A stretch of 61,288 bases of DNA from Methanomicrobiales archaeon (lineage in GTDB: Archaea; Halobacteriota; Methanomicrobia; Methanomicrobiales; JACTUA01), in NCBI GenBank assembly GCA_029907705.1, contig JARYLJ010000007.1, positions 1 through 61,288 of the forward strand, written 5' to 3'. The position numbers and the translations under genes are program-made. How positions within the stretch are numbered: the first letter of the stretch is position 1; each line of letters starts with the position of its first letter. This document shows, one piece after another, positions 1 to 61,288 of the stretch. A model generated the notes under the pieces. That model worked only from the letters and a program-made list of their open reading frames with translations, did not search any database and was not told the DNA's origin.

Positions 1-270
1 AATATTGGACTATAACTGGAATCGGAGCCCGATAATGGAATTGTACAACACAGCATGTTTTTCCCCCACCTCGAAATGCAATTTTTTCATTCTCCTTCAG
101 CCACCTATCCATCATACATATACATAAAAAAATGGAAAAAACATAGAAATTCCGATCTGCCGGATATTATGTGGCCAATCCTCATTGATCCATGGTTCCA
201 TGTCTTCGCCCCATGTGGAATTGATGATTACTCATGAAAATGGATATCAGTCATGATACTCAGATATTTA
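1..270. other. Left-edge stretch without a recognisable gene
   Basis: I see no convincing coding sequence on either strand. The only open frame of 60 codons (55-237, +) has no family resemblance and an unlikely composition. The stretch is AT-richer than what follows and contains A runs near 125-145, so it may carry a promoter or terminator for a gene outside the window. Confidence 0.4.
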
Positions 271-567
271 ATGAGAAAGGGCCACCTCAACGCCCTCGTT
301 GATGTGGGATGTCTGATCGCTTTCATCCCATCCGCCATATCCGGGCTTGAATTGTATTTCGTCCTGCCCCCGGGGGGCGGGAGATGGAGCGGCTGGATCC
401 TCTTCCTTGGCATACCGCGAAATCAGTGGATGGCGATTCACAATTATGCGGGTCTTGCCTTCATCGTCTTCCTCCTGCTGCACCTGATCCTTTTCTAGAG
501 GTTCTTCCTGCATTTCGACAGGTATTTCAAATCTGGAGAGATCAGAGACGGCAAAGGGCATCGCTGA
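271..567 (+). pseudogene. DUF4405-like small membrane protein, interrupted by TAG
   Basis: The frame from ATG 271 encodes a short integral membrane protein. A first hydrophobic helix follows the start (NALVDVGCLIAFIPSAISG), and a second ends in a conserved-looking stretch (NYAGLAFIVFLLLHLILF). This resembles DUF4405 proteins, which have two or more helices with histidines that may bind haem. The frame meets a TAG at 496-498. Read past it, the same frame continues with RFFLHFDRYFK and further residues to a TGA at 565-567. Family members commonly have HW followed by basic/aromatic residues here, so TAG probably replaces a TGG tryptophan codon. A frame broken by one substitution, a truncated 75-residue protein or amber suppression are all possible. 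Confidence 0.45.
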
Positions 568-1059
568 TCAATAGCTCCTCGCCACACCAGCGGTGTGTGG
601 TGGTCAGATACAGCAACCTAAGCGCATTCTCCACATCCAGCTGAACGGCAGCCAGAACCGGGCACTCTTCGGAGAGGATGGGGGAGCCTTCGGCCCGCAT
701 GTGGCTGCCTGTGCACGGGAGTTCAACAAACCCCCGCAGGCCCAGATCCGTTCAGAGGCGCGAATCGAGAGCCGAAACGCATTCCTGCGATTCCTTTCGG
801 AAGGGGACGATGAGGCCGCCGGTCTGCTGGAGCGATAGATCATCAGAAAACAGGCACTGATTCGGCAGATGCATCAGATGATCGCGCAATGCTCGGATTG
901 CGATGCCCGGGTAAAAGGAGGTGCCCGTGAAGAAGCTGCAGGAGGAGCAGAGCCGGCTCCAGCACCCAGCACAGAAAGAGATACAGGACAGGGGGCTAAT
1001 TGGCTGGCTCTGGAGATAATTGCTCCTCCGTTATTTCCACCGGATCTTTTTCCGAATAA
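568..1059. other. Unresolved stretch, possibly decayed coding sequence
   Basis: Roughly 490 bases without a recognisable gene. The + frame at 593-838 has a protein-like composition (charged residues, few rare residues) but I recognise no family and see no good ribosome binding site. A very short frame at 927-1019 follows a strong Shine-Dalgarno-like AGGAGGTG. The stretch follows the interrupted DUF4405-like gene, so it may be remnants of a former operon, but this is a guess. Confidence 0.3.
927..1019 (+). CDS. Tiny 30-residue ORF behind a strong ribosome binding site
   Basis: A GTG start at 927 lies three bases after an AGGAGGTG motif at 916-923, one of the clearest Shine-Dalgarno matches in this part of the window. 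The frame encodes about 30 residues, begins KKLQEEQSRLQ (likely amphipathic helix) and ends GLIGWLWR. It is too short to assign. It could be the 3' remnant of a decayed gene, a small peptide, or chance. Confidence 0.2.
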   Translation: MKKLQEEQSRLQHPAQKEIQDRGLIGWLWR

Positions 1060-1251
1060 TCAACCCCTCTTCCTCCCGTAATCTCTCTTTTTGGGCTCGA
1101 TCCAGGTCAGCAGCTTTCCGCAGCGCTGGCACTTCTTCTTCCATTCGATCACGCTGGATCCGAATTCGTCATGCCCGAACTTCTTTCCCCACCTGTGAAT
1201 CCCTATTCTGCACAGAATTTTCCCGAGAGGATCCGAGGCCAATTCGGTCAC
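1060..1251 (-). CDS. Small zinc-finger-like hypothetical protein
   Basis: A 63-residue frame on the minus strand, starting with GTG at 1251. The protein has a CRIGIHRWGKK segment followed by KKCQRCGKLL, so one CxxC knuckle and an upstream Cys/His pair that together could bind one zinc ion. It ends in a basic tail (EPKKRDYGRKRG). Small Cys-rich proteins of this layout occur in archaea and in phages, but I do not know a function. A TATA-like element (GATATTTATCAC, minus strand) around 1285-1297 lies a plausible distance upstream, which supports expression. No functional partner is adjacent; the next gene on this strand lies upstream across about 350 bases. Confidence 0.55.
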   Translation of the reverse strand: MTELASDPLGKILCRIGIHRWGKKFGHDEFGSSVIEWKKKCQRCGKLLTWIEPKKRDYGRKRG

Positions 1252-1598
1252 CTGATGAGGCGATCATATCATGTGGCCGTCTATGTGATAAATATCCGCC
1301 CCGCCCATTGGGGGTGGCTCTGAAGGTAAATATGCCGCTGTTCCGGATTCCGGATGGCGATCCCACGGTTCGATTCGCAATCGATCCACATATCGGAAAG
1401 AGGCCGCGGCAATGCGTAGAGGGTGCCTCGCTCTTGGGGCACATGGTGCGATTCGCTATCCACATGAGATTTTCATTATCCGTTCATGGGCACAGGAGAG
1501 ATCCTCGAACAGAGGTATTTCTGCAACAATGTTCTTCAGAGTCAGGGGCACCGATTCGCTCCGACCATCCACTATGCCGGTTGCCCTCGCGGAAGATA
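1252..1598. other. Intergenic stretch between two minus-strand genes
   Basis: About 350 bases separating the small zinc-finger gene from the HVO_0476-like gene. Open frames here on both strands show no family resemblance. The right part is the 3' flank of the HVO_0476-like gene and the left part holds the putative TATA element of the small zinc-finger gene near 1285-1297. I see no clear hairpin terminator. Confidence 0.4.
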
Positions 1599-2180
1599 TC
1601 AGGTCCTGTAACCGTAGATCCGCTTTATATCCCTCGCAGCTGCCCTATCACCTCTTTCCCGAAGCACTCTCCCGTCGCGAAGCTTCATGTGCGAGATCCG
1701 GAAACGCCTCTTTCCTGCATCGTGTACAGAGCCGACTAGAAACTCTTCCTCCCCTTCCGTCTGTATGAGGAGAGGTAAGGTGAGACGCCCCTCGTGCACC
1801 GATACCCTGACGATCACATGCTCGATCTCCCGGGACCAGAGGGTGAGAATATCCCTCATCCTCGCCTTCTCCACCCGCCCGGAGGCGGTCTCTATGGAGG
1901 TGATAATCACCCCTGCGGCGGTGTCTCCGCACTCTGCGACGAGCAGATCTCCCACATGGCACTCTTCGTCTGATGGCAGCTCGGTGGTACAGACCCTGGA
2001 ATCTCCGCCCTTGCTCACGATCGTCCTGATCCTCAATTCCTTTTGCTGGGTTGCCTCCGTAACCGCCGAACGGTGCACGTGACCGCACCTCATGCACCTC
2101 ACCACGCGCCCCTTCTCCTCTTTCAGGATCAGGTGCTCCGTCTCCTCGCCGCAGACCGGGCACCCGAGGGTTATGTTCAT
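1599..2180 (-). CDS. HVO_0476-type archaeal zinc-finger protein
   Basis: A 193-residue protein starting with ATG at 2180. The N-terminus carries two zinc knuckles, CPVC near residue 7 and CMRCGH near residue 30, a typical four-cysteine ribbon. The rest is mostly beta and charged, with an RRFRISHMKLRDGRV segment near the C-terminus. This matches the archaeal HVO_0476 family of conserved zinc-finger proteins, whose role is not established (nucleic-acid binding is presumed). It is divergent from the DUF371 gene, with only 29 bases between start codons, so the two must share a compact bidirectional promoter region. Family confident, function unknown. Confidence 0.85.
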   Translation of the reverse strand: MNITLGCPVCGEETEHLILKEEKGRVVRCMRCGHVHRSAVTEATQQKELRIRTIVSKGGDSRVCTTELPSDEECHVGDLLVAECGDTAAGVIITSIETASGRVEKARMRDILTLWSREIEHVIVRVSVHEGRLTLPLLIQTEGEEEFLVGSVHDAGKRRFRISHMKLRDGRVLRERGDRAAARDIKRIYGYRT

Positions 2181-2209
2181 CGATATGGAATGGAGAAACC
2201 GGATATTAA

Positions 2210-2650
2210 ATGTTTGAGGTGGTCGACACCATCGTCTGCCGGGGGCACAGGCATGTGAAGGCGACGCACCCCACCACCTTCGAGGTGACGAGGGAGGAGG
2301 ATCTCGGTCCGAGGGGTGACTGCATCATCGGTGTAGGGGCGGACAGGGCAGCAGTCGATCTCGACGATGAATTCAAACAGATGCTGAGAGAGGAGGGCTC
2401 AGTGCTCACCACCGTGCTGAAGGCAGGGCCCTTCACCTTCGAGGTGCACTCATGCGGGAGCCCTGATCTCCAGCTCGATCACCCGACCGATCTGGTGTGG
2501 CGCAGGAGTGGTTACATCTGCGGCAGGACGATCGGTATCCACTCAGATCAGACTGCGATCACTCTCCCGAGGGAGCTGATCGCTCTCCTGAGGGAGGGGG
2601 AGGTACTCACGCTCGAGCTCCATGCATTCATTCCACGGCGAGTTCGTTGA
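2210..2650 (+). CDS. DUF371 family protein
   Basis: A 146-residue protein of the archaeal DUF371 family. Recognisable landmarks are the start EVVDTIVCRGHRHVKATHPT, the central CIIGVGADRA segment and the C-terminal TALITLPRELI-like stretch (here TAITLPRELIALLREGE). The family is widespread in archaea and uncharacterised. The ATG at 2210 is preceded directly by GGATATTAAATG, with no ribosome binding site and only 29 bases to the divergent start, so the transcript may be nearly leaderless. The 3' end runs 23 bases into the end of xseB on the other strand, so the two transcripts are convergent and overlap. Confidence 0.85.
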   Translation: MFEVVDTIVCRGHRHVKATHPTTFEVTREEDLGPRGDCIIGVGADRAAVDLDDEFKQMLREEGSVLTTVLKAGPFTFEVHSCGSPDLQLDHPTDLVWRRSGYICGRTIGIHSDQTAITLPRELIALLREGEVLTLELHAFIPRRVR

Positions 2651-2810
2651 TCTTCAGTTCCGCGCGATCCAGTATCTCCTCGCACTCCTTTATCAGCCTG
2701 TAACCCCTCTCGCAGAGATCGATGCTCTCGTCCAGCGTAGTCCCATTGTCCTCTATCTTCCTGACGATCTCCCTCAGCTCCTTCACCATGTCCTCATAAC
2801 TTCTCTTCAT
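2628..2810 (-). CDS. xseB: Exodeoxyribonuclease VII small subunit
   Basis: XseB is the small helical subunit that assembles in several copies on XseA to form exonuclease VII, which degrades single-stranded DNA from either end into oligonucleotides. The 60-residue protein matches the family in size and pattern: SYEDMVKELREIVRKIE, then DESIDLCERGYRLIKECEEIL, then a C-terminal helix with LDRAELKI. It starts with ATG at 2810, inside the last 17 bases of xseA, so the two are translationally coupled. Its stop overlaps the 3' end of the DUF371 gene on the opposite strand. Exonuclease VII is essentially bacterial; its presence here points to old transfer into this archaeal lineage. Confidence 0.93.
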   Translation of the reverse strand: MKRSYEDMVKELREIVRKIEDNGTTLDESIDLCERGYRLIKECEEILDRAELKINELAVE

Positions 2811-4041
2811 ACTTCACCTCCTCGATCATTGCCCTCGCTTCTCCATCATGCAGATTCAGCTCCACGATATCGGACTCCATGATCTCGTTTATCGAGCGCA
2901 CGGTCCTGCCCCCTTTTCTTATCAGGGCATAACCCCTGGCGAGCGGTGCATGCGGGTCGAGTGATCTGAGATTCGCATGTAGCTCCCTGGTCAGAGAACG
3001 GCTCTGCTCCACCCTGTTGCGGATCGCTCTCTCTAGTCTCTCCGAGAGCTGATCCAGTTCCTGCCTCTTCTCTCCGATCCTTCTCCTGCCCCGGTTTGGA
3101 TGGAGATGCACCTTCAGACCCTCGAGCTCCTCTCTACCCCGATAAAGTCGGTGATCAAGAGAGGTGGCCATCTGCCGTCGCAGTTCCAGCAGCCCTGATT
3201 TCAGCACCCGTCGGTCCTTCACCACAAGCTCGGCGGCGGCGCTCGGCGTCGGTGCCCTGACATCTGCTGCGAGATCAGAGAGCGTCACATCCACCTCATG
3301 GCCGATAGCGCTCACCACGGGCACACCGCAGCCCGCGATCGCCCTCACCACCTCAGGATGGTTGAACGGGAATAGATCCTCAAAGGACCCCCCTCCCCTC
3401 GCCACGATCAACACATCCACCTTCCCGTCGATCCTGGCGATCGCCCTCGCGATCTCCAGATGCGCTCCCTCTCCCTGCACCCTCGTGGGTGAGATGAGAA
3501 GTTCAACGGGAAAACGGCGGCCAATGACGTTCCTTATGTCCTGCACGACGGCACCGGTGGGCGAGGTGACGACGCCAACGATACACGGGTACTCAGGCAG
3601 TGGCCTCTTACGCTCATGCGAGAAGAGCCCTTCTTCAGCGAGTTCACGCCTCCAGCGTTCCACGATCAGGTGCTTCTCCCCCTCGCCTGCCTTTCTCAGC
3701 TCCCTCACATAAAATTGTGTCCGCCCCTGGGGCGGAAAGTGGTCGACACTCCCGAAGGCGATCACACCCATGCCATTATCCAGGGGAAAATCGAGGTGCT
3801 CGGCATCGCTCCTCCAGAGAACACAATCCACTGCATAGGTCTTTCCGGTTCTCTGTTCGGTGAGGGTGAAGTACCGATGGCCCGAGCGGTGGTTGTGATG
3901 GTTCGTCACCTCACCCTTCACCCATACATCCTGAAGCCGCCTGTCACCGAGGACTTCGCGGATGATGCAGGAGAGCTCCATCACCCCGAGGATATCCCTG
4001 TTCACGAGATTGCAGCTGCTGCCTCGATGGGTCTCATCCAT
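2794..4041 (-). CDS. xseA: Exodeoxyribonuclease VII large subunit
   Basis: XseA carries the OB-fold DNA-binding domain and the nuclease domain of exonuclease VII. The protein has the N-terminal OB fold (VWVKGEVTNHHNHRSGHRYF, about residues 39-58), the signature VGVVTSPTGAVVQDI near residue 155, and the catalytic-core motif VLIVARGGGSFEDL near residue 213. A long coiled-coil follows, and the C-terminal PLARGYALIRKGG motif is present. At 415 residues it is full length for the family. ATG 4041 leaves only 39 bases to the divergent isomerase gene; a GTG at 4005 (VNRDILGVMEL) is an alternative start that fits the usual N-terminus better. It is followed by overlapping xseB. Confidence 0.95.
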   Translation of the reverse strand: MDETHRGSSCNLVNRDILGVMELSCIIREVLGDRRLQDVWVKGEVTNHHNHRSGHRYFTLTEQRTGKTYAVDCVLWRSDAEHLDFPLDNGMGVIAFGSVDHFPPQGRTQFYVRELRKAGEGEKHLIVERWRRELAEEGLFSHERKRPLPEYPCIVGVVTSPTGAVVQDIRNVIGRRFPVELLISPTRVQGEGAHLEIARAIARIDGKVDVLIVARGGGSFEDLFPFNHPEVVRAIAGCGVPVVSAIGHEVDVTLSDLAADVRAPTPSAAAELVVKDRRVLKSGLLELRRQMATSLDHRLYRGREELEGLKVHLHPNRGRRRIGEKRQELDQLSERLERAIRNRVEQSRSLTRELHANLRSLDPHAPLARGYALIRKGGRTVRSINEIMESDIVELNLHDGEARAMIEEVKYEEKL

Positions 4042-4080
4042 CGATCTCCATATATGACGCGCTCAATATGAATTAAGCAG

Positions 4081-4902
4081 ATGATCCCTATCGCTGTCTC
4101 CAGCATGTTCTTCCACGAGTACCCTATCCAGGAGATCCTCGACCTCGTATCCCAGGTGGGAGCCGATGCTATAGAGTTCTGGGTGGAGACGCCTTTCTTC
4201 TGGCTGAGGGGGTGCCCGGTGGAGGAGCTCGTCACTGCATTTGAGGATCATGGGAATCTGAGGCGAATCCTGTTGCATGCACCTATCCTCGACCTGAACC
4301 CCTGCTCCATAAATCCAAGGGTAGCGGAAGCATCGCTCGCCTATGCATTGGAGGCAATGGAGATTGCCGCCCATGCAGGGATCGAACTGGTGACATTCCA
4401 TCCAGGCAGAAGGACCGTAAAGAGAAGGCCCAATGCACATGACATCGGCAGGTTCAGGCGATACATCGGAGTACTGGAGCAGGCATCGGAGGAGTTCGAT
4501 GTGAAGGTCTCGATGGAGAACATGGAGGCGGAGTTGAATGCATTCTTCTCCACGCCTGTGGAGGTAGCCGAACTGCTCGAGAGAGAGCCCTGGCTCCACT
4601 TCACACTGGATGTGGCGCATGCGCTCCACCGGAAAGAGGGTGATCCTGCCGCATTCATCGATCTCTGCGCGCACAGGCTCGAAAATGTCCATTTATCGGG
4701 GAGGGTTCACGGTGTGCCGCATGTACCCCCGAGCCTGGACCCAAGGACATGGGGGATCCTCACCATGCTCCGTGAGAGGGGGTATAATGGCAGCATCACG
4801 CTCGAGATCGAAGATCAGGCCTTCATCCACGAACTATCAGGAGAGGAGAGGGTGGTGTTGCTCATGCAGGAGCTAGCATTTGCAAGGGATCTGCTGCAGT
4901 GA
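4081..4902 (+). CDS. Sugar phosphate isomerase/epimerase-type TIM barrel protein
   Basis: A 273-residue protein of the AP-endonuclease-2/xylose-isomerase-like TIM-barrel superfamily. Metal-site type segments are visible in order: VGADAIEFWVETP, LLHAPILDLNPCS, LVTFHPGR, VSMENMEAE, FTLDVAHAL, NVHLSGR and ITLEIEDQ. These alternate Glu, His and Asp residues at strand ends as in the family's divalent-metal site. Members act as sugar-phosphate isomerases/epimerases or as endonuclease IV. Endonuclease IV is less likely because of the length and loop pattern. The ATG at 4081 is only 39 bases from the divergent xseA start. Substrate unknown. Confidence 0.8.
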   Translation: MIPIAVSSMFFHEYPIQEILDLVSQVGADAIEFWVETPFFWLRGCPVEELVTAFEDHGNLRRILLHAPILDLNPCSINPRVAEASLAYALEAMEIAAHAGIELVTFHPGRRTVKRRPNAHDIGRFRRYIGVLEQASEEFDVKVSMENMEAELNAFFSTPVEVAELLEREPWLHFTLDVAHALHRKEGDPAAFIDLCAHRLENVHLSGRVHGVPHVPPSLDPRTWGILTMLRERGYNGSITLEIEDQAFIHELSGEERVVLLMQELAFARDLLQ

Positions 4903-4992
4903 ATCGCTGGTTTTAATACGGGCAGGAACGATAGATAAATTGCTTTAATCAGGAGAAATACCGGGCAGGCCTCGCTGACCTGCGTGTAGCCG

Positions 4993-6273
4993 ATGGATAC
5001 CACACTGAAGATCTTTCTGTTCGTCATTTGCCTCATCCTCTCGGGATTCTTTTCCGGTTCTGAAGTGGTGCTCACTTCCGTCACGAGGGCAAAGATAAAG
5101 ACGTATCTGAAGGAGGGGGACAGGCGTGCCACGACCCTCGCGATCCTGAAGAAGCAGATGGATCACACCCTGATTACCATCCTGACATTCAACAACCTGG
5201 TGAATGTCCTTGCGGCAGCGCTTGCCACGTCGATTGCGATCGATCGATTCGGCGAACCTGGTGTGGGAATCGCCACAGGTGTGGTCGTACTCCTCTTCCT
5301 TGTCTTCGGTGAGATAGGGCCGAAGATCATGGCCGTTAGACTCCAGGAGAGGCTTGCGTTGAGTATCGCCCCGGTGATCTATCTGCTCTCCCGACTCTTC
5401 CTGCCTCTCTTCTGGCTGTACGACCGTCTGAACCTCTCCTCGCCGCTGACGATCGCCTTCACAAAACCATCGATATCAGAGGATGAGATCAAGAGCTGGA
5501 TCGACCTGGGCAGGGAGGAGGGGGCGATCGAGCACGAGGAGCAGAGGATGCTCTACAGCGTCCTGGAGTTCACGGATACGATCGCGAGGGAGGTGATGAC
5601 CCCCCGCCCGGATGTGATCGCAGTGGAGGATACGACGAAGGCAGAAGAGGTGATGCGGATTTTTAGGGAGACGGGGCTGAGCAGACTGCCTGTCTACCAC
5701 GACCAGCTGGACAACATCGTCGGAGTGCTCTACTTCAAGGACGTGGTCTTCCATATCCTGGAGGGCAGGGGAGAAGTGCTCACGAAGGACGTGATGAAGG
5801 AGCCATTCTTCGTGCCGGAGAACAAGAAGATCTCCGATCTCCTGCGTGAGATGCGCGATCGGCGTGTTCACCTCGGTGTCGTGATGGACGAGTACGGGAG
5901 TTTCGCCGGCGTAGTCACGGTGGAGGACATATTGGAGGAGCTGGTCGGAGAGATCGAGGATGAATTCGACAGGGAGGAGCCCGATGTGCAGAGGGTCGGG
6001 GAGGGTGATTATATCCTCGATGCGCTCATCTGGGTGGAGACCGTGAATGAGCGGCTTGGCCTGAATCTGCCATTGAGCGACTCCTACGACACAGTGGCCG
6101 GGCTCGTCACCGAGCGGCTGGGCCATATACCGAAGAAAGGAGAGCAGGTCGTGATACCGGAGAGCGGCATTCGTTTCATTGTGATCCAGACAAGGGGGAA
6201 CCGGATCTTCCGGCTCAGGATGCAGCTCTTGACTGGGGAGACACGCGACCAGATGGCAGGTGAAGGATCATGA
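4993..6273 (+). CDS. CNNM/HlyC-CorC type membrane protein with CBS domains
   Basis: A 426-residue membrane protein with the CNNM (DUF21) architecture. Residues 5-150 hold several hydrophobic helices including FFSGSEVVLTSV and the FGEIGPKIMAVR motif typical of DUF21. A linker with REEGAIEHEEQRML leads to a CBS pair (VMTPRPDVIAVE and DVMKEPFFVPENKKI). The C-terminal CorC_HlyC domain contains LDALIWVETVNERL and TVAGLVTERLGHIP. Family members are implicated in magnesium/divalent cation transport, with CBS domains sensing nucleotides. It overlaps the purN start by an ATGA, so the two are cotranscribed, although no functional link is evident. Confidence 0.9.
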   Translation: MDTTLKIFLFVICLILSGFFSGSEVVLTSVTRAKIKTYLKEGDRRATTLAILKKQMDHTLITILTFNNLVNVLAAALATSIAIDRFGEPGVGIATGVVVLLFLVFGEIGPKIMAVRLQERLALSIAPVIYLLSRLFLPLFWLYDRLNLSSPLTIAFTKPSISEDEIKSWIDLGREEGAIEHEEQRMLYSVLEFTDTIAREVMTPRPDVIAVEDTTKAEEVMRIFRETGLSRLPVYHDQLDNIVGVLYFKDVVFHILEGRGEVLTKDVMKEPFFVPENKKISDLLREMRDRRVHLGVVMDEYGSFAGVVTVEDILEELVGEIEDEFDREEPDVQRVGEGDYILDALIWVETVNERLGLNLPLSDSYDTVAGLVTERLGHIPKKGEQVVIPESGIRFIVIQTRGNRIFRLRMQLLTGETRDQMAGEGS

Positions 6274-6884
6274 AGAGGATCGCGGTGCTCGCCTCAGGGA
6301 GGGGTTCGAACTTTCAGGCGCTGCTGGATACGATCGCGAGGGGCGATGTGCCGGCGGTATGCATCTGCCTCATTACAGACAACCCGCGCGCATATGCGAT
6401 CGAGCGGGCGGTGCGCGCGGGCATACCCTTCAGGGTGGTGGATTTTTCGGCCTTTCCAGATCGAAAGGACTTCGAAGAGGCAATATTCAGGGCGATGAAA
6501 GAATGCCACGCTGACCTGTATCTCCTCTGCGGCTATATGCGGCTCCTCGACAGCAGGACGGTGAGGGAGTTCAATGGCCGCATCATGAATATACACCCTG
6601 CCCTTCTCCCCAGCTTCAGAGGGCTCCATGCGCAGCGGCAGGCGCTCGAGTATGGCGTGAAGGTGAGCGGCTGCACTGTCCATTTTGTGGACGAGGATAT
6701 GGACTCCGGACCAATTGTCCTACAGGCATGTGTCCCGGTCCTCGAGGGAGATGATGAGGAGACACTGGCAGCACGGATACTCGAGCAGGAACACAGGATT
6801 CTGCCAGAGGCAGTCCGTCTGTTCTGCGAGGATCGCCTTCGTATCGATGGCAGGCGGGTGATGAGGCTCGAACGAGAGGGTTGA
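6270..6884 (+). CDS. purN: Phosphoribosylglycinamide formyltransferase
   Basis: PurN transfers a formyl group from 10-formyltetrahydrofolate to GAR in de novo purine synthesis. The 204-residue protein shows the N-terminal phosphate-binding GRGSNFQALLDTI, the folate-site CGYMRLLD segment, the catalytic NIHPALLPSFRG (Asn and His) and VHFVDEDMDSGPIV with the catalytic Asp. Length and motif spacing are normal for the family. ATG 6270 overlaps the stop of the CNNM gene, giving translational coupling. Many archaea use formate-dependent PurT instead, so a PurN of bacterial type is informative about purine metabolism in this organism. purA lies about 42 kb downstream. Confidence 0.95.
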   Translation: MKRIAVLASGRGSNFQALLDTIARGDVPAVCICLITDNPRAYAIERAVRAGIPFRVVDFSAFPDRKDFEEAIFRAMKECHADLYLLCGYMRLLDSRTVREFNGRIMNIHPALLPSFRGLHAQRQALEYGVKVSGCTVHFVDEDMDSGPIVLQACVPVLEGDDEETLAARILEQEHRILPEAVRLFCEDRLRIDGRRVMRLEREG

Positions 6885-6924
6885 AGACGCGTGCGAGGAC
6901 AGAGATCCGTGAAAGGGTGAATAA

Positions 6925-7248
6925 ATGGCATACAGAGGGGAGGCTGGCCAGCGCCTGGCGAGAGAGAGGATCGAGATCCTCTTTCGGGAGGCAGAGGAGC
7001 TCTTCGGGATCGATCCTTCGCTCTCCGACAGATGCGTGGCGCTCGCGCGCCGGATTGCAGAAAAACACCGTGCCAGAATCCCGAGGCTGCTCAGGCGCCG
7101 ATTCTGCCGTCGATGCGGGGCGTTCCTGGTTCCTGGGGTCAATTCGAGGGTGAGGATACATCGGGGGCGGGTGATTGTCACCTGTTTCCGTTGCGGGAAT
7201 GTAAGAAGATTCATGCTGGGTGCAGATGTCCGAACGGGAGATACATGA
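6925..7248 (+). CDS. rnp4: RNase P protein component 4
   Basis: Rnp4 (Rpp21/Rpr2 family) is one of the archaeal RNase P proteins and helps the RNA subunit process tRNA 5' ends. The 107-residue protein has an N-terminal helical part ([14 protein letters not shown]) and a zinc ribbon built from CRRCGAF and CFRCGNVRR, four cysteines in two CxxC pairs, with the intervening [17 protein letters not shown] strand. That is the standard layout of the family. The start ATG 6925 has a GGGTGA six bases upstream. It overlaps the following CRM-domain gene, a neighbour also concerned with RNA, and stands just upstream of the S19e operon. Confidence 0.92.
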
Positions 7249-7471
7249 GCTGAGGCCGACCGTGTGGGTTGGAAAGCAGGGGCTGACCGAAGAGGTGATC
7301 AGGGAGATCGTCAGCCAGCTGAAGGCGAGGAGAATGGTGAAGATAAGATTTCTCAGGAAATCCACGATGGAGGCGGACCTTCTCGAGGATGCCACTGGTG
7401 GCCATATCCTTGAGGTGAGGGGGCGCAATGTAGTTCTTGTCTCGGAGTCGGATAAAAATCAGTCTTACTGA
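7226..7471 (+). CDS. YhbY-family CRM-domain RNA-binding protein
   Basis: An 81-residue single CRM (CRS1-YhbY) domain. Visible landmarks are [17 protein letters not shown] with the conserved GxxG-type loop (VGKQG), then [11 protein letters not shown] and the C-terminal [11 protein letters not shown] strand. Bacterial YhbY associates with the large-subunit precursor; the archaeal single-domain proteins are presumed to act in rRNA or RNase P-related RNA folding. I chose ATG 7226 because GGGTG precedes it; a GTG at 7220 is in frame. It overlaps the end of rnp4 by 23 bases, so coupled translation is likely. Confidence 0.88.
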
Positions 7472-7475
7472 CCTC

Positions 7476-7490
7476 GAAATATATAATAGG
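7476..7490 (+). promoter_or_regulatory. TATA element of the ribosomal protein operon
   Basis: The sequence GAAATATATAATAGG sits between the CRM-domain gene and rps19e. It is a good archaeal TATA box in GC-rich surroundings. Transcription would start around 7505-7512, leaving a leader of roughly 30-35 bases before the S19e start chosen at 7543, which has its own ribosome binding site. Confidence 0.7.
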
Positions 7491-7542
7491 CCTCTCTACC
7501 AATATGATAAGACTGCGATTTAAAGATAAGCGAGGAAGAGAT

Positions 7543-7992
7543 ATGACCACGGCATATGATATCCCCCCGGCGCTGCTGATCAGGCAGGTGGGGGAGGAGC
7601 TGAAGAAGAGGCACGAGATTACCCCGCCGCCCTGGGCGGGCTTCGTCAAGACCGGAGTGCACAGGGAGATGGAGCCGGAACAGCCTGACTGGTGGTACAT
7701 CAGGGCCGCCTCGGTCCTGCGCAGGCTCTATGTGGATGGACCTGTCGGTGTACAGCGGCTACGCTCCGTGTACGGAGGAAAGAGGGACCGGGGCTCGAGG
7801 CCAAATCGATTCAGGAAGGGCAGCGGTGCCATTCTGAGAAAGATTCTCCAGCAGCTGGAGACCGCAGGTCTTGCAGAGAAGGACCGGAGCAGAAGGGGGC
7901 GGAATGTCACGCCGGCCGGAAGGGAGTTCCTGGATAATATTGCGCATGCGATGAAGGGCGGAGTGGCGTCCGCTGCACAATCGGACCAGTGA
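7543..7992 (+). CDS. rps19e: Small ribosomal subunit protein S19e
   Basis: S19e is an archaeal/eukaryotic small-subunit protein needed for late maturation of the 30S/40S particle. The 149-residue product shows the family pattern: TAYDIPPALLIRQVGEELK, then TGVHREMEPEQPDWWYIRAA, the RRLYVDGPVGVQRLRSVYGG segment, and KILQQLETAGLAEKDRSRRG near the end, which belongs to its winged-helix fold. The frame is open from 7504, but ATG 7543 follows GAGGAAGAG and gives the usual N-terminus, while 7504 would fall at or before the expected transcription start. It heads the long run of translation genes that follows. Confidence 0.95.
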   Translation: MTTAYDIPPALLIRQVGEELKKRHEITPPPWAGFVKTGVHREMEPEQPDWWYIRAASVLRRLYVDGPVGVQRLRSVYGGKRDRGSRPNRFRKGSGAILRKILQQLETAGLAEKDRSRRGRNVTPAGREFLDNIAHAMKGGVASAAQSDQ

Positions 7993-8005
7993 AGACGGGG
8001 TGAAT

Positions 8006-8344
8006 ATGGGGGAGGACGAGCTCGCCGAGATCAGAAGGAGAAGGCTGGAGCAGCTCCAGCGGCAGGCAATCGATCAGCAGGCGATGGAGGAAGAGATAGA
8101 GCGTAAGCGTCGTCTGGATTCCCAGATTCATATGATCATGATGCAGATTTTGGAGCCCGAGGCAAGGGAGAGATTGAATACCATAAGGCTGACCAGGCCG
8201 GACTTTGCCCGAGCGATCGAGGAACAGCTGGTGATCCTCGCCCAGAGCGGACGCATCAAACAGCGCATCAACGACGCACAGCTGGTGAACCTGCTCAAGC
8301 AAATACAGCCTAAAAAGCGAGATTTCAGGATAAAACGGGTGTAA
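8006..8344 (+). CDS. PDCD5-family DNA-binding protein
   Basis: A 112-residue protein of the archaeal PDCD5 (TFAR19) family, small helical-bundle proteins reported to bind DNA and possibly chaperones. The N-terminus is a charged helix (DELAEIRRRRLEQLQRQ), followed by EIERKRRLDSQIHMIMMQIL and the conserved LEPEARERLNTIRLTRPDFA core. The C-terminus carries the typical IQPKKRDFRIKRV basic tail. The gene typically sits between S19e and L39e in archaea, as here. I chose ATG 8006 behind GGGGTG; a GTG at 8000 is in frame. A T-run directly after the stop (8346-8355) may slow transcription. Confidence 0.92.
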   Translation: MGEDELAEIRRRRLEQLQRQAIDQQAMEEEIERKRRLDSQIHMIMMQILEPEARERLNTIRLTRPDFARAIEEQLVILAQSGRIKQRINDAQLVNLLKQIQPKKRDFRIKRV

Positions 8345-8436
8345 AATGTTTTTTCTGATGATGGGAGTCCAAAAAGCACGGCTATATCCCCGACGCCCGC
8401 TCCCTGGGTTAGAAAGGATTTGACGAGGATGATTCG

Positions 8437-8589
8437 ATGAGTAAAGTGACCAAGGGTCTCAAAATCCGCCTTTCGAAGGCGTGCGAACAGAATAGAAGAG
8501 TGCCTACGTGGGTGATGCTCAGGACGAAGCGCAGGGTCGTTTCCCATCCGAAGCGGCGGAGCTGGAGAAGGAGCACATTGAAGGTGTGA
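8437..8589 (+). CDS. rpl39e: Large ribosomal subunit protein L39e
   Basis: A 50-residue very basic protein: [18 protein letters not shown], then [16 protein letters not shown], then [14 protein letters not shown]. This is the complete L39e sequence pattern, including the PxWVMxRT motif. L39e lines the peptide exit tunnel of archaeal and eukaryotic ribosomes. It is too short for many gene finders. The ATG at 8437 follows GACGAGGAT. It is separated from the PDCD5 gene by 92 bases containing a possible TATA element (GGCTATATCC near 8384-8393), and from L31e by three bases. Confidence 0.95.
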
Positions 8590-8592
8590 GAG

Positions 8593-8856
8593 ATGGTCGA
8601 GAAGCTGAAAGAGCAGATCTACATAGTTCCTCTCAAAATGACGAAACGGGTACCGCGCTGGAAAAGGGGTAACCGCGCCATCAGGGAGATCAGGGATTTC
8701 CTCTCGCGCCATATGGGTAGCGAGGCAATAAAGCTTGATAGCAGCATCAACGAGAGGGTCTGGTCCAGAGGGATAGAGAAGCCGCCGAGCAGGATACGTA
8801 TCAGGGCGATGAAGTTCGAGGACGGCGAGGTACAGGCTGAGCTCGCCGAGGAATAG
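8593..8856 (+). CDS. rpl31e: Large ribosomal subunit protein L31e
   Basis: An 87-residue L31e protein, located at the exit-tunnel rim of the large subunit. Family landmarks are [34 protein letters not shown], then [20 protein letters not shown] and the acidic C-terminal EVQAELAEE. Size and order are normal. It starts three bases after L39e ends and is followed with a one-base gap by the aIF6 gene, so L39e-L31e-aIF6-L18Ae form one transcription unit, a gene order widely conserved in archaea. Confidence 0.97.
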
Positions 8857-8857
8857 G

Positions 8858-9520
8858 ATGAGCGGAACCATCGACTTTGCCGGTGAACCGCACATCGGTA
8901 TCTTCGCACGCGTCGTCGGAGATCTGGCTGTGGTGCCCCCCGATGCATCTGATAGGTTCCTCGGCCGGCTCGAAGAGGATCTGAAGGTGGAGACCGTGCG
9001 CACCACCGTGCAGGGGATGAGGATCATCGGATCGCTCGTCGCAGGCAACAGCAGGGGGCTCGTGGTGAGCGGCCATGCCACGAAGGAGGAGATCTCTGCA
9101 CTGGAGGAGCATGCGGAAGTCCTCCCACTGAAGAGCCGGATGAACGCATGCGGCAACATCATCCTTGCAAACGACTCCTTTCTCGCACTCCACCCGGAAC
9201 TGGAGGAGGAAGTGGCGGAAGAGGTGGCAGATTTCCTCGGGACGAGGAAAATACGCCTCTCCCTCGGCGGCATGAAGGCGGTGGGGATGGCGGCGGTTGC
9301 GACCAACCGTGGCATCATGGTGAATCCGAGGGCGAGCATAGAGGAGATTGCGCTCCTCGAGGAGGTGAGCCAGCTGCCTGTGGGCAGAGGTTCGGTGAAT
9401 ATGGGCAGTGGCATCGTTGGTTCCGGCCTCCTGGTGAATGAAAGGGGCTACCTCGCCGGTTTCGAGAGCAGCGGTTTCGAGCTGGGGAGGATAGAGGAGA
9501 TATTCGGTTTTGTGGAGTGA
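8858..9520 (+). CDS. eif6: Translation initiation factor aIF6
   Basis: aIF6 binds the large subunit and blocks premature joining with the small subunit. The 220-residue product is full length and shows the internal near-repeats of the pentein fold: IGIFARVVGDLAVVPP, then VRTTVQGMRIIGSLVAGNS, RGLVVSGHATKEEI, and NACGNIILANDSFLALHPEL. The last third is AVGMAAVATNRGIMVNPRAS and GSGIVGSGLLVNERGYLAG. The ATG at 8858 directly follows the L31e stop. The end overlaps the upstream region of L18Ae only slightly. Confidence 0.96.
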   Translation: MSGTIDFAGEPHIGIFARVVGDLAVVPPDASDRFLGRLEEDLKVETVRTTVQGMRIIGSLVAGNSRGLVVSGHATKEEISALEEHAEVLPLKSRMNACGNIILANDSFLALHPELEEEVAEEVADFLGTRKIRLSLGGMKAVGMAAVATNRGIMVNPRASIEEIALLEEVSQLPVGRGSVNMGSGIVGSGLLVNERGYLAGFESSGFELGRIEEIFGFVE

Positions 9521-9524
9521 TTTC

Positions 9525-9710
9525 ATGTCTGATTATAATTATGAGGTGAAAGGGGCAGTAAAGATCGACAGGATCTGGCAGCCCCATTCGAAGGTCGTGT
9601 CCGCCCCGAGCGAGGCGCTCGCAAAGGAGCGCTTCTATACGCTCGTAGGCAGCAAACACCGTCTGGACCGGAATTCCATCCGGATCGACGGCATCCGGAA
9701 GATCGAATAG
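9525..9710 (+). CDS. rpl18a: Large ribosomal subunit protein L18Ae (LX)
   Basis: A 61-residue archaeal L18Ae (LX) protein: DYNYEVKGAVKIDRIWQPHS, then VVSAPSEALAKERFYTLVGS, then KHRLDRNSIRIDGIRKIE. This matches the archaeal short form of the eukaryotic L18a N-terminal domain. The frame is open from a TTG at 9510, but ATG 9525 directly follows the aIF6 gene, whose GTGGAGTGA end provides the ribosome binding site, and it gives the usual N-terminus. It ends three bases before prefoldin alpha. Confidence 0.93.
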   Translation: MSDYNYEVKGAVKIDRIWQPHSKVVSAPSEALAKERFYTLVGSKHRLDRNSIRIDGIRKIE

Positions 9711-9713
9711 GCC

Positions 9714-10151
9714 ATGGTGAAGAGTGTGGAGGAATCGGACGTCCGGGAGCTTCAGGCGCTCCAGATGTATCTGAACGAGTACACCCAGCAAGGGGAGGTA
9801 CTCGCGCGCCAGCTGGAACTCCTGATGAGACAGAGGATGGAGGCCTCGGCCGCGATCGAGGCGCTGAAGGAGCTGAAATCGGTGGAGGAGCCGATCGTTC
9901 TCTTTCCCCTCGGCGGGGGTACGACCGTGCGCGCGCATATACTCGATCCCGAGCGGGTATTGGTGAATATCGGCGCGGATGTGATCGTACAGAGGACGAA
10001 TGGGCAGGCGACAGAATACCTGGAGGACAGGATCCGCGAGCTGGAGGCACTGGAGAAGAAGGTGGGCGAATCTCTCCAGAATATAAGGGCACAGGTGAAC
10101 GAAATCGCCCGCCGGATCGAGACAGGTTACGAGAAGGCGCGGGGCGGGTAG
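9714..10151 (+). CDS. pfdA: Prefoldin alpha subunit
   Basis: Prefoldin is a hexameric chaperone that holds unfolded proteins between coiled-coil tentacles and delivers them to the thermosome. The alpha subunit has two coiled coils joined by beta hairpins. Here residues 8-50 form the first coil (RELQALQMYLNEYTQQGEVL), residues 58-100 hold the hairpins (IVLFPLGGGTTVRAHI and VLVNIGADVIVQR), and residues 105-140 form the second coil. The 145 residues are typical. It lies between L18Ae and ftsY, which is the common archaeal order and links nascent-chain folding to targeting. Confidence 0.94.
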   Translation: MVKSVEESDVRELQALQMYLNEYTQQGEVLARQLELLMRQRMEASAAIEALKELKSVEEPIVLFPLGGGTTVRAHILDPERVLVNIGADVIVQRTNGQATEYLEDRIRELEALEKKVGESLQNIRAQVNEIARRIETGYEKARGG

Positions 10152-10165
10152 GCAGGTTTCAGCCC

Positions 10166-11197
10166 ATGTTCGATTCCCTCAGGAACGGGCTGCGCGCAAT
10201 CAGGGGAAGACTGAGCGCGAGCATATCGGTGAGTGCCGTGGAGGGTACACAGGAGCCTCAAGCGGAGGAGGGGCCCGAACAGAGGCAGAAAGAGGTTAAG
10301 CCCGGTCTGGTGAAGAAGGTGAAGACCTTCGTGCTGGATCAGGAGCTCTTCATCTCCGAAAAGGAGATATCCGGTGCACTCGAGGAGCTGGAGCTGCTCC
10401 TGCTCGAGAGCGATGTGGCGCTGCCTGTGGTGGATCACATCGTCGCCGGATTGAGGAGGGATCTGACAGGCAAACGGCGGAGGATTGGTTCTGATGTGGA
10501 CGAGATCGTCGCTTCTGCACTCGCTGAGGCGCTCGTTGGCGTGCTGGGCGAGGGATTCGATCTCATCGGGTTCATCAGGGGGCATGAGCGCCCTGTGAAG
10601 ATCCTCTTCACGGGTGTGAACGGCACCGGCAAGACGACGACGATTGCAAAGGTCGGTGCCTATCTGAAGAATCACGGGTTCTCCGTCGTGATCGGCTCCG
10701 GGGATACCTTTCGCGCGGGCGCCCTCGAGCAGATGGCGACGCATGCCTCCAGAGTGGGAATACGGGTGATCCAGCACCAGCAGGGTGCCGATCCCTCCGC
10801 CGTCCTTTTCGATGCTGTCCAGCACGCGATCGCGAACGGCATCGATGTGGTGCTGGGCGACACCGCCGGGAGGTTCCACAACAAGGCGAACCTGATGAAC
10901 CAGCTCGAAAAGGTGAAACGGGTGATGAGGCCGGATCTCATCGTCTATGTGGACGAGGCGGTGGCAGGCAACGACGCCGTGGTGAGGGCGGATGAATTCA
11001 ACCGCCTCGTCGGCACGGACGCCGTGATCCTGACGAAGGCGGATATGGATATGAAGGGAGGTGCAGCGATCTCCATTGCGCATACGATCGGCAAACCGAT
11101 CCTCTTCCTTGGCACCGGTCAGGGGTATCAGGATCTGCTGCCCTTCTCGCCTGGATTGCTGGTGAAGGAGATCATCGGGGAGGGGGCGAAGGCATGA
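10166..11197 (+). CDS. ftsY: Signal recognition particle receptor FtsY
   Basis: FtsY is the membrane-associated GTPase receptor for SRP. The 343-residue protein has an acidic/charged N-terminal A region, a helical N domain (about residues 50-130), and the G domain. The G domain has the P-loop TGVNGTGKTTTIAKVG, DTFRAGALEQM, the DTAGRFHNKANLM switch and the TKADMDMKGGAAISI specificity motif, ending in FLGTGQGYQDLLPF. It overlaps the srp54 start by four bases (ATGA), so receptor and SRP GTPase are made together. Confidence 0.96.
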   Translation: MFDSLRNGLRAIRGRLSASISVSAVEGTQEPQAEEGPEQRQKEVKPGLVKKVKTFVLDQELFISEKEISGALEELELLLLESDVALPVVDHIVAGLRRDLTGKRRRIGSDVDEIVASALAEALVGVLGEGFDLIGFIRGHERPVKILFTGVNGTGKTTTIAKVGAYLKNHGFSVVIGSGDTFRAGALEQMATHASRVGIRVIQHQQGADPSAVLFDAVQHAIANGIDVVLGDTAGRFHNKANLMNQLEKVKRVMRPDLIVYVDEAVAGNDAVVRADEFNRLVGTDAVILTKADMDMKGGAAISIAHTIGKPILFLGTGQGYQDLLPFSPGLLVKEIIGEGAKA

Positions 11198-12513
11198 TGG
11201 ACACCCTCGGCTCGTCATTGAAGAATGCACTGAAGAAGCTTGCCGGAAAGACGGTCGTGGACAGGGCAGCGGTCGAGGAGCTGGTGAGAGATCTTCAGCG
11301 GGCGCTCTTACAATCTGACGTAAACGTGAAACTCGTCGCCCAGCTCTCGCAGAGAATAAAGGAGCGCTCCCTGAATGAGGAGCCCCCGAAGGGTATGACG
11401 GTGAGGGAACATGTCCTTCGGATCGTCTACCAGGAATTGGTATTGCTGGTCGGTTCTGCTGGTTCGGTGGAGCTCCAGCCCCAGCTGATCCTCCTTGCCG
11501 GTCTGCAGGGGAGCGGAAAGACGACGACGGCTGCGAAACTGGCGCGCTGGTTCCAGCGGAAAGGGCTGAAGGTGGGAATGATCTGCGCCGACACCTTCAG
11601 ACCCGGCGCGTACGAGCAGCTCTCCACCCTCTGCAACCGGTTCAACGTCCATTGTTACGGCGACGCGAAGGAGACCGATGCGGTCAGGATCGTGGCGAAA
11701 TACCTTCCTGGAGCAAGAGGGCAACACGAGGTAATCATCGTCGATACACAGGGGCGGCATGCGCTGGAGGCGGAGCTGATCAGGGAGATTGTGGAGATCT
11801 CGAAGATCTCGAAACCCGATCACCGGTGGCTCGTCATAGACGCTGCTCTCGGGCAGCAGGCGAGGGAGCAGGCCCGACGCTTCCATGAGGCGATCTCCAT
11901 CGATGGCGTGATTGTCACCAAGATGGATGGCACCGCGAAGGGAGGGGGTGCGCTCTCGGCAGTGGCTGAAACAAAGAGTGGTATTGTCTTTATCGGTACA
12001 GGCGAGACGATCGAGGATCTCGAACGGTTCGACCCTGACTCCTTCATTTCCCGCCTTCTTGGAATGGGGGATCTGAAGCTCCTCGCGGAGAAGGCGGAGG
12101 AGGTGATCTCCCCCGAAGAGGTGGATGTGAACGCCTTGCTCAGAGGCAAATTCACTCTGAAGGACATGTATAAACAGCTCGAAGCCCTGAACAAAATGGG
12201 TCCGCTCAGGCAGGTCATGAGTATGCTTCCACTCGGCGGCATGGAGATACCGTCCGATGCCTACGACGCGACGAGCACCAAAATGCAGCGTTATCGCGTG
12301 ATGATGGACTCGATGACACAGATGGAACTGGAAGATCCCTCGGTCATCAGCGGCTCCAGGATACAGAGAATTGCGAGGGGTTCAGGCACCTCGCCGGAGG
12401 ACGTGAAGGAGCTCCTGAAGTACCACCGGGTGATGCAGCAGGCGCTCAAAGGGGTGAGAGGGAACAAATTCAACCTGCAGCGGATGATGAAGCGCTTCGG
12501 AAGGACGAAGTAA
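11194..12513 (+). CDS. srp54: Signal recognition particle protein SRP54
   Basis: SRP54 binds signal sequences and SRP RNA. The 439-residue protein shows an N domain, then a G domain with AGLQGSGKTTTAAKLARW, DTFRPGAYEQLSTL, a switch segment DTQGRHALEAELI, the TKMDGTAKGGGALSAV motif and FIGTGETIEDLERFDP. The methionine-rich M domain occupies the last 130 residues and includes GSRIQRIARGSGTSPEDV, the RNA-binding helix-turn-helix. In the switch, DTQGR replaces the more usual DTAGR, which also occurs in some archaeal members. It starts inside the ftsY stop codon. Confidence 0.96.
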   Translation: MMDTLGSSLKNALKKLAGKTVVDRAAVEELVRDLQRALLQSDVNVKLVAQLSQRIKERSLNEEPPKGMTVREHVLRIVYQELVLLVGSAGSVELQPQLILLAGLQGSGKTTTAAKLARWFQRKGLKVGMICADTFRPGAYEQLSTLCNRFNVHCYGDAKETDAVRIVAKYLPGARGQHEVIIVDTQGRHALEAELIREIVEISKISKPDHRWLVIDAALGQQAREQARRFHEAISIDGVIVTKMDGTAKGGGALSAVAETKSGIVFIGTGETIEDLERFDPDSFISRLLGMGDLKLLAEKAEEVISPEEVDVNALLRGKFTLKDMYKQLEALNKMGPLRQVMSMLPLGGMEIPSDAYDATSTKMQRYRVMMDSMTQMELEDPSVISGSRIQRIARGSGTSPEDVKELLKYHRVMQQALKGVRGNKFNLQRMMKRFGRTK

Positions 12514-12514
12514 G

Positions 12515-13093
12515 ATGAGGAGGTTCGCGGTCATCGGGCACCTCGCCAGGACCGACAGCGGCTTCACACTGGAGGATATGCCCGGCGGTGCCGGGAGGAT
12601 GGACATCCTTTGCAGGTGCGTTCAGAGCGTCCTTTTCCTTTCACATACGATACGGAGGGATACAGAGGTATACCTGATCCTGCTGGGCCCTCCCTCTCCA
12701 CCGAGAACGATCCTTTTCTCCGGTGAAAAGATACGCTATCTCAGTCCTGACGAACGGAGCGCCGGCTCTCTTATCAGAAGGGCACTCTCCCTTCCTCCGT
12801 CGCCATATTTCATCGAGAGCACGCCAGGTGTATACATCAGATCCGCGGGACTGGATCTGCTCCTCCACGAGCATGCATTCGCCATCGCAGATGAGCATGG
12901 GGAGGATATCAGATGCGCGGATCCTCTGCCTTTGGCATATCTCCTCTCTGATCACCTCGATTTCACACCTGAAGAGGGCGCGATCCTCGATCCCCTCCCC
13001 AGATACTCGGTCGGCCCGCTCCCTCTCCATGCGGATCATGCGATAACACTGATCCACAATGAACTTGACAGAAGGGGTGCCGGATGGCCATGA
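12515..13093 (+). CDS. trmY: tRNA (pseudouridine-54 N1)-methyltransferase TrmY
   Basis: TrmY methylates pseudouridine 54 of archaeal tRNAs to N1-methylpseudouridine, using SAM and a SPOUT knot fold. The 192-residue protein shows FAVIGHLARTDSGFTLEDMP, GAGRMDILCRCVQSVLFLSH, VYLILLGPPSPPRTILF and IRYLSPDERSAGSLIRRAL. The C-terminal half includes LLLHEHAFAIADEHGEDIR, where family members often have L-HE-G. Its substrate is made by Pus10, encoded by the overlapping next gene (10 bases), so the two successive steps at tRNA position 54 are genetically coupled. Confidence 0.93.
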   Translation: MRRFAVIGHLARTDSGFTLEDMPGGAGRMDILCRCVQSVLFLSHTIRRDTEVYLILLGPPSPPRTILFSGEKIRYLSPDERSAGSLIRRALSLPPSPYFIESTPGVYIRSAGLDLLLHEHAFAIADEHGEDIRCADPLPLAYLLSDHLDFTPEEGAILDPLPRYSVGPLPLHADHAITLIHNELDRRGAGWP

Positions 13094-14340
13094 TGGAGCT
13101 TGTGGGGAAGATAATGGACTATGGAGAGATCTGCGACCACTGTCTGGGCAGACTCTTCGGAAAGCGCGGCCATGGACTGACGAACGATGAGCGGGGGAGG
13201 GCACTGAGGATCGCACATACGATGGAGAGGAATATCCCATACAGCCCTGCCGGTGATGGGTGTTGCATCTGCCGTGGTCTCTTCTCCACCCTGGATGAAT
13301 GGGTGGAGCGGACGATTCAGGCGCTGGAAGGGTTCGAGTACCGCACCTTCATTATTGGCACCAGGGTGCCCCCCATGCTCGCCGAGAACGAGGAGATGAT
13401 CTGGAGCGACCTGCACCTGAGCGATGCGGAACCACTGAACGCAGAGGTGAACCGGGAGGTGGGTAAACGGTTGGAGCGCAGGACAGGGAAGAAGGCAAAG
13501 ATGGATCGTCCTGACGTGGTTGCGATCCTGGATATCCCGCGTGGCTGCGTCGAGGTGCAGGTGAATCCGGTCTTTATCAGGGGGAGATATGTGAAACTCG
13601 AACGTGGGATCCCACAAACAAGGTGGCCATGCCGTGAGTGCGGAGGCAGTGGATGCCCCCGATGCCACCAGACAGGGAAGATGTATCCCGACTCCGTGGA
13701 GGAGCTGATCGGGCGGCATGTGAAGGCTTGCTTCTCTGCAGAGGACGCGATCCTGCATGGAGGGGGCCGAGAGGATATCGATGCCCTGATGCTGGGTGAG
13801 GGAAGGCCCTTCGTGATGGAAGTAGTGAAGCCGCGCATCCGGATCCGCGATCTCTCCACCCTTCAGGAAGAGATCAATCGCGCGGAGGCGGGCCGGATCT
13901 CCGTCGTCCTGACGGGATACGCCGAAAGGGCAGATGTGAGGGAGGTGAAGGCAGAGAGAATGATGAAGAGGTACCGTGTCACGGTCGAGATCGAGGGTCC
14001 GATCTCTCCCGGAGAGATCAAGAGGGCGATCTCCTCCCTCCGGGGGGCCACGATCCGGCAGCGGACACCAATGCGCGTATCCCATAGGAGGGCGGACCTG
14101 ATAAGGGAGCGGAGGGTGCTCGGGATCGTGCTTGTCGAGGGTGGACAAAACAGATGTATCCTGGAGATCCTGGGGGAGGCCGGCCTCTACATCAAGGAGC
14201 TGATAACGGGGGATACAGGGAGAACCCGGCCCAGCCTCTCCGAGCTTCTGGGCAGACAGTGCAACGTGATCGAGCTGGATGTGGTGGAGGTCCTGAGGTC
14301 CCTGGAAGGATCGGTGATAGCCAACAATAAAAAGGTGTAG
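13084..14340 (+). CDS. pus10: tRNA pseudouridine(54/55) synthase Pus10
   Basis: Pus10 converts uridines 54 and 55 of archaeal tRNAs to pseudouridine. The 418-residue protein has an N-terminal zinc/THUMP part with CDHCLGRLFGKRGHG and CCICRGL (two CxxC pairs). The catalytic domain contains RPDVVAILDIPRGCVEVQVN, FIRGRYVKLERGIPQTRWPC and GGREDIDALMLGEGRPFVME, where the D of REDIDALMLG is the catalytic aspartate. A second CRECGGSGCPRCHQTGKMYP cluster is present. It starts within the end of trmY; ATG 13093 is an alternative start. Confidence 0.94.
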   Translation: MAMMELVGKIMDYGEICDHCLGRLFGKRGHGLTNDERGRALRIAHTMERNIPYSPAGDGCCICRGLFSTLDEWVERTIQALEGFEYRTFIIGTRVPPMLAENEEMIWSDLHLSDAEPLNAEVNREVGKRLERRTGKKAKMDRPDVVAILDIPRGCVEVQVNPVFIRGRYVKLERGIPQTRWPCRECGGSGCPRCHQTGKMYPDSVEELIGRHVKACFSAEDAILHGGGREDIDALMLGEGRPFVMEVVKPRIRIRDLSTLQEEINRAEAGRISVVLTGYAERADVREVKAERMMKRYRVTVEIEGPISPGEIKRAISSLRGATIRQRTPMRVSHRRADLIRERRVLGIVLVEGGQNRCILEILGEAGLYIKELITGDTGRTRPSLSELLGRQCNVIELDVVEVLRSLEGSVIANNKKV

Positions 14341-14367
14341 TGCATATTATTTAGGACAGGAGTAGAG

Positions 14368-14655
14368 ATGGCACATCACAACGGACCCAGGAAGAAGACA
14401 CGGTACCTCCTGCAGAAGCCGCTGAGGCAGAGGGGGCTCTTCCCCGTCACGAGGCTGATCCAGCGCTTCGAGGTAGGGCAGAAGGTTCATGTGATCATCG
14501 ACCCCAGTGTCCATAAGGGGATGCCCCACCGCCGCTTCCATGGCAGGACCGGCACCATCGTGGGTCAGCGGGGAAGGGCGTGGGTGCTTGAGGTCCCCGA
14601 TGGAGATTCGAAGAAGATCGTGATTGCCAGGCCACAGCACCTGAAAGCGCAGTGA
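14368..14655 (+). CDS. rpl21e: Large ribosomal subunit protein L21e
   Basis: A 95-residue L21e protein of the archaeal large subunit, with the usual order NGPRKKTRYLLQKPLRQRG, LIQRFEVGQKVHVIIDPSVH, GMPHRRFHGRTGTIVGQRG and KKIVIARPQHLK. It follows pus10 after 27 bases that include GCATATTATTTAGG (14342-14355), a possible TATA element or AT-rich spacer, with AGGAGTAGAG as ribosome binding site. The order L21e - Rpo4 - DUF655 - KsgA downstream is conserved in many euryarchaea. Confidence 0.96.
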   Translation: MAHHNGPRKKTRYLLQKPLRQRGLFPVTRLIQRFEVGQKVHVIIDPSVHKGMPHRRFHGRTGTIVGQRGRAWVLEVPDGDSKKIVIARPQHLKAQ

Positions 14656-14680
14656 GCCTGTAACAGGATCGTGAGATGCG

Positions 14681-15031
14681 ATGAAGGTGAAGGGAGTACT
14701 CGAGGAGAAGCGGATCACGCTCCCGGAGCTGAAAGAGGAGCTCCTCTCGCTGGAGGCGAAGAGGCGTGATGAGAGGCGCGAACTCTCTTACGAGCTGCGC
14801 AGAAGCATCGAGCATGCGACAAGACTCTCCAGGACATCGGCGGAGAGCTCGAGGAAGCTGGTGGATGAGCTTCTGAAACTCGAAAAGATGAAACCCGATA
14901 TCGCCTATCGCATCGCAAACATCATGCCGAAGACGAGGGACGAACTCCGCGCGATATATGCAAAGGAGCGGTTCACGCTCACAGGCGAGGAGCTGGACGA
15001 GATACTCGGGATCGTAGCGGCGTATCTCTAG
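14681..15031 (+). CDS. rpo4: RNA polymerase subunit Rpo4 (RpoF)
   Basis: Rpo4 pairs with Rpo7 to form the stalk of archaeal RNA polymerase. The 116-residue protein contains the helical Rpb4 core: EEKRITLPELKEELLSLEAK, ELRRSIEHATRLSRTSAESS, LVDELLKLEKMKPDIAYRIA and IMPKTRDELRAIYAKERFTL, ending LDEILGIVAAYL. The PKTRDELRAI element near the C-terminus is the family hallmark. It lies 26 bases after L21e and 13 before DUF655, all on one transcript. Confidence 0.93.
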   Translation: MKVKGVLEEKRITLPELKEELLSLEAKRRDERRELSYELRRSIEHATRLSRTSAESSRKLVDELLKLEKMKPDIAYRIANIMPKTRDELRAIYAKERFTLTGEELDEILGIVAAYL

Positions 15032-15043
15032 GCGGAGCTGCGG

Positions 15044-15604
15044 ATGAAAGAAGAGAAGAAGGAGACCTATGCGGTAGTGATAGACATCCTGCCGAAAGGG
15101 AGGAGTGACGATCCAAGGCCCATCTACCGGAGGGAGCCGCTGATCATCGGTCTTGGGGTGGAGCAGTTCAAACTGCTGGAGCTGGTTCCGAAGTCGCAGG
15201 ACATTCACCTCCACGAACTCGTCTATATCGGCGATGAGGAGAGGGAGAAGATCGAGCGCGTGAAAAGACGGATCGGATATGATGAGCTCCCTCCTGCAGC
15301 GAAACTGGAGCTTCCCTTTGCGATCGAGCGGATTGTAAGGGAGCACAGCGATCGCTTCGTTCAGTTCTTCAACAAGGCGATTTCTATCACCCCGCGCATG
15401 CACATGCTGCACCTTCTTCCGGGCATAGGGAAGAAGCTGATGTGGGAGATACTGGAGGAGCGAAACAGGAGGCCCTTCTCTTCCTTCGAGGATATCTCCC
15501 TGAGGATCAAGGCGATCACCCACCCGGAGAAGATGATCGTCGAACGGATCCTCGAGGAACTGCAGAACCCGGAGACCAAGTACCGTCTCTTTACCACGAA
15601 GTGA
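15044..15604 (+). CDS. DUF655 family protein
   Basis: A 186-residue DUF655 protein, an archaeal family of unknown function found next to rpo4 and ksgA. It begins YAVVIDILPKGRSDDPRP (OB-like beta region), followed by PLIIGLGVEQFKLLELVPK. The C-terminal half carries helix-hairpin-helix type segments (MLHLLPGIGKKLMWEILEER and FEDISLRIKAITHPEKMIVE). HhH and OB parts suggest nucleic-acid binding, probably RNA given the neighbours. Spacing of 12 bases on both sides shows it is in the operon. Confidence 0.92.
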   Translation: MKEEKKETYAVVIDILPKGRSDDPRPIYRREPLIIGLGVEQFKLLELVPKSQDIHLHELVYIGDEEREKIERVKRRIGYDELPPAAKLELPFAIERIVREHSDRFVQFFNKAISITPRMHMLHLLPGIGKKLMWEILEERNRRPFSSFEDISLRIKAITHPEKMIVERILEELQNPETKYRLFTTK

Positions 15605-15616
15605 GGGTGGTGCACG

Positions 15617-16396
15617 GTGAGCTCCCCCAGATGGGATCAGCACTTCCTCATCGACAGGCGTGCAATCGAGCGTATCGTCTCCCTCGTGGACGTGAGGGAT
15701 CGGAGGGTCCTCGAGATAGGCCCGGGAAGAGGCGCGCTCACCGAGGCGCTGCTCGATGCCGGTGCCTGCGTGGTCGCGATCGAACTTGACCCTATGCTCT
15801 GCGAGGAGATCTCCGCGCGCTTTGGGAGCGAGATCCGCGAGGGTAGACTTCGCCTGATCAACGGCGATGCCACGACGTGCGACCTGCCCGACTTCGAGTT
15901 CGCTATGGCGAACCTCCCGTACTCCGTTTCGTCCCGGATCACCTTCCGCCTATTGGGTATGGATTTCCGCGAGGCGATTCTGATGTACCAGAAGGAATTT
16001 GCCATGCGCATGTGCGCACATCCGGGTACGCCAGAAGTGGGGAGACTCTCAATCATGGCGCAGACCTATGCAGACATCCAGCCCTGCTTCGAGCTGTCGC
16101 CAAACGCGTTTTCACCCAAACCCCAGGTGAGATCCGTGGTGCTCCGCATTACTCCACATGCGCCCAGGTTCCTGATCAATGACAGGAGATGGTACGGAGA
16201 GGTGGTGAAGGCGCTCTTCTCCCATCGCCGGAAGACCGTGCGGAATGGTTTGAAGTCGCTCTCGGGCATCATCGGGAGGGAGAGGCTGCAGGAGGGACTC
16301 CTCGCCATCCCCGAAGATATCCTCTCCAGCCGTCCCGAGGAGCTGCAGCTCCAGGACTTCGCAGAGATTGCAAATGCCATACCCGCGAACCCGTGA
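15617..16396 (+). CDS. rsmA: 16S rRNA dimethyladenosine transferase
   Basis: RsmA/KsgA dimethylates two adjacent adenines in the 3' hairpin of 16S rRNA late in small-subunit assembly. The 259-residue product has QHFLIDRRAIERIV, the SAM motif I VLEIGPGRGALTEALL, acidic motif II VVAIELDPMLC, motif IV FAMANLPYSVSSRITF (NLPY) and QKEFAMRMCAHPG. The C-terminal domain includes PKPQVRSVVLRI. The start is GTG 15617. Its last 23 bases overlap the downstream methyltransferase gene in a different frame. Confidence 0.95.
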   Translation: MSSPRWDQHFLIDRRAIERIVSLVDVRDRRVLEIGPGRGALTEALLDAGACVVAIELDPMLCEEISARFGSEIREGRLRLINGDATTCDLPDFEFAMANLPYSVSSRITFRLLGMDFREAILMYQKEFAMRMCAHPGTPEVGRLSIMAQTYADIQPCFELSPNAFSPKPQVRSVVLRITPHAPRFLINDRRWYGEVVKALFSHRRKTVRNGLKSLSGIIGRERLQEGLLAIPEDILSSRPEELQLQDFAEIANAIPANP

Positions 16397-17009
16397 GGAT
16401 CGAGGCGGCAGCTGCCGCGAGGTCTACCCGATAGAGGCGGATACCCTGTTGCTCCTCGACACTGCCCTCCGCGAGGCCAGAGCAGGAGATCGCGTCCTCG
16501 AGGTCGGCACAGGCAGCGGATACATCGCCTCGGCACTGACGGCGGTCGACCGATGCGTCATCGCGACCGAGATCAACCCGTATGCGGCCAGGATGGCGAA
16601 AGCACGGGGGTTGCAGGTGATCCGGACCGACCTGGTCGCAGGGGTGAGGGGACAGTTCGATCTGGTGCTTTTCAACCCGCCGTACCTTCCCACTGCCGAC
16701 GTCATCCGGGCGGACGACTGGCTCGAAATCGCGCTCGACGGTGGCCCCACGGGAAGAGAGGTGATCGGCCGCTTCGCCTCCGTCGTCGGGGAGCTGCTAT
16801 CCCCAGTTGGCAGGGTGCTCCTGCTCGTCTCCTCGCTCACAGGCGAACGGGAGGTGCAGCAGCTCTTCGAGGGGAGGGGGTTCGCGGTGCAGGTGGTGGA
16901 GCGTATGGAGTACGAGGGGGAGGAGCTGATGGTGATGAAGATTATGCAGAAGAACAATCAGGATCACCCCCGTTGCGAGGGGGAGCTTTTATCGCCGAAT
17001 TTCAAATGA
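16374..17009 (+). CDS. HemK2/PrmC-type glutamine methyltransferase
   Basis: A 211-residue SAM-dependent methyltransferase. Motifs are REVYPIEADTLLLLDTAL, VLEVGTGSGYIASALT (SAM binding), IATEINPYAARMA and the NPPY catalytic motif in LVLFNPPYLPTADVI. The EVYPIxxDT start and short length match the archaeal/eukaryal HemK2 (Mtq2) type, which methylates the GGQ glutamine of release factor aRF1. HemK2 enzymes need the small partner Trm112; a Trm112-like gene lies at 49691. ATG 16374 overlaps the 3' end of rsmA; a TTG at 16368 is also in frame. Confidence 0.88.
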   Translation: MPYPRTREDRGGSCREVYPIEADTLLLLDTALREARAGDRVLEVGTGSGYIASALTAVDRCVIATEINPYAARMAKARGLQVIRTDLVAGVRGQFDLVLFNPPYLPTADVIRADDWLEIALDGGPTGREVIGRFASVVGELLSPVGRVLLLVSSLTGEREVQQLFEGRGFAVQVVERMEYEGEELMVMKIMQKNNQDHPRCEGELLSPNFK

Positions 17010-17563
17010 GGATCCGGCGAGGGTTTTGATCCCCGTCGATCGACTGTCTCTCTGATATCTGTACACGCAGGGCATGTACCTCCCTCCGCCGATTTCGGAG
17101 TGCACGCGAAGTATCCTGTTTCTTTTCGCATTCGATCTTCAGCAGCTCCTTCTCCGAGGAGCCCGCCGTCGTGCAGGTAACCCTCCTGTAAGGAGAGAAC
17201 AGAGAGGGGAGATATTTTGAGGGATGCGCCCGGGAGGGGGCATGAATGTGTAAAATGCTGCATGAGTGCGAGCGTGTAGAGGAAGACGGCATGAAGCAAC
17301 CGCTCGCCGGGATTCTCCAGGCCCCTCTTTTTCCGATTCCCCCGTTATCACGAGTCCGTATGGGACTTCATCCTGCGATAAGAGCATTTTCATGCATCTC
17401 GTGAAATGCCGGGCATTCTTATCACGAGGATGAATTTTATTCGGATCCGGGATCTGAGACAATATTCTCCCTGTCACGTATAAAAAGATCCCGATCCCCG
17501 AAATTTCCCGATGCAATATCCTTATCAAAAGGTGAGAGAATAAGTTATCAGGATCCCGCGAGG
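17010..17563. other. Intergenic stretch after the translation operon
   Basis: About 550 bases with no recognisable gene on either strand. Open frames here are Ser/Arg-rich and resemble no family. Two short near-repeats, TTATCACGAGTCCG (17345) and TTATCACGAGGATG (17418), stand about 73 bases apart and could be regulatory sites; this is unproven. The right end must hold the promoter of the amidohydrolase gene; AATAAGTTATCAGG near 17539 is AT-rich but not a clear TATA box. Confidence 0.4.
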
Positions 17564-18433
17564 GTGAGGATCATTATCATCGATGCACGTGTACGACCGC
17601 CATTCAGAACGTTGACGCATGTACTCGCACCGGAGCCAGGCGCAAGACCCCCGGCAAGGCGCAGCCCTCTGGTGAGCGGTTACGAGCGCACACCCTCGAT
17701 GGTGCAGAAGTCGATGGAGCTCTTTCTCGATGAGATGGACAGGGCGGGCGTGGACAAGGGTGTGCTCGTCGGCAGGCAGGCGGGACACAGGATCGTCAGG
17801 AATGACGATATCGCAGAACTCCGTGATCGGTACTCGGACCGGTTTCCCATTGCCATCGCAGGTATAGATGGCGCGGACGTCCGGGCAGGAGTTCTCGAGA
17901 TCGAGCGGACGCTGAAGGAGATGCACTTCAACGGGATCGCCCTCGACCCGGGGTGGTGGACTCCCCCACGCTATGTGGACGATCCGGAGAACTATCCACT
18001 CTATCGTAGGTGCGCGGAGCTCGGGGGCGTGCTCTACCTCACCTGCAGTCTGATGCAGGGTCCCGATATCTCGTATGCGGAGCCATATCGCATTCAGCGG
18101 GTCGCCAGTGCCTTCCCCTCGCTACAGATTGCGGTAGTGCACGGAGCGTTTCCCCATACGAGCGAGATGATCGGGGTGATGATCGCGAATGCCCCGCTCG
18201 GAAACCTCTGGGCGATCCCTGACTTTTTCCAGTTCATTCCGGGATTTCCCGGGGCACGAGAGTGGGTGGATGCGGCCAATCACTTCCTCGGTGACCGCAT
18301 CCTGTTCGCATCGTCGTACCCTGTGCGCCCTCTCGCGCAGAGCCTGTCCGAGTGCGCGAGGTTCCCCTGGAGGCCCGAAATACGCGAAAGGCTCCTCTAC
18401 GGGAATGCCAGCGCTCTCTTTGGACTGCGATGA
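17564..18433 (+). CDS. Amidohydrolase-2 family protein lacking the N-terminal HxH
   Basis: A 289-residue TIM-barrel protein of the amidohydrolase-2 superfamily. The start IIIIDARVRPPFR corresponds to the usual IDxHxHP, but both histidines are replaced, so the canonical metal site is incomplete. Later elements remain: GIALDPGWW, VVHGAFPH and ILFASSYPVRP, where the family has FGSDxP. Members with DARxRPP starts are known among decarboxylase/hydrolase-like proteins. The GTG start at 17564 is preceded by GCGAGG. A radical SAM gene follows after 10 bases, suggesting they act together; the substrate is unknown. Confidence 0.75.
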   Translation: MRIIIIDARVRPPFRTLTHVLAPEPGARPPARRSPLVSGYERTPSMVQKSMELFLDEMDRAGVDKGVLVGRQAGHRIVRNDDIAELRDRYSDRFPIAIAGIDGADVRAGVLEIERTLKEMHFNGIALDPGWWTPPRYVDDPENYPLYRRCAELGGVLYLTCSLMQGPDISYAEPYRIQRVASAFPSLQIAVVHGAFPHTSEMIGVMIANAPLGNLWAIPDFFQFIPGFPGAREWVDAANHFLGDRILFASSYPVRPLAQSLSECARFPWRPEIRERLLYGNASALFGLR

Positions 18434-18443
18434 GGGTAATCAT

Positions 18444-19427
18444 ATGGCCCTGATGGACGAGAGGATAAAGGCGGAACTACTCTCTATCGGGATCATCGAT
18501 GTCGAGGCATCGCTGCTACCCGCCTGGAGGACATCGACAGCCGGGCCGGGGATGGGGCTTCAATCCATCTTCTTCAGATCAGGCGGTCTGCGGGTGAGGC
18601 TCGAGGTCAACCGGGACTCCCCGTTCAGGCTGGCGAGGAAGGGAGATCATGTGGCGGTTCTGAAAGGGGACGTGGAGATCGCAGAGGGTATGCTCGAGGA
18701 GGTGGTGGCCCACTGCCCGGAGCAGGTGTACATCACCATAAGTGAACGATGCATCTACAACTGCCAGTTCTGCTCTGTACCGCTCTCTAGGGGGAGGATA
18801 AAGAGCAGGGACGAGATCGTTGCCATCGTGGAGAGGGCCCGGAGCGAGGGCAGGCTGAAGGCAATCGCACTCACTTCGGGGATCGCGGTCTCCCCGGAGG
18901 ATGAGATCGACCGTGTAGTGGAGATCGTAAGGGCCCTGTCTGTCTACGGCGTCCCGATCGGCGTGGCAGTCCACCCTGCGAAAGGCTCCTCCAGGAGATT
19001 GAAGGATGCAGGGGCCACCGAGGTGAAGTACAGCGTCGAGACGATGGATCCGGAGATCTTCGACCGCATGTGCAGGGGAAAGAAGGGGCATGACCTCGAC
19101 TTCATCCTGAAGTCATTGCGAGAGGCAGTCGAAATTTTTGGAAAGAACCACGTCTCATCCAATATCATCATCGGACTGGGAGAGAGCGACGAGTGTGTGC
19201 AGAAGGGCGTTGTGTACCTGGCGAAGATGGGGGTAATCCCTGTGCTGCGCCCGATCTCCATCCCTCCCGGCCGTATCGAGGCGCTGAAAGGGGCTGAAAG
19301 ACCGAGTCCGGAACGTCTTCTGAAACTGACGGAAATGACGAGGAAGATACTCAGAAAATACGACCTGAGGACCGATGAATCGAAGACGATGTGCCTGGCA
19401 TGCACCGGGTGTGATCTCACCCCGTAA
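18444..19427 (+). CDS. BioB-like radical SAM protein (COG2516-like)
   Basis: A 327-residue radical SAM enzyme. The canonical cluster motif CxxxCxxC is present as CIYNCQFC near residue 102. The glycine-rich SAM-binding region (LTSGIAVSPEDE), the VKYSVETMDPEIF strand and IIIGLGESDECV follow. A C-terminal CLACTGC (CxxCxxC) could ligate an auxiliary iron-sulfur cluster. The layout and FFRSGG N-terminal region resemble the biotin-synthase-related COG2516 group of archaea, whose reactions are mostly unknown. ATG 18444 follows GAGGG; the open frame extends upstream to 18189 inside the amidohydrolase gene but that part is not homologous. The tight spacing indicates a two-gene operon. Confidence 0.85.
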   Translation: MALMDERIKAELLSIGIIDVEASLLPAWRTSTAGPGMGLQSIFFRSGGLRVRLEVNRDSPFRLARKGDHVAVLKGDVEIAEGMLEEVVAHCPEQVYITISERCIYNCQFCSVPLSRGRIKSRDEIVAIVERARSEGRLKAIALTSGIAVSPEDEIDRVVEIVRALSVYGVPIGVAVHPAKGSSRRLKDAGATEVKYSVETMDPEIFDRMCRGKKGHDLDFILKSLREAVEIFGKNHVSSNIIIGLGESDECVQKGVVYLAKMGVIPVLRPISIPPGRIEALKGAERPSPERLLKLTEMTRKILRKYDLRTDESKTMCLACTGCDLTP

Positions 19428-19510
19428 CGATGTGCGTTTCATGGACGGGGGGCATATACCGGAGATGCCCCATATTCCATACTCTGTTCATCGACTTCCT
19501 CTCCGGGAGT

Positions 19511-19774
19511 TCAAACCGTCAATATTCTCGTCACCCCCGCCAACGCCAATAAAAACCCGAAAACCCCTAAAAATCCTAAATATTTCAGCTCTTCCCTCAG
19601 ATACCCAAACCGGTAGAAGAACACGAAGAAGCAGAAGAAGAACATGTCCCATGGGTTGTGGGTGCTGAGTACTCCGAACCCGATGAACCCGAGGAATCCG
19701 AAGAAGCCACCCATCCAGGCGTTGGATTGGGACTGTGTTGATTCTTGGTTTTTTTCCTGCATCATTCCAAACAT
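19511..19774 (-). CDS. Small hydrophobic membrane protein
   Basis: An 87-residue protein, mostly membrane-spanning. After a polar start (QEKNQESTQSQSN) three hydrophobic segments follow: WMGGFFGFLGFIGFG, WDMFFFCFFVFFYRFGYL and GFLGVFGFLLALAGV. The Phe/Gly-rich repeats recall the small DUF3796-like membrane proteins of methanogens, but the match is loose. The open frame extends to 19885; I chose ATG 19774 because the extra N-terminal residues look non-conserved and polar. No partner gene is adjacent and the function is unknown. Confidence 0.55.
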   Translation of the reverse strand: MFGMMQEKNQESTQSQSNAWMGGFFGFLGFIGFGVLSTHNPWDMFFFCFFVFFYRFGYLREELKYLGFLGVFGFLLALAGVTRILTV

Positions 19775-19885
19775 CGATGCTGGGGGATATGAATACATCC
19801 CACATGCAGAGCGTGTAGAGAGGTTTGTAACATTTTTACCGCCCTTCTCTGTGAAAAGCTTCTTTACATGATTTCGGTGATCCAT

Positions 19886-20352
19886 GGCTGCCGTTCATTT
19901 CGATCGCGTTTCTGAGGGATCCTTTTCAATTCATCAAGAGATGCAGTAGATGCAGGAGATTTTAGGTGAAAACCTTGTTTCTGGACGAGGTTCTGCAAAA
20001 AGGTCAATTTTCTTTCCTTTCATCGAATAAATTCTCTTTTCGCTCCGATTTCACGCGGATATCGGAAGAATTCTTATTCAGTACGGGGGGTCTCCTGCGA
20101 CTTTCCGGTGATAGAGGAGGGCCGTATATCGGGTAAAATTGATCCCATGTGCGTCATTTGCCTGAAACGTTCAAGCGGACGTGGAGAGATACAGATTCGA
20201 TTTGGAGAGGCAACTGCAATTTTTAGGCAAAAAAAGATGATACAACAGAAAAGCACAATTTTTTTCCGCTCCTGTCCTGATGGGTAATTTCGGAACATCG
20301 CTTCTCTTCAGAGCAACGAATAAATGGTAGCAAAATAAAAATGTAATGGAGT
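19886..20352. other. Intergenic AT-richer stretch
   Basis: About 470 bases without a convincing gene. Several A/T runs (20226-20236, 20258-20267) give it lower GC than the surroundings. It probably contains the promoter of the small gene at 20353, with AT-rich CGAATAAATGG near 20316-20326 as the best TATA-like candidate. No RNA gene or repeat is evident. Confidence 0.4.
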
Positions 20353-20559
20353 ATGTTCTCATTTTATGTGACCGACGACGAGAATTTTGTCATTGCGGCC
20401 GCACTCGCTGCGGTCTCCAGTGAACTCAGTGGATGCGTGGATGATTATGAGAGGATCATGAATGCACTCCGGCCTTATTACCAATCCGGTATGATTCGAG
20501 AGACGGCATTGAATCTGAAACGCCAGTGCCTGGAGCAGATGCAGGAAGCGGTGCGATGA
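20353..20559 (+). CDS. Small hypothetical protein, 68 residues
   Basis: A short frame starting ATG 20353 with GGAG upstream (TAATGGAGT). The product is acidic at the N-terminus and helical: FSFYVTDDENFVIAAALAAV, then CVDDYERIMNALRPYYQSG and ALNLKRQCLEQMQEAVR. Composition is protein-like and a TATA-like element stands about 30 bases upstream, so I consider it a likely real gene. I do not recognise a family. It stands alone between intergenic stretches. Confidence 0.45.
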   Translation: MFSFYVTDDENFVIAAALAAVSSELSGCVDDYERIMNALRPYYQSGMIRETALNLKRQCLEQMQEAVR

Positions 20560-20931
20560 ACCGATAATCGCTGGAATTGCGGATCATCGAACGTCTGCAT
20601 CTTTCTGTATCCTGACGATTCTGGGCACTGCATCCACGGCCAATCGGATTGTCGGCACCTTCTTCATCGTATTCTGTGGTTTTCAATGAGAGAGAATGCG
20701 CTGAATAACTTTTTGCAGAGGGAATAAATAATCCCGTATCATCCACGGGATGAATGATTGTGACATCTCTTTAAATTCCGTTCAATGCAGCATGTGTATT
20801 CCCGCCGACCGTTACAACAACAACCATTTTCCTACCAGGTGCCTACCTTTAAGGTATCCCGCAGGAGAGTTCCTCTCCAGCGCAGATGACATGAATCTCG
20901 TACGGCATCCTCATCAGAAGATCCGATCCCC
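20560..20931. other. Intergenic stretch before the zinc-ribbon/HEAT gene
   Basis: About 370 bases without a recognisable gene. The sequence near 20768-20780 (CTCTTTAAATTCC) is the best promoter-like element for the downstream gene. Nothing else is evident. Confidence 0.35.
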
Positions 20932-21846
20932 ATGCCCCACAAATGCACTGAATGCGGTCGAATATTTTCCGATGGCTCCACGGAGCTGCTGCGTGGTTGC
21001 CCAACGTGCGGAGGAAAAAGGTTCGAGGGGGTTAGGGAGCAGGCGCTGACATGGGAGGAAAGGATGGAGCGGAGAGAGGGTGCGGGGGCGAATATATATA
21101 AGCTCCGATCGGATACAATACCTTTTAACGGTCAGAACGGGGGTTGGGGAATGGGGTTCCTGAGCAGGCTCTTCAGGCCGAAGGTGGAGAAGCTGAGGAG
21201 CCGTGGGGATATCGAAGGCCTGGTGCGCGCACTCCGTTACAGGGACTGGCATGTGAGGATGGATGCAGCGGAGGCCCTGGGCGCACTCGGCGACGAGCGT
21301 GCAGTCGAGGCACTCGTGCTTGCACTGAGAGACGAATCGAAACACGTGAGGAGGGGAGCGGCGGAGGCACTGGGGCAAATAGGAGATCGCAGGGCACTGG
21401 AGCCACTCATCAAGGCACTCAGGAACGAGTGGGATGACTCCGACAGCGCTTTCCTCTCCGCAATCGAGCGTTTGGGTGAGAAGAAGTCGATAGAACCCCT
21501 GGTGAAATCCCTCCGATACAAGAGCAAGTGGATACAGGGCGAAGTGGACGAGTCGCTGGTGAAGATCCAGGATGTGGTGAAGGCAGAACCCATCGTGGAG
21601 GCGATCGCCGATCAGGATAAAAATCTGGAGTGGAACTCTGAATTGCTCCAAAGGATAGGGGACGTGAGGGAGATCGAGCCCATCGTGGAGGGGCTCGAAT
21701 ATGAGAGCAAGCTGGCCAGATGGCGGGCGGAGATCGTGGGTCGCGAGGAGGAGAGCGCGGCAACAGGCGAGGATAGAGGGGGTGAGGCCATCGATGAGGG
21801 GCGTTTGAAGGGCATCAGCCGGAAAATCAAAGGAGGTTTGGTCTGA
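20932..21846 (+). CDS. Zinc-ribbon plus HEAT-repeat protein (fusion or two overlapping products)
   Basis: The 304-residue frame begins with an archaeal zinc ribbon (CTECGRIF near residue 5, CPTCGGKRF near residue 24; four cysteines). A 40-residue low-complexity linker leads to HEAT/PBS-lyase-like repeats from about residue 74: LVRALRYRDWHVRMDAAEAL, VEALVLALRDESKHVRRGAA, LEPLIKALRNEWDDSDSAFL and further degenerate repeats. HEAT repeats mediate protein-protein contacts. Internal ATG 21151 (GFLSRLFRPKVEKL) looks like the normal start of stand-alone HEAT proteins and follows a TATA-like AATATATATAA at 21091, so two products or a broken zinc-ribbon gene upstream are real possibilities. Confidence 0.7.
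   Translation: MPHKCTECGRIFSDGSTELLRGCPTCGGKRFEGVREQALTWEERMERREGAGANIYKLRSDTIPFNGQNGGWGMGFLSRLFRPKVEKLRSRGDIEGLVRALRYRDWHVRMDAAEALGALGDERAVEALVLALRDESKHVRRGAAEALGQIGDRRALEPLIKALRNEWDDSDSAFLSAIERLGEKKSIEPLVKSLRYKSKWIQGEVDESLVKIQDVVKAEPIVEAIADQDKNLEWNSELLQRIGDVREIEPIVEGLEYESKLARWRAEIVGREEESAATGEDRGGEAIDEGRLKGISRKIKGGLV
21091..21101 (+). promoter_or_regulatory. Internal TATA-like element within the zinc-ribbon/HEAT frame
   Basis: AATATATATAA lies in GC-rich coding sequence, between the zinc-ribbon part and the HEAT repeats. It stands 50 bases before the in-frame ATG 21151. A start about 25 bases downstream would give a leader of roughly 25-30 bases for a separate HEAT-repeat protein. Confidence 0.45.
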
Positions 21847-21953
21847 GCGGATCCCGCGCGCTCCTTCGTGTCACCGGAGAGATCGAGGTCTTCTCTGCGT
21901 ATCTTCCCTCAAGTTAGAATAGTCCCTTTTCTCAGATGTGTATGTGAATCTGC

Positions 21954-23204
21954 ATGGCAGCCACGATAGTGGAGAAGATATTCTCCCGGAAGTGCGGGCG
22001 TGATATACGCGCGGGTGAGGTGGTGATGGCACCGGTCGATCGTGCGATGATACACGACATCACGGGGCCCCTCGCCATCGAAAAGATGCGGGAGATGGGT
22101 GGCGATAGGGTCTTCGATCCGGCGGGAGTGATCATGCTCTTCGATCACCAGATACCTGCGGACTCGATCCAGGCGGCGGAGATCCACCAGCGGATGCGCC
22201 TCTTTGCCGGGGAGCAGGGAATCGGAAACCTCGACCTGAGGGAGGGTATATGCCATCAGGTGATGATGGAGCGTGGCTACGCCGCTCCTGGCGAGATCGT
22301 CGTGGGCGCTGACTCGCACACCTGTATGTACGGTGCAGCCGGCGCTTTCGCTACTGGAATAGGATCGACCGATATGGGCTTTGTCTTGCGCTTCGGTGCA
22401 CTCTACTTCAGGGTGCCCGAGAGCATCCGGTGCGAAGTCGAGGGCAGGTTCCCCCGCCGTGTGGGTCCGAAGGACCTTATACTGTACATCACCGGCGCAG
22501 TAGGAGCCGATGGAGCCACCTACCAGGCACTGGAGTTCTCCGGCAATACCTTCTCGGAGATGGAGATGGCCGGCAGGATGACCTGCTGCAACATGGCGAT
22601 CGAAATGGGGGCGAAGGCAGGCATTGTACCGCCTGACGAGACTACATGGGCCTATATCAGGGAGAGGCGCACGATGGAGCCCTTCGACCTTCAGAGCGAC
22701 ACGGATGCAGAGTACACGGAGTTCCGATCCTTCTGCGTGGATGAACTGGAGCCGCAGGTCGCTCTCCCCCATAACGTGGACCGCGTGGTTAGCGTCGAAG
22801 AGACTGCCGGGGTGAGGGTGGACCAGGTCTTCATCGGTTCCTGCACGAACGGGAGATATGAGGATCTCAGCGAAGCGGCAGATGTACTGGGGAGTTCTGA
22901 ATTCAGTAAGCGTGTGAGGGTGATCGTGATCCCTGCATCCAGGGAGGAGTACCTGAAGGCGCTCCGCGCCGGCATCATCGAGCGCTTCATCGAGGCGGGA
23001 GCATTAGTGGAGGCGCCCTGCTGTGGCCCCTGCATGGGGGGTGCCTTCGGGCTGCTTGCCCCGAAGGAGGTCTCTCTGTCCACCTCTAACAGAAACTTCA
23101 GGGGACGACAGGGGAGCACGGAGGCATCGATATACCTCTGCTCTGCTGCAACCGCTGCGGCGAGCGCGATATATGGCGAGATTACTGACCCGCGGGAGGT
23201 GTGA
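21954..23204 (+). CDS. leuC: 3-isopropylmalate/homoaconitate dehydratase large subunit
   Basis: The large subunit of an aconitase-superfamily hydro-lyase, either isopropylmalate isomerase (leucine) or methanogen homoaconitase AksD (coenzyme B). The 416-residue protein has the archaeal short form: FSRKCGRDIRAGEVVMAPVD, the MLFDHQIPADS segment, VVGADSHTCMYGAAGAFATG, and the cluster cysteines in FIGSCTNGRYEDL and CCGPCMGGAFGLL. These three cysteines ligate the 4Fe-4S cluster. It overlaps the small-subunit gene by four bases, and a LeuB-like gene follows, so the three successive reactions are in one operon. Which pathway it serves cannot be settled here. Confidence 0.93.
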   Translation: MAATIVEKIFSRKCGRDIRAGEVVMAPVDRAMIHDITGPLAIEKMREMGGDRVFDPAGVIMLFDHQIPADSIQAAEIHQRMRLFAGEQGIGNLDLREGICHQVMMERGYAAPGEIVVGADSHTCMYGAAGAFATGIGSTDMGFVLRFGALYFRVPESIRCEVEGRFPRRVGPKDLILYITGAVGADGATYQALEFSGNTFSEMEMAGRMTCCNMAIEMGAKAGIVPPDETTWAYIRERRTMEPFDLQSDTDAEYTEFRSFCVDELEPQVALPHNVDRVVSVEETAGVRVDQVFIGSCTNGRYEDLSEAADVLGSSEFSKRVRVIVIPASREEYLKALRAGIIERFIEAGALVEAPCCGPCMGGAFGLLAPKEVSLSTSNRNFRGRQGSTEASIYLCSAATAAASAIYGEITDPREV

Positions 23205-23704
23205 GGATGAGGGTGTGGAAGTTCGGTGACGATGTGGATACAGACGCAATCATCCAGGGGAAGTACCTGACATTCTATAAACCCGAGGAGCTGGCGAAGC
23301 ATGCATTCGAGGGTGTCAGACCTGAGTTCGCCAAGGAGGTGAAGTGGGGAGACGCAATCGTTGCGGGCAGGAACTTCGGTTGCGGCTCCTCGCGCGAGCA
23401 TGCACCCCTCGCCCTGCTGGGCAGCGGTGTGAGTATGGTGATAGCGAAGTCCTTTGCGAGGATCTTCTACAGAAACGCAGTAAACACAGGTCTGCTCGTT
23501 CTTGTGTCGGAGGAGACCGACGCGGTGCAGGACGGAGCGGAGATCGAGGTGAACATGAAAGGGGGGTGGTTCGAGTCCGGAGGAAGGCGCTTCCGCATCG
23601 AACCGATCCCTGCGTTCATGAAGGAGATCGTCAGCGCAGGAGGGCTGGTGCCCTATGCGAGGGGACTGAAGGAGGTGCCCCTGTGTACCGGATCGCGGCG
23701 GTAG
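23201..23704 (+). CDS. leuD: 3-isopropylmalate/homoaconitate dehydratase small subunit
   Basis: The 167-residue small (swivel-domain) subunit. It opens [19 protein letters not shown], with the DVDTD motif, and contains [18 protein letters not shown], the conserved substrate-site signature, then [17 protein letters not shown]. After IIQGKYL come T-F, so the specificity loop reads YLTF. Isopropylmalate isomerases are described as YLRT and methanogen homoaconitases as variants such as YLVY, so the loop here matches neither exactly. It overlaps both neighbours (leuC end, leuB start), giving a tightly coupled LeuCDB unit. Confidence 0.92.
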
Positions 23705-24804
23705 GCGGGGACGGTATCGGCCCCGAGGTGCTCAATGAAGGCAGAAAGGTGCTTGAGGCCGCTGCGGAGCGCTTCGGTTTCGGGATTGAATGGGTGGAGA
23801 TGGATCTCGGCGCGGAGCGGTACCTGAGGACAGGTGAACTGCTGACAGAGGAGGATATGGAGCTCCTCTCCTCCTGCAGGGCGATATATTTCGGCGCCAT
23901 AGGAGATGAGCGGGTGAAGCCAGGAGTTCTGGAGAAGGGCATACTCCTGACAATGCGTTTCCACTTCGACCAGTTCGTGAACCTGCGACCCGTGAGGCTG
24001 CTCAGGGGGATAAAATCGCCACTCGCCGAAAAGGGACCTGAAGATATCGACTTCGTCGTCGTGAGGGAAAATACGGAGGACTTCTATGTCGGCTTGGGCT
24101 CCCGCTTCAGAAGAAGGGAGAAGAAAGAGCTTGCAATGATGAGGGAGCTGTATCATGCAAAGTTCGGGATCGATGCGGAGAGCGATGCGGAGGAGGTGGC
24201 ATATCAGATAGGAGTGATCACCCGCGAGGGGGCGCGGCGTGTCATCGATTTCGCCTTCGATCTGGCGCAGAGGCGCCGAAAGAGGCTCACCTCCGTCGAC
24301 AAGGCGAATGTCCTCACCGAGGTGTATGGGCTGTGGAGGGAGGTCTTCTCGGAGGAGGCGCGGAGATACCCCGATGTCCAGACGGAGTTCAATTTCGTCG
24401 ATGCGATAACGATGTGGTTCGTGAAGAACCCCGAATGGTTCGACGTCGTGGTGACGCCGAATATGTTCGGGGATATCATCACGGACCTGGGTGCGATCAT
24501 CCAAGGGGGACTGGGTCTTGCTCCGGGTGGGAATATCAATCCAGCGGGGGTCTCCATGTTCGAACCCATCCATGGATCCGCCCCGAAATACCGTGGGAAG
24601 GGTGTGGCGAACCCGATCGCCACCATCTGGGCGGGATCGATGCTTCTCGCACTTCTGAACGAGGCAGAGGCTTCCGAAGCGGTCATGAGGGCGATTGAGC
24701 AATCCATCGCGAAAGGCGTGGTGACCCGCGATCTGGGTGGCGGTGCATCCACGCGCGAGGTGGGAGATGAGATCGCTGCCGGTGTCCTGGGTGGCGGCTG
24801 CTGA
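23683..24804 (+). CDS. leuB: Isopropylmalate/isocitrate-type beta-decarboxylating dehydrogenase
   Basis: A 373-residue NAD-dependent beta-decarboxylating dehydrogenase. Landmarks: [35 protein letters not shown], the KANVLTE catalytic-lysine segment, VDAITMWFVKNPEWFDVVVT, NMFGDIITDLGAIIQGGLGL and FEPIHGSAPKYRGKGVANP. It follows LeuCD, so it should oxidise isopropylmalate or homoisocitrate (AksF). The helix segment FDQFVNLRPVRLL also recalls tartrate/malate dehydrogenases of this family, so substrate is inferred from context. The GTG start at 23683 lies inside leuD. The stop is one base from that of the convergent nitrogenase-like gene. Confidence 0.9.
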   Translation: MYRIAAVGGDGIGPEVLNEGRKVLEAAAERFGFGIEWVEMDLGAERYLRTGELLTEEDMELLSSCRAIYFGAIGDERVKPGVLEKGILLTMRFHFDQFVNLRPVRLLRGIKSPLAEKGPEDIDFVVVRENTEDFYVGLGSRFRRREKKELAMMRELYHAKFGIDAESDAEEVAYQIGVITREGARRVIDFAFDLAQRRRKRLTSVDKANVLTEVYGLWREVFSEEARRYPDVQTEFNFVDAITMWFVKNPEWFDVVVTPNMFGDIITDLGAIIQGGLGLAPGGNINPAGVSMFEPIHGSAPKYRGKGVANPIATIWAGSMLLALLNEAEASEAVMRAIEQSIAKGVVTRDLGGGASTREVGDEIAAGVLGGGC

Positions 24805-24805
24805 G

Positions 24806-25945
24806 CTATCGCTCCCCAATCTTTCTGTTCATCAGCGCGTTCAACAGCTCCTCAAATAGAGAGAGGGTACCCTCAGGACCGATCAGCGCCCTCGACCTCA
24901 GCCGGATCTGTCCCCTCACGGGCAGCGTGATGGGGACGAATGCGGCCTCTCCTGCTAGAGAACGCTCGTACGAGGAGCCCAGGATGAGATCGGGCTTCTC
25001 CCCCTCCAGGCTCTCCTTCACCATGCTCAGATCGGGGCAGCGTTTCACCCCGAACCTGCTCTCTCGTGGATCGTTTCTGGAACCGATGAACGCGATTGTC
25101 GCGTCCAGGTATTCGCTCAGCCACTGGGCGACCGCAACCGCATATGCGAAGTTCCCATATATCGCGGCTGTTGGCGGATCATGCCTCTTAAGATACTTGT
25201 CGCAGGCGTAGGCAACCTTCTCTTCCGCCCTCTCCACTTCTGCGAGGACTGACGATACATCTGCATCGGGAAATCGCCTTTCCAGTCTCCTGAAGGCACC
25301 CGATGTCTCATGAAGACCGAGGAGGGAGCCTGTCTCTTCTCCCGCGCCGGATGCGAGGTCGGGGTTCAGGTTCAGGGTGAGTGGTCCCGCCCGCCATACA
25401 TCCTCCACCGATCCTGCGCAGAACGTGGTCGCGATCGGGATCACTGCCGAGATCAGGAGTCTCTTCGCTTCGAGGAGGTTGCCATCGAAGAATGGATCCA
25501 TCAAATTCAGGCCATCGATGTTTACACCCTCCATCCCGGGGTCCACGCGAGGCTTGAGCGCCTCCAGTGCTATCCTGTAGCCTGTCTCCATACTGCCGAG
25601 GAATCCCGGGGCATCGACGATCACTGCATTCACTTCCCTGAGCATCGCCTGCATATCCTCGCCGATGACAGCTGGCACGCAGGTGGTGACCAGGGCGATG
25701 AGTGCGTACCTCCCCTCCAGTTCGCGGATCACCTCCTTCACCCGCTCCTCCGAGCCGAAAATTACCTCGCGCTCGAGTATCTGGGTTCCGTAAACAGTTC
25801 TGGGAAGGATGGAGGCGGGGTAGAAGTAGCATCCGCTGGACCCGTGGATCACCACTCCCAGATCTCCGAAGCCCGAGAGGCAGGAGACCGCACCTGCCAT
25901 CGCGCAGGGCCAGAGCGGATTATCGCATCCACGCATGTATCGCAC
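24806..25945 (-). CDS. NifD/NifK-like nitrogenase component 1 protein (K-like)
   Basis: A 379-residue protein of the oxidoreductase/nitrogenase component 1 superfamily, much shorter than true NifD or NifK (about 480-520). Three cysteines stand at the bridging-cluster positions: C14 (PLWPCAMAGA), C39 (VIHGSSGCYFYP) and C89 (VTTCVPAVIGED). Later segments include IATTFCAGSVEDVW and LILGSSYERSLAG. In the region where NifD has its FeMo-cofactor cysteine (NLxHC), this protein reads LNLNPDLASGAGEE, with no cysteine. It overlaps the D-like gene by 26 bases (17 if starting at M4). The short size resembles CfbD of F430 synthesis, but CfbD is a homodimer, whereas here two distinct subunits are encoded. 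Confidence 0.8.
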   Translation of the reverse strand: MRYMRGCDNPLWPCAMAGAVSCLSGFGDLGVVIHGSSGCYFYPASILPRTVYGTQILEREVIFGSEERVKEVIRELEGRYALIALVTTCVPAVIGEDMQAMLREVNAVIVDAPGFLGSMETGYRIALEALKPRVDPGMEGVNIDGLNLMDPFFDGNLLEAKRLLISAVIPIATTFCAGSVEDVWRAGPLTLNLNPDLASGAGEETGSLLGLHETSGAFRRLERRFPDADVSSVLAEVERAEEKVAYACDKYLKRHDPPTAAIYGNFAYAVAVAQWLSEYLDATIAFIGSRNDPRESRFGVKRCPDLSMVKESLEGEKPDLILGSSYERSLAGEAAFVPITLPVRGQIRLRSRALIGPEGTLSLFEELLNALMNRKIGER

Positions 25946-26975
25946 GCCTCCAGCGGTGCAGCATCCTCTTCAGCCCCGTGGTTCCGACAGGAGGGGGTAT
26001 GGGTATGGGTACTCTGACGCCGCTTTCAGAGGCGATGAGGCCGACCGCCTCCACCACCTCTCTTACGAACCTCTGGTCCAGCGTACTGCGTTCGAGCCTG
26101 ATCCTCTCCCCTTCGAGATCCGAGAAGCCCACCAGCATCTCCTGCTGGTGAGCCTGCTCCTTTCGGACGGGCTCCCTCACGTCCATGCCCAGCATCTCCC
26201 CCACCATGCACAGAAATTCGAGCGTTCCTTCGAGGCCAATCGGGAAGGATGATATGTACGGCGACCCGAAACGTTTCATCAGCTCCTCCCCGACCGTCGA
26301 AAGCCGTGATTCCCTCAGTATATTGAGGCGAACAGTGCTGAGGAGTCTGATATCATTCACGCAGCACTTCCTTGCGAACCTGAGCGTGACTTTTTCGCCA
26401 AAGAGGGCAAGAAGACGGCTCACCTCATGGAAGTTTTCCTCCACCTCGAACTCGAGGTTCTTCTCCCCGATGACCGCGATCCCTGACTTTTCTGATTCAT
26501 CTGTATCTACCTGCCGGGCAAGGGTGATCAGTGCGTTTGCAACGCCCTTTTCAAAGCCGCCCCCGAGAAACCCGGAAGTGGGAATACAGATCACAGGTAG
26601 TTCCCAGTCTTTCCGGCAGATCGCCTGCAGATCGTCCCCGATAGTATCCACGATGCAGGTGGAGAGAACATATATGCAGGAAGGCGTTAGGAGCGATGCC
26701 TCTCGGATCACCTCCTCCAGCGCTCCTTCGCCTCCGAAGATGATTTCCTCCTCACACAGGTCAGTTGCAATGATTCTGGGAAGAGAATCACTACCAAATT
26801 CCTGCAGGGTTGCATGGATGAGAGAGAAGTTATGGTGTGCACATCCCGAAGGCCCATGCACGATGGTGATGCTATCAGTCACCCCTGTCGTGATCGAGAG
26901 AGCGCCGAGCAGGGTGCATCCCTCCATGCGCGATGATTCACAGAGCTGAGGAAGGACCTTCATCTGCCAGTTCAC
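25920..26975 (-). CDS. NifD/NifK-like nitrogenase component 1 protein (D-like)
   Basis: A 351-residue second component-1-type subunit, partner of the overlapping 24806-25945 product. Cysteines at family positions are C20 (MEGCTLLGA), C45 (IVHGPSGCAHHN) and C107 (VLSTCIVDTIGDD), the last being the near-invariant STCxxxxIGDD motif. The segment equivalent to the NifD cofactor-cysteine region reads VRLNILRESRLSTVGEE and lacks Cys. The GTG start at 26975 could also be ATG 26963. A TATA-like CTTTATACAG (27051-27061, minus strand) may give it a promoter apart from the H gene, 326 bases upstream. Cluster type and substrate are unknown; transfer of electrons from the H protein is inferred from the superfamily. 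Confidence 0.8.
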   Translation of the reverse strand: MNWQMKVLPQLCESSRMEGCTLLGALSITTGVTDSITIVHGPSGCAHHNFSLIHATLQEFGSDSLPRIIATDLCEEEIIFGGEGALEEVIREASLLTPSCIYVLSTCIVDTIGDDLQAICRKDWELPVICIPTSGFLGGGFEKGVANALITLARQVDTDESEKSGIAVIGEKNLEFEVEENFHEVSRLLALFGEKVTLRFARKCCVNDIRLLSTVRLNILRESRLSTVGEELMKRFGSPYISSFPIGLEGTLEFLCMVGEMLGMDVREPVRKEQAHQQEMLVGFSDLEGERIRLERSTLDQRFVREVVEAVGLIASESGVRVPIPIPPPVGTTGLKRMLHRWRRAIHAWMR

Positions 26976-27301
26976 CCGAAATCGTATGAATCATATGGGC
27001 AAGGCTCCACCTCGGGGGGCAATTTTCCCGATCGAACAAAAAGCCATGCGCTGTATAAAGGGAGGGGTGCCGCATGGCAGGTGGCCTGATATGTGGGCGG
27101 GGTCGTGCTGAAGCCATCGGGCGCCCCTTTCTCATGGGTTATCAGGCCCACTTTGAATATCAGTGGGAGAGAGTTGTCGGCTCCTGTTTTGTTGCATTCA
27201 ACAGGTTCAGCTACGGTGATACAAGTGCTGGGATGCAAGCGACTGCCTCTGCCTCTGGATGCTTTCCTGATGCACATGCGTTATTGCTCCTTCGTTTCTA
27301 T
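26976..27301. other. Gap between NifH-like and NifD-like genes
   Basis: About 325 bases with no recognisable gene. True nif operons often carry glnB-type genes here, but I see no PII-like sequence in any frame. The minus strand carries CTTTATACAG around 27051-27061, a candidate TATA element for the D-like gene. Nothing indicates a terminator, so the three genes may still share transcripts. Confidence 0.4.
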
Positions 27302-28114
27302 TTACAGGAAAGAGATGGCGAGCTCCTCGAGGCGATCCTGATCCATGGGGGTGGGGATAGTTCTTATGGTGTTCTCCAGGATGTGCCACGCCAGATCTCT
27401 ATAAAGGCCTGCCTGCGCAGAATCGGGCTCGTACTCGATGACCGTCATTTTATGAAGCTCTGCCAGCTGTACGATCCGATCCCGAGGGATGAAGCCCACA
27501 AACCTACCTCCTATCTCCTGTGAGAACTCCTCCACCAGCTCGCGCTCCCTCTCGATGCTGGCGGAGTTGCAGATTACCCCGCCCAGCCTGCATCGGCTCC
27601 GCCCCTGCTGTGCCAGCCTTGCAATCGCCCTGCAGATGTTGTTCGCTGCATAGAGGGACATCAGTTCGCCAGAAGTGACCAAATACACCTCCTCCGCATA
27701 ACCCTCACGCATCGGCATGGCGAACCCGCCGCAGACGACGTCGCCGAGCACATCGTAGACGATGATCTCCCCCTTCAACGCCCCTAGCCTCTCCAGGAGC
27801 TGGAAGGTGGCGATGATGCCGCGGCCCGCGCACCCGACCCCGGGTTCGGGACCCCCCGCCTCCACGCACCTGACGCCGCGATATCCGGTGTGGACGACAT
27901 CCTGCAAGAGAATCTCCTTTTCTCCACGTTCGCGGACGAGATCCAGTACCGTGGGTATCCTCGCCCCGTGGAGGAGCATGCGTGTGCTGTCATGCTTCGG
28001 ATCGCACCCGATCTGCATCGTCTTCAGGCCATTTTGGGCGAAGGCGGCGGAGAGATTTGCCGCGGTGGTAGACTTGCCAATTCCCCCCTTACCGTAAAGG
28101 GCGATCTGCCTCAT
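27302..28114 (-). CDS. NifH-like iron protein (CfbC/NflH-type)
   Basis: A 270-residue P-loop iron protein. The nucleotide loop GKGGIGKST spans residues 8-16. C95 ([10 protein letters not shown]) and C128 ([13 protein letters not shown]) are the ligands of the 4Fe-4S cluster shared by a homodimer. R98 is the residue ADP-ribosylated in true NifH, and YDVLGD is the switch [17 protein letters not shown] and the C-terminal [12 protein letters not shown] also match. It should pass electrons with ATP hydrolysis to the two downstream component-1 subunits. On sequence alone NifH, CfbC and other group IV reductase proteins are hard to separate. A leader of about 100 bases and a short dyad precede it. 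Confidence 0.9.
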
Positions 28115-28224
28115 CGCAATAAGGTAGGCACGTAGCCCTATTATCCCTCCTGCATGTCAGCAGTGATCTGCATGGATGGATGGATGTTCTCGAGCCCTCC
28201 GTCGCGGTGCTGAACGGTTGATGA

Positions 28225-28235
28225 CTGTAATACAG
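28225..28235. promoter_or_regulatory. Dyad in the promoter region of the NifH-like gene
   Basis: CTGTAATACAG is an 11-base palindrome with one central base. It lies just downstream (for the minus-strand gene) of a TATA-like TCAAATTAAAAGG at 28238-28250, around the expected transcription start. This is a usual place for a repressor operator. The regulator is unknown; the adjacent winged-helix protein is a candidate. Confidence 0.45.
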
Positions 28236-28237
28236 GA

Positions 28238-28250
28238 CCTTTTAATTTGA
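28238..28250 (-). promoter_or_regulatory. TATA-like element upstream of the NifH-like gene
   Basis: On the minus strand the sequence reads TCAAATTAAAAGG. It is the most AT-rich element between the winged-helix gene and the NifH-like gene. Initiation about 25 bases downstream would leave a leader of roughly 100 bases before ATG 28114, unusually long beside the compact promoters elsewhere in the window. Confidence 0.45.
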
Positions 28251-28318
28251 GAGGTGTGTTAAAAACAGGTTTCACACCCGTCAGAGGCGGGCGCTGATCT
28301 GAATGCGTTCTTTCCGGG

Positions 28319-28552
28319 TCACGAGGCGGTCGCTGCCGCCTGAGGCCTCTTCAGATAGATGATCTGACGCGCGTCCTGGAAGTTGAACTTCTCCGCGACC
28401 AGTCCTCTGTCCTTCAGCTTCTTCAGGGCATACCTGACAGTCCGCGGCGGCAGTCCGCTCCTGGAGACGAGGTCTTTATAGGTCATCCCGCGCCCCTCTT
28501 CGAAGAGCTGGAAGAGTTTCTTCGATGATGGCGGGAGATTTGTTGTTGGCAT
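28319..28552 (-). CDS. Small winged-helix DNA-binding regulator
   Basis: A 77-residue single winged-helix domain. Residues 9-65 form it: SKKLFQLFEEGRGMTYKDLV, then the recognition helix region SGLPPRTVRYALKKLKDRGL and the wing VAEKFNFQDARQIIYLKR. It has no effector domain, like MarR/TrmB-type minimal regulators. It is on the same strand as, and just upstream of, the nitrogenase-like genes, and divergent from the OB-fold gene at 28623. A dyad (28562-28574) sits directly before its start, suggesting self-regulation. It is therefore a candidate regulator of the nitrogenase-like set; that is inference. Confidence 0.8.
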   Translation of the reverse strand: MPTTNLPPSSKKLFQLFEEGRGMTYKDLVSRSGLPPRTVRYALKKLKDRGLVAEKFNFQDARQIIYLKRPQAAATAS

Positions 28553-28561
28553 GATGAATTA

Positions 28562-28574
28562 TTAACACTGTTAA
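28562..28574. promoter_or_regulatory. Dyad operator candidate between winged-helix and OB-fold genes
   Basis: TTAACACTGTTAA is a 13-base palindrome apart from its central base. It lies 10 bases before the winged-helix start codon and close to the expected transcription start, between that gene and a TATA element shared by the divergent pair (28591-28600). Binding here could control both genes. Confidence 0.55.
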
Positions 28575-28590
28575 GATATGAATCTATCGA

Positions 28591-28600
28591 TTATTTATAA
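28591..28600. promoter_or_regulatory. Shared divergent TATA region
   Basis: TTATTTATAA reads as a TATA-like element on both strands. Rightward, initiation would fall close to ATG 28623, giving a nearly leaderless transcript for the OB-fold gene. Leftward, initiation would fall near 28566-28572, within the dyad before the winged-helix gene. Confidence 0.55.
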
Positions 28601-28622
28601 GCGAAGTTCCCCTTCTCTACAG

Positions 28623-28997
28623 ATGTTCACCCGGCAGGAGCGGCTCGCATTGTCCCTTCTTATCCTCGTCACAGCCATTGTATTCGCAGGAATTGCGATA
28701 CTGGAGGGGATCGGAAGAATCCCCTTTGCTAAAAGTTACGATCCCGGACTCCCCGACGGCACGCTGGTGCTCCTGGAAGGGAGGGTCGAGAGGGCTGCAC
28801 AGACCAGAGAGGGTGGACACCTCCTCTTGCGTGTGAACGGCACGAATGTCTTCGTCCCCTCCCCTGCATCGGGCGGGATCATACTCCAGGGCGGGGAGAC
28901 CGTCAGGATCCTGGGAACCCTGCAGACCTACCGTGGAGAGAAGGAGGTGGTCGTGGAGGATGCCGGGGATATCGTTCTTATATCGTTCGAGAGGTGA
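28623..28997 (+). CDS. Membrane-anchored OB-fold protein
   Basis: A 124-residue protein with one N-terminal transmembrane segment (LALSLLILVTAIVFAGIAIL) followed by an extracytoplasmic domain. That domain is beta-rich: GTLVLLEGRVERAAQTREGG, LLLRVNGTNVFVPS, QGGETVRILGTLQTYRG and EVVVEDAGDIVLI. This is the pattern of an OB fold of the nucleic-acid-binding or NfeD-like type. The frame is open from 28578, but ATG 28623 suits the expected promoter. It is divergent from the winged-helix regulator. Function unknown. Confidence 0.65.
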   Translation: MFTRQERLALSLLILVTAIVFAGIAILEGIGRIPFAKSYDPGLPDGTLVLLEGRVERAAQTREGGHLLLRVNGTNVFVPSPASGGIILQGGETVRILGTLQTYRGEKEVVVEDAGDIVLISFER

Positions 28998-29049
28998 AGT
29001 CTCGCGTTGAGACTCTGGAATTCCTATTCATGACCTGTCCCTCATACTC

Positions 29050-30432
29050 CGGTATTCGCCGTGCGCTGGGGGGGCCAGACACGTCCAGGCAGTCCCCATG
29101 AGATCGGACCTGCGGCATGATGCCTGCAGGGCTCGCGGAAGTGTTCAACCCTCCATAGAGGTCGAACCGGATGCCTGAGCCTACGAAGACCTTCCGCACA
29201 CCTTTCACCGTGCTGACCGCCGGGAGGAGCTGAAGGTATCTCTCTGACATGTGATCCAGGTTCTGGCAGGCATCGATGCAGCGCTGCCACTCGGATGCAC
29301 CGCTTTTGTACCGGAATCTGCACCCGATCCCGTACATGTTGGCGCTCGCTCCCCCACTAAATCGGTGATCACGCCCCGAAACTCCTTCATTTTCGTGATC
29401 CTCTTCACCTCGCGCAGAACCGATTCGATGCTCCTGCTCTGGACAATCCACCCCTGGTGCATAACCAGCGCACAGAACGCGCATTCGCCGATGCACCCGC
29501 GGTGGCTCACCATCGAGAAACGCACAGGCTCCGGTGCCGGGATCGATTCTATACATGAAGGATGTGATTCCCTCGTGAACGGGAGCTCGTCAATGCGGTC
29601 CAGCTCATCCGTCTCCAGAGGTTATGGGGGTGGATTCTGGCGATCGCCACCTTTGGACGCGGCTGCAGCACGGACCTGCCCCTCACCGGATCCTGCTCGC
29701 CATGGCAGGCAGCGAATGCGATCGCGTGGGCCTTATGGTCCACGACGACCCCCGTGTAGTCCCCGATCCCCACATATTCATCCCACGACATGGTACGGTA
29801 TTCATGCAGCCCGATCTTTTCGCAAGTACCGGGGATCCTCCTTATTCCTCCTATCTCTTTTCTGCTGCTCAGGCTCATCACGATCGCGCATACTTGCCAC
29901 CCCTACGCCATAAACCAGTATCTCTGCCGGTGCGTCTGCCAGTATGGACTGCCTCACCGGCCCTGACCAGTCATCGTAGTGCGCGAACCTTCTCAGACTC
30001 GCCCCGATTCCGCCGATGACGATCGGACAACCAAATACAGGGCGTGCAGCCTCTCTATATACACGATCGTCCCCTCTCGGGGCGTCAGCACCGCCCCACG
30101 GCGGAATATACATCCTTTTTCCGCCGCTTCACAGAGGGCGTGTGATGGTCCAACATCGAGTCCACATCGTCTGAGGTGACAGCAAAGAAGAGCTCTCGCC
30201 TTCCCGGTGCGGTAATATCCCTTCCGCTCCGCCAGTCGGGCTGCGCAATCAACCTCCCAATCATTGAGGTGCAGAAGAGAGGATGATCCACGCACGCATC
30301 CCCGCTGACCAACACGATGTCGAACTTTCCATGCCCTGCCCTGTCTGCTTCTCCCATGCTCATCGGGAGATACCTGCGGTGGTTCTCGTCGTCCTTCACA
30401 CGGACGCCTCCCTGAAATCTTTTCAATGGCAT
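29050..30432 (-). pseudogene. ygiQ: Decayed YgiQ-type radical SAM protein gene
   Basis: Pieces of a YgiQ-family (UPF0313) radical SAM protein appear in order along the minus strand but in changing frames. From the 5' end: FDIVLVSGDACVDHPLF and [12 protein letters not shown] (30085-30432); [20 protein letters not shown] and EILVYGVG (29802-30113); EYRTMSWDEYVGIGD and HGEQDPVRGRSVLQ (29549-29881); MRFSMVSHRGCIGECAFCAL with an intact CxxxCxxC (29205-29525); then ASANMYGIGC and KVFVGSGIRFD (28978-29556 frame). At least four frameshifts are needed, and the expected EAxGYRVGI before AQPDW is missing. The far C-terminus is not recognisable. Neighbouring genes are intact, so poor sequence quality is less likely than real decay. 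Confidence 0.85.
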
Positions 30433-30541
30433 CGTATAACTGGTTCACCCGTTGCATGCATCACAGGAAAATCGTAACAAGATCGGGCATCTACAGGGAA
30501 AGAATAAAAGAACGGAGGTTGATTCTTTATCGGGTGATATC

Positions 30542-31108
30542 GTGATTATCGAGATAATCATCGCCATAGTGCTTATTCTGGTCGTAATAGGCCTGATACT
30601 GTATTTCGTGGGAATATATAATCGCTTCTTCAACCTGAAGAACTCGGCCGAATCGACGCTGGGGCAGATCAAGGTTGCGATGAAGAAGAGGCTCGATATG
30701 ATCGAGCAGCTCCTCGGGGCGGTGAAGAGTTACGCGAAGTTCGAGAAGGAGACTCTGGAGAAGATCACCAGTCTGAGGGCGAGCGTACTCTCTTCAGGCG
30801 CCGGGGCGAAGGAGGTGGAACGGGTGGAGCGGGAATCCAGGGCACTCCTGGGAAACCTCTACGCGGTCGCAGAGGCGTATCCCGACCTGAAGACATCCAC
30901 CACGGTCACGAACCTGATGGATTCGGTGAAAGGTGTCGAGACAGAGATCGCCCGGCAGCGGTATACCTACAATAACATCTGCCAGCAGTTCAACACGATG
31001 CTCGATACGATACCTTCCAATTTCGTCGGCAGGATCATCGGTCTCCTGAAACTGCCTTATCTCGAGTTCGAGGGTGAGATCGAGAGAGCCCCGAAGGTAG
31101 AGTTCTAG
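30542..31108 (+). CDS. lemA: LemA family protein
   Basis: A 188-residue LemA protein: one N-terminal membrane segment ([20 protein letters not shown]) followed by a helical coiled domain. Family landmarks are [60 protein letters not shown] and [20 protein letters not shown], with the FPSNxxxxxxF-type end ([12 protein letters not shown]). The frame is open from 30452, but GTG 30542, behind GGGTGA, gives the usual short N-terminus. It is followed by a DUF2207 gene after nine bases, a pair found together in many genomes; the biochemical role is unknown. Confidence 0.9.
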
Positions 31109-31117
31109 AGAGGTAAT

Positions 31118-32929
31118 GTGAGCGAGATCAGACAGGTGACGATACTCTTTGCCGTCACCCTCGCAATCGGGGTCATCGCCCTTGGCATCGCGTTCATCGT
31201 GCCCTCCCTTTCCGAGGGGGATCTCATTTGGGAGCGCTATCAGGCAGAGCTGCATGAAAACGGCACGCTCAACGAGCTCATCGTTTCGGACGTGAAGTCA
31301 GAGAAGACCTACAGGATGCTGTACCGATACTGGGACGATCCGCTTGCATTCGAGTACGTGGATGAGCCCCACATCCAGTTCGTCGATATCCGCGCCCCCT
31401 CTGGAGTTATCCGCTACGCGAAGGACTATGCGGGCGAGGTGAGGACGCTCGACCCGGCAGGTGTCGCTTTCATCTCAGAGATCCGCCGCCTCGCCTACGA
31501 GAACGAGGCGGGGGGTTTCGATCCGGACTACTATGCAGCGGGCAAGTATCCGATCGCGTACACCTTCATCCTGCGCCCTCCTGTGCAGTTCGACGAAAAT
31601 TATGCACACGTGAGCCTGAAGTTCGTGCGTGTGCATCCGCCCGTAAAAGAGGTGGAGATACGGCTCCCGGCGAGATACGTGGAACAGGTGTACCTCCATC
31701 CCCCCACGCTGAACCTCTTACGGGAGACCGATACCATCGTAATCACCGGCTCCAGCGGGAAGGACGAACTCCTTGAGGTGGAGCTTCTGCTCAGCGCGGA
31801 GTATGCGAATTCAACCCCTGGTTTCCCGGTTCCTGAAACAGAGGTTCGTGAGCGGACCGATTCTGCGAACCTCTGGTACACGCTCCAGTACCGTTCTTCC
31901 GAGGTGCTCAATCTGGTCGCAAGGATCATGGTGCTGCTCATACCGGTGCTTCTCCTCCTGATCTACTGGAGGTATGGACGCGAGATGCAGTTTGTCGTTC
32001 CGGAGTATCTCAGCACCGTTCCAAACGAGAAGTTAAAACCCTGGCAGGTGAACCTGCTCTTCAAAAACGATGCGCTCGATTTCGACGATGATGGTTTCTA
32101 TGCGACCATTCTTGATCTCCACAGAAAGAAGAAGATCGTGATGGAAGAGAAGGGGGATCGGGGGGGCTACTCCATCAGGGTACTCAAAAAGACGTCCGAG
32201 GATCCGTACGAACAGCGTGTCCTGAACTTCCTCAGAAACGCCGGCAGCAACGAGGTGCTCGATACAGGGGAACTGGCAGCGAAAGCGGAGCGGGCCCGGA
32301 CCTCGATGGCACAAGCGAGGGAGATACTCGGATACCAGCGCTCTTTTCTGGCGCTCACCACGACCGTCGACCGAAGGATCTCGTACGAATACATAGAGGA
32401 CGGCCGTGTCCGGCTCGTCGCACCCATGATTCTGGTCGCGATCGCCTGTGGAACCTCGATCCTGCTGCTGATCCTGACTTCTGCGGCACCTCACCTGCTC
32501 ATCGGAGCGGCCCTGCTGTTCGGAGTCGGTATACTGCAGATCGGGATCGCCGCGGTCTTCCCCTCCACACTCTTCGGTCGATGGAAAGAGGAGCATCACC
32601 GCGAGAAGCTGGAATGGGGCGCCTTCAGGAAGTTCCTCTCCGATCTGGCCCTCATGAAGAAGTATGCGCCTGAGGATCTCTCCATGTGGGGGGAGTGGCT
32701 CGTCTATGGCACCGCACTCGGTGTGGGCGAACAGGTGGCGAAGGCGATGCAGGAGCTGAAGATCGATATCGCGGCGGTGGGAGTGCCGCTCCACCCGGGC
32801 CTGGCCTTTGCCCCTATCGTTGCGTTCGCCCCTCCACAGGCGGGTTCGGCAGGCAGGGGTGGATTCGGCGGTGGCGGTGGATTTGGTGGAGGGGGTGGAT
32901 TCGGCGGTGGCGGGGGTGGCGGCAGGTAA
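31118..32929 (+). CDS. DUF2207 membrane protein with glycine-rich tail
   Basis: A 603-residue membrane protein. One N-terminal helix (VTILFAVTLAIGVIALGIAF) leads to an extracytoplasmic beta-rich DUF2207 domain (about residues 35-260). A helix near residue 270 (LVARIMVLLIPVLLLLIYW), cytoplasmic winged-helix-like parts (LNFLRNAGSNEVLDTGELAA) and two further helices near 430-470 follow. The C-terminus is a poly-glycine tail with FGGGG repeats, as in most DUF2207 proteins. It starts with GTG 31118 right after lemA, and the two probably form a membrane complex. Function unknown. Convergent with the NDT-like gene, with a shared terminator. Confidence 0.88.
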   Translation: MSEIRQVTILFAVTLAIGVIALGIAFIVPSLSEGDLIWERYQAELHENGTLNELIVSDVKSEKTYRMLYRYWDDPLAFEYVDEPHIQFVDIRAPSGVIRYAKDYAGEVRTLDPAGVAFISEIRRLAYENEAGGFDPDYYAAGKYPIAYTFILRPPVQFDENYAHVSLKFVRVHPPVKEVEIRLPARYVEQVYLHPPTLNLLRETDTIVITGSSGKDELLEVELLLSAEYANSTPGFPVPETEVRERTDSANLWYTLQYRSSEVLNLVARIMVLLIPVLLLLIYWRYGREMQFVVPEYLSTVPNEKLKPWQVNLLFKNDALDFDDDGFYATILDLHRKKKIVMEEKGDRGGYSIRVLKKTSEDPYEQRVLNFLRNAGSNEVLDTGELAAKAERARTSMAQAREILGYQRSFLALTTTVDRRISYEYIEDGRVRLVAPMILVAIACGTSILLLILTSAAPHLLIGAALLFGVGILQIGIAAVFPSTLFGRWKEEHHREKLEWGAFRKFLSDLALMKKYAPEDLSMWGEWLVYGTALGVGEQVAKAMQELKIDIAAVGVPLHPGLAFAPIVAFAPPQAGSAGRGGFGGGGGFGGGGGFGGGGGGGR

Positions 32930-32935
32930 GCCTGA

Positions 32936-32959
32936 CTGAAAAAAAATTCATTTTTTCAG
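32936..32959. terminator. Bidirectional hairpin/T-run terminator
   Basis: CTGAAAAAAAA, a short spacer TTCA and TTTTTTCAG form an inverted repeat with an A run on one side and a T run on the other. It separates two convergent genes (DUF2207 and NDT-like) and lies partly in the last codons of the latter, so it probably ends transcripts from both sides. Confidence 0.7.
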
Positions 32960-33397
32960 AATGACTTCGAGCAGTGACACTATTTCCTCCTTTTTAGTTG
33001 CTATCATGGAAGATTCCCCGAGCATGAGGTTGAGTATGCGCCCTCCTGCCGCCCGGCGGCGATCAGTTCTGAGTGCGATCACTGGTATACCGAGCGCATA
33101 CGCATAACCCATCTCCCAGGATGTGCCTGAATCTGTGTCAGGGCCATCGCAGACCGCCACCAACCCATCTGCACCCCTGAGTGCTTCCAGATGGTGCAGG
33201 AATGTCCTTCTGTCCGGCCGCGAGTCCTTCGGATCGACTGACTCTCCGCTCTCCTGTGGCAGGTACACCTCGTATGATTCTGCGACCAGGAGATCCCTCA
33301 ATTCCTCATTGAAACGCCGTTCCGCCTCAGAGAAGAGGGGTGCCGCCAGATACAAAAGGGGTTTCTTGATCGGGTGTTTCATGTCGGATCCATTCAT
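32948..33397 (-). CDS. Nucleoside 2-deoxyribosyltransferase-like protein
   Basis: A 149-residue protein of the nucleoside 2-deoxyribosyltransferase superfamily. Landmarks are PLLYLAAPLFSEAERRFNEE, the VYLPQES substrate-site strand, GADGLVAVCDGPDTDSGTSW (DxPxxDSGT, with the catalytic-type acidic residues) and EMGYAYALGIPVIALRTD. Proteins of this group hydrolyse or transfer the glycosidic bond of deoxynucleosides or nucleotides, perhaps in nucleotide-pool cleaning. ATG 33397 could be preceded by a later start (M6, 33382). Its 3' end is inside the shared terminator. Confidence 0.88.
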   Translation of the reverse strand: MNGSDMKHPIKKPLLYLAAPLFSEAERRFNEELRDLLVAESYEVYLPQESGESVDPKDSRPDRRTFLHHLEALRGADGLVAVCDGPDTDSGTSWEMGYAYALGIPVIALRTDRRRAAGGRILNLMLGESSMIATKKEEIVSLLEVILKK

Positions 33398-33447
33398 ACC
33401 AGACGCTTCAGATGGCTATAAATCGGATCCCTCCGATATGGGGGGAT

Positions 33448-34326
33448 ATGGAGCGTCCAGTGGCGCTGCTTCGCAGGGTAGATCATGAAAGAGAGGGGTT
33501 CGCCCTCTCGCTCTGGCGTGAGGACTGGACTGATGTCTATCCGGGACTCTTTCGCTATTCGATAATCCTCACCTCAAAGGGCCGTGAACGTGTGCTATTC
33601 AGGACCAATACTTATGAGTACGCGCCCACTGTGCCACTCGGCGCAGAGGAGGTGGCGACCAGAAGGCTGGAGGATGTGGAGCGACATTTACACTCCTTTC
33701 CTGATTCAATTCTGGAGGAAGAGGGGGACGGTATGGCGACTGGTGAGCCAGATATAACGGTGGATGTGCTCGTGATACAGGGAAGCCCCCGGCCAGGGGG
33801 CAACTGCTGCATCCTTTCCGAGTGGGCAGAGGAGATGGCCCGGTCCCTGGGGAAGAGTGTGAAGGTCCTTTTCCCCGCCGATATGACTATCAGACCCTGC
33901 ATAGGCTGTTACCAGTGCTACAACTTCGGCCGGTGCACTTTCGAGGACGATATGGCAGATGTAATCGGATACCTGAAGAGCTGTCGCCTGCTAGTCGTCT
34001 GCTCCCCCGTCTATACGAACACCGTCCCGGGTGGGCTGAAGCATCTGATCGATAGATGCCAGGCGTATCATGCATCACGCCTCCTCGAAGGCGGCCCTTC
34101 TGGACAGAAAGGGATCATTATATCAGTGGCCGGAAGGACAGGTGATGAACATTTCCGATGCGTCGTTGGAGTGCTGAAGGCCTTTATGATGAACCTGGGA
34201 ATCGAAACACTCCCATCACTCCTCTTCGGGGGAATGGATCGGACAAGGGACATCAGCAAACAGGAAGGGGTGCGTATGCAGGTGGAGGAGGCGGTGATGG
34301 GTGCCTTCAGCGTACATGAGGATTGA
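33448..34326 (+). CDS. NADPH-dependent FMN reductase-like flavoprotein with extra N-terminal domain
   Basis: A 292-residue two-part protein. Residues about 108-290 are a flavodoxin-fold FMN reductase: VDVLVIQGSPRPGGNCCIL, a Cys-rich PCIGCYQCYNFGRC segment that may bind a 4Fe-4S cluster as in iron-sulfur flavoproteins, VVCSPVYTNTVPGGLKHLID and FGGMDRTRDIS. The N-terminal 100 residues (ALLRRVDHEREGFALSLWRE, YRYSIILTSKGRE-like, RLEDVERHLHSF) form an extra domain I do not recognise. ATG 33448 lies behind GGGGGGAT; the frame is open from 33412. A T-rich run follows at 34361-34376. Confidence 0.82.
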   Translation: MERPVALLRRVDHEREGFALSLWREDWTDVYPGLFRYSIILTSKGRERVLFRTNTYEYAPTVPLGAEEVATRRLEDVERHLHSFPDSILEEEGDGMATGEPDITVDVLVIQGSPRPGGNCCILSEWAEEMARSLGKSVKVLFPADMTIRPCIGCYQCYNFGRCTFEDDMADVIGYLKSCRLLVVCSPVYTNTVPGGLKHLIDRCQAYHASRLLEGGPSGQKGIIISVAGRTGDEHFRCVVGVLKAFMMNLGIETLPSLLFGGMDRTRDISKQEGVRMQVEEAVMGAFSVHED

Positions 34327-34359
34327 AAGTGTATCATCTATGGATGGTAAAATTGCAAT

Positions 34360-34376
34360 ATTTTTTTTATTTATTA
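34360..34376 (+). terminator. T-rich terminator after the flavoprotein gene
   Basis: ATTTTTTTTATTTATTA follows the flavoprotein stop by about 35 bases. T-runs of this kind are sufficient for archaeal intrinsic termination. Confidence 0.6.
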
Positions 34377-34394
34377 TATAGACATTATTTTAGG

Positions 34395-34456
34395 ATTAAA
34401 ATTCTATAAAATATTAAAATTCTAAAAATATAGAACAGAAAACTATATATATTTAA
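34395..34456 (+). promoter_or_regulatory. AT-rich promoter with direct repeats
   Basis: The 12-base sequence ATTAAAATTCTA occurs twice, at 34395-34406 and 34413-34424, with starts 18 bases apart. Just downstream is ACTATATATATTTAAT (34443-34458), a strong TATA-like element. The repeats lie where an activator or factor would bind. The downstream gene is the 68-residue hypothetical at 34488, which also has GAGGACTGA as ribosome binding site. Confidence 0.55.
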
Positions 34457-34487
34457 TATTAAATATAATATATCAGGCGAGGACTGA

Positions 34488-34694
34488 ATGCATATGGTGG
34501 TAAAGAGGCCCCCCTTGCAGGTGAAATACAGGGTGAAGGACTCCGATGAGATCGACATTTCCCAGGAGTTTTTCCTGACAGAGCTGACCGACCAGTCGAT
34601 CAGGAATATTAAGAGGATCATCACCACAGACAGCCTCTCATGCACCTCACTGAAAGAGAGGATCTGCTGGAACCCCTCGAACCTGGTGCGGTGA
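34488..34694 (+). CDS. Small hypothetical protein upstream of tsr3
   Basis: A 68-residue frame: HMVVKRPPLQVKYRVKDSDE, then IDISQEFFLTELTDQSIRNI and IITTDSLSCTSLKERI. The mix of charged and hydrophobic residues is protein-like, with a predicted beta strand followed by a helix. The promoter (34443) and ribosome binding site are both good, so I think it is real. I recognise no family. It lies 87 bases before tsr3 on the same strand, so the two may be cotranscribed. Confidence 0.55.
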   Translation: MHMVVKRPPLQVKYRVKDSDEIDISQEFFLTELTDQSIRNIKRIITTDSLSCTSLKERICWNPSNLVR

Positions 34695-34781
34695 GTGCGC
34701 CTCTTCCCTTTGGACCACCAGGCGGTAACCTTTTATGATAACTGCGTATCTATCTATTCCCCTGCAGAAGACCAGATACAG

Positions 34782-35279
34782 ATGACTCCCCTTTACGCCT
34801 ACCGGGACGACACCTGCGACCCACGCAAATGCTCCGTGAAGAAGATGGAGAGGCTCGGCCTGGTCCGGACCCTCCCCCGGCTCAGGAATATCCCGCGATC
34901 GACCCTGCTCCTCGATCCGACCGCAGAGCAGGCCCTCTCTCCGGCGGACAGGGATGCAGTCTCGATTACAGTGCTGGACTGTTCATGGGAAGTGCTGGAT
35001 ACCGCAGCGATCAGGCGGTGGAGGAGGAGGAGGGCACTGCCTTATCTCCTCGCGGCGAATCCCGTGAACTTCGGCAGGCCTTTCAGGCTTTCATCGCTGG
35101 AGGCATTCGCCGCGGCTTTGTTCATCCTCGGAAGAGAAGAACAAGCAGAACGGATCCTCTCGATCTACACATGGGGGCAGAGATTTCTCGAGCTGAACCG
35201 GGAGCCTCTGCACGCGTATGCAGCTGCACGAAACAGCACCGAGGTCTGCAGTATCCAGAGGGAGTTTATGGGGGAATGA
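34782..35279 (+). CDS. tsr3: rRNA aminocarboxypropyltransferase Tsr3
   Basis: Tsr3 transfers the aminocarboxypropyl group of SAM to a modified uridine of small-subunit rRNA. The 165-residue protein shows the DUF367 pattern: YAYRDDTCDPRKCSVKKMER, LLLDPTAEQALSPADRDA, VLDCSWEVLDTAAIRRWRRR, RALPYLLAANPVNFGRPFRL and SLEAFAAALFILGREEQAER, ending FLELNREPLHAYAAA. The frame is open from 34695 but ATG 34782 gives the normal N-terminus. Other ribosome-maturation genes in the window (rio1, KH protein, rsmA) are not adjacent. Confidence 0.93.
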   Translation: MTPLYAYRDDTCDPRKCSVKKMERLGLVRTLPRLRNIPRSTLLLDPTAEQALSPADRDAVSITVLDCSWEVLDTAAIRRWRRRRALPYLLAANPVNFGRPFRLSSLEAFAAALFILGREEQAERILSIYTWGQRFLELNREPLHAYAAARNSTEVCSIQREFMGE

Positions 35280-35423
35280 AGACCATTGAACCAGAGCCAT
35301 GGCCATCTCCACTATCTCCCCTGTATCGTCCCAGCGTGTTAAATTTCCGGAGAATCGCACAATGCCTTCTGCAGGAACTTCGGGCAAAAGTTCATTATCC
35401 GAGGCCGCGAGGCTACCGGGGAC

Positions 35424-35918
35424 ATGGCAGAAATGATTCAGGGAGAGGATATCGGAAGGATCGGGGATATCGAGCTGCGGAGATACCCCGATATCCCCAT
35501 TGCCCGAACTTCAGGCGCATGGGGGGAGGAATCGTTCAGTATCCTCTACAGGTATATTACCGGAGAGAATCTCAACGGGAGCAGGATCCAGATGACCGCA
35601 CCGGTGATAAACGACGCAGAGGGCATGTCCTTCGTGCTCCCGCTCCGTTTTCTGCATGAAAGCCCTCCGAAGCCCGTTGATCAGAGGGTAGAGCTCCGGA
35701 CCATCAAATCGCGCGAGGTGGCGGTGCTGCGCTTCCGGGGATATGCATATCCACAGGTGGTTTCGGAGATGTCGGCAAGGCTGCTCCCGACGCTCGAAAG
35801 GCATGGTATTGCACACATGGGTGAACCTTTTCTGATGCGTTACAACTCGCCGATGGTACCGGGATTCCTCCGAAGGAACGAGGTCGGAATCGAGATTGCA
35901 ATGAGTCGGCCGGACTGA
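35424..35918 (+). CDS. SOUL family haem-binding-like protein
   Basis: A 164-residue SOUL-domain protein. Landmarks are IELRRYPDIPIARTSGAWGE near the start, FSILYRYITGENLNGSRIQM with TAPVI (the conserved MTAPV motif), SFVLPLRFLHESPPKPVDQR and REVAVLRFRGYAYPQ, and finally FLMRYNSPMVPGFLRRNEVG. SOUL proteins bind haem or related tetrapyrroles in eukaryotes; archaeal members are common in methanogens and uncharacterised. The gene stands alone, about 145 bases after tsr3. The start at 35424 lies 12 bases before no obvious alternatives; M4 (35433) is possible. Confidence 0.88.
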   Translation: MAEMIQGEDIGRIGDIELRRYPDIPIARTSGAWGEESFSILYRYITGENLNGSRIQMTAPVINDAEGMSFVLPLRFLHESPPKPVDQRVELRTIKSREVAVLRFRGYAYPQVVSEMSARLLPTLERHGIAHMGEPFLMRYNSPMVPGFLRRNEVGIEIAMSRPD

Positions 35919-36650
35919 TATACGAAGCGCATCGATCTGATCGATCGATTCCTCGAGCGGCGGCAGCATGCGAGAGCTGCCCATGCAGCATAAAAAAGGC
36001 AAATTCGGTCTGGAGAGTTAGACTGAAGATCCGGGGGCCTCATTGTGTACCCTTTACTTTTCAACGATGCCGTTGTCTGAACAGGATCGTATGTTGACGT
36101 CTGCTCCTCCATTCGACCGACGAGAGGTCAGATCGAGATGCCCGAAACAGCACCTCGATCGTAAGTTCTTACGATTGGCATGCATCAAAGCCGCATGGGA
36201 TTGTGTGGGGCGGAACGAAACGGCAAAACGCTGCAGATAATGTTCTAACCTGCGACGCAGGCATCTTCATACAGCTCATGATGAGTGCGCATCTGTCGAT
36301 CATCTGCTCAACAGTGACATCCGCTTCGGCGAATCTGCTGCCCAGGAAAAAAGAGAGCACCAGTCCTCATTTCTCGTACCGCCGCTGTTCGAGCCGATAT
36401 TCGCCAGGGCTGAAAATTGCATGGCGCAGCTCTGGCAGAACTTTCTGTCAGATGATCTCTCGCCAGTGCTTCTGTTGGATATTTTTAACCCGGATCTGGT
36501 TCCGAGTGCCGCCCTGTGATTAATGATGAGTGATTTTATTTTTAGAGCCCCAAACATGCCCCTCATCGTTCGCCAACTTTTTCGGGACTCTATATGGCCC
36601 TTTTCTTTTCACCGGAAGCAATCCATGCGTGCGATCGATCCTTTCGCTCG
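35919..36650. other. Unassigned 0.7-kb stretch
   Basis: No recognisable gene on either strand. The most protein-like frame runs from 36241 to a TGA at 36520-36522 on the + strand (for example SSFLVPPLFEPIFARAENC and FLSDDLSPVLLLDIFNPD), but has no upstream start codon, so it may be a remnant. The hairpin-like GTAAGTTCTTAC at 36162-36173 is a short perfect palindrome. The right part contains the 3' flank of the Usp-GNAT gene. Confidence 0.4.
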
Positions 36651-37973
36651 TCACGCAGTGGCGGCTCGATGCGATGATTCTACCACCGGCTTCGGGATCC
36701 GTCTCATCGGCTGGACATGCATCGCCTTCATGTCACCGCCGGCGAATGCAAGTCTTTCCCGAATCGTCGGCGGAAGTTCTGCCTCGGATATCGGCTCGAA
36801 ACCGAAGGTCCGGTAGAAATCGACCAGCTCGAGTGTGGAATGCATATAGAGCGGTGCTTCACCGCACGCATCCACGAGTGCCTTCACCGCCATACGTGCA
36901 TAACCCTTTCCCCGGAACTCCTCCAGGGTGAAGACACCGTCTACCTCGCCCGCACTGTCGTGCCTTCTGAACCTTGCGAGAGAGACCGGTTCGCCCTCGA
37001 CGAACACAGCGAATATTCTGTCCCGGGCAGGATCAGCCTTCTGCTGATGGTAATGATACCATATCCCCTCCGCCAGATGGAATTCCTCCTTCAACAGCTC
37101 CCTCGTCTCCACCTTCCACTCGAACACGGGGTTCATCACCAGCACCGGTCTGAGTGCCCGACTCGCCACGTCTCCACTCGTTCTCCCCAGCAGAATATTT
37201 CTCAGGTAGTCCATTCCGCCCTGCCTCGCCATGAGGATAAGGGTCGCATCGATCTCCTCTGCCACCTCCAGTATCGCTGAGACTGGATTCCCTTCCCTGA
37301 TCAGGGGCAGGATCTGCATTTTTTCGGTCTGCATCTCCCGCGCGAGACGATCCATCTCCACCTCCCGTTCTGCGCGCGATTCGTCATTTCCCCCCCTGAT
37401 CACGTGGAGGAGATGGAGCTGGATCGCGTTCCCATCGACCCTCAGCTCCTTCAGCATCTCGAGAGAGGGGCGTGAGAGATCGATGGGGCAGAGCACTCTG
37501 GAGAACAATGGTTCGGGTATCGGGCCCTCATCCGATTTGGAGGCTGGACGAAACTGCATCAGCAGGATATTCCTCCCGCACTCGCGCAATACACGTGCGG
37601 AGACGCTACCGAGGAGCAGGCCGGTGACAGTTCCTTTCCGCCGGGCGCCCATGACGATGAGATCCACCTTCTCCTCCCTCGCAATGCGGCAGATCTGCAC
37701 CGCAGTGGCTTCATCTCCACCCGCCTCCAGTCTGTACCTCGCCCTCAACCCGCGATCCTGCAGCACCCTCTGCTGCGCCTCCAGCTGCCGGAGGGCGAAC
37801 TGATACGGGGATTCGAAGAGATGTCCGGCCTGCCAGACCAGAAGCGACATCCGTTCGGGTCCCACCACATGCAGCAGGACGATCTCCTGAATACCCGGGA
37901 TTGTATGGAGGCGCTGAAGCGTCCGATCTGCCCATTCCGAGAAATCCGTGGGGAAGAGTACCTTACCGAACAA
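36651..37973 (-). CDS. Two universal stress domains fused to a GNAT acetyltransferase
   Basis: A 440-residue fusion. Residues 1-140 form a first UspA domain (KVLFPTDFSEWADRTLQRL to GARRKGTVTGLLLGSVSARV), the second spans about 155-285 (FSRVLCPIDLSRPSLEML to LILMARQGG and LLGRTSGDVA). Both keep the ATP-site Gly-rich signature in degenerate form. Residues 300-420 are a GNAT domain with RIFAVFVEGEPVSLARF, the acetyl-CoA loop EEFRGKGYARMAVKAL and FYRTFGFEPISE. The fusion suggests a nucleotide- or stress-controlled acetyltransferase; the target is unknown. It starts with ATG 37973. Confidence 0.88.
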   Translation of the reverse strand: MFGKVLFPTDFSEWADRTLQRLHTIPGIQEIVLLHVVGPERMSLLVWQAGHLFESPYQFALRQLEAQQRVLQDRGLRARYRLEAGGDEATAVQICRIAREEKVDLIVMGARRKGTVTGLLLGSVSARVLRECGRNILLMQFRPASKSDEGPIPEPLFSRVLCPIDLSRPSLEMLKELRVDGNAIQLHLLHVIRGGNDESRAEREVEMDRLAREMQTEKMQILPLIREGNPVSAILEVAEEIDATLILMARQGGMDYLRNILLGRTSGDVASRALRPVLVMNPVFEWKVETRELLKEEFHLAEGIWYHYHQQKADPARDRIFAVFVEGEPVSLARFRRHDSAGEVDGVFTLEEFRGKGYARMAVKALVDACGEAPLYMHSTLELVDFYRTFGFEPISEAELPPTIRERLAFAGGDMKAMHVQPMRRIPKPVVESSHRAATA

Positions 37974-38210
37974 AAGACTCCTCCAGAACGGTATAACACT
38001 CTATCGTCCAAACGATTTAACGATAATTATCCGGTGTGACTGATTAGAGGGACCGACCATGAGAGGATCGGCATTTCTTCGGGCCCGCCTACGGGATCTG
38101 TGATCGAGGGTGACTCACCGCTGGTATCGATCATCAGACGATCGACCGATCTCCTCAACGCTCCGATCTCCAGCAATCTTTATCAGATCTCCTTCTCACC
38201 CTTTCGGTGT

Positions 38211-39233
38211 ATGATAAAGGTGGCCATCAACGGATATGGAACCATCGGCAAGCGTGTGGCAGATGCGGTCGCGGCACAGAAGGATATGAAGGTGGTGGGG
38301 GTATCGAAGACCAGACCGAGCGCAGAGGCGTTCGTCGCGAAGGCGAAGGGATACCCCCTCTATATCGCGGACCTCACGAAGAAGGATGCGTTCACAAAGT
38401 TCGGACTGCCTGTCGCGGGTTCCGTGGAGGGGATGCTGAAGGAAGCGGATGTGGTGGTGGATTGCACCCCCGGGGGTGTGGGTGAAAAAAACAAACCATT
38501 ATACGAGAAACTGGGAGTGAAGGCGATCTTCCAGGGGGGGGAGGAGCACGAACTGGCGGGCTTCTCCTTCTGCTCAGACTGCAACTTCAGCGAAGCGGTC
38601 GGCAGGCAGTTCGTAAGAGTGGTCTCCTGCAACACCACCGGACTCTGCCGGATCATCAACACAATGGATCGCGCCTTCGGTGTGGATCGTGTGCTGGCGG
38701 TGATGGTGAGGCGGGGCTCCGATCCGGGCGAGGTGAAGAGGGGGCCGGTGGATGCAGTTGTGCTCGATCCTGTCACGATTCCCAGTCATCATGGCCCTGA
38801 CGTGAATACCGTACTCCCGCACGTGAATATCGTCACGCTGGCGATGATTGTACCTACGACGATGATGCACATGCACGCGGTGCACATGCAGCTCAGGCGC
38901 GACGCCCCCCGGGAGGAGGTGCTCGCCCAGATGAGAGCGCACCCGAGGATCGGGCTGGTGAAGAAGGGGACCGAGATAAAGAGCACCGCGGAGCTGAAGG
39001 AGTTCGTGATGGACCTCGGCAGGCCCAGGTCAGACCTCTGGGAGAACGGTGTCTACGAGGAGTCGGTCACCACCATCGGAAGGGATCTGTACCTCTTCCA
39101 GGCGATCCACCAGGAGGCAGACGTAGTGGTGGAGAGCGTGGACGCGATCAGGGCGATGATGGGCACAGTGAAAGAGGCAGAAAGGTCCATTGCGATGACA
39201 AACGAGGCACTCGGCTTCTCCCCCATCAGATAA
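38211..39233 (+). CDS. gap: Archaeal type II glyceraldehyde-3-phosphate dehydrogenase
   Basis: The archaeal (type II) GAPDH of gluconeogenesis/glycolysis, using NAD(P). The 340-residue protein starts IKVAINGYGTIGKRVADAV (Rossmann loop) and has VVDCTPGGVGEKNKPLYEK, the catalytic cysteine in VVSCNTTGLCRII, VMVRRGSDPGEVKRGPVDA and the C-terminal VVVESVDAIRAMMG. The frame is open from 38100, but ATG 38211 gives the proper N-terminus. AT-rich CTTTATCAG at 38177-38186 is a possible TATA box, so the transcript may have a very short leader. Confidence 0.95.
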   Translation: MIKVAINGYGTIGKRVADAVAAQKDMKVVGVSKTRPSAEAFVAKAKGYPLYIADLTKKDAFTKFGLPVAGSVEGMLKEADVVVDCTPGGVGEKNKPLYEKLGVKAIFQGGEEHELAGFSFCSDCNFSEAVGRQFVRVVSCNTTGLCRIINTMDRAFGVDRVLAVMVRRGSDPGEVKRGPVDAVVLDPVTIPSHHGPDVNTVLPHVNIVTLAMIVPTTMMHMHAVHMQLRRDAPREEVLAQMRAHPRIGLVKKGTEIKSTAELKEFVMDLGRPRSDLWENGVYEESVTTIGRDLYLFQAIHQEADVVVESVDAIRAMMGTVKEAERSIAMTNEALGFSPIR

Positions 39234-39265
39234 CCATTTGTCCATCCGTTACCAACCTTGATGGT

Positions 39266-40210
39266 ATGGATGAGTTCTCTCTGGTCGCCAGAAACACGGT
39301 GGAGGTGATCACGGAGGAGGAGCTCAGACTCCTCCTGGAATCTCCCAGGAGAAGGGTGTATGCCGGCTACGAACCGAGTGGCGAAATACACCTCGGGCAC
39401 CTCGTCACCGTACAGAAACTCCTCGACATGCAGCAGGCCGGCTTCGAGGTGACATTGCTCCTCGCGGACCTGCACGCATTCCTTAACAGGAAAGGCACCC
39501 TCGAAGAGGTCGCTGAGCTGGCCGAGTACAACAGGAGATGTTTCGAGGCGCTCGGACTCCATGATGTGCATTACGCCCTCGGTTCGGATCTCCAGCTGAG
39601 GGCAGAGTACGAACTCATGGTCCTCCGCCTCTCGCAACAGATCACCCTGAACCGTGCAGCAAGGAGCATGGACGAGGTGGGACGGCAGATGGAGAACCCG
39701 ACGGTCTCCCAGATGATATATCCCATCATGCAGATGGTGGATATCGCGATGCTCGGTGTGGATGCTGCAGTGGGCGGGATCGACCAGCGGAAGATCCATA
39801 TGCTCGCCAGGGAGTACCTCCCATCCATCGGATACCCGGCCCCGCTATGCGTTCACACCCCGATCCTGCTCGGCCTGGACGGAGAGAAGATGTCTTCATC
39901 GAAGGGGAACTACATCTCCATTGCAGACGGTGCGGAGACCATCCTGAAGAAGATGGAGAGGGCCTTCTGCCCCCCTGCCACACAGGGGAACCCGGTCCTA
40001 CAGATGATGCAGTACCACGTCTTCCCCAGGTTCGCGGAGGTGGTGATCAGGCGCCCGAAGAAGTACGGAGGTGACCGAATGTTTGGTTCTTATGCCGAGC
40101 TCGAAGTTGCCTATGCGGAGGGCAGGCTCCATCCGCAGGACCTGAAAAAGGCCTGTGCATGTTATTTAGCGGAGATGCTCGCTGAAGTCAGAGACAGAAT
40201 GGGTAGATAG
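39266..40210 (+). CDS. tyrS: Tyrosine-tRNA ligase
   Basis: The 314-residue archaeal type TyrRS. Class I signatures are EIHLGHLVTVQKLLDM (HIGH motif as HLGH) and GEKMSSSKGNYISIADG (KMSKS as KMSSS). The tyrosine-binding segments VYAGYEPSG, VTLLLADLHAFLN and QMIYPIMQMVDIAMLGVDAA are present, and the C-terminal anticodon-binding part is short, as in archaea. It follows gap after 32 bases and precedes rio1 after 16, consistent with one transcript. Confidence 0.96.
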   Translation: MDEFSLVARNTVEVITEEELRLLLESPRRRVYAGYEPSGEIHLGHLVTVQKLLDMQQAGFEVTLLLADLHAFLNRKGTLEEVAELAEYNRRCFEALGLHDVHYALGSDLQLRAEYELMVLRLSQQITLNRAARSMDEVGRQMENPTVSQMIYPIMQMVDIAMLGVDAAVGGIDQRKIHMLAREYLPSIGYPAPLCVHTPILLGLDGEKMSSSKGNYISIADGAETILKKMERAFCPPATQGNPVLQMMQYHVFPRFAEVVIRRPKKYGGDRMFGSYAELEVAYAEGRLHPQDLKKACACYLAEMLAEVRDRMGR

Positions 40211-40226
40211 CAGGGAGTGAAAGGGT

Positions 40227-41006
40227 GTGGCCGAGAGGAGAGACCTGATCGAGAGGCTCGACCGAAAGCTGGAGTCCTTCGGCATCAGGGTGAAGGACGA
40301 GGATCAGCTGAAGGTGAGACAGGATGTCTTCGACGAGGCAACACTCATCGCACTGTACCGTCTCGCCAACAGGAGGGTGATCACCTCAATCGGGGGTGCG
40401 ATCAGCACGGGCAAAGAGGCGAATATATTCTTCGCGGAGAGGGATCAAGGGGCGCTCGCCCTGAAGATATACATGATGAGGACCGCAAACTTCAAGGCGA
40501 TGACCGAGTACCTGGACGGGGATCCACGGTTTTCTGGAATAAGGCGGACGAGAAAAGATATCATATTTGCCTGGACGAGGAAGGAGTTCAGCAACCTGAA
40601 GAGGGCACATGAAGCAGGCATCCCCGTGCCAGAACCCCATGCATTCGAGAGAAATATCCTGATCATGGACTTCCTGGGGGAGGGTGAGCGCCCATATCCG
40701 CAGCTCAGGCTCGTCGAACTTCCAGAGCCTGAAGAGACGTACCAAACTATCCTCGGCTATATCAAGACTTTATTTCAAAGAGCAAGGCTGGTACATGCGG
40801 ATCTGAGCGAGTACAACATCCTGTACGGAGATAAACCCTATGTGATCGATATGGGTCAGGCCGTCACACTGGATCACCCGCGGGCGATGCAGTTCCTCGC
40901 GAGAGACGTGGCGAACATCAACAGGTATTTTTCGGATCGATGCAGAATACTTGATGAGAAGGAGATCGTCGGACAGGTCACTGAGGGCTTCGACCTCGAA
41001 CCCTGA
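40227..41006 (+). CDS. rio1: RIO1-type serine kinase/ATPase
   Basis: Rio1 acts in final maturation of the small ribosomal subunit. The 259-residue protein has the RIO1 N-terminal segment ALYRLANRRVITSIGGAIST, the phosphate loop STGKEANIFFAER, KIYMMRTANFKAM, the catalytic loop VHADLSEYNIL and the metal-binding VIDMGQAVTLDHP, then FLARDVANINRYF. All catalytic residues are in place. The start is GTG 40227. It precedes a KH-domain protein of the Pno1/Krr1 type, which in eukaryotes works in the same pathway, so the pair is functionally coherent. Confidence 0.95.
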   Translation: MAERRDLIERLDRKLESFGIRVKDEDQLKVRQDVFDEATLIALYRLANRRVITSIGGAISTGKEANIFFAERDQGALALKIYMMRTANFKAMTEYLDGDPRFSGIRRTRKDIIFAWTRKEFSNLKRAHEAGIPVPEPHAFERNILIMDFLGEGERPYPQLRLVELPEPEETYQTILGYIKTLFQRARLVHADLSEYNILYGDKPYVIDMGQAVTLDHPRAMQFLARDVANINRYFSDRCRILDEKEIVGQVTEGFDLEP

Positions 41007-41024
41007 ACGGCGTAGTGTTCTTGT

Positions 41025-41567
41025 ATGACGAGCAAGGAGTTGAAAGTAAATACAGATAGGATCGGGGTGTTGATCGGCAAGGGCGGTTCTACAAAAAGGG
41101 AGATAGAGGAGAAGACCGGTACGGCGATCAAGGTGGACAGCAGGGAGGGTGTCGTGACGGTCGAGGGCGAATCACCCGAAGGGGTCCTCAGCGCAGCGAA
41201 CCTGATCGAAGCAATCAACAGGGGTTTCTCACCCGAGCGTGCCTTCATGCTATTCAAGGAAGAGGGGATGATCCTGGACGTGATCGATCTCTCACCCCTT
41301 GCTGACACGCCGCAGAAGCTGGAAAGGATCAGGGGTCGAATTATTGGGAGGGACGGCAGGTCGAGAGAGCAGATCGAGGAGATGACCGAGACCAGCATCT
41401 CCATCTTTGGAAAGACCGTTGCGATCATCGGACTATTCGAACAGGTGAAGCTTGCGAGGACGGCAGTGGAGATGCTCATCAATGGCGCACCGCACGAGAC
41501 GGTATATTCCTTCCTGGACCGCCGGAGGCGCGAGGCAAGACAGGACCTGGTAAAGCACTATTATTGA
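41025..41567 (+). CDS. Pno1/Krr1-type KH-domain RNA-binding protein
   Basis: A 180-residue protein with two KH domains. The first has RIGVLIGKGGSTKREIEEKT (IGxxGxxxxxIE), the second GRIIGRDGRSREQIEEMTET (GRxxG). Between them is AANLIEAINRGFSPERAFML, a Krr1/Dim2 hallmark, and the end is INGAPHETVYSFLDRRRREA. The archaeal protein is related to Pno1/Dim2, which binds the 3' end of small-subunit rRNA and helps Nob1 cleavage. It follows rio1 by 18 bases, a conserved arrangement. Confidence 0.93.
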   Translation: MTSKELKVNTDRIGVLIGKGGSTKREIEEKTGTAIKVDSREGVVTVEGESPEGVLSAANLIEAINRGFSPERAFMLFKEEGMILDVIDLSPLADTPQKLERIRGRIIGRDGRSREQIEEMTETSISIFGKTVAIIGLFEQVKLARTAVEMLINGAPHETVYSFLDRRRREARQDLVKHYY

Positions 41568-41595
41568 GGGTCTGTTGACACATGGACATGATGTA

Positions 41596-41608
41596 TTTCC
41601 ACTGGAGA
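41596..41608 (-). other. Mini-ORB-like site upstream of hel308
   Basis: TTTCCACTGGAGA (minus strand TCTCCAGTGGAAA) carries the core dyad of archaeal origin recognition boxes but no G-run follows. It lies in the 129-base gap between the KH-protein gene and hel308, about 3.5 kb from the likely origin. It could be a weak Orc1/Cdc6 site or chance. Confidence 0.4.
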
Positions 41609-41696
41609 TTAAGAAGATCCAAATTCCTGTTAAATCTTTTTTAAATCCATTAGAGAGTCATATGGGATGTTTTCCACAAGAAATTAAGGGGTTGTC

Positions 41697-43859
41697 ATGA
41701 GGGTCGCGGACCTTCCTCTCCCAGAGAGGCTCATCCGGCATTACCACGGGAGGGGTATAGTGGAACTCTACCCCCCGCAGACCGAGTGCATCGCGAGAGG
41801 GGTGCTGGAAGGCAAGAGCCTGCTGATTGCGATCCCCACCGCGAGCGGAAAGACGCTGATCGCGGAGATGGCGATGCATCAGCATGCAGCGAAGGGAGGA
41901 AAGAGCCTGTACATCGTCCCACTCAAGGCGCTCGCGAGCGAGAAGTTCGAAGAGTTTGGAGACAAGGGTCTCAGGGTTGGCCTATCCACAGGGGACTTCG
42001 ACCGGCGAGATGACCGTCTCGGCAGGAACGATATCATTGTCGCCACCTCCGAGAAGGTGGATTCGCTCATCAGGAACAGCACCCCCTGGCTCAGGGAGAT
42101 CACGCTACTCGTCGTGGACGAGATCCATTTGCTGGATGCACCGGGCAGAGGGCCCGCATTGGAGATGGTGATCGCGAAGATGAGACATCAGAAACCGGAT
42201 CTCCAGATCATCGCCCTCTCCGCCACCATCGGTAATCCTGAAGAACTGGGTGGATGGCTCCGGGCGGAGACGGTCGTATCCGAATGGAGGCCGGTGGAGC
42301 TGTATCAGGGAGTCTATTTCAGGGGAAGGATCCAGTTTCACGGACGGGACCGAGCGGTCGAAACGAAATCGCGTTTCGAGGATGTCAACCTCGTGCTGGA
42401 CACGATTAAAGAGGGTGGACAGTGCCTCGTCTTTGTCTCATCGCGCAGGAATGCAGAGTCGCTGGCGGGGAAGGTCGCCTCTGCCCTCGGAGAGGGGAGT
42501 CCGACTCTGCAGGAATGGGCCTCTCGCCTTCAAAAGATGGCGGAGACAGAGGGTGAGAGGAGGCTCGCCGATTGCGTCTTAAACGGAGCCGCATTTCATC
42601 ATGCAGGCCTGAGGCGGGAGGCGAGAGCGATCGTCGAGGCTTGCTTCAGAAGAGGCGAGATCAAATGCATCGTCTCCACCCCCACGCTCGCCGCAGGACT
42701 GAACCTGCCTGCGCGGAGAGTCGTGATCAGGGATCATCACCGGTATCAGAGCGGCGAGGGTATGGTGCCCATACCTGTGATGGAATACCACCAGATGGCA
42801 GGCCGGGCCGGAAGGCCCCACCTTGATCCCTATGGCGAGGCGATCCTCATTGCCAGGTCGCGAGAGGATATTCCTGAACTCTTCAGATGGTTCATTGAAT
42901 CCCCACCAGAGAGGATCAGGTCCAGATGCGCCACGGTCTGGTCGCTATGCTCGCATATACTCTCGATCATCGCCACGCGGTTCGTGAACGACAGGATGGG
43001 CCTGCAGGCCTTTCTGCAGAAGACCTTCTATCACCACCAGAAGGGAGATCCTGAACTCCTGAACGCAATACTGAGAGATTCCCTCGAGTACCTACTCGAG
43101 CATGAGATGATCCTCACACTCGGCGGGCGATATGTCGCGACGGAGTTCGGCACCCTCGTCTCGCGCATATATCTGGATCCGAGGAGCGCGGAACTGATGG
43201 TGGGGATTCTCTCCCGTGCCGAGGCTTTCTCGACCCTTGGATTCCTGCAAATGATCTGTTCCACCCCTGATATGCCCACCCTCTCACTCAGAAGGGGAGA
43301 CGAGGTACTCTGCGAGCGTGCAGTGATGAGCATGGGAGATGAACTATGGGTGGAGATGCCGCTCTATGGGGGCGGTGGCAATCCGGAGAGTTACTTCCGA
43401 AGCCTGAAGACTGCGATGCTACTGTATGATTGGGTGGAGGAAGCAGGGGAGGCGATCATATGCGAGCGTTACAGCGTGGGACCCGGTGATATTCATACGA
43501 TGGTGGAGAGCGTTGCATGGCTCATCCATGCAGCAGGCAGGCTCGCACACATGTTCGCGAAGCACATGTTTCCAGAGATAGAGGCGATGGAGCTCAGGAT
43601 CAGATACGGCGTGAAAAGGGAGCTCCTGCCGCTCGTCAGACTGAAGGGGATCGGCAGGGTGCGCGCGAGGCGGTTATTCAACAATGGCATTGCCGATATA
43701 TCGGCCCTGAGGGCCGCCGGCATCGCGGGCGTAACACCTATACTCGGGGCCGGTCTTGCACGCCAGGTGTTCTCGCAGCTGGATGGTCAGGAGGTCGATG
43801 AGGAGTCAGGAGGGTTGCAGACCACATGGGAGGATTATCCGGAGATGCGAAATGGATGA
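41697..43859 (+). CDS. hel308: Hel308 DNA helicase
   Basis: Hel308 is a 3'-5' superfamily 2 helicase for stalled replication forks. The 720-residue protein shows the Q-type/Walker A region LIAIPTASGKTLIAEMAM, VVDEIHLLDAPGRG (DEIH box), ALSATIGNPEELGGWL, FHHAGLRREARAIVEA and the arginine-finger QMAGRAGRPHLDPYG. The C-terminus contains the ratchet and helix-hairpin-helix part (LVRLKGIGRVRARRLFNNGI). The final eight bases overlap the Cgi121 gene, a pairing seen in several euryarchaea. The T-rich TTTTTTAAATCC stretch near 41636-41647 may hold its promoter. Confidence 0.95.
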   Translation: MRVADLPLPERLIRHYHGRGIVELYPPQTECIARGVLEGKSLLIAIPTASGKTLIAEMAMHQHAAKGGKSLYIVPLKALASEKFEEFGDKGLRVGLSTGDFDRRDDRLGRNDIIVATSEKVDSLIRNSTPWLREITLLVVDEIHLLDAPGRGPALEMVIAKMRHQKPDLQIIALSATIGNPEELGGWLRAETVVSEWRPVELYQGVYFRGRIQFHGRDRAVETKSRFEDVNLVLDTIKEGGQCLVFVSSRRNAESLAGKVASALGEGSPTLQEWASRLQKMAETEGERRLADCVLNGAAFHHAGLRREARAIVEACFRRGEIKCIVSTPTLAAGLNLPARRVVIRDHHRYQSGEGMVPIPVMEYHQMAGRAGRPHLDPYGEAILIARSREDIPELFRWFIESPPERIRSRCATVWSLCSHILSIIATRFVNDRMGLQAFLQKTFYHHQKGDPELLNAILRDSLEYLLEHEMILTLGGRYVATEFGTLVSRIYLDPRSAELMVGILSRAEAFSTLGFLQMICSTPDMPTLSLRRGDEVLCERAVMSMGDELWVEMPLYGGGGNPESYFRSLKTAMLLYDWVEEAGEAIICERYSVGPGDIHTMVESVAWLIHAAGRLAHMFAKHMFPEIEAMELRIRYGVKRELLPLVRLKGIGRVRARRLFNNGIADISALRAAGIAGVTPILGAGLARQVFSQLDGQEVDEESGGLQTTWEDYPEMRNG

Positions 43860-44361
43860 GAGATTTGAAGTATGTGGTGGAACCGCGGAGATCGGGGACG
43901 TCGATGCGTTTATTCGTACGATGAGGGGGATCGCTGCCGCCAATGGGACGAGGATCGTCTGCCTGAATGCCGATATGGTGGCAGGTGTGGCACATGTGGA
44001 ATCGGCCGTCCGACACGCAATCCGCGCCCAGGAAAGCGGTGTTATGATCTCCAGTGCACTCGAGATGGAGGTGCTCCTATATGCGGCGGCCACCCGACAG
44101 TGTTCGGTCGCCATAGAATTCGGTGTGCACAGTGGGAAAAACCGGATGTATATCTGTTTCATCCCGCCATCGAAGAATGCGATCTCCATGATGAATGCGT
44201 ATGTACAGTTCAACGAGGGTTGGGAAGAGATGGACGATGAGGGGGGGGAGAGGCTGGCGAGGCTCTTCTCCATCACACCTGCAGAATTGGAGGTGGTCGG
44301 TGCTGAAAGGTTCACTGAACTGGTCTTAGAACGAGTTGCGCTCCTGGATATCAATAAATGA
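43852..44361 (+). CDS. cgi121: KEOPS complex subunit Cgi121
   Basis: Cgi121 is the KEOPS subunit that binds the tRNA 3' end and activates t6A synthesis by Kae1/Bud32. The 169-residue protein contains RIVCLNADMVAGVAHVESAV, SSALEMEVLLYAAATRQCSV, the AIEFGVHSGKNRMYICFIPP core and SITPAELEVVGAERFTELVL, as in the family. The frame is open from 43756, but ATG 43852 overlaps the hel308 stop (ATGGATGA) and gives the usual start. No other KEOPS gene is present in the window. Confidence 0.9.
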   Translation: MDERFEVCGGTAEIGDVDAFIRTMRGIAAANGTRIVCLNADMVAGVAHVESAVRHAIRAQESGVMISSALEMEVLLYAAATRQCSVAIEFGVHSGKNRMYICFIPPSKNAISMMNAYVQFNEGWEEMDDEGGERLARLFSITPAELEVVGAERFTELVLERVALLDINK

Positions 44362-44380
44362 GTTCCTGTGGGTTGTCGGT

Positions 44381-44878
44381 TCAGACCTGCCTGCGCACAT
44401 GCGCGAGAATGTGCCCTGCCTCCGGAGCGATCAGCCTTTCAGTCGCGAGTTTCGCCGCACCGGGCGAACCTGGAATGCAGAAGATCACTCTGCCGGCGAG
44501 GGTGCCGGCGATCGCCCGCGAGAGCATGGCGGCAGTACCTATCTCCTGATAGCTCATCCACCTGAAGAGCTCTCCGAAGCCATCGATGGTCTTCTCCAGC
44601 AGCGGTGAGATTGCCTCGGTTGTGCAATCGTCTTTGGTCAGACCCGTGCCCCCGCAGAAGATGAGGAGGTCTGCATCCTCCATTGCGCTCTTCAGGGTGG
44701 TGCAGATCTCCTCGATATCGTCTCGGATTACCCTGGTAAAAGAGATGCTGATCCCTTTTTGCGTGAGTATCTCTCTGATGGCCCTGCCGCTCTCGTCTGT
44801 CTTTGGGGTTCTGGAGGATGAAACGGTGATCACCGCCGCGTTTATCTTCATTTCACTATTCTGTACGTGTGGCATCTC
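44381..44878 (-). CDS. moaB: MoaB/MogA-type molybdopterin adenylyltransferase
   Basis: MoaB/MogA-type proteins activate molybdopterin by adenylylation before metal insertion. The 165-residue product has NAAVITVSSSRTPKTDESG, DADLLIFCGGTGLTKDDCTT, FGELFRWMSYQEIGTAAML and VIFCIPGSPGAAKLATERLI, all family signatures including GGTG and PGSPGA. ATG 44878 (PHVQNSEMKIN) or 44851 are the likely starts; the frame is open to 44995 without homologous residues. Its 5' end faces the origin region. In a methanogen-like archaeon it would serve Mo/W enzymes such as formylmethanofuran dehydrogenase. Confidence 0.9.
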   Translation of the reverse strand, partial: EMPHVQNSEMKINAAVITVSSSRTPKTDESGRAIREILTQKGISISFTRVIRDDIEEICTTLKSAMEDADLLIFCGGTGLTKDDCTTEAISPLLEKTIDGFGELFRWMSYQEIGTAAMLSRAIAGTLAGRVIFCIPGSPGAAKLATERLIAPEAGHILAHVRRQV

Positions 44879-45002
44879 TGGTACAGGTGTCTTCGTGGAG
44901 GAAAAAGTTATTTCCAAACCACAATCCTGTGGCTGCCTCGATTTCTCTGACGGGTGATGCAAAAACCCCGAATGATAGATCCTATCGTATTCCATGACAC
45001 CT

Positions 45003-45024
45003 ACCCTTTGATTTCCAGTGGAAC
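45003..45024 (-). other. Origin recognition box (left, inverted)
   Basis: On the + strand ACCCTTTGATTTCCAGTGGAAC. Read on the minus strand it is a TTCCACTGGAA dyad followed by a CAAAGGGT G-run, the layout of archaeal ORB elements bound by Orc1/Cdc6. Its G-run points away from the AT-rich stretch, opposite to the box at 45175. The G-run has three Gs rather than four, so it is a slightly degenerate copy. Confidence 0.7.
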
Positions 45025-45174
45025 TCTCAATCGGTGATCAAAGGCTTGCCTGTTTGTTTACGATTGTAATTAATAAATAAAAATTAAATAAAAATATTTA
45101 TATATTATTTATATTATATTAGCCATTGAATAAAAATATGTTAATTTCAATCTATCCAAAGATAGATTCACCAC

Positions 45175-45197
45175 CTTCCAGTGGAAACAAAGGGGTC
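45175..45197 (+). other. Origin recognition box (right, full consensus)
   Basis: The site is CTTCCAGTGGAAACAAAGGG followed by GTC. It matches the euryarchaeal ORB consensus at essentially every position: the imperfect dyad, the ACAAA spacer and the GGGG run. It is the best ORB in the window. The next bases extend it into GGGG-TCT-CCCC (45192-45202), an additional short inverted repeat. Confidence 0.85.
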
Positions 45198-45202
45198 TCC
45201 CC

Positions 45203-45411
45203 ATTTTAAACATAAACAGCATTACCATGGTATTCACCTCTCTCCCCTCAAAAACCCTTTATTATGCCCAATCCCCTGGATCTTCAATTATAACCCCCAA
45301 TCAATGCTGTCTATTTGGAGAGTCGCCATCTTATAAATCAACATAAAGCGATGGCATTATCTACTGAAGGTACGATATCAAGAATCCCCATGGACTGTTG
45401 CAGGTGATTGG
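45203..45411. promoter_or_regulatory. Upstream region and promoter of orc1/cdc6
   Basis: CTTATAAATC at 45330-45339 is a good TATA element. Initiation near 45357-45365 would leave a leader of about 50 bases before ATG 45412, with GGTGATT as ribosome binding site. Closeness to the ORBs suggests that Orc1 may affect its own transcription. I saw no other gene here. Confidence 0.6.
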
Positions 45412-46710
45412 ATGCCGGAAGAAGGAAGTTCAGCGCTCGGTCTTTTTCAACGATACATCGCCAATAAAAATATATTCAAGAACCGGGAGGTGCTCCGCCA
45501 TACATACCGCCCTTCGATCCTCCCACACCGTCTCCCTCAGATAAATTCAATTGCGAGCATCCTCGCACCTGCACTGAAAAGAGAGACCCCCTCCAACATC
45601 CTGATATATGGAAAGACTGGCACGGGAAAGACCGCTTCTGTGAGGTACGTAGGATCAGAGCTGGAGAAGGCAGGAAGGGAGATTGGCCACGCATGTCGGG
45701 TGATCCATCTGAATTGTGAGGTGATCGACACACAGTATCGCGTCCTTGCGCAGATCGCGAACTGTCTGGAGGAGGAGGAGGCCGGAAGCGAAAAGATGAA
45801 ATCAGGCATCCCATTCACCGGATGGCCCACGGATCAGGTGTACTCAGAGCTGAAGAACCAGCTGGAGGCCTCGGGAGGGGTACTGGTGATCGTTCTTGAC
45901 GAGATCGATAAGCTGGTGAAGAAGAGCGGAGACGAAACACTGTATAATCTGACGAGGATCAACTCGGAGCTGAACAGTTCGAGGGTGAGCATTATTGGCA
46001 TCTCCAACGATCTCAGGTTTACCGACTTCCTCGATCCAAGGGTGCTCTCGTCCCTATCCGAGGAGGAGATCGTTTTCCCGCCATACGATGCGAATCAGCT
46101 CTGCGACATCCTCAGGCAGAGGGCGGAGGACGCCTTCATGGAGAACGCGCTGGAGGAGGGAGTAATTCCATTATGTGCAGCGCTCGCCGCGCAGGAACAC
46201 GGAGACGCCAGGCGTGCACTCGATCTCCTGCGTGTTGCCGGAGAACTGGCTGACCGGGAGAATACGGAGAAGGTGACCGAGCGGCATGTGAAGATGGCAC
46301 AGGATAAGATCGAAACGGACAGTCTGATCGAATGCGTCTCCACCCTCCCCACGCAGAGCAAGGCCGTCCTCTACGCGATGCTGCTGATGAAGAATGCGGG
46401 CAGACAGGTCTTCACCAGTGGTGAGGTCGTCCAGGTCTACCGTGATCTGGCGCAGACGCTCGATCTGGATATCCTGACCCCACGCCGGATCACGGATCTC
46501 ATCTCCGAGTTGAACATGCTGGGCGTCGTCAGCACACGAGTGGTGAGCAGGGGGCGGTACGGAAGGACGAAAGAGATATCAATGGAAGGCAGCATGGCAC
46601 AGATCTCAGAGGTCCTGTCGAAGGACCGGCGTTTCAAAGAGCAAAGTATGATGCTGCCGAGTATCAATCAGATGAAGAGTGTAAGCCAGATGAAGGGATT
46701 CTTCAGGTGA
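45412..46710 (+). CDS. orc1: Origin-binding initiator Orc1/Cdc6
   Basis: The archaeal initiator binds ORBs and loads MCM. The 432-residue AAA+ protein has an IYGKTGTGKTASVRYVGSE Walker A, VIVLDEIDKLVKKSGDETLY Walker B with sensor GISNDLRF (sensor 1), GDARRALDLLRVAGELA (sensor 2) and a C-terminal winged helix of the Cdc6_C type (ELNMLGVVSTRVVSRGRYGR). The N-terminus carries FKNREVLRHTYRPSILPHR. It lies directly beside the ORB pair and is followed within five bases by an Lrp regulator and aminotransferase, probably cotranscribed. Confidence 0.96.
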   Translation: MPEEGSSALGLFQRYIANKNIFKNREVLRHTYRPSILPHRLPQINSIASILAPALKRETPSNILIYGKTGTGKTASVRYVGSELEKAGREIGHACRVIHLNCEVIDTQYRVLAQIANCLEEEEAGSEKMKSGIPFTGWPTDQVYSELKNQLEASGGVLVIVLDEIDKLVKKSGDETLYNLTRINSELNSSRVSIIGISNDLRFTDFLDPRVLSSLSEEEIVFPPYDANQLCDILRQRAEDAFMENALEEGVIPLCAALAAQEHGDARRALDLLRVAGELADRENTEKVTERHVKMAQDKIETDSLIECVSTLPTQSKAVLYAMLLMKNAGRQVFTSGEVVQVYRDLAQTLDLDILTPRRITDLISELNMLGVVSTRVVSRGRYGRTKEISMEGSMAQISEVLSKDRRFKEQSMMLPSINQMKSVSQMKGFFR

Positions 46711-46714
46711 ATTT

Positions 46715-47206
46715 ATGGACGAGACAGACAGAAGCATCCTGGAGCTCCTGGTGGAGAATGCCAGGATTACAGATACCGACATGGCCACCATGCTGGGTAT
46801 ACCAGAGGGTGAGATAAGGTCACGAATCGACAGGCTGCAGAAGGAGAAGGTGATTCGGAAGTTCACTGCCGTCGTGGACTGGGAGAGGGTTGGAGATGGC
46901 GGGGTATCCGCGATCATCGATCTGAAGGTCGCTCCGGAACGGGATTTCGGATACGACAGGGTCGCCGAAAGAATCTCCAGATTCAGGCAGGTGAAATCGC
47001 TGCGTCTGGTCTCTGGCGTCTACGACCTGCAACTCCACGTCACAGGAAAAACGATGAAGGAAGTCGCACGTTTCGTCGCAGAGCAGATCGCCCCCATACA
47101 GAATATCCGGGAGACCGCCACCCATATCATCATGAAGACATACAAGGAGAACGGCATTCCATTCCACGAAAGGGAAATGGCGGAACGACTACCAATCACG
47201 ATGTAG
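46715..47206 (+). CDS. Lrp/AsnC-family transcriptional regulator
   Basis: A 163-residue Lrp-type regulator. The N-terminal helix-turn-helix is ILELLVENARITDTDMATML with IPEGEIRSRIDRLQKEKVIR, and the C-terminal RAM effector domain includes SAIIDLKVAPERDFGYDRVA and VYDLQLHVTGKTMKEVARFV. Such proteins sense amino acids. The next gene, an aminotransferase, begins eight bases later, and this regulator-aminotransferase pairing is common in archaea, so it probably controls or reports on the aminotransferase's substrate. Confidence 0.92.
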   Translation: MDETDRSILELLVENARITDTDMATMLGIPEGEIRSRIDRLQKEKVIRKFTAVVDWERVGDGGVSAIIDLKVAPERDFGYDRVAERISRFRQVKSLRLVSGVYDLQLHVTGKTMKEVARFVAEQIAPIQNIRETATHIIMKTYKENGIPFHEREMAERLPITM

Positions 47207-47214
47207 GTGGCCGA

Positions 47215-48369
47215 ATGCGGGGTTTTATCTCGGAGAGGGCGCAACGTATTCCACCCTCTGGGATCAGAAAGTTCTTCGATCTCCTCCTTACGATGGAGGA
47301 AGTGATCTCCCTTGGAGTCGGAGAACCCGATTTCAGCACCCCGTGGGGTGTTTCGGAGGCGGGCATATATGCAATAGAGCAGGGGCACACTTCCTACACC
47401 TCCAACAAAGGACTTCTAACGCTCCGCGAACTCGTATCGCGCAACCTGAAGAGACGTTACAAACTCCAGTACGACCCTCACGAGGAGATCATCATTACCA
47501 GCGGGGTGAGCGAGGCCGTTGATATCGCGCTCAGAGCGGTGGTGGATCCGATGGACGAGGTGCTGGTGGCCGAGCCCAGCTATGTGGCATACTCACCATG
47601 CGTCACACTCGCAGGCGGGGTACCGGTTCCGGTTCGGTGCATGCAGGCAGACGGATTCAGGTTGAAAGCAGATATGCTGATGGAGCAGATCACCCCGAGG
47701 ACGAAGGCACTCATGATCAACTTCCCCAACAATCCTTCAGGAGCCGTTATGAGGAGGCAGGACCTGAAGGAGATCGCAGATGTGATCATCGACCATGATC
47801 TCCTCGTCATCAGCGACGAGGTGTATTCGGAGCTCAACTACAGTGGTGACCACACATCGATTGCGTCGCTGGACGGTATGAAGGAGAGGACGATCACGCT
47901 GAACGGGTTCTCCAAGGCCTATTCGATGACCGGCTGGAGGGTCGGATACCTCTGTGCACCCGCGGAGATCTGTGGCGCCGCCCTCAAGATCCATCAGTAC
48001 GTCATGCTCTGTGCCCCCATCATGGGTCAGATCGCTGCTATCGAAGCACTGAAGAACGGGGAAGAGGACAAGAACCGGATGGTGAGGGAGTACCGGATGA
48101 GGCGGAATCTGTTCATTGCCGGTCTGAATCGGATCGGCCTCTCCTGCCATATGCCGGAGGGGGCATTCTATGCCTTTCCTTCGGTTGAATCGACCGGTCT
48201 GGACGATGTGCTGTTTGCAGAACGGCTGCTCGCAGAGAAGCATGTCGCGGTTGTGCCTGGCTCCGTCTTCGGTGAGGCGGGAAGAGATCATATCCGCTGC
48301 GCGTATGCAGTCTCCAGAGAGGATCTGAAGGAAGCGCTGGAGCGGATGGAAGCATTCATTTCCGCCTGA
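47215..48369 (+). CDS. Class I/II PLP-dependent aminotransferase
   Basis: A 384-residue aspartate-aminotransferase-fold enzyme. Landmarks: EVISLGVGEPDFSTPWGVSE, YTSNKGLLTLRELVSRNLKR, INFPNNPSGAVMRRQDL (PLP contact), VISDEVYSELNY (Asp and Tyr of the PLP pocket) and the PLP-lysine loop TLNGFSKAYSMTGWRVGYL. The substrate could be aspartate/tyrosine or aromatic amino acids; related archaeal enzymes are often generic or MfnC-like. It follows an Lrp regulator by eight bases. The gene ends 31 bases before an ORB-like site. Confidence 0.93.
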   Translation: MRGFISERAQRIPPSGIRKFFDLLLTMEEVISLGVGEPDFSTPWGVSEAGIYAIEQGHTSYTSNKGLLTLRELVSRNLKRRYKLQYDPHEEIIITSGVSEAVDIALRAVVDPMDEVLVAEPSYVAYSPCVTLAGGVPVPVRCMQADGFRLKADMLMEQITPRTKALMINFPNNPSGAVMRRQDLKEIADVIIDHDLLVISDEVYSELNYSGDHTSIASLDGMKERTITLNGFSKAYSMTGWRVGYLCAPAEICGAALKIHQYVMLCAPIMGQIAAIEALKNGEEDKNRMVREYRMRRNLFIAGLNRIGLSCHMPEGAFYAFPSVESTGLDDVLFAERLLAEKHVAVVPGSVFGEAGRDHIRCAYAVSREDLKEALERMEAFISA

Positions 48370-48683
48370 AAGCAGGTTCGGAGAAGTAACGGATCTTCGT
48401 ACCCCTTTATTTCCACTGGAAAAACGTCAGACATCTGTCATCCTTCGTGCGATCAGATCATAATTTTTATATCACATCGATCGAAATGACCGCTACACTC
48501 ACCAATCGAGCACATCTCTCGTGTTTTTTCTGAAGATCGTCAATCCCTTCAAGGGCGGCAGGCGAACGGATCGCGGCGAGCAACGGATTCGGAGCGCAAA
48601 AAATCCACAAAGGCCTGTTTAAAAGAATGAAAGGGATGATAAAAATTTATTGCCTCCATCGCCACACATACGTTGGTTAAGCA
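48370..48683. other. Intergenic stretch with an ORB and the purA promoter
   Basis: A 314-base gap without a gene. It contains the ORB-like site at 48401-48422 and, at 48639-48652, GATAAAAATTTATT, a likely TATA region of purA with initiation near 48670. No hairpin terminator is obvious after the aminotransferase. Confidence 0.55.
48401..48422 (-). other. ORB-like site downstream of the aminotransferase
   Basis: On the + strand ACCCCTTTATTTCCACTGGA and two more A. On the minus strand this is TTCCAGTGGAAATAAAGGGG and T, which contains the ORB dyad and a four-G run. It differs from the consensus only in the spacer (AATAAA instead of ACAAA-type). It lies 3.2 kb from the AT-rich origin core, on the far side of orc1, so it may be an accessory Orc1/Cdc6 site. 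Confidence 0.65.
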
Positions 48684-49694
48684 ATGTCATGTACGATTAT
48701 CGTTGGCGGATTCTTCGGAGACGAGGGAAAGGGTAAGATAGTGGCCCACATTGCGATGAAGGATCGACCCGTTATCATCTCGCGGGGGGGCGTCGGCCCG
48801 AATGCGGGGCATACGGTTACCGTCGACGCCCATGCATACGGCGTCAGGATGGTTCCTTCTGGCTTTGTGTACCCGGATGCGAGGCTCATGATCGGCAGTG
48901 GCGTACTCCTCGATCCACGGGTATTTCTGCGGGAGGTCGAGGCGCTGAAGGTGAAAGACCGAATTTTCGTCGATAAAAGGTGCGGTGTGATCGAGGCACA
49001 CCATATAGAAAGGGATCGGGGGAGCGACCACCTCTCCAAGAAGATAGGCACGACTGGTACCGGTTGCGGTCCGGCAAACGCGGACCGCGTGCTCCGGGTG
49101 GCAAAGCAGGCAAAAGATCTGCCTGAGCTGGCCGGGTATCTGGCCGATGTCCCCCTCGAGATCAACCACGCCCTCGATGCAGGCGATCGAGTGATACTCG
49201 AGGGTTCCCAGGGCTTCGGTATCTCGCTGTATTTCGGCACATACCCGTTTGTCACGAGCAAGGATACTTCCGCATCACAGGTCGCGGCTGACAATGGCGT
49301 GGGCCCCACCCGTGTGGACGAGGTGATTGTTGTCTTCAAGGCGTATCCAACGAGGGTGGGTGAGGGCCCCTTCTCCACCGAGATGGCACCCGATATGTCG
49401 AAGACGCTCGGGATCGAGGAGTTCGGAACGGTCACACACAGGCCCAGGCGAATCGGTACCTGGGACGGGGAGATGGCGCGTTACGCCGCGATGATAAATG
49501 GATGCACTCAGGCAGCGATCACGGGAATCGATCGAGTGGATACGGCCTGTCTGGGAAAGACGAAATACAGTGAACTGACTGAGAAGGCGAAGAGGTTCAT
49601 CGACGCAGCAGAGAAAGACATCGGAGCGCCGGTTACCCTGATCTCCACAGGCCCCGATATCGATCACATCATCGACCTTCGGAGTGAGATATGA
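48684..49694 (+). CDS. purA: Adenylosuccinate synthetase
   Basis: PurA converts IMP and aspartate to adenylosuccinate with GTP. The 336-residue protein is the shorter archaeal form. It opens IIVGGFFGDEGKGKIVAHI (GTP loop and catalytic Asp), has GGVGPNAGHTVTVDAHAYG, IGTTGTGCGPANADRV, ILEGSQGFGISLYFGTYPFV and GVGPTRVDEVIVVFKAYPTR. Key residues are in place. It overlaps the trm112 start by four bases and heads an overlapping chain of five or more genes. Confidence 0.95.
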   Translation: MSCTIIVGGFFGDEGKGKIVAHIAMKDRPVIISRGGVGPNAGHTVTVDAHAYGVRMVPSGFVYPDARLMIGSGVLLDPRVFLREVEALKVKDRIFVDKRCGVIEAHHIERDRGSDHLSKKIGTTGTGCGPANADRVLRVAKQAKDLPELAGYLADVPLEINHALDAGDRVILEGSQGFGISLYFGTYPFVTSKDTSASQVAADNGVGPTRVDEVIVVFKAYPTRVGEGPFSTEMAPDMSKTLGIEEFGTVTHRPRRIGTWDGEMARYAAMINGCTQAAITGIDRVDTACLGKTKYSELTEKAKRFIDAAEKDIGAPVTLISTGPDIDHIIDLRSEI

Positions 49695-49876
49695 GAAGAC
49701 AGCTTCTGGAGATACTCGCATGCCCGGTCTGCAAGGGAGGGCTCGAGCTAAAGGCAGAGGAGGAGGACGAGCATGAGGTGCTGGAGGGTGCGCTCTTCTG
49801 CGGGCGGTGCAGACATGAATATCGGATCACCGAAGGCATACCGGATCTCCTTCCGCCGTTGAGAAGGTGCCAATGA
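49691..49876 (+). CDS. Trm112-like methyltransferase activator
   Basis: A 61-residue zinc-ribbon protein: RRQLLEILACPVCKGGLELK, ALFCGRCRHEYRITEGIPDL. Two CxxC pairs (CPVC, CGRC) bind one zinc. Trm112 activates and stabilises several methyltransferases in archaea and eukaryotes, including HemK2/Mtq2, which modifies release factor. A HemK2-like gene is at 16374. This gene overlaps both neighbours, purA and the DUF7524 gene. YcaR-like bacterial proteins are also similar, but the archaeal context favours Trm112. Confidence 0.85.
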   Translation: MRRQLLEILACPVCKGGLELKAEEEDEHEVLEGALFCGRCRHEYRITEGIPDLLPPLRRCQ

Positions 49877-50424
49877 TGTCCGTTCACGATATCTTCGTCA
49901 ACAGGCGTGGGATCAACTCCATTGAACTACCCAGGCAGGTGGAGATGAATGCAGGCGGAGAACTTCTCCTCCGGTTCGTGAATAAGGGTCACCCCACGCA
50001 CATATCCATCTCTGCATTGAATCAGCAGCTCTATACCGATTTCATCCAGGAGAACCTGTACGTGGCGGACGAGATGGTCTACAGCATCCCCATCAAGGAT
50101 GGCCCATATTCGGGCGTATTCGATATCGAAGTGGTCACAGGTTATGGTACAAAGAGGGCCGCACTAAAGGTATTTGTGACAAAGAAACCGGAACCGGCAC
50201 CTGAATCCCAGAAAAAACCGGAAGAAGCGCGAACACCGCTTCTTTCGCATATGAACCTCGCGATGGTGCAGTGGCTCATGCTTGCGTTCGGAATCCTGGT
50301 ATTCCTCATCTGGATACTGCTCCGTTCAGACATCTTCCTCTCCATCGTCGACGCATTGCTCATTATCGCCTTTGTCCTGGTCGTCGCGGGCGTCTTCGTT
50401 GCATGGTTCTCCCAGCGGCAGTAG
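49873..50424 (+). CDS. DUF7524-like membrane protein
   Basis: A 183-residue protein. The N-terminal 105 residues are an all-beta extracytoplasmic-type domain (VNRRGINSIELPRQVEM, LRFVNKGHPTHISISAL, FDIEVVTGYGTKRAALKVF), followed by a proline-rich linker (KKPEPAPESQKKPEEA). Two hydrophobic helices follow (QWLMLAFGILVFLIWILL and IVDALLIIAFVLVVAGVFV). This resembles the archaeal DUF7524 family, function unknown. ATG 49873 or ATG 49876 are both possible; GTG 49867 is also in frame. It overlaps trm112 at its start and cbiB at its end. Confidence 0.75.
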   Translation: MMSVHDIFVNRRGINSIELPRQVEMNAGGELLLRFVNKGHPTHISISALNQQLYTDFIQENLYVADEMVYSIPIKDGPYSGVFDIEVVTGYGTKRAALKVFVTKKPEPAPESQKKPEEARTPLLSHMNLAMVQWLMLAFGILVFLIWILLRSDIFLSIVDALLIIAFVLVVAGVFVAWFSQRQ

Positions 50425-51338
50425 CAATCCTCGCCATTCTCATCGATAGAACGATCGGGGATCCACCCAGCCGGTACCATCCTGTAGCACTGCTGGGCAG
50501 ATTCATCGGCTGGTGGGGCAGACCCCCGCTCTACCCGGTGCCTCTGCAGAGGTCCATGGGTCTCCTGCTCTGGTTCATCACCACTGCCCTCTTTATCCTG
50601 CCATTCTTCCTCGTGGAGCGATTCACGCCCTTTCCGTTATACTTCCTGATCGCTCCGTTCCTCCTGAAGGCCTGTTTCGCATGGCGCTCCCTCGAGGAGC
50701 ACGCGTCGTCTGTCGTCCATGCAATCGATCGATCGATAGTGGAGGCGAGGATACAGGCCGGCCGGATGGTGAGCCGCCCCACGGAGACGCTGGAGAGAGA
50801 ACAGCTGTTATCCGCGGCATACGAGTCTGTCGCAGAGAATATCGTGGACAGCATCACAGCACCTCTCCTTTTTTACTTCGCGGGGGAGATCCTCGGAGGC
50901 CTGGGACTTGCCTTCGCCGCGCTCTATCGGGCAGCGAATACGATGGACGCGATGCTCGGTTACCCTGACGAGAGGGGGAGGCTCGGATGGGCGGCAGCCA
51001 GAATCGACGACATTCTCAACTTCGTCCCAGCAAGGATCACGGGCACCCTCATCCTCTGCTATTTCCTGTCGAGGGGCAGGGGGAGAGAGGCATGGTTTGC
51101 ATTCAGCAGGGATCACAGAAAAAGACCAGGAATAAACGGGGGTATTCCCATGTCGCTCCTCGCCGGAGGTGTCGGGGTTCAGTTCGAGAAACCGGGTGCA
51201 TACAGGATCGGCATACCTGAAAGGAGCCTCGAAGACGCAGGAGAGGATTTCATGCACCACTCGAATACGATCGTCATCGGTTTTCTCACGATTCTCGTGG
51301 TGGCACTATTTTTATTGGGTCTGCCCGCGAATGTATAA
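50403..51338 (+). CDS. cbiB: Adenosylcobinamide-phosphate synthase CbiB
   Basis: CbiB attaches the aminopropanol-type linker to adenosylcobyric acid in cobalamin synthesis. The 311-residue membrane protein shows [20 protein letters not shown] (family signature near the N-terminus), several hydrophobic helices, then [38 protein letters not shown] and [20 protein letters not shown]. The start at 50403 overlaps the preceding gene by 22 bases and the stop overlaps pdxS by eight. No other cobalamin gene is in the window, so the linkage to B6 genes is the only context. Confidence 0.93.
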
Positions 51339-52239
51339 TGAAATGGAACTGGAGAAACTCAGGTTCGGCACCGAACTGCTGAAACGCGGCTTTGCCTCCA
51401 TGCAGAAGGGGGGGGTGATCATGGATGTGGTCAACGCCGAACAGGCGCTGATCGCGGAAGAAGCAGGGGCCGTTGCCGTGATGGCGCTCGAGCGGGTGCC
51501 CGCGGATATCAGAAAGGCGGGAGGTGTGGCCAGAATGGCTGATCCTGCACGGGTTATCGAGATCATGGACGCGGTGAGCATACCTGTGATGGCGAAGGTA
51601 AGGATCGGACATTTCACCGAGGCGCAGATACTGGAGACGATCGGGGTGGATATGATCGACGAGAGCGAGGTGCTCACGCCCGCGGACGAACAGTTCCATA
51701 TCGACAAGAAACAGTTCAGGATCCCTTTTGTATGCGGTGCACGCGATCTGGGCGAAGCGCTCCGGCGAATCGATGAGGGTGCCGCAATGATCAGGACGAA
51801 GGGGGAGGCCGGGACGGGGAACGTGGTGGAGGCGGTCAGGCACATGCGAGCGATCATGGGAGCGATCAGAAGCCTGCAAGGGATGAGCGATCAGGAGCTC
51901 TTCGATCGAGCAAGGGAGATCGAAGCCCCGGCGGGGCTGGTGATCGAGTGTGCCCGTTTGGGACGACTGCCTGTGGTTAATTTCTCTGCCGGGGGTATTG
52001 CAACTCCGGCGGATGCTGCGATGATGATGCAGCTCGGCGCAGATGGTGTCTTCGTCGGATCGGGCATATTCCTCTCCTCGAATCCGGAGAGGATGGCAGC
52101 CGCCATCGTAGAGGCGGTGCACAACTACGATAATCCGAAGGTGCTTGCCGACGTGAGCCAAAACCTGGGTGAGCCGATGAAGGGCATCGATATCCACACC
52201 CTGAAGGAGAGCGAGGTGCTCCAGTTCCGTGGGCGTTAG
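51331..52239 (+). CDS. pdxS: Pyridoxal 5'-phosphate synthase subunit PdxS
   Basis: PdxS combines ribose 5-phosphate, glyceraldehyde 3-phosphate and ammonia into PLP. The 302-residue TIM-barrel protein has [56 protein letters not shown] (with the active-site Lys), [38 protein letters not shown] and [20 protein letters not shown]. It is near-invariant in the family. The start ATG 51331 lies within the end of cbiB. It overlaps pdxT by 11 bases, giving coupled production of synthase and glutaminase. Confidence 0.97.
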
Positions 52240-52852
52240 GATCGGTGTCCTCGCACTGCAGGGCGATGTCTCGGAGCACGTCTTTGCATTCAGGCGTGCC
52301 CTGGAACTTCTCGGTCTGGAAAATCGTAGCGAGGTGAAGGCCTTCAGGGATAACGGTTCCATCTGCCAGCTCGATGCGATCGCAATTCCGGGGGGTGAGT
52401 CCACCACGATCTGCCGCCTGATCGACAGACGCGGAATGCGCGAATCTCTCGTCTCCTTCGATGGCGCCCTCTTTCTCACCTGTGCAGGCCTGGTCATCGC
52501 TGCCCGTGAGGTGGAGGACGCGGGGGAGCTGGTCAAACCCCTCGGAATAATGGATATCGGAGTAAAAAGGAATGCCTTCGGGAGACAGAGGGAGTCATTC
52601 GAGGCAGATCTGGAGATCAATGGCCTTGCCGAGCCTTTTCACGCAATTTTCATCCGGGCCCCTGTGATTATCGCTTCGGGGAAAGATGTGAGGCCGATCG
52701 CTCACGTACCCGAGGGCATCGTCGGGGTGGAGCAGGGGATACATCTCGCATTCGCGTTTCATCCAGAGCTCTCGGGTGACCTCCGTCTTCACCTAAGGTT
52801 CCTGAAGGGCCTGATGGGCATCGAATGGCCATCTGCGTTCACAGATAAATGA
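52229..52852 (+). CDS. pdxT: Pyridoxal 5'-phosphate synthase glutaminase PdxT
   Basis: PdxT supplies ammonia from glutamine to PdxS. The 207-residue protein shows [35 protein letters not shown], the nucleophile cysteine in [14 protein letters not shown] (usual GTCAG becomes LTCAG), [20 protein letters not shown] and the catalytic His in [15 protein letters not shown]. All three residues of the Cys-His-Glu triad region are present. Start GTG 52229. It ends the overlapping chain that began with purA. Confidence 0.95.
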
Positions 52853-52955
52853 ATTGCCCTTATTCAGATCGATTCGTTCAGTTTTGCCTTGGGAGACGAA
52901 TTTTCAGCAGATGGCTCCGTTCTGCCCTCCTAAAATGCGTGGGTGATGGGACCGG

Positions 52956-53867
52956 TCACCTGTAGTTCGTGATGACGAGCTCGTTCAGCACTCCTCTGCC
53001 TTCCCCATTGCTGGAGATCGCCCTCCTCGCAGGCACGCGTTCGATTCTGAACTCTGAATACAGCTGATCGAAGAAGCCATCCGAGGGATCAACGTTCTTC
53101 GGGTCTGAGTTGCTGAGCATGAGCCTCGCTCCCCTCACATGCATTCTCTGGAAAAATCGGGCGAGTCTTCTCTGATCCGCATCAGAGAAACTGCCTTCAG
53201 AATAGGCGGTGAAGGAAGAGGTTCTGCTTATCGGCCGGTAAGGCGGATCGAAATAGACGAAGGTCCTGTCATCCACCAGTGTATCGCAGGTGCTGAAGTC
53301 CCCCTTCTGGATATGAACGCCCTTCAGCAGCTGAGATGCGCACCTGAGCCCGCTCTCGTTCAGGATGCGGGGCTCCCTGTACTTACCGAACGGGACATTG
53401 AACTCCCCTCTGGAGTTAACCCTGTAAAGCCCGTTGTAACAGGTCCGGTTCAAAAAGATCAGCCGTATTACCCGCTCGATCCCGCTCTCGCCGCAATTCT
53501 CGAAGTCGAAACCCCGCTTCTCCCGATTGAACTCCTCGCGGATCTGATAATAGAGCCTGGCTCTCTCGTCCTGCGGGAGCGACAGATATCTGGCCTCGAT
53601 CTTCCCTAGACCCTCCACGAGCCGATCCACAGCTCTTTGGATCACACGATAGGCGAGAATCAACTCTTCGTTGATATCCAGGATATGGATCTCCTCCGGG
53701 GAATACCTTTGAGCGATATGAAAGAAGAAGGCCCCTCCCCCGACGAATGGCTCGATATATCTCTTTATTTTTCTGTTCTTCACCTCGTCTGGCAGCCGTC
53801 TGTCCAGGTCCTCCAGTAGCTGCGACTTCCCTCCCGCCCATTTCAGAAAAGGCCGTGCCCATTCCAT
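52956..53867 (-). CDS. dam: D12-class DNA adenine N6-methyltransferase
   Basis: A 303-residue Dam-type adenine methyltransferase. Motif I is FLKWAGGKSQLLEDLDRRL (residues 7-25), then YIEPFVGGGAFFFHI, the catalytic DPPY in TFVYFDPPYRPISRTSS, and RARLMLSNSDP near the end. It fits the Dam/DpnM group, most of which methylate GATC or related sites. ATG 53867 gives the family N-terminus; the frame is open to 54110. No restriction endonuclease gene is adjacent, so it is an orphan, with roles in regulation, defence against another system or selfish spread all possible. Confidence 0.9.
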   Translation of the reverse strand: MEWARPFLKWAGGKSQLLEDLDRRLPDEVKNRKIKRYIEPFVGGGAFFFHIAQRYSPEEIHILDINEELILAYRVIQRAVDRLVEGLGKIEARYLSLPQDERARLYYQIREEFNREKRGFDFENCGESGIERVIRLIFLNRTCYNGLYRVNSRGEFNVPFGKYREPRILNESGLRCASQLLKGVHIQKGDFSTCDTLVDDRTFVYFDPPYRPISRTSSFTAYSEGSFSDADQRRLARFFQRMHVRGARLMLSNSDPKNVDPSDGFFDQLYSEFRIERVPARRAISSNGEGRGVLNELVITNYR

Positions 53868-54194
53868 CGTAAAAAAAAGATTCCACTCCTGTGAGGATAA
53901 ATATGGGTGTCCATCGTATCTTACCCCCATTGATCGGGAGATGAGTAATGGTGGACAGGGATTTTCCCGATCAGGAATTTTCTCACCCGAAGTACCATTT
54001 TCCTGTAAAAACCACACCCTCCGTTCTGCTGTCATTCGGTCCAGATAAATAAAGCGGTCAGGCTCCGACTGATGAGGGGGTACTTCAGGGACGCCCCTCA
54101 AAAAATACACCCGCAGAAACAGCTCCAGGCGGAATGTCCACCAGTGCGGTGATGGTGCCTGGGTCGTTGCTTTGTGCTGTAAAATCTTGAATTT
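53868..54194. other. Upstream region of the methylase gene
   Basis: About 325 bases without a recognisable gene; the methylase frame extends through most of it but without homologous residues. No clear TATA box or repeat was seen apart from an A run at 53871-53878 and a weak GGATAAATATGG (53895-53906) as a possible promoter element. Confidence 0.35.
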
Positions 54195-54530
54195 TCAACC
54201 TCTCCCAAGTTGCTGTTGCCATCGCCAGGGGCGAATCGTTCCTGCCTCCGTATATTTTACCAGCCTCCAGATGAACCGGCTCTCCGCCACGCTCACACCT
54301 TCCAGTTCCCTCGCATGAATGCGCAGTTCCTTCAGGAGCTCTGAATCGTCGCTCTCCACGGTGAATCTCGAGTGGCCAACCTCGAAGATCCGTTCAGAAA
54401 AAGGTCCTTTTCCAGCGCCTGCCATCTCATCTGGCTGATCCGATCCGATTCCTGCCCGAATGACGCATTCGTCCCGCATGAACCATTCTTCCGCATCACT
54501 CTGATCTTCAGACGCCAATGAAAGTGGCAT
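54195..54530 (-). CDS. Hypothetical protein with a strong promoter and ribosome binding site
   Basis: A 111-residue product, unrecognised. It is acidic at the N-terminus (LASEDQSDAEEWFMRDE), contains FSERIFEVGHSRFTVESDDS (two beta strands) and KELRIHARELEGVSVAESRF (helix), and ends with WRLVKYTEAGTIRPWRWQQQ. ATG 54530 sits three bases after GGGGAG, and a long TATA-like AT stretch lies just upstream (54558-54590). Frame extends to 54572. The signals favour a real gene despite lack of homology. Confidence 0.5.
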   Translation of the reverse strand: MPLSLASEDQSDAEEWFMRDECVIRAGIGSDQPDEMAGAGKGPFSERIFEVGHSRFTVESDDSELLKELRIHARELEGVSVAESRFIWRLVKYTEAGTIRPWRWQQQLGRG

Positions 54531-54557
54531 GAACTCCCCTGGGGGTCGAAAAAATAT

Positions 54558-54590
54558 ATATTTTGGTATCATATTATATATAATATATAG
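54558..54590 (-). promoter_or_regulatory. AT-rich promoter of the hypothetical gene
   Basis: An unbroken AT-rich stretch including ATATTATATATAATATG (minus strand near 54569-54590) is a strong TATA region. It is 25-60 bases upstream of the ATG chosen at 54530, a normal distance for a short-leader transcript. Confidence 0.5.
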
Positions 54591-54788
54591 AGAATCATTT
54601 GAGGTTGTCTGTTCTACGGCGATATCCCGATTGGTCCTGTCATCTGCTCGTGTCCATCTCCGTACTCTTCGTAAAAGAATGAATATGCGTCATCGAGTCT
54701 CGTTACGATGCCCAATATAATTCATTTCTTCGAGTGTTGCGTTTGTCCGTATGCGTCGATGCGACTTAAAAGATAAAGCATGAACGGC

Positions 54789-55805
54789 TCACGCCTCATC
54801 GATTGCATGGTTGATCACATTCTCTGCGATATCGGCGCCGTACTCGCCTGCACGCCTGACGCTCTCCACGATATACCCTATCGAGAGCGCAATCGCGCCC
54901 TTCTTCTGCAGTGCCCGATCACTGATCCCGTCTGCCCTCTCCTCCAGCGTGCCGAGGGCTTCGATTACCCCATTTGCTTCCAGCACATTGCCAGAAAAGA
55001 GCGCTTTCATGGCCGAATCCAGGATCTCCATCGCCATTTCGTTTGTACTTTTCAGATCCTGCGCGAGCCGTTCATCGGGGCGTGATTCAATCAGTGTCGG
55101 GATGTATCGGGCAATCCTCTCTCCATGATCGCCTACCCTCTCCAGAATCCTGCTCACGATGTAGAACTCGAATGCAACCTTGAGTGATACCTTCATGCGC
55201 TCCATCAGACCGATCTCTTTGAGTAGCAGGTGGAACTGTCTGGCAATCAGCCAGTGGAGCCGGTCCACCTCCCGATCACGCCGCACGATATCCTTCGTGA
55301 GTTCCATATCACCATTCTGAAGCGCAGTCATGCCATCACGGTACATGCTCTTCACAATCAGGTACATCCGCCTGATGCTGCTTTCGAAAGGCATCTCCGC
55401 CGGATTGAGGAGGTCCTTCAGGGTGAGACTCGACTCGGTCTCATCCACGATCTCCTGGCCGATCGTCATCTGGGTGAACTCGTTCACCATGTTCCTGAAT
55501 GCAGGCGCCAGACGGCTTCTGGAGGTGATACGGATCACCGTATGTCCGGTGATATACGCACCTATCAGCGTCCTGAGAAAGAATTTGGGGTCCCCGATCT
55601 TATCGACATCGATGCTTTTTACCGTCGGTTCAGATGCTCTGCTCACACGGGGCGTGACCAGTAGCGTGCCATCGGGCTGTACCCTCACCAGAAGTGGATC
55701 GTTCTTCCTGATGTTCATAGCACGGGCCCATTCCTTGGGGAGCGAGACCACAAAGGAAGACCCGCCCGTGATCTGCACCTTCCGTATCTCCATCCTCGCA
55801 CTCAC
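54789..55805 (-). CDS. AbrB-PhoU type phosphate/uptake regulator
   Basis: A 338-residue regulator with an N-terminal SpoVT/AbrB DNA-binding domain (EIRKVQITGGSSFVVSLPKE, WARAMNIRKNDPLLVRVQPD) and a C-terminal PhoU part with two helical bundles (DIVRRDREVDRLHWLIARQF, FEFYIVSRILERVGDHGERI and YIVESVRRAGEYGADIAENV). The latter contains E-x3-D-type metal motifs. Archaeal AbrB-PhoU proteins are often linked to Pst phosphate transport. No pst gene is present here, so the target is inferred. It starts with ATG 55805 or 55793. Confidence 0.92.
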   Translation of the reverse strand: MSARMEIRKVQITGGSSFVVSLPKEWARAMNIRKNDPLLVRVQPDGTLLVTPRVSRASEPTVKSIDVDKIGDPKFFLRTLIGAYITGHTVIRITSRSRLAPAFRNMVNEFTQMTIGQEIVDETESSLTLKDLLNPAEMPFESSIRRMYLIVKSMYRDGMTALQNGDMELTKDIVRRDREVDRLHWLIARQFHLLLKEIGLMERMKVSLKVAFEFYIVSRILERVGDHGERIARYIPTLIESRPDERLAQDLKSTNEMAMEILDSAMKALFSGNVLEANGVIEALGTLEERADGISDRALQKKGAIALSIGYIVESVRRAGEYGADIAENVINHAIDEA

Positions 55806-56118
55806 CCATACTTTTAAAAATGACTATATATACATATTGTGATATCACATGAAATATTGTAATAATCGTCATCTGCATGATGGCGGGTCCGCATTCTGAC
55901 CTCCATAGTTAATCGGTGAAACCGGTATGGGACAGGGGGAACTCCTGATTGATGTGACATCCAGAATTCGCCCGCAGGCAGAGAGCTGCAGTCCCAGTGC
56001 AGAGAGATATTCACACACCTGCCAATTTCGAGGTGGGATAGGCGGGCTTTGGAGATCATTTGCCTGCTCCATTTGTTTTTTCTTCTCGACCATACCGATA
56101 TTGATCGAGGCGATATCG

Positions 56119-56277
56119 ATGCCGAATGGAAGACAGGGTATGGGAATGGGGCGGAGGGGCAATCCACCCGAAGTGTGCGTCTGCCCGAAGTGCGGGAAGG
56201 AGTTGCCGAAGACGAGGGGTATTCCCTGCAGGACGCAGAACTGCCCTGAATGCGGAACACCGCTCGTGGGGAAATGA
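56119..56277 (+). CDS. Small cysteine-rich zinc-ribbon protein
   Basis: A 52-residue protein beginning MPNGRQGMGMGRRGNPP and followed by EVCVCPKCGKELPKTRGIPC and NCPECGTPL. Six cysteines form CxCPxCG and PC-x4-CPxCG motifs that likely bind one or two zinc ions or a cluster. Small proteins of this composition occur widely in anaerobic archaea and bacteria near ATPases of the Mrp/NifX group; none is adjacent here. ATG 56119 follows GAGGCGAT, and the larger frame from 55927 is not conserved. Confidence 0.75.
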   Translation: MPNGRQGMGMGRRGNPPEVCVCPKCGKELPKTRGIPCRTQNCPECGTPLVGK

Positions 56278-56383
56278 TCAGAGGCCCATGAGCACCATTC
56301 CAACAATTTTTCAGGTCATAAAGTGTTGAGGGGGCCTGAAGATGGGATGGACGAATGGGAATTCCCTTATGAAAAAACCCCGG

Positions 56384-57199
56384 TTATGCGGTCCCGGTCA
56401 GCTCTACTGCCACCCTCCAGAGGCGCTCCTGCACTCCCTCGTCGTATGTCAATCTTGATGAATCGGTCGGGATCTCACTCTCCTCGAAGTACTTTCCGCT
56501 GATGCGGGAGACGCGTTCCGAGAGGGCGAGATAAACGGGGATTCTTGCACCCTCTGACGGTGGTTTACCCGTTAATCCCGGGAAGCCTGCATGCAGGAGC
56601 TTCGTGTCGATCACCCCCGGATGCAGGCAGTTCACCGTCACGTCCGTATGCAGAAGCCTTCGTGCAAGCGCGTAAGTAAAAGCGATATCTGCAAATTTGG
56701 AGAGTGAATAGGCCTTGTATGCATCATAATACCTCTCACCCTGCAGGTTACCCCAGTCTATCACTGAGACACTCCTGTGGGCGATGGAGGCGACGTTCAC
56801 CACCCGCGAGGGTACACCCTCCTCCAGCTGTGGGAGGAGCAGATGCGTGAGCAGGAAGGGGGCAAGGACGTTCACTGCAAATGTCGTCTCCAGACCATCT
56901 GAGGTGATGATGCGCTCCCTCTTGTAGGTTCCCGCGTTGTTGATCAGCACATCCAGGTGATCGTAGCGGGAGGATATATCCCGTGCGAGGCCGATGATCT
57001 GCGGCCGCGATCTGAAATCTGCGATGAAGAGGTCGAGACTGTCGCTCCCCGTGGCCTTCTTGAGCTCCCCGAGCACCCTGGTCCCTCTCCCCCTGTCTCT
57101 CCCGTGGAGAATCACGTGAACACCTCTTCTGGCGAGTTCGAGGGCGGTAGCCCTACCTATACCATCGGTCGAGCCGGTGATCAGAACGATCTTCTCCAT
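56384..57199 (-). CDS. Short-chain dehydrogenase/reductase
   Basis: A 271-residue SDR-family oxidoreductase, retinol-dehydrogenase-like. The N-terminal nucleotide loop is IVLITGSTDGIGRATALELA (TGxxxGIG). LINNAGTYKRERIIT carries the NNAG motif, VVNVASIAHRS the catalytic Ser, and AYSLSKFADIAFTYALARRL the YxxxK catalytic pair. The Arg-rich VILHGRDRGRG segment after the second strand suggests NADPH. The frame is open to 57352; ATG 57199 gives the normal start. Substrate is unknown. It ends near a GC-rich flank without a clear terminator. Confidence 0.92.
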   Translation of the reverse strand: MEKIVLITGSTDGIGRATALELARRGVHVILHGRDRGRGTRVLGELKKATGSDSLDLFIADFRSRPQIIGLARDISSRYDHLDVLINNAGTYKRERIITSDGLETTFAVNVLAPFLLTHLLLPQLEEGVPSRVVNVASIAHRSVSVIDWGNLQGERYYDAYKAYSLSKFADIAFTYALARRLLHTDVTVNCLHPGVIDTKLLHAGFPGLTGKPPSEGARIPVYLALSERVSRISGKYFEESEIPTDSSRLTYDEGVQERLWRVAVELTGTA

Positions 57200-57494
57200 G
57201 ATGAACGATCGCACTGATGAGGGATGAAGATATCCCGTGTAATGGTGGATTATCGGCGGTGCGGGAAGGAATGACGGTAGGACGGCAGAGTTCGAGAGAA
57301 GAAAAGGGGGGCGGTCCAGATGCGCCGGCTCAAAGACATGGCAGTGACTCAAAACCGCACCGAGGGCTGCAGAATGAATTAAAATGTGATGTTCATGCGT
57401 GTATGACTGAAGAGGCCCCGCTCCTTTTATACAAATTATTCTCGCCCCAGAACGATGTATTCGAGGCTATGCCTGCATGGCGGTAATTTCACGT
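57200..57494. other. Intergenic stretch between two minus-strand genes
   Basis: About 295 bases without a convincing gene. The right half includes AT-rich TGCAGAATGAATTAAAATGTG (57369-57389), which may be the SDR promoter. No RNA structure was seen. Confidence 0.35.
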
Positions 57495-58544
57495 TCAATC
57501 CAGATGATGCACCTCCTTCAGGAGCGAGATCACCTCCGATGTGCTCTCGTTCACACTCCTATCTCTCACGTCTGATCTCTTCCGTTCCATCAACGCTCGG
57601 AAGATGCAGCCGACTGCGTCACCATGTGAGGGGCCATACCCTCCCTCGAGGATGAGGGCGACGGGAAGATCAAGGGTATCGAGCAGGATGCCCATGAGCG
57701 CCCCATAATCTGGTGCGCGCAACCTCATGGAGCTGAGAGGATCGTCCTTCAGTGCATCCTGACCGGCGGAGACGAGGAGAAGATCTGGATCGAACCTCAG
57801 CAGTGCCGGGGCGAATACCTCAGCAAAGACAGCGATGAAGTCCGGACCTGCCGATCCAGGAATCAGCGGCGCGTTGATGATCAACCCCTTCCCCGCTCCC
57901 TCCCCTGTCTCCATAGCATGGCCGGTGCAGGGAAACGCAAACCTGTCGTGGACAGAGCAATACATAACCCTTCCATGGGAATAGAACGCGTGTTGCGTCC
58001 CATTTCCGTGATGGAGGTCCCAGTCCACGATCGCGACTCTGTCCGCCTCCTCGAGCGCCTGCGCCGCTGCGATCCCGATATTATTCAGCAGGCAGAAGCC
58101 CATCGCCCGGCTGCTCTCCGCATGATGCCCCGGTGGCCGTACGAATGCAAAGCAGTCCTTTCCCTCGAGTGCCATCTCGGCCGCCCGGATCGCCGCACCC
58201 GCCGCATCGAGCGCCACCTGGTACGAGTGCCTGGTGACATAGGTATCGGGATCAATCATCCTTATCTGCCCCGACTCAGCGGCGACGCTTCGGAGCCATT
58301 CCAGATACCCACTGCTGTGGATTCTGAGCACCTGCCCGATCTCCGCAGATGGGGCGGCCAGCCTCCTCACTCCTGAAGGTACGCCCTGCATGGCCTGGAA
58401 GATCCGATAGTGGTTCTCCGGATGACCCTTCATATCATGGAGGGCGGAGCTCTTGTGGGTGATAGCAGCGCATTCGCTCAGAAAATCACCACAACGGGAG
58501 GTAGTCGAACGGAGAGAAAAATGTTGGGATGGACGTATGCACAA
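57495..58544 (-). CDS. Histone deacetylase-family protein
   Basis: A 349-residue protein of the arginase/HDAC deacetylase family (class II/acetoin-utilisation type). The signature elements are HDMKGHPENHYRIFQAMQ, VRPPGHHAESSRAMGFCLLN (catalytic His pair), the zinc ligands in AIVDWDLHHGNGTQHAFYSH, LLVSAGQDALKDDPLS and ALILEGGYGPSHGDAVG. All metal residues appear present. Archaeal members may deacetylate lysine in proteins such as Alba, polyamines, or other acetylated compounds. The start is uncertain because the first 35 residues are not conserved; ATG 58544 is used. A GNAT fusion is encoded elsewhere in the window. Confidence 0.9.
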   Translation of the reverse strand: MCIRPSQHFSLRSTTSRCGDFLSECAAITHKSSALHDMKGHPENHYRIFQAMQGVPSGVRRLAAPSAEIGQVLRIHSSGYLEWLRSVAAESGQIRMIDPDTYVTRHSYQVALDAAGAAIRAAEMALEGKDCFAFVRPPGHHAESSRAMGFCLLNNIGIAAAQALEEADRVAIVDWDLHHGNGTQHAFYSHGRVMYCSVHDRFAFPCTGHAMETGEGAGKGLIINAPLIPGSAGPDFIAVFAEVFAPALLRFDPDLLLVSAGQDALKDDPLSSMRLRAPDYGALMGILLDTLDLPVALILEGGYGPSHGDAVGCIFRALMERKRSDVRDRSVNESTSEVISLLKEVHHLD

Positions 58545-58547
58545 AGT

Positions 58548-59495
58548 TCAGGTAAAGACGGCCGCGAGCGCATCAGGATAAGGCCTGAAGTATGTCTGGT
58601 GTGCCAGGTAGTCCTCGTCAAACTCCTCAATCCAGTTCATGAACCTGCGTCTTGCCTCGTGCAGGGGTAGATCGCCCCTTCCGAACCTCTCGATCGTCTC
58701 CTCGATCGCCTCCTGCTCCACTCTTTCTGCATGCGGGATCAGGTGCTCTGCTGCACGCCTGAAGACTGAGAGATGGGCCTTCGCCGAGGGCCGGCGGGAG
58801 AGCATCGCATACAGTCTCGTCCGATATTCCCTTATCACTGCATCGAAGGATCTTTCATTCCGGTTCACCACCAGATCAGTGAGTCCATGGTACTCCTTCT
58901 GGTTGTACAGTGTCAGGATGTACTTATTCTCCGCATGGAACTGAAGCAGATTCCTGCCCGATTCGTGCAGACGGAGCTCCCTGAAATCCGCCAGCGTAAA
59001 GAGCCTCGTGAGGAAGTGATCGGAGAATGCGGGATCTCCCAGCTGCCCCTCTTCTGCGAGGGCAACGTCAGAGAATCTCTTCAGGAGTGAAGCGCTGAAG
59101 ATCCCCCGTCCCCTTGAAGCTGCTGACTCCGCCTCGACCGAAGGGAAGATATCCACCCCCCTGGGACCGCATGACGGTGATCTTGCCTTCAGGACGATCC
59201 CGTCCAGCAGATCGAGTGCATCCACAAATGAAGCGGTGAAGCGAATCATCTCCTCTGTGAGATCTCTCCCTGTTGCAGGCTGGATCAGCCGGATTTCACC
59301 ACCGGATGCGACCAGCCGGAGTGGGTCGCGAGGGACTCCCAGACCAATCTCCATCTCGGGGCAGACAGGTATCATCTCCACATGCGGTCTCAGCGCGGCT
59401 ATCAATGGAGAATCGATCTTCACCCCGTTGTACCGGCAGGGCTCGACCTCGATGCACCTGCTCAGCAGAATTCTTGGTCTCGGAAATTCCCTCAT
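58548..59495 (-). CDS. DUF523/DUF1722 protein (YbgA-like)
   Basis: A 315-residue two-domain protein. The N-terminal DUF523 domain includes ILLSRCIEVEPCRYNGVKID, VCPEMEIGLGVPRDPLRLV and VLKARSPSCGPRGVDIF, with several conserved cysteines. The C-terminal DUF1722 domain has FHAENKYILTLYNQKEYHGL, AHLSVFRRAAEHLIPHAER and RFMNWIEEFDEDYLAHQTYF. The combination is the YbgA-type protein of unknown role. It is followed after only three bases by the HDAC-like gene on the same strand, so the two are cotranscribed. Confidence 0.92.
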   Translation of the reverse strand: MREFPRPRILLSRCIEVEPCRYNGVKIDSPLIAALRPHVEMIPVCPEMEIGLGVPRDPLRLVASGGEIRLIQPATGRDLTEEMIRFTASFVDALDLLDGIVLKARSPSCGPRGVDIFPSVEAESAASRGRGIFSASLLKRFSDVALAEEGQLGDPAFSDHFLTRLFTLADFRELRLHESGRNLLQFHAENKYILTLYNQKEYHGLTDLVVNRNERSFDAVIREYRTRLYAMLSRRPSAKAHLSVFRRAAEHLIPHAERVEQEAIEETIERFGRGDLPLHEARRRFMNWIEEFDEDYLAHQTYFRPYPDALAAVFT

Positions 59496-59613
59496 CTAAT
59501 CTCCTCCTCGAATCAGTCACCGGTTTCCCATTCTATCTGGGGATGCAGGCAAAATAGGTTTCTCCACCCCACCATAATGACCAGCATCCTGGTGCGTGGT
59601 CACAGGTTCCCCA

Positions 59614-60303
59614 TCACATACAATTTTCACGCGCCACCCTGCGGCGACGGTAAAAGTACAGCGCCAGCAAGGAGGCGAAGACAAGCATGATGACAGTGAT
59701 CCCCTGGATTGCTGGCCAGAATGGGAACCAGCGCCTTCCGAGGATCGCGTACATGCCGCTATGATGGCGATCGATCCCCGCAGTCACCCTCACCTCCCTC
59801 CCCAGCGCATATGTGGTGGATAGGGGGACCACCCTGTCACCTTCAATCCGATAGAAGCCGATGGAGAGAGGATCCAGAACTCCCACCTCTTCGGAGGGGA
59901 TGGTGGTCTGCATAAGAAGTTCCCCTTCTGCCGTCGGATCCATTGAGACGACGAGCCCATAGCTCAGATAATGGTAGTCCGGAATCGGTCTCTGCTTCAC
60001 CAGCGTGAGGTTGTAACCCCCTCCGGTGATGTTGAACACGGTCAGCGGCCTGCCGATTCCCGCGATCGTAACATTGGCCCTGACATCGAGGGTCTCCGTG
60101 TAATAACCCGGACCAATGAGGATCAGGTCGCCCTCAGTTGCATTCTTCAGTGCCGCTTCAAGGGTGGACTCATCCTCCGGGACCTGAATCACCTTCCCGC
60201 ACGCGGCACATGCGAGGGTAATGACAAGGAGTGCACAGGCAATGGCCAGGAAAATATTCATTCCTCTGCGATTCGTCTCCGACGGAGATCGCAACTTCCG
60301 CAT
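59614..60303 (-). CDS. Secreted/membrane NosD-like beta-helix protein
   Basis: A 229-residue protein with a signal-type hydrophobic N-terminus (NIFLAIACALLVITLACAAC, ending near a lipobox-like CAACG). It continues with a pectin-lyase/NosD-like segment (TLEAALKNATEGDLILIGPG, YYTETLDVRANVTIAGIG), a beta-rich stretch, then a C-terminal membrane helix (AIQGITVIMLVFASLLALYF) and basic tail (YRRRRVARENCM). It is probably anchored outside the cell. Such proteins are common in methanogens. ATG 60303 or ATG 60261 (residue 15) are possible starts; the latter lies just before the hydrophobic segment. Confidence 0.75.
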   Translation of the reverse strand: MRKLRSPSETNRRGMNIFLAIACALLVITLACAACGKVIQVPEDESTLEAALKNATEGDLILIGPGYYTETLDVRANVTIAGIGRPLTVFNITGGGYNLTLVKQRPIPDYHYLSYGLVVSMDPTAEGELLMQTTIPSEEVGVLDPLSIGFYRIEGDRVVPLSTTYALGREVRVTAGIDRHHSGMYAILGRRWFPFWPAIQGITVIMLVFASLLALYFYRRRRVARENCM

Positions 60304-60469
60304 GATGCATGATCATCTGATGGAGGGGTATTATAAATTATCCAGAATACGCTCCATCTTCGGAGCGATTGAAATCTCCACGAGGCAAAGAGGAAAAGCA
60401 TTTGATAAAACGGCTCAAATAAATCGTTTAAATGCACTACGACAGGGAGATAACTCCGGAGGGCAATGG

Positions 60470-60964
60470 ATGAACTGGCCGGTATTCAGACGCAGTGAGG
60501 AGAGTGCCCTGGTCAGCAAGGGCTTCGACCTTCTCAGACTCAACAGGCTCGAAGAGGCACTGGAGGCATTCGGCAGAGCGCTCGAGCTGGAACCAAAAGA
60601 TGTGAACGGCTGGCTCGGGAAGGGCATCGCACTCGAACGGCTGGGTCAGGTCAGGGAGGCACTCGCCTGTTACGAATATCTGCTCAGGATCAATCCCGAT
60701 CATGCAGAGACCTGGTTCTACCGCGCGATCGCGCTGGCAAAGATGGGGAGACATGAACAGGCGATCCTCTGTTACGACAGGAGCCTCCGGTACATGCCTG
60801 ACGATCCGATGATCCTCTTCCGCAAAGGACAGAGCCTGGAGTTCCTGGAGAACTATCGAGAGGCGGTGGACTGTTACGACAGGGCCCTTTCGAAGGAGAA
60901 GAGCCGGGAGATGAGGGAGCGGAGGGAAGAAGCCATGCGGCGGATCAGAGAGATGGAAGCCTGA
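60470..60964 (+). CDS. TPR-repeat protein
   Basis: A 164-residue protein made almost entirely of tetratricopeptide repeats. The repeats are RLEEALEAFGRALELEPKDV, GQVREALACYEYLLRINPDH, GRHEQAILCYDRSLRYMPDD and NYREAVDCYDRALSKEK, with a charged C-terminal helix (RREEAMRRIREMEA). The TPR pattern fits protein-protein interaction. ATG 60470 starts a compact four-repeat protein; the frame is open from 60221 but the extra part overlaps the divergent gene and is not TPR-like. No signal peptide. Partner unknown. Confidence 0.85.
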   Translation: MNWPVFRRSEESALVSKGFDLLRLNRLEEALEAFGRALELEPKDVNGWLGKGIALERLGQVREALACYEYLLRINPDHAETWFYRAIALAKMGRHEQAILCYDRSLRYMPDDPMILFRKGQSLEFLENYREAVDCYDRALSKEKSREMRERREEAMRRIREMEA

Positions 60965-61288
60965 AGCCCCAGTGCATCCAGGTTCTGCACATCGCGGAAC
61001 TATACCCCCCCATCGTACCATTCACGACCATGATGCAATCAGGGCCGATAGACAGGATCATCAGGAGATTCGGAGGTGGATGCCTCAGGAAGTATTCTCT
61101 AAATCACCAGTCATAACGGCCTCTGAGTCCCCGGGCAACATAAAGGGAGCCATCGGCTTGAAGAGGATGGCACAATCACATGCCCCTCTAATAAAAGAGG
61201 AATCGAACCGATCTCTGGGGATGATGTATGTTATGCCCCTTCCAGGAAAAATCCTAAATGAACTTCTCTACCGATCCGGGTCGAATGA
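60965..61288. other. Right-edge stretch with no assigned gene
   Basis: The last 324 bases hold no recognisable complete gene. A + frame stays open from about 61034 to the window end, with candidate starts ATG 61080, 61167 and 61221-61224; the last part reads MMYVMPLPGKILNELLYRSG, so it could be the start of a gene continuing beyond the window. Without more sequence I cannot assign it. I saw no tRNA-like cloverleaf. Confidence 0.3.

Follow-up and report, generated by a model that had tools for sequence, protein, structure and literature searches.

A conserved nitrogenase-like gene set of the Methanomicrobiales, a candidate tetrapyrrole reductase that may share its iron protein with F430 biosynthesis

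Background

Nitrogenase-like enzymes have each proved to do unexpected chemistry, among them the enzymes acting in the metabolism of chlorophyll, F430, methionine and sulfonates. Of the closest described systems, DPOR (BchLNB) and CfbCD reduce tetrapyrroles and contain only [4Fe-4S] clusters, and Mar has six P-cluster cysteines (PMC12552129). Methylthio-alkane reductase (Mar) and isethionate reductase (Isr), the group IV systems encoded as MarHDK and IsrHDK, belong to anaerobic metabolism and are likewise nitrogenase-like (PMC11423573), and [8Fe-9S-C] clusters are used in the activation of MCR (PMC12176620). Surveys of the nitrogenase-like sequences of methanogens exist; they cover the fusion proteins as well as another pair, from Methanocorpusculum, that has fewer cysteines (PMC3464626, PMC3733012). 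An archaeal NifH-D fusion accompanied by a K-like protein was noted by Dos Santos et al. in 2012, its function being unknown (PMC3464626). No description of the H-D-K gene set reported here was found in the open-access literature.

Results and Discussion

The H-D-K locus

The window, by which we mean the whole 61,288-nucleotide stretch of DNA analysed, is one contig of a 1.79-Mb genome that is 98.85% complete. Its minus strand carries genes for a NifH-family ATP-dependent iron protein of 270 amino acids (H; 27302-28114; PF00142, 2.6e-108), a NifD/NifE-like subunit of 351 amino acids (D; 25920-26975; PF00148, 2.2e-51) and a NifK-like subunit of 379 amino acids (K; 24806-25945; PF00148, 1.7e-44). 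These Pfam matches bear out the initial annotation, which had recognized a NifH-like protein and two short, overlapping NifD/NifK-like subunits, and the assignment to the nitrogenase-like reductases is firm. As that annotation also held, nifB, nifE, nifN, PII and molybdate genes were not seen in Pfam scans, which covered about 30 further open reading frames of the window.

The D and K genes overlap by 26 bp. On the same strand, H and D are separated by 326 bp (26976-27301) with no recognised gene, unlike the arrangement in many relatives, where H and D overlap; an open reading frame at 26972-27277 matched no family. PF00148 is matched by K over the whole profile (positions 1-398) and by D over positions 1-265 of 399 only.

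Convergent with K, on the plus strand at 21954-24804, are genes for the large and small subunits of an isopropylmalate/homoaconitate-type dehydratase and for an isopropylmalate-type dehydrogenase, the stop of the convergent isopropylmalate-type gene lying 1 bp from that of K. No tetrapyrrole gene was seen adjoining H-D-K in the window, where the only tetrapyrrole-related gene seen codes for a homolog of CobD/CbiB (cobalamin biosynthesis; 50271-51335, plus strand), about 22 kb from H. The minus strand also encodes a PhoU-domain protein with a MazE-type N-terminal domain (54792-55805) and a histone-deacetylase-family protein (57498-58544).

Distribution and loss of D and K

When 394 genomes of the phylum (Halobacteriota) were searched with a D profile, full-length orthologues were found only within the Methanomicrobiales, and the matches outside the order, at about 190 bits or less, were NifH-D fusions of about 735-807 amino acids. 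The H-D-K set is not a chance association: among the 135 genomes of the order that are at least 90% complete, K occurs in 126 and D in 124. D was never found without K in these 135, and K without D was found in two genomes, both fragmented (190 and 310 contigs).

Both D and K are absent from nine of the 135, namely the seven genomes that make up genus g29 (G393 and G445-G450), G049 and G433. H is kept in eight of the nine, at 67-70% identity, the exception being G433 (91% complete); in G049 the neighbourhood of H is otherwise intact and D and K are gone. Since the eight H sequences form one clade (support 95), the simplest account is a single, joint loss of D and K. When these H proteins were examined for residues released by the absence of D and K, a few sites differed, but as the genomes belong to one clade the differences prove nothing. 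In five of the seven g29 genomes a NifH-D fusion is apparently present instead.

The loss in one clade, together with the shortness of D, might suggest that an older nitrogenase-like enzyme survives here only in degenerate or vestigial form. We find this barely credible: across the order, at 38-55% identity between orthologues, the cysteines and motifs are intact and invariant, and both genes are present in about 92% of the well-completed genomes.

Relationship to known families

In a tree of 63 rows, D is sister to the D part of the archaeal NifH-D fusions (100/98.7), and K, the fusion K and CfbD stand on a common branch (97/90). Within the latter, K with CfbD alone has a support of 72/9; a grouping of K with the fusion K is not the best tree, yet it was not rejected (p-AU 0.453). 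Neither H nor D nor K of the window grouped with Nif, NifEN or Mar-type proteins, the Mar-type references having been assigned by gene context and Isr sequences being absent from the tree. A version including BchN and BchB showed long branches, and the tree was rebuilt without these two. The suggestion of a group IV-type reductase stands as regards a heteromeric nitrogenase-like reductase and is not borne out as regards group IV, given that the nearest kin of D are the fusions.

Four established identities were tried for D and K and rejected. As CfbD, they score 47.3 and 45.9 bits, respectively, against a TIGR03282 cut-off of 268.4, and D groups with the fusion D. As nitrogenase NifDK they possess the six P-cluster cysteines, but D is without the cofactor cysteine and histidine, and they form a separate clade. 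NifE/N was discarded on the absence from D of the cluster-binding cysteine of NifE and because no nif cluster was found, and Mar because D and K fall outside the Mar-type clade and D has no active-site cluster cysteine.

The genome contains four PF00148 proteins: D, K, a CfbD on contig C43 and a solo protein on contig C57. Neither NifE nor NifN was found in it, the solo protein lying far below the cut-offs for both. The solo protein (392 amino acids, NifD-like; L001:1468-2646 of G000:C57, minus strand) has no K partner and carries three P-cluster-type cysteines plus a cysteine at the cofactor-ligand site. Its gene lies near CobN and ChlI/D-type genes here (L070) and, in G013, close to cfbB-cfbD-cfbE (L082). 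Some Methanomicrobiales have a further uncharacterised nitrogenase-like set, with two component-1 genes followed by their own NifH (L080, L085, L086, L091), which occupies its own clades.

Conserved residues and predicted folds of D and K

Residue conservation was assessed in alignments of 31 D and 30 K orthologues from across the order. The P-cluster cysteines are conserved in both subunits (C20, C45 and C107 of D; C14, C39 and C89 of K), and C7 of K is an extra invariant cysteine. In this respect D and K, with three such cysteines each, resemble the Mo-nitrogenase subunits and Mar and differ from CfbD, which has two, and from BchB of DPOR, which is without cysteine at two of the three positions.

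The cofactor ligands of NifD are Cys275 and His442. In the alignment with NifD, NifE and Mar-type proteins, the position of the cofactor-binding cysteine is occupied in D by an invariant arginine (Arg221), and at the cofactor-histidine site D has no residue, the region being absent. Past the point that aligns with NifD residue 330, D continues for about 80 residues, as against at least 114 in all other aligned proteins; its shortness is due to most of domain III being missing, in all 31 orthologues. Judged from these alignments, D cannot hold a FeMo-type cluster in the known way, because arginine replaces the cofactor cysteine, the site of the histidine is absent and domain III is largely missing. 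Arg187, Arg199 and a GEKNLE motif are also conserved in D; we speculate from their conservation that they and Arg221 could hold carboxylates.

As modelled by AF2 at good confidence (pLDDT 88.8, pTM 0.86), D retains only fragments of a collapsed domain III, a departure from DPOR, whose BchB it otherwise resembles in fold; Foldseek matched the model to NifD, NifE and BchB with TM values of 0.62-0.72. The model of K (pLDDT 92.6, pTM 0.91) has a regular NifK-type fold with three domains, matching VnfK, NifK and AnfK at TMq 0.84-0.86 and also NifN. Fold and P-cluster cysteines are thus shared with Mo-nitrogenase NifHDK and NifEN, while the subunits here are much shorter.

The best PDB matches of D were NifE, and the genome has a nifB (contig C29, above its cut-off). 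Perhaps, then, D and K serve, in the manner of NifEN, as a scaffold for maturing the [8Fe-9S-C] clusters of the MCR activation complex. This is quite unlikely, as the cluster-binding cysteine of NifE is an arginine in every D, and D and K are confined to one order and lost in one of its clades, whereas MCR activation is general.

A single iron protein in the genome

H is the only NifH-family protein found in this genome, and by manual count a single NifH match is the state of 39 of 54 well-completed genomes of the order. It passes the NCBIfam model for CfbC (NF033200; 410.9 bits, cut-off 402). The true CfbD (496 bits by TIGR03282) is on contig C43, with CfbE (336.8 bits, cut-off 250) and a CfbB homolog as its neighbours. 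No cfbC was found beside this cfbD-cfbE-cfbB locus, whereas in other Halobacteriota CfbC adjoins CfbD and CfbB. The possibility raised in the initial annotation, of cfbC and cfbD genes elsewhere in the genome, is accordingly upheld for cfbD and fails for cfbC, and its view that the locus is not a simple CfbCD agrees with D and K lying outside the CfbD clade.

CfbD needs an H-type partner for F430 synthesis. As the genome has one NifH, H is probably that partner, and its retention where D and K were lost also suggests that it acts as CfbC. We infer that H probably doubles as CfbC, common to CfbD and to D and K. In the H tree, the proteins of the order form their own clade adjoining the fusion H (92/86) and outside canonical CfbC; the grouping of H with CfbC was not rejected (p-AU 0.137). 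Taken at face value, the best tree would have H arriving with D and K and displacing the canonical CfbC.

Could D and K be a second enzyme of F430 biosynthesis, a heteromeric form of CfbD working in place of the homodimer or as its backup? H as the likely CfbC of the genome, and the branch common to K, the fusion K and CfbD, would be in keeping with this. CfbD, though, is a single homodimeric subunit, here encoded separately and in full with cfbE and cfbB, and D and K are two distinct subunits, of which D groups with the fusion D and K joins CfbD alone with low support only. In addition, the genomes without D and K keep H and presumably make F430. A second CfbD is consequently very doubtful, and the loss of D and K in one clade implies that they are not required for F430.

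Gene neighbourhoods and the fusion sister group

Upstream of H-D-K the recurrent neighbours are FprA, desulfoferrodoxin, a TrkH-like transporter and a PRK-type kinase; downstream they are the isopropylmalate-type genes. The FprA and TrkH neighbours are those that we take to be such from reading their sequences, not via a profile. They were rejected as a functional clue to D and K, since FprA or TrkH adjoins H also where D and K have been lost. In one family a NifX-type protein is convergent with the 3' end of K (L052:7699-8217, L053:11660-12181, L035:9945-10478); that of L052 matches PF02579 and has a rubredoxin-like CxxC tail.

The proximity of the oxygen-stress genes FprA and desulfoferrodoxin would suit a system in which ATP gates the flow of low-potential electrons to a partner protein, for instance in the reductive repair of MCR or of a corrinoid protein. 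The partner would dock at an open cavity, which the loss of domain III should expose in the model of D. Such a role is doubtful: there is no conserved adjoining partner gene, and both oxygen-stress genes are found near H also where D and K are lost.

A C-S reductase serving sulfur assimilation, akin to Mar or Isr, is another candidate. The six P-cluster cysteines are as in Mar, the gene layout is that of MarHDK and IsrHDK, and both of these are nitrogenase-like enzymes of anaerobic metabolism. We regard it as unlikely, since D and K form a clade apart from Mar-type proteins, D has no cofactor ligands, and no partner gene of the radical-SAM or sulfur-assimilation kind is recurrent around H-D-K. 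Among the substrates put forward in the initial annotation, the sulfur compound is unsupported for the latter two reasons, and the tetrapyrrole is the best of those offered.

The sister group points in the same direction. At eight fusion loci we found a FecCD/BtuC-type transporter with ATPase and binding protein (6/8), the adenosylcobinamide amidohydrolase CbiZ (5/8), ChlI/D-type genes (4/8) and CobN (3/8). In operons of a fusion with a K-like gene (L129-L133, L136) the associated genes are the FecCD/BtuC-type transporter, CbiZ, CbiK, CobN and ChlI/D-type genes. The fusion system looks like one of tetrapyrrole salvage or remodelling, and this corrinoid-like context of uptake and metal insertion supports a tetrapyrrole substrate for the fusions and, less directly, for D and K; the genes around H-D-K themselves give no such indication. 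The two systems have in common the sister relationship of D, the placement of H next to the fusion H in the best tree and of K on a branch with the fusion K and CfbD, and the absence of the cofactor cysteine. They differ in that H and D are separate genes in the Methanomicrobiales and fused in the sister group, that D here is without most of domain III, and that no transporter or chelatase genes adjoin H-D-K. Against the analogy, the fusion K is without two of the three P-cluster cysteines, all of which are present in K here, and the sister system may work differently.

A proposed function

Our preferred reading, to which we give about an even chance (probability roughly 0.5), is an ATP-driven two-component reductase of the Methanomicrobiales, with a tetrapyrrole as the most likely substrate and with H serving CfbD as well. 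The H dimer would hydrolyse ATP and hand single electrons to a heteromer of D and K. Where D meets K, the six conserved cysteines would hold an iron-sulfur cluster, probably of the P-cluster type, and through it the electrons would reach an organic substrate. This would sit in the cavity of D, which the lack of most of domain III would make wider. Direct binding of the substrate, like that in DPOR and CfbCD, is probable because D offers no ligand for a FeMo-type cluster. It would most likely be a tetrapyrrole, perhaps a derivative of F430 or a corrinoid, and the same H would also supply CfbD in F430 synthesis.

Against a tetrapyrrole stand the lack of an adjoining tetrapyrrole gene and the cluster ligands: DPOR, which occurs in other organisms, and CfbCD have [4Fe-4S] clusters only, and D and K keep six P-cluster cysteines like Nif and Mar. 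A bolder version can be framed, although we think it unlikely. Here a component 1 with P-cluster ligands, no active-site cluster and an opened D would act on a tetrapyrrole that is large or bound to protein, F430 in MCR being an example, and H, having displaced the canonical CfbC, would be one iron protein driving two catalytic components.

Biological significance

The H-D-K set is a conserved and apparently undescribed member of the nitrogenase-like enzymes, present in nearly all of one methanogen order. The combination of P-cluster cysteines with a D that has no active-site cluster ligands bears on the origin of P-clusters and of FeMo-type clusters. Caution is due with nifH surveys and CfbC annotations in the Methanomicrobiales, as these really count H. 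If H serves both CfbD and D/K, one iron protein would supply two catalytic components, one of which is essential for methanogenesis.

Follow-up and report, generated by a model that had tools for sequence, protein, structure and literature searches.

In DPOR (BchNB/ChlNB), a cofactor-free and heteromeric enzyme supplied by a NifH-type donor, the bridging Fe-S cluster is a 4Fe-4S cluster held by three Cys and one Asp. Among the characterised members described in PMC12552129, enzymes without a cofactor contain 4Fe-4S clusters, and P-clusters accompany a large active-site cluster. MAR is described in the same source as the only Nfl enzyme known with both P- and 8Fe-9S-C clusters, and six P-cluster cysteines together with the cofactor cysteine were inferred there for the ancestor that MAR shares with nitrogenase. 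CfbD is homodimeric (PMC12176620). Pairs resembling NifE and NifN, with three P-cluster cysteines each and without the FeMoco ligands, were already recognised as a class in 2012, Archaea included; a 4Fe-4S cluster was proposed for these cofactor-less six-Cys pairs, and an H-D fusion type is mentioned as well (Dos Santos et al., 2012; PMC3464626).

In this work, a set of three genes, H, D and K, was analysed in a 61,288-nt stretch of a Methanomicrobiales genome (contig JARYLJ010000007.1; hereafter the window). The genes follow one another in this order on the minus strand, with an overlap of 26 nt between D and K. As far as the accessible text of the literature extends, no description of this Methanomicrobiales H-D-K set was found. 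The genes, together with the C-terminal part of D, are the following:

27302..28114, minus strand: H, NifH/CfbC-type Fe protein, 270 aa; NF033200 410.9 bits; C95 and C128
25920..26975, minus strand: D-like subunit, 351 aa, GTG start; PF00148 175.4 bits, profile positions 1-265 of 399; mean pLDDT 92.1; in 201 of 232 genomes
25923..26126, minus strand: D residues 284-351, reduced domain III with the conserved tail PVGTxGxxRxLHRWRR; the Pfam match stops at residue 283, and the tail is seen in the ortholog alignment
24806..25945, minus strand: K-like subunit, 379 aa from GTG (376 from an internal ATG); PF00148 152.8 bits, profile positions 1-398 of 399; mean pLDDT 92.0; in 205 of 232 genomes

The residue numbers of K drop by three if the start is the internal ATG (residue 4). 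Both D and K exceeded the cut-off of PF00148 (nitrogenase component 1 type oxidoreductases; 28.6 bits). The match of D ends at profile position 265, so most of the third domain is gone and D is short. The initial annotation had called both subunits short, which applies to D, mainly through the loss of most of domain III, a loss that it had not noticed, and not to K, which covers the whole family profile. The NCBIfam equivalog cut-offs for nifD (D, 87.4 against 653.55 bits) and nifK (K, 50.2 against 427.3 bits) were missed, as were the NCBIfam cut-offs for BchB (D 58.3 and K 16 against 490.35 bits) and BchN (D, 35.7 against 419.95 bits) and that of TIGR03282 for CfbD (D 47.3 and K 45.9 against 268.4 bits). 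The best NCBIfam model was NifE for K, and NifE was nearly the best for D.

The AlphaFold2 single-chain models of D (81 orthologs) and K (61 orthologs) both have the nitrogenase component-1 type fold. The top row of VIA-align was DPOR BchB for K (8vqh_B; Z 38.3, rmsd 2.4, 369 aligned) as well as for D (3aer_B; Z 30.2, rmsd 3.3, 325 aligned), and the next rows were nitrogenase, MAR and NifEN chains at Z of about 34 and about 28. On the other hand, the Foldseek E-value ranking placed nitrogenase chains first for both models, so the likeness to DPOR is suggestive and not decisive; in these models it may also partly reflect chain length.

Six cysteines at the spacing of the P-cluster ligands had been noted initially, and this was borne out by a 27-sequence alignment, in which D C20/C45/C107 and K C14/C39/C89 occupy the ligand columns of NifD and NifK, and by the conservation among orthologs. 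We take the corresponding Azotobacter residues to be NifD C62/C88/C154 and NifK C70/C95/C153. The ORFs of D and K are open at the coordinates given above, and the codons of all six ligand cysteines are present. These codons and those of other conserved positions are:

26916..26918, minus strand: D C20, first P-cluster-type ligand; Cys in 106/106 orthologs; first P-cluster Cys column of NifD
26841..26843, minus strand: D C45, second ligand; 106/106 orthologs
26655..26657, minus strand: D C107, third ligand; 106/106 orthologs
26616..26618, minus strand: D C120, extra conserved Cys; 99/106 orthologs; Cys also in two NifE rows
26310..26315, minus strand: D R221-E222, site of the NifD/NifE cofactor Cys; R221 in 81/81, Glu or Asp at 222 in 78/81 orthologs
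25925..25927, minus strand: K C7, extra Cys; 84/85 orthologs, one gap
25904..25906, minus strand: K C14, first K ligand; 84/85 orthologs, one gap
25829..25831, minus strand: K C39, second K ligand; 85/85 orthologs; BchB has Asp in this column
25679..25681, minus strand: K C89, third K ligand; 85/85 orthologs

The cysteine counts refer to deduplicated orthologs, leaving out exact C-terminal duplicates, D ORFs of less than 300 aa, K ORFs of less than 330 aa and scores of 300 bits or less. The D trio is invariant, the K trio is nearly so, and 7 of the 8 remaining D cysteines drift among the orthologs; chance is thus excluded for the ligand cysteines. In the AlphaFold2 models, they are placed at or beside the starts of helices (21-29, 43-59 and 107-112 in D; 15-23, 37-46 and 89-94 in K). 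Two further cysteines, neither of them mentioned in the initial annotation, are conserved. K-C7 has no Cys counterpart in any other family row of the 27-sequence alignment and lies at the N-terminus of the K model, where confidence is low, while D-C120 shares its column with a Cys in both NifE rows. The K118 column, judged by eye to be equivalent to the Ser188-type residue of NifK, is mostly Asp, with Ser in 2 of 61 sequences, and this feature of the P-cluster is therefore not conserved in K.

The cofactor-Cys column of NifD, NifE and NflS is occupied by R221 in D, and in the 27-sequence alignment K has no Cys in it either. The phmmer pairwise alignment sets E222 in the column instead of R221, and neither residue is Cys. 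The absence of this cysteine from both proteins, which had been read from the letters of the window, thus stood, and at the FeMoco Cys of the NifDK alpha subunit D has an Arg throughout. It was considered that DK might be a NifEN-like scaffold or insertase carrying an L-cluster, e.g., for delivery to the MCR activation complex, in which such clusters are found; the NifE scores of both subunits would agree with this, as would the use of L-clusters in MCR activation and the essential role of NifB in methanogens (PMC12176620). We nevertheless regard such a role as very improbable, because the Cys that binds the cluster in NifE, NifD and NflS is an invariant Arg in D. Moreover, to our knowledge all methanogens need MCR activation, whereas the genus of G197, one of the genomes treated below, lacks DK.

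The likeness to DPOR proposed in the initial annotation can be kept in part. It extends to the missing cofactor Cys, the top rank of BchB in VIA-align and, presumably, to the heteromeric composition, the NifH-type donor and a bridging Fe-S cluster, but not to the ligands. D and K retain three Cys per subunit in addition to K-C7; BchB has Pro and Asp in the ligand columns, and K C39 and D C45 are Cys and not Asp. The loss of most of domain III from D and the presence of K-C7 also set the pair apart from DPOR. MarDK and IsrDK of group IV are likewise nitrogenase-like H-D-K systems, and MarDK has six P-cluster cysteines, but it holds the 8Fe-9S-C cluster via its Cys (PMC12552129), at which D has Arg.

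With the 'yellow' node pairs of Dos Santos et al. (2012; PMC3464626), D and K share, as far as the text allows a comparison, six P-cluster-type cysteines, adjacent paired genes and probably the lack of both FeMoco ligands. Of that class, defined by the absence of Cys275 and His442 from six-Cys proteins, the cysteine part fits D/K, and the His region appears to be gone together with domain III. In the section of that paper on these pairs, no comparable H-D-K set of Methanomicrobiales is mentioned, and the Mlab_1040/1039 pair given in it has 2 + 1 cysteines. The truncation of D, the extra cysteine K-C7 and the probably shared Fe protein of the CfbC type, which occur here across an order, are what is new in D/K relative to the description available from PMC3464626.

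We hypothesize that DK is a cofactor-free D2K2 reductase that is fed by H via a six-Cys cluster between the subunits and acts by reducing an organic molecule bound to it, most likely a tetrapyrrole, a reading to which we give roughly even chances. D and K would assemble as the heterotetrameric catalytic component, and H, a NifH/CfbC-type ATPase, would dock and hand over single electrons. These would reach a cluster bridging D and K, to which each subunit would contribute three cysteine ligands. The pocket in which the relatives house FeMoco or the L-cluster would be open in DK, since there is no cofactor Cys and most of domain III of D is gone, and an organic substrate could then bind directly and be reduced there, as protochlorophyllide is in DPOR. 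That DK is instead a true small-molecule nitrogenase-like catalyst, working with the P-cluster alone and without a pocket for an organic substrate, is the least probable of the explanations considered here: the six P-cluster ligands are indeed kept, but with domain III lost the cavity should lie open, and we know of no characterised member in which the P-cluster alone is more than an electron relay. Limited reductions by cofactor-less pairs were, however, speculated upon in 2012 (PMC3464626).

As to the nature of the cluster in the proposed reductase, it is tentatively suggested that the Methanomicrobiales DK carries either a genuine P-cluster or a novel type of cluster in which K-C7 is a seventh thiolate, and that it reduces a tetrapyrrole directly with no catalytic metallocofactor and with an Fe protein shared with CfbD. 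If this is true, DK would be the first cofactor-free P-cluster enzyme, the two great clusters of nitrogenase would be able to exist apart, and a living system would be at hand for asking which of them came first. The presence of all six P-cluster ligands without the cofactor ligand, across most of an order, breaks the pairing of P-cluster and large cluster as it is set out for the characterised members in PMC12552129.

D and K together are a core trait of the order Methanomicrobiales. Using an 8-row D alignment as the query (E<=1e-50), D was found in 201 of 232 genomes of the order, in 124 of the 135 good ones and in 35 of 40 genera; K was present in 205 genomes, including 126 of the good ones. 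Both genes occur in 199 genomes and neither in 25, while 2 have D alone and 6 have K alone, by a hand comparison of the two lists in which unlisted genomes were inferred from gaps in the numbering; the 8 discordant genomes are drafts, in which the absence may be only apparent. This co-occurrence fits unlike subunits of one enzyme, as the initial annotation had supposed. In a 392-genome sample of the phylum, no D ortholog was found outside Methanomicrobiales, all matches of at least 332 bits lying within the order and the next one reaching 160 bits. Furthermore, among the best 80 loci of a contig scan, 76 carry titles naming Methanomicrobiales or a group within it, and the other 4 are titled just Euryarchaeota. 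No natural in-frame D-K fusion was found, D and K being in different frames wherever they overlap. K is retained even at a distance of 0.6-3.7 kb from D, often inverted, and in 12 of the 80 loci it was not found in the stretch examined around D, some of these having about 6 kb of room downstream. In the Methanoculleus-type loci L080, L086, L090, L092, L099 and L126, D and K are 2-3.7 kb apart, with K often inverted, and the gene between them is presumably universal-stress-like.

H exceeded the cut-off of NF033200 (CfbC), which is 402 bits, and stayed just under that of the NifH model (393.0 against 394.35 bits); its C95 and C128 belong to the usual 4Fe-4S motifs. By motif matching, 78 of 80 loci have H immediately upstream of D, and the remaining two are cut by the contig end. 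It is also the sole strong NifH homolog of the source genome (G000; E 1.5e-108, the next PF00142 match being at 1.4e-11). The CfbD of this genome (TIGR03282, 496.3 bits against the cut-off of 268.4) is located on a different contig, beside CfbE and without a reductase gene. In each of the complete genomes G042, G055 and G102 there is one NifH-family match at 1e-40, and these genomes, like the source genome, have both D and K and, at the short CfbD position, a family match that BLAST identified as CfbD in G055. With CfbD encoded elsewhere, lacking a reductase of its own, and with no second strong NifH homolog in the source genome, CfbD and DK probably draw on one and the same Fe protein. H would then also feed CfbD in coenzyme F430 synthesis, as one Fe protein with two catalytic partners.

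In G197 and G129, the stretch that separates H from a conserved 140-aa gene no longer contains D and K; in G157 this gene comes next after K. H and the match at the CfbD position are kept in both genomes. We take G197 to be Methanospirillum hungatei, and on this identification Methanospirillum lost D and K and kept H and CfbD. Most simply, H would be the CfbC of the order, with DK as a second client that can be lost. On the other hand, in a tree of H proteins, H does not group with Methanosarcinales CfbC and falls within an unresolved set, outside the clade of the CfbC whose genes are beside CfbD in other orders, which counts against strict CfbC orthology. CfbD with CfbC resembles D/K in its short subunits, in having no cofactor and probably in using the same H; it is, however, a homodimer from a single gene that exists separately in the source genome, whereas DK is a pair, and the CfbD copy of G000 lacks the first ligand Cys, whereas D/K keep all.

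In an IQ-TREE analysis of 60 rows without Bch proteins, D grouped as sister with the D portion of fused H-D proteins (100/99), and K likewise with the K of the fused H-D systems (92/82). The same sister pairs were obtained in an earlier tree with Bch rows (97/81 for D and 97/95 for K). One row, pY_a_L198, is of the K type by placement despite its label, with no effect on D or K. The fused H-D proteins and their K, known from Methanospirillum and Methanosarcinaceae-type genomes, are like D/K in that the D part has three cysteines and no cofactor Cys, and differ in the fusion itself, in their location and in a K with one of the three ligand cysteines left, so that the cluster of the sister enzyme must differ from that of D/K. 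Their genes sit with those for FecCD permease, Peripla_BP_2, ABC, CbiZ, CbiK, ChlI/D-like and CobN proteins, i.e., in a corrinoid transport and chelatase setting, which makes the fused H-D/K a candidate for an uncharacterised corrinoid- or tetrapyrrole-linked system and connects D/K, through shared ancestry, with a corrinoid or metal-tetrapyrrole setting. At L214 (6494-9948) and at L263-L274, the fused H-D protein and K occur repeatedly with the FecCD-type importer, CbiZ, CbiK, ChlI/D-like and CobN. A complementary distribution of D/K and the fused system was considered and rejected: G113 has both, and G129, G200 and G203 have no match to the fused type.

The relationship of DK to the H-D/K clade, which is found among corrinoid genes, to CfbD and to DPOR favours a tetrapyrrole, of the Ni or Co type, as the substrate of DK, which by this analogy is plausible. 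The immediate neighbourhood counts against it: no pathway was recognised around D/K, the neighbours being of the housekeeping type, with PRK, TrkH, an ODP flavodiiron-type protein and homoaconitase/IPMDH-type genes, and there was no tetrapyrrole gene in the annotated neighbourhoods. A less probable alternative is that DK is a cofactor-free reductase with a substrate other than a tetrapyrrole, e.g., a small unsaturated metabolite or an Fe-S or thiol substrate. Other group IV enzymes act on small-molecule C-S bonds, MAR with a cofactor (PMC12552129; PMC11423573), but the cofactor-free DPOR and CfbCD both reduce tetrapyrroles, as given in PMC12552129. The corrinoid and chelatase clusters of the closest clade and the Fe protein probably held in common with CfbD also speak for the tetrapyrrole. 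In the window, homoaconitase large and small subunit genes and an isopropylmalate/isocitrate-type dehydrogenase gene converge on K (21954-24804), and gene clusters of these homoaconitase/dehydrogenase types were found in 38, 32 and 28 of the 81 loci compared.

A specific tetrapyrrole step was also considered, namely that DK substitutes for the missing cobalt-precorrin-6A reductase CbiJ, whose reaction is a tetrapyrrole double-bond reduction, in B12 synthesis. By the PF02571 model, CbiJ was found in none of 49 Methanomicrobiales genomes, despite CbiC (PF02570) in 21 of 21. However, G129 and G203 have CbiC without CbiJ, and no family member except at the short CfbD position, so another protein does the CbiJ step there, and the proposal is very unlikely. 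A role of DK as a general CbiJ substitute is not supported either, since DK-less genomes among the 49 also lack CbiJ.

The reductase proposed here for DK points to an unknown reductive step in most Methanomicrobiales and to one Fe protein with two catalytic partners. Methanoculleus, which is among the Methanomicrobiales with the presumed DK step, is culturable, and gene deletion in it has been reported (PMC9081873).

Two further observations concern the surroundings and relatives of the locus. Upstream of H on the minus strand of the window (28978-30457), short ORFs in different frames resemble pieces of one radical SAM protein, presumably YgiQ-like, which reads like a broken gene or assembly errors. 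A nitrogenase relative encoded by a single gene at L211 (7449-8627; G000:C57:11481-12584) retains Cys in the column of the cofactor ligand. Genes of the ChlI/D-like and CobN types lie some 3.6 kb away, and the protein is a candidate L-cluster binder outside nitrogenase.

Follow-up and report, generated by a model that had tools for sequence, protein, structure and literature searches.

A probable chromosomal replication origin between moaB and orc1/cdc6 in a Methanomicrobiales archaeon, with further origin recognition boxes at neighbouring genes

Where does chromosome replication begin in this uncultured methanogen lineage? The Methanomicrobiales archaeon studied here is represented by a 1.79-Mb draft genome (98.9% complete) in 70 unordered contigs, and the stretch of DNA that we analysed (the window, 61,288 nucleotides) is the entire contig C39. 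Judging from the sequence, the gap in this window between a moaB-like gene and the initiator gene orc1/cdc6 (about 44996–45411) is very probably the chromosomal origin of this archaeon, which would fix a likely origin for the lineage. This assignment draws on the origin recognition boxes (ORBs) of the gap, their orientation and genome-wide uniqueness, the AT-rich spacer that separates them, the family of the adjacent initiator and the conservation of the whole arrangement.

We identified two ORBs in opposite orientation within the gap: ORB-L at 45003–45024 on the reverse strand (sequence TTCCACTGGAAATCAAAGGGT at 45003–45023) and ORB-R at 45175–45196 on the forward strand (sequence TTCCAGTGGAAACAAAGGGGT at 45176–45196). 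Scored with an ORB matrix derived from 447 sites of relatives, with the genome itself left out, these boxes gave p values of 1.5e-10 and 1.3e-12, respectively, absolute values that are somewhat flattering because the training sites came from the orc1 loci compared below. ORB-R is an exact match to the Methanomicrobia ORB motif of Ori-Finder 2/DoriC, TCCA[GC]T[GT]GAAA[CT][AG]A[AT]GGGGT (PMC4164010), and ORB-L differs from this motif at two positions. The interval between the boxes has an AT content of 78% and includes the 60-bp segment with the highest AT content in the window (45062–45121, 97% AT), the presumed duplex-unwinding element; the G-strings of both boxes face outward, away from it. 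The gene orc1/cdc6 begins at 45412, directly 3' of the box pair and spacer. The preliminary description had claimed two inverted ORBs flanking an AT-rich stretch immediately upstream of orc1/cdc6, with the right box close to consensus, and our analysis confirmed each of these elements.

The gap is bounded on the left by the moaB-like gene (44381–44995, reverse strand; TIGR00177, 113 bits), whose true start may be internal, for example at 44935, and on the right by orc1/cdc6 (45412–46710, forward strand; 432 amino acids). The encoded Orc1 is an ORC1-type initiator scoring well above the curated cut-off (NF001625, 601.7 bits; TIGR02928, 455 bits). It is closest to that of the Methanomicrobiales isolate OWC_0064 (77–78%) and stands at about 68–75% to those of Methanoculleus, Methanolinea, Methanoregula and others, which places the genome in this order of methanogens. 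Among solved structures, the nearest relatives of Orc1 are 2qby_A (Sulfolobus Orc1-1) and 2v1u_A (Aeropyrum ORC1), which we take to be archaeal Orc1 structures solved on ORB or origin DNA. On the same strand follow a syntenic gene for an Lrp/AsnC-type regulator (46715–47206), an aspC-like aminotransferase gene, also at a conserved position (47215–48369; named from its translation), and purA, encoding adenylosuccinate synthetase (48684–49694; named from its translation and syntenic in most relatives). A further very AT-rich stretch of the window, at 34366–34465 (90% over 100 bp), has no strong ORB-matrix match nearby.

Inverted ORBs, an AT-rich spacer and an initiator-type Orc1 together form the layout of established archaeal origins, which supports the origin reading first put forward in the preliminary description. 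By analogy with established archaeal work, we infer that Orc1 from the neighbouring gene would bind ORB-L and ORB-R, with the winged helix contacting the dyad and the AAA+ domain contacting the G-string, and would distort and open the AT-rich stretch between the boxes; it would then load MCM, and forks would depart both ways. This origin architecture is textbook material (PMC4010727), and since the motif also equals the published ORB, the origin itself is of a known kind. Siting next to cdc6 is likewise a criterion of Ori-Finder 2 and DoriC (PMC4164010). The oriC1-cdc6A origin of Haloarcula hispanica is similarly built: it precedes its initiator gene and has an AT-rich stretch enclosed by a pair of inverted ORBs whose G-strings point outward (PMC3936714). 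However, the G-string has three to four G here as opposed to the long halophile form of haloarchaeal oriC1, and the inner G-rich inverted repeat of the haloarchaeal origin is not seen (PMC3936714): none lies just inside the ORBs among the repeats in 44880–45450.

Searched across all 1.79 Mb of the genome, the strict ORB pattern TTCCASTGGAAANNAARGGG is matched exactly at three positions, against an estimated chance expectation of about 2e-4, and all three are in the window's contig. They are ORB-L, ORB-R and a third full ORB, ORB-D, in the aspC-purA gap (48401–48422, reverse strand). ORB-D and a weaker box before hel308, ORB-H (41671–41692, forward strand), had both been overlooked in the preliminary description. 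The bare 11-base core TCCASTGGAAA occurs at four places, again all in this contig; the fourth is an ORB-like dyad lacking a G-string and resembling a mini-ORB (41597–41607, in the KH-hel308 gap), which may be due to chance. Searches with the strict pattern and the bare core identified no other ORB cluster in the genome, and the best of the matches elsewhere with three mismatches reached p = 5e-7, near chance for a genome of this size.

The origin layout is conserved in about 100 relatives. For this comparison we assembled 108 distinct Methanomicrobiales orc1 loci from two sources, 70 of which cover the whole span, and counted matrix matches at p < 1e-7 per kb across the 108 loci. ORB density was 2.9 per kb in the moaB-orc1 gap, 6.3 per kb in the last 150 bp before orc1, 4.5 per kb before hel308 and 1.55 per kb in the aspC-purA gap, as opposed to 0.005 per kb everywhere else in the loci (seven matches in 1.28 Mb). 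The left box is present in 67 of the 70 complete loci, the right box in 69, a box at the orc1 promoter in 61, the hel308 box in 49 and the downstream box in 36, although the compared loci are kin and these counts are not independent events. Wherever relatives have both boxes, their order is the same, the left box preceding the orc1-proximal right box in 89/89 loci, with G-strings outward, and the AT content of the interval between them exceeds that of the orc1 gene in 87/88. When up to two mismatches were allowed, almost every ORB in 11 complete relatives fell at the orc1 locus, with a few solitary ones elsewhere, and the reversed ORB pattern, used as a control, gave zero matches in these 11 genomes; neither this control nor the comparison with the remaining sequence of the 108 loci is affected by the matrix-training weakness. 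Beyond the order, orc1 loci often retain a left box (reverse strand) and right boxes (forward strand) upstream of orc1, indicating that the origin is old. With the layout shared throughout the order, tests can be carried out in a single cultured relative.

A second, divergent orc1/cdc6 is located on contig C47 (L048, 2191–3315), next to mch. It could mark a second, different origin with an unrelated box type, in which case the moaB-orc1 gap would be one of two. We consider this unlikely, even though a second copy is present in most relatives, with mch also as its neighbour in at least one of them (G038, L346), and different haloarchaeal cdc6 genes are paired with distinct types of ORB (PMC4010727). 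A competing orc1/cdc6 with stronger ORBs, a possibility raised in the preliminary description, was sought, but no ORB-like site was found near the C47 gene, and the gap upstream of this gene is short and, by eye, not AT-rich. We also sampled GC skew in three complete relatives, taking 20 stretches of 20 kb in each. Each relative had more positive skew on the right side of orc1 than on the left (p = 0.03, 0.16 and 0.01), a weak signal, and the split at orc1 ranked first, second and third of 20 rotations and highest in the sum over the three. The sampled skew thus weakly favours an origin at orc1. Within the window itself, GC skew follows gene direction by eye.

ORB-D has the best matrix score of all (p = 3e-14, subject to the same flattery) and is identical to the published Methanomicrobia ORB. 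The downstream region carries this one ORB here and up to four in relatives; those of Methanoculleus (e.g., L091, L092 and L105) are usually two inverted boxes separated by about 216 bp. We considered ORB-D as a second origin and rejected it, as the interval between the reverse- and forward-strand downstream boxes of relatives is only 39–48% AT, unlike the unwinding site. The forward-strand downstream box was also considered as part of a tRNA, but no tRNA was found there. In H. hispanica, an ORB-rich region downstream of oriC2, oriC2D, restrains that origin, likely by titration (PMC3936714). The likeness of ORB-D to oriC2D is one of position only, in that ORBs lie beyond the initiator gene and apart from the unwinding region; oriC2D has 11 ORBs in one gap (PMC3936714), whereas here a single box, or two to four in some relatives, follows a three-gene run.

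ORB-H (p = 5e-10 in the same matrix) ends 4 nt before the start codon of the hel308 helicase gene (41697–43859, forward strand; NF002654, 979 bits). Across the 49 complete loci with such an element, it lies 26 nt before the hel308 start in most relatives and 32–47 nt before it in the others, and its separation from orc1 ranges between about 3.7 and about 11 kb. Spacing that is fixed to the hel308 start and variable to orc1 suggests that hel308, and not the origin, explains the place of this box. The left half of its dyad is degenerate, but the right half and the G-string are not. No such box was found in 23 hel308 loci outside the order, where hel308 is mostly far from orc1 in the genomes whose coordinates were compared, nor in the three same-family genomes checked (G001, G003 and G005). 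In the group at –26, the GGGGT of the box is close enough to the hel308 ATG to overlap a Shine-Dalgarno sequence. We considered a mere Shine-Dalgarno run as its explanation, and rejected it since the dyad half is also conserved and, in the groups at –39 to –47, the GGGGT is too far upstream. The oriC of Pyrococcus and other Thermococcales carries both ORBs and mini-ORBs close to cdc6 and DP1 (PMC2643942). These origins share with the present locus the combination of an ORB and additional boxes at a neighbouring replication gene, although the extra boxes are reported to lie within the DP1 gene there (PMC2643942) and are before hel308 here.

In most relatives, an ORB also abuts the TATA region of orc1. 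This box is missing here (45312–45340), whereas the TATA-like box remains (CTTATAAATC, 45330–45339, forward strand). An A/T run of at least six bases follows the G-string in 59% of promoter boxes versus 8–18% of the other box classes. Since relatives also have ORB-like boxes next to the orc1 TATA box and ahead of hel308, ORBs in this order are not confined to the unwinding site, and on this basis the boxes could be chiefly operators through which Orc1 controls transcription of orc1 and moaB, with replication initiating at another site or at no fixed site. In Thermococcus kodakarensis, Cdc6 and the presumed origin are reported to be dispensable (PMC5663688), and to that extent conserved anatomy is no proof of use. 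We nevertheless regard a chiefly operator role as very improbable: nearly all loci, and often those across the phylum, preserve two inverted boxes with an AT-rich spacer in between, the genome has no other ORB cluster and the sampled skew of relatives agrees weakly with an origin. That the ORB matches are chance or compositional noise, given the imperfect ORB-L and the frequency of AT-rich gaps before genes, is refuted by their uniqueness in the genome, an expected count far below one and the conserved order and orientation.

With the moaB-orc1 gap taken as the origin, the most likely role for ORB-D, ORB-H and the orc1-promoter box of relatives is that of additional binding sites for Orc1, serving to titrate it or to regulate adjacent genes. 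Based on box positions, we regard it as plausible, though less likely than not, that Methanomicrobiales Orc1 is also a local transcription regulator, acting through boxes at its own TATA region and before the hel308 start, in the way that bacterial DnaA regulates dnaA. If so, the supply of the initiator and of Hel308, a fork-repair helicase, would be tied to the amount of free Orc1, and the present genome would have lost the autoregulatory box and kept the hel308 box. In our search of the open-licence literature, we encountered no description of ORBs preceding hel308 or lying on the TATA region of orc1, and none of a canonical archaeal initiator doubling as a gene regulator; the accessible part of the Ori-Finder 2/DoriC description likewise makes no mention of hel308- or TATA-linked boxes (PMC4164010). 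The conserved orc1 TATA and hel308 boxes offer a concrete case of an archaeal initiator possibly doubling in this way.

Finally, several solitary, good ORBs were observed far from orc1 in complete relatives, at L346 4896, L347 3089, L348 2974 and L349 3058. In L347 and L349, the G-string of the solitary box is followed by a TATA-like run (TATAAAAG and TATACATAT, respectively). In addition, an ORB variant, TTCCTGTGGAAACGAAGGG[AG]T, is repeated at four places in genome G019, including L350 2800 and L351 2048, and is perhaps part of a dispersed repeat.
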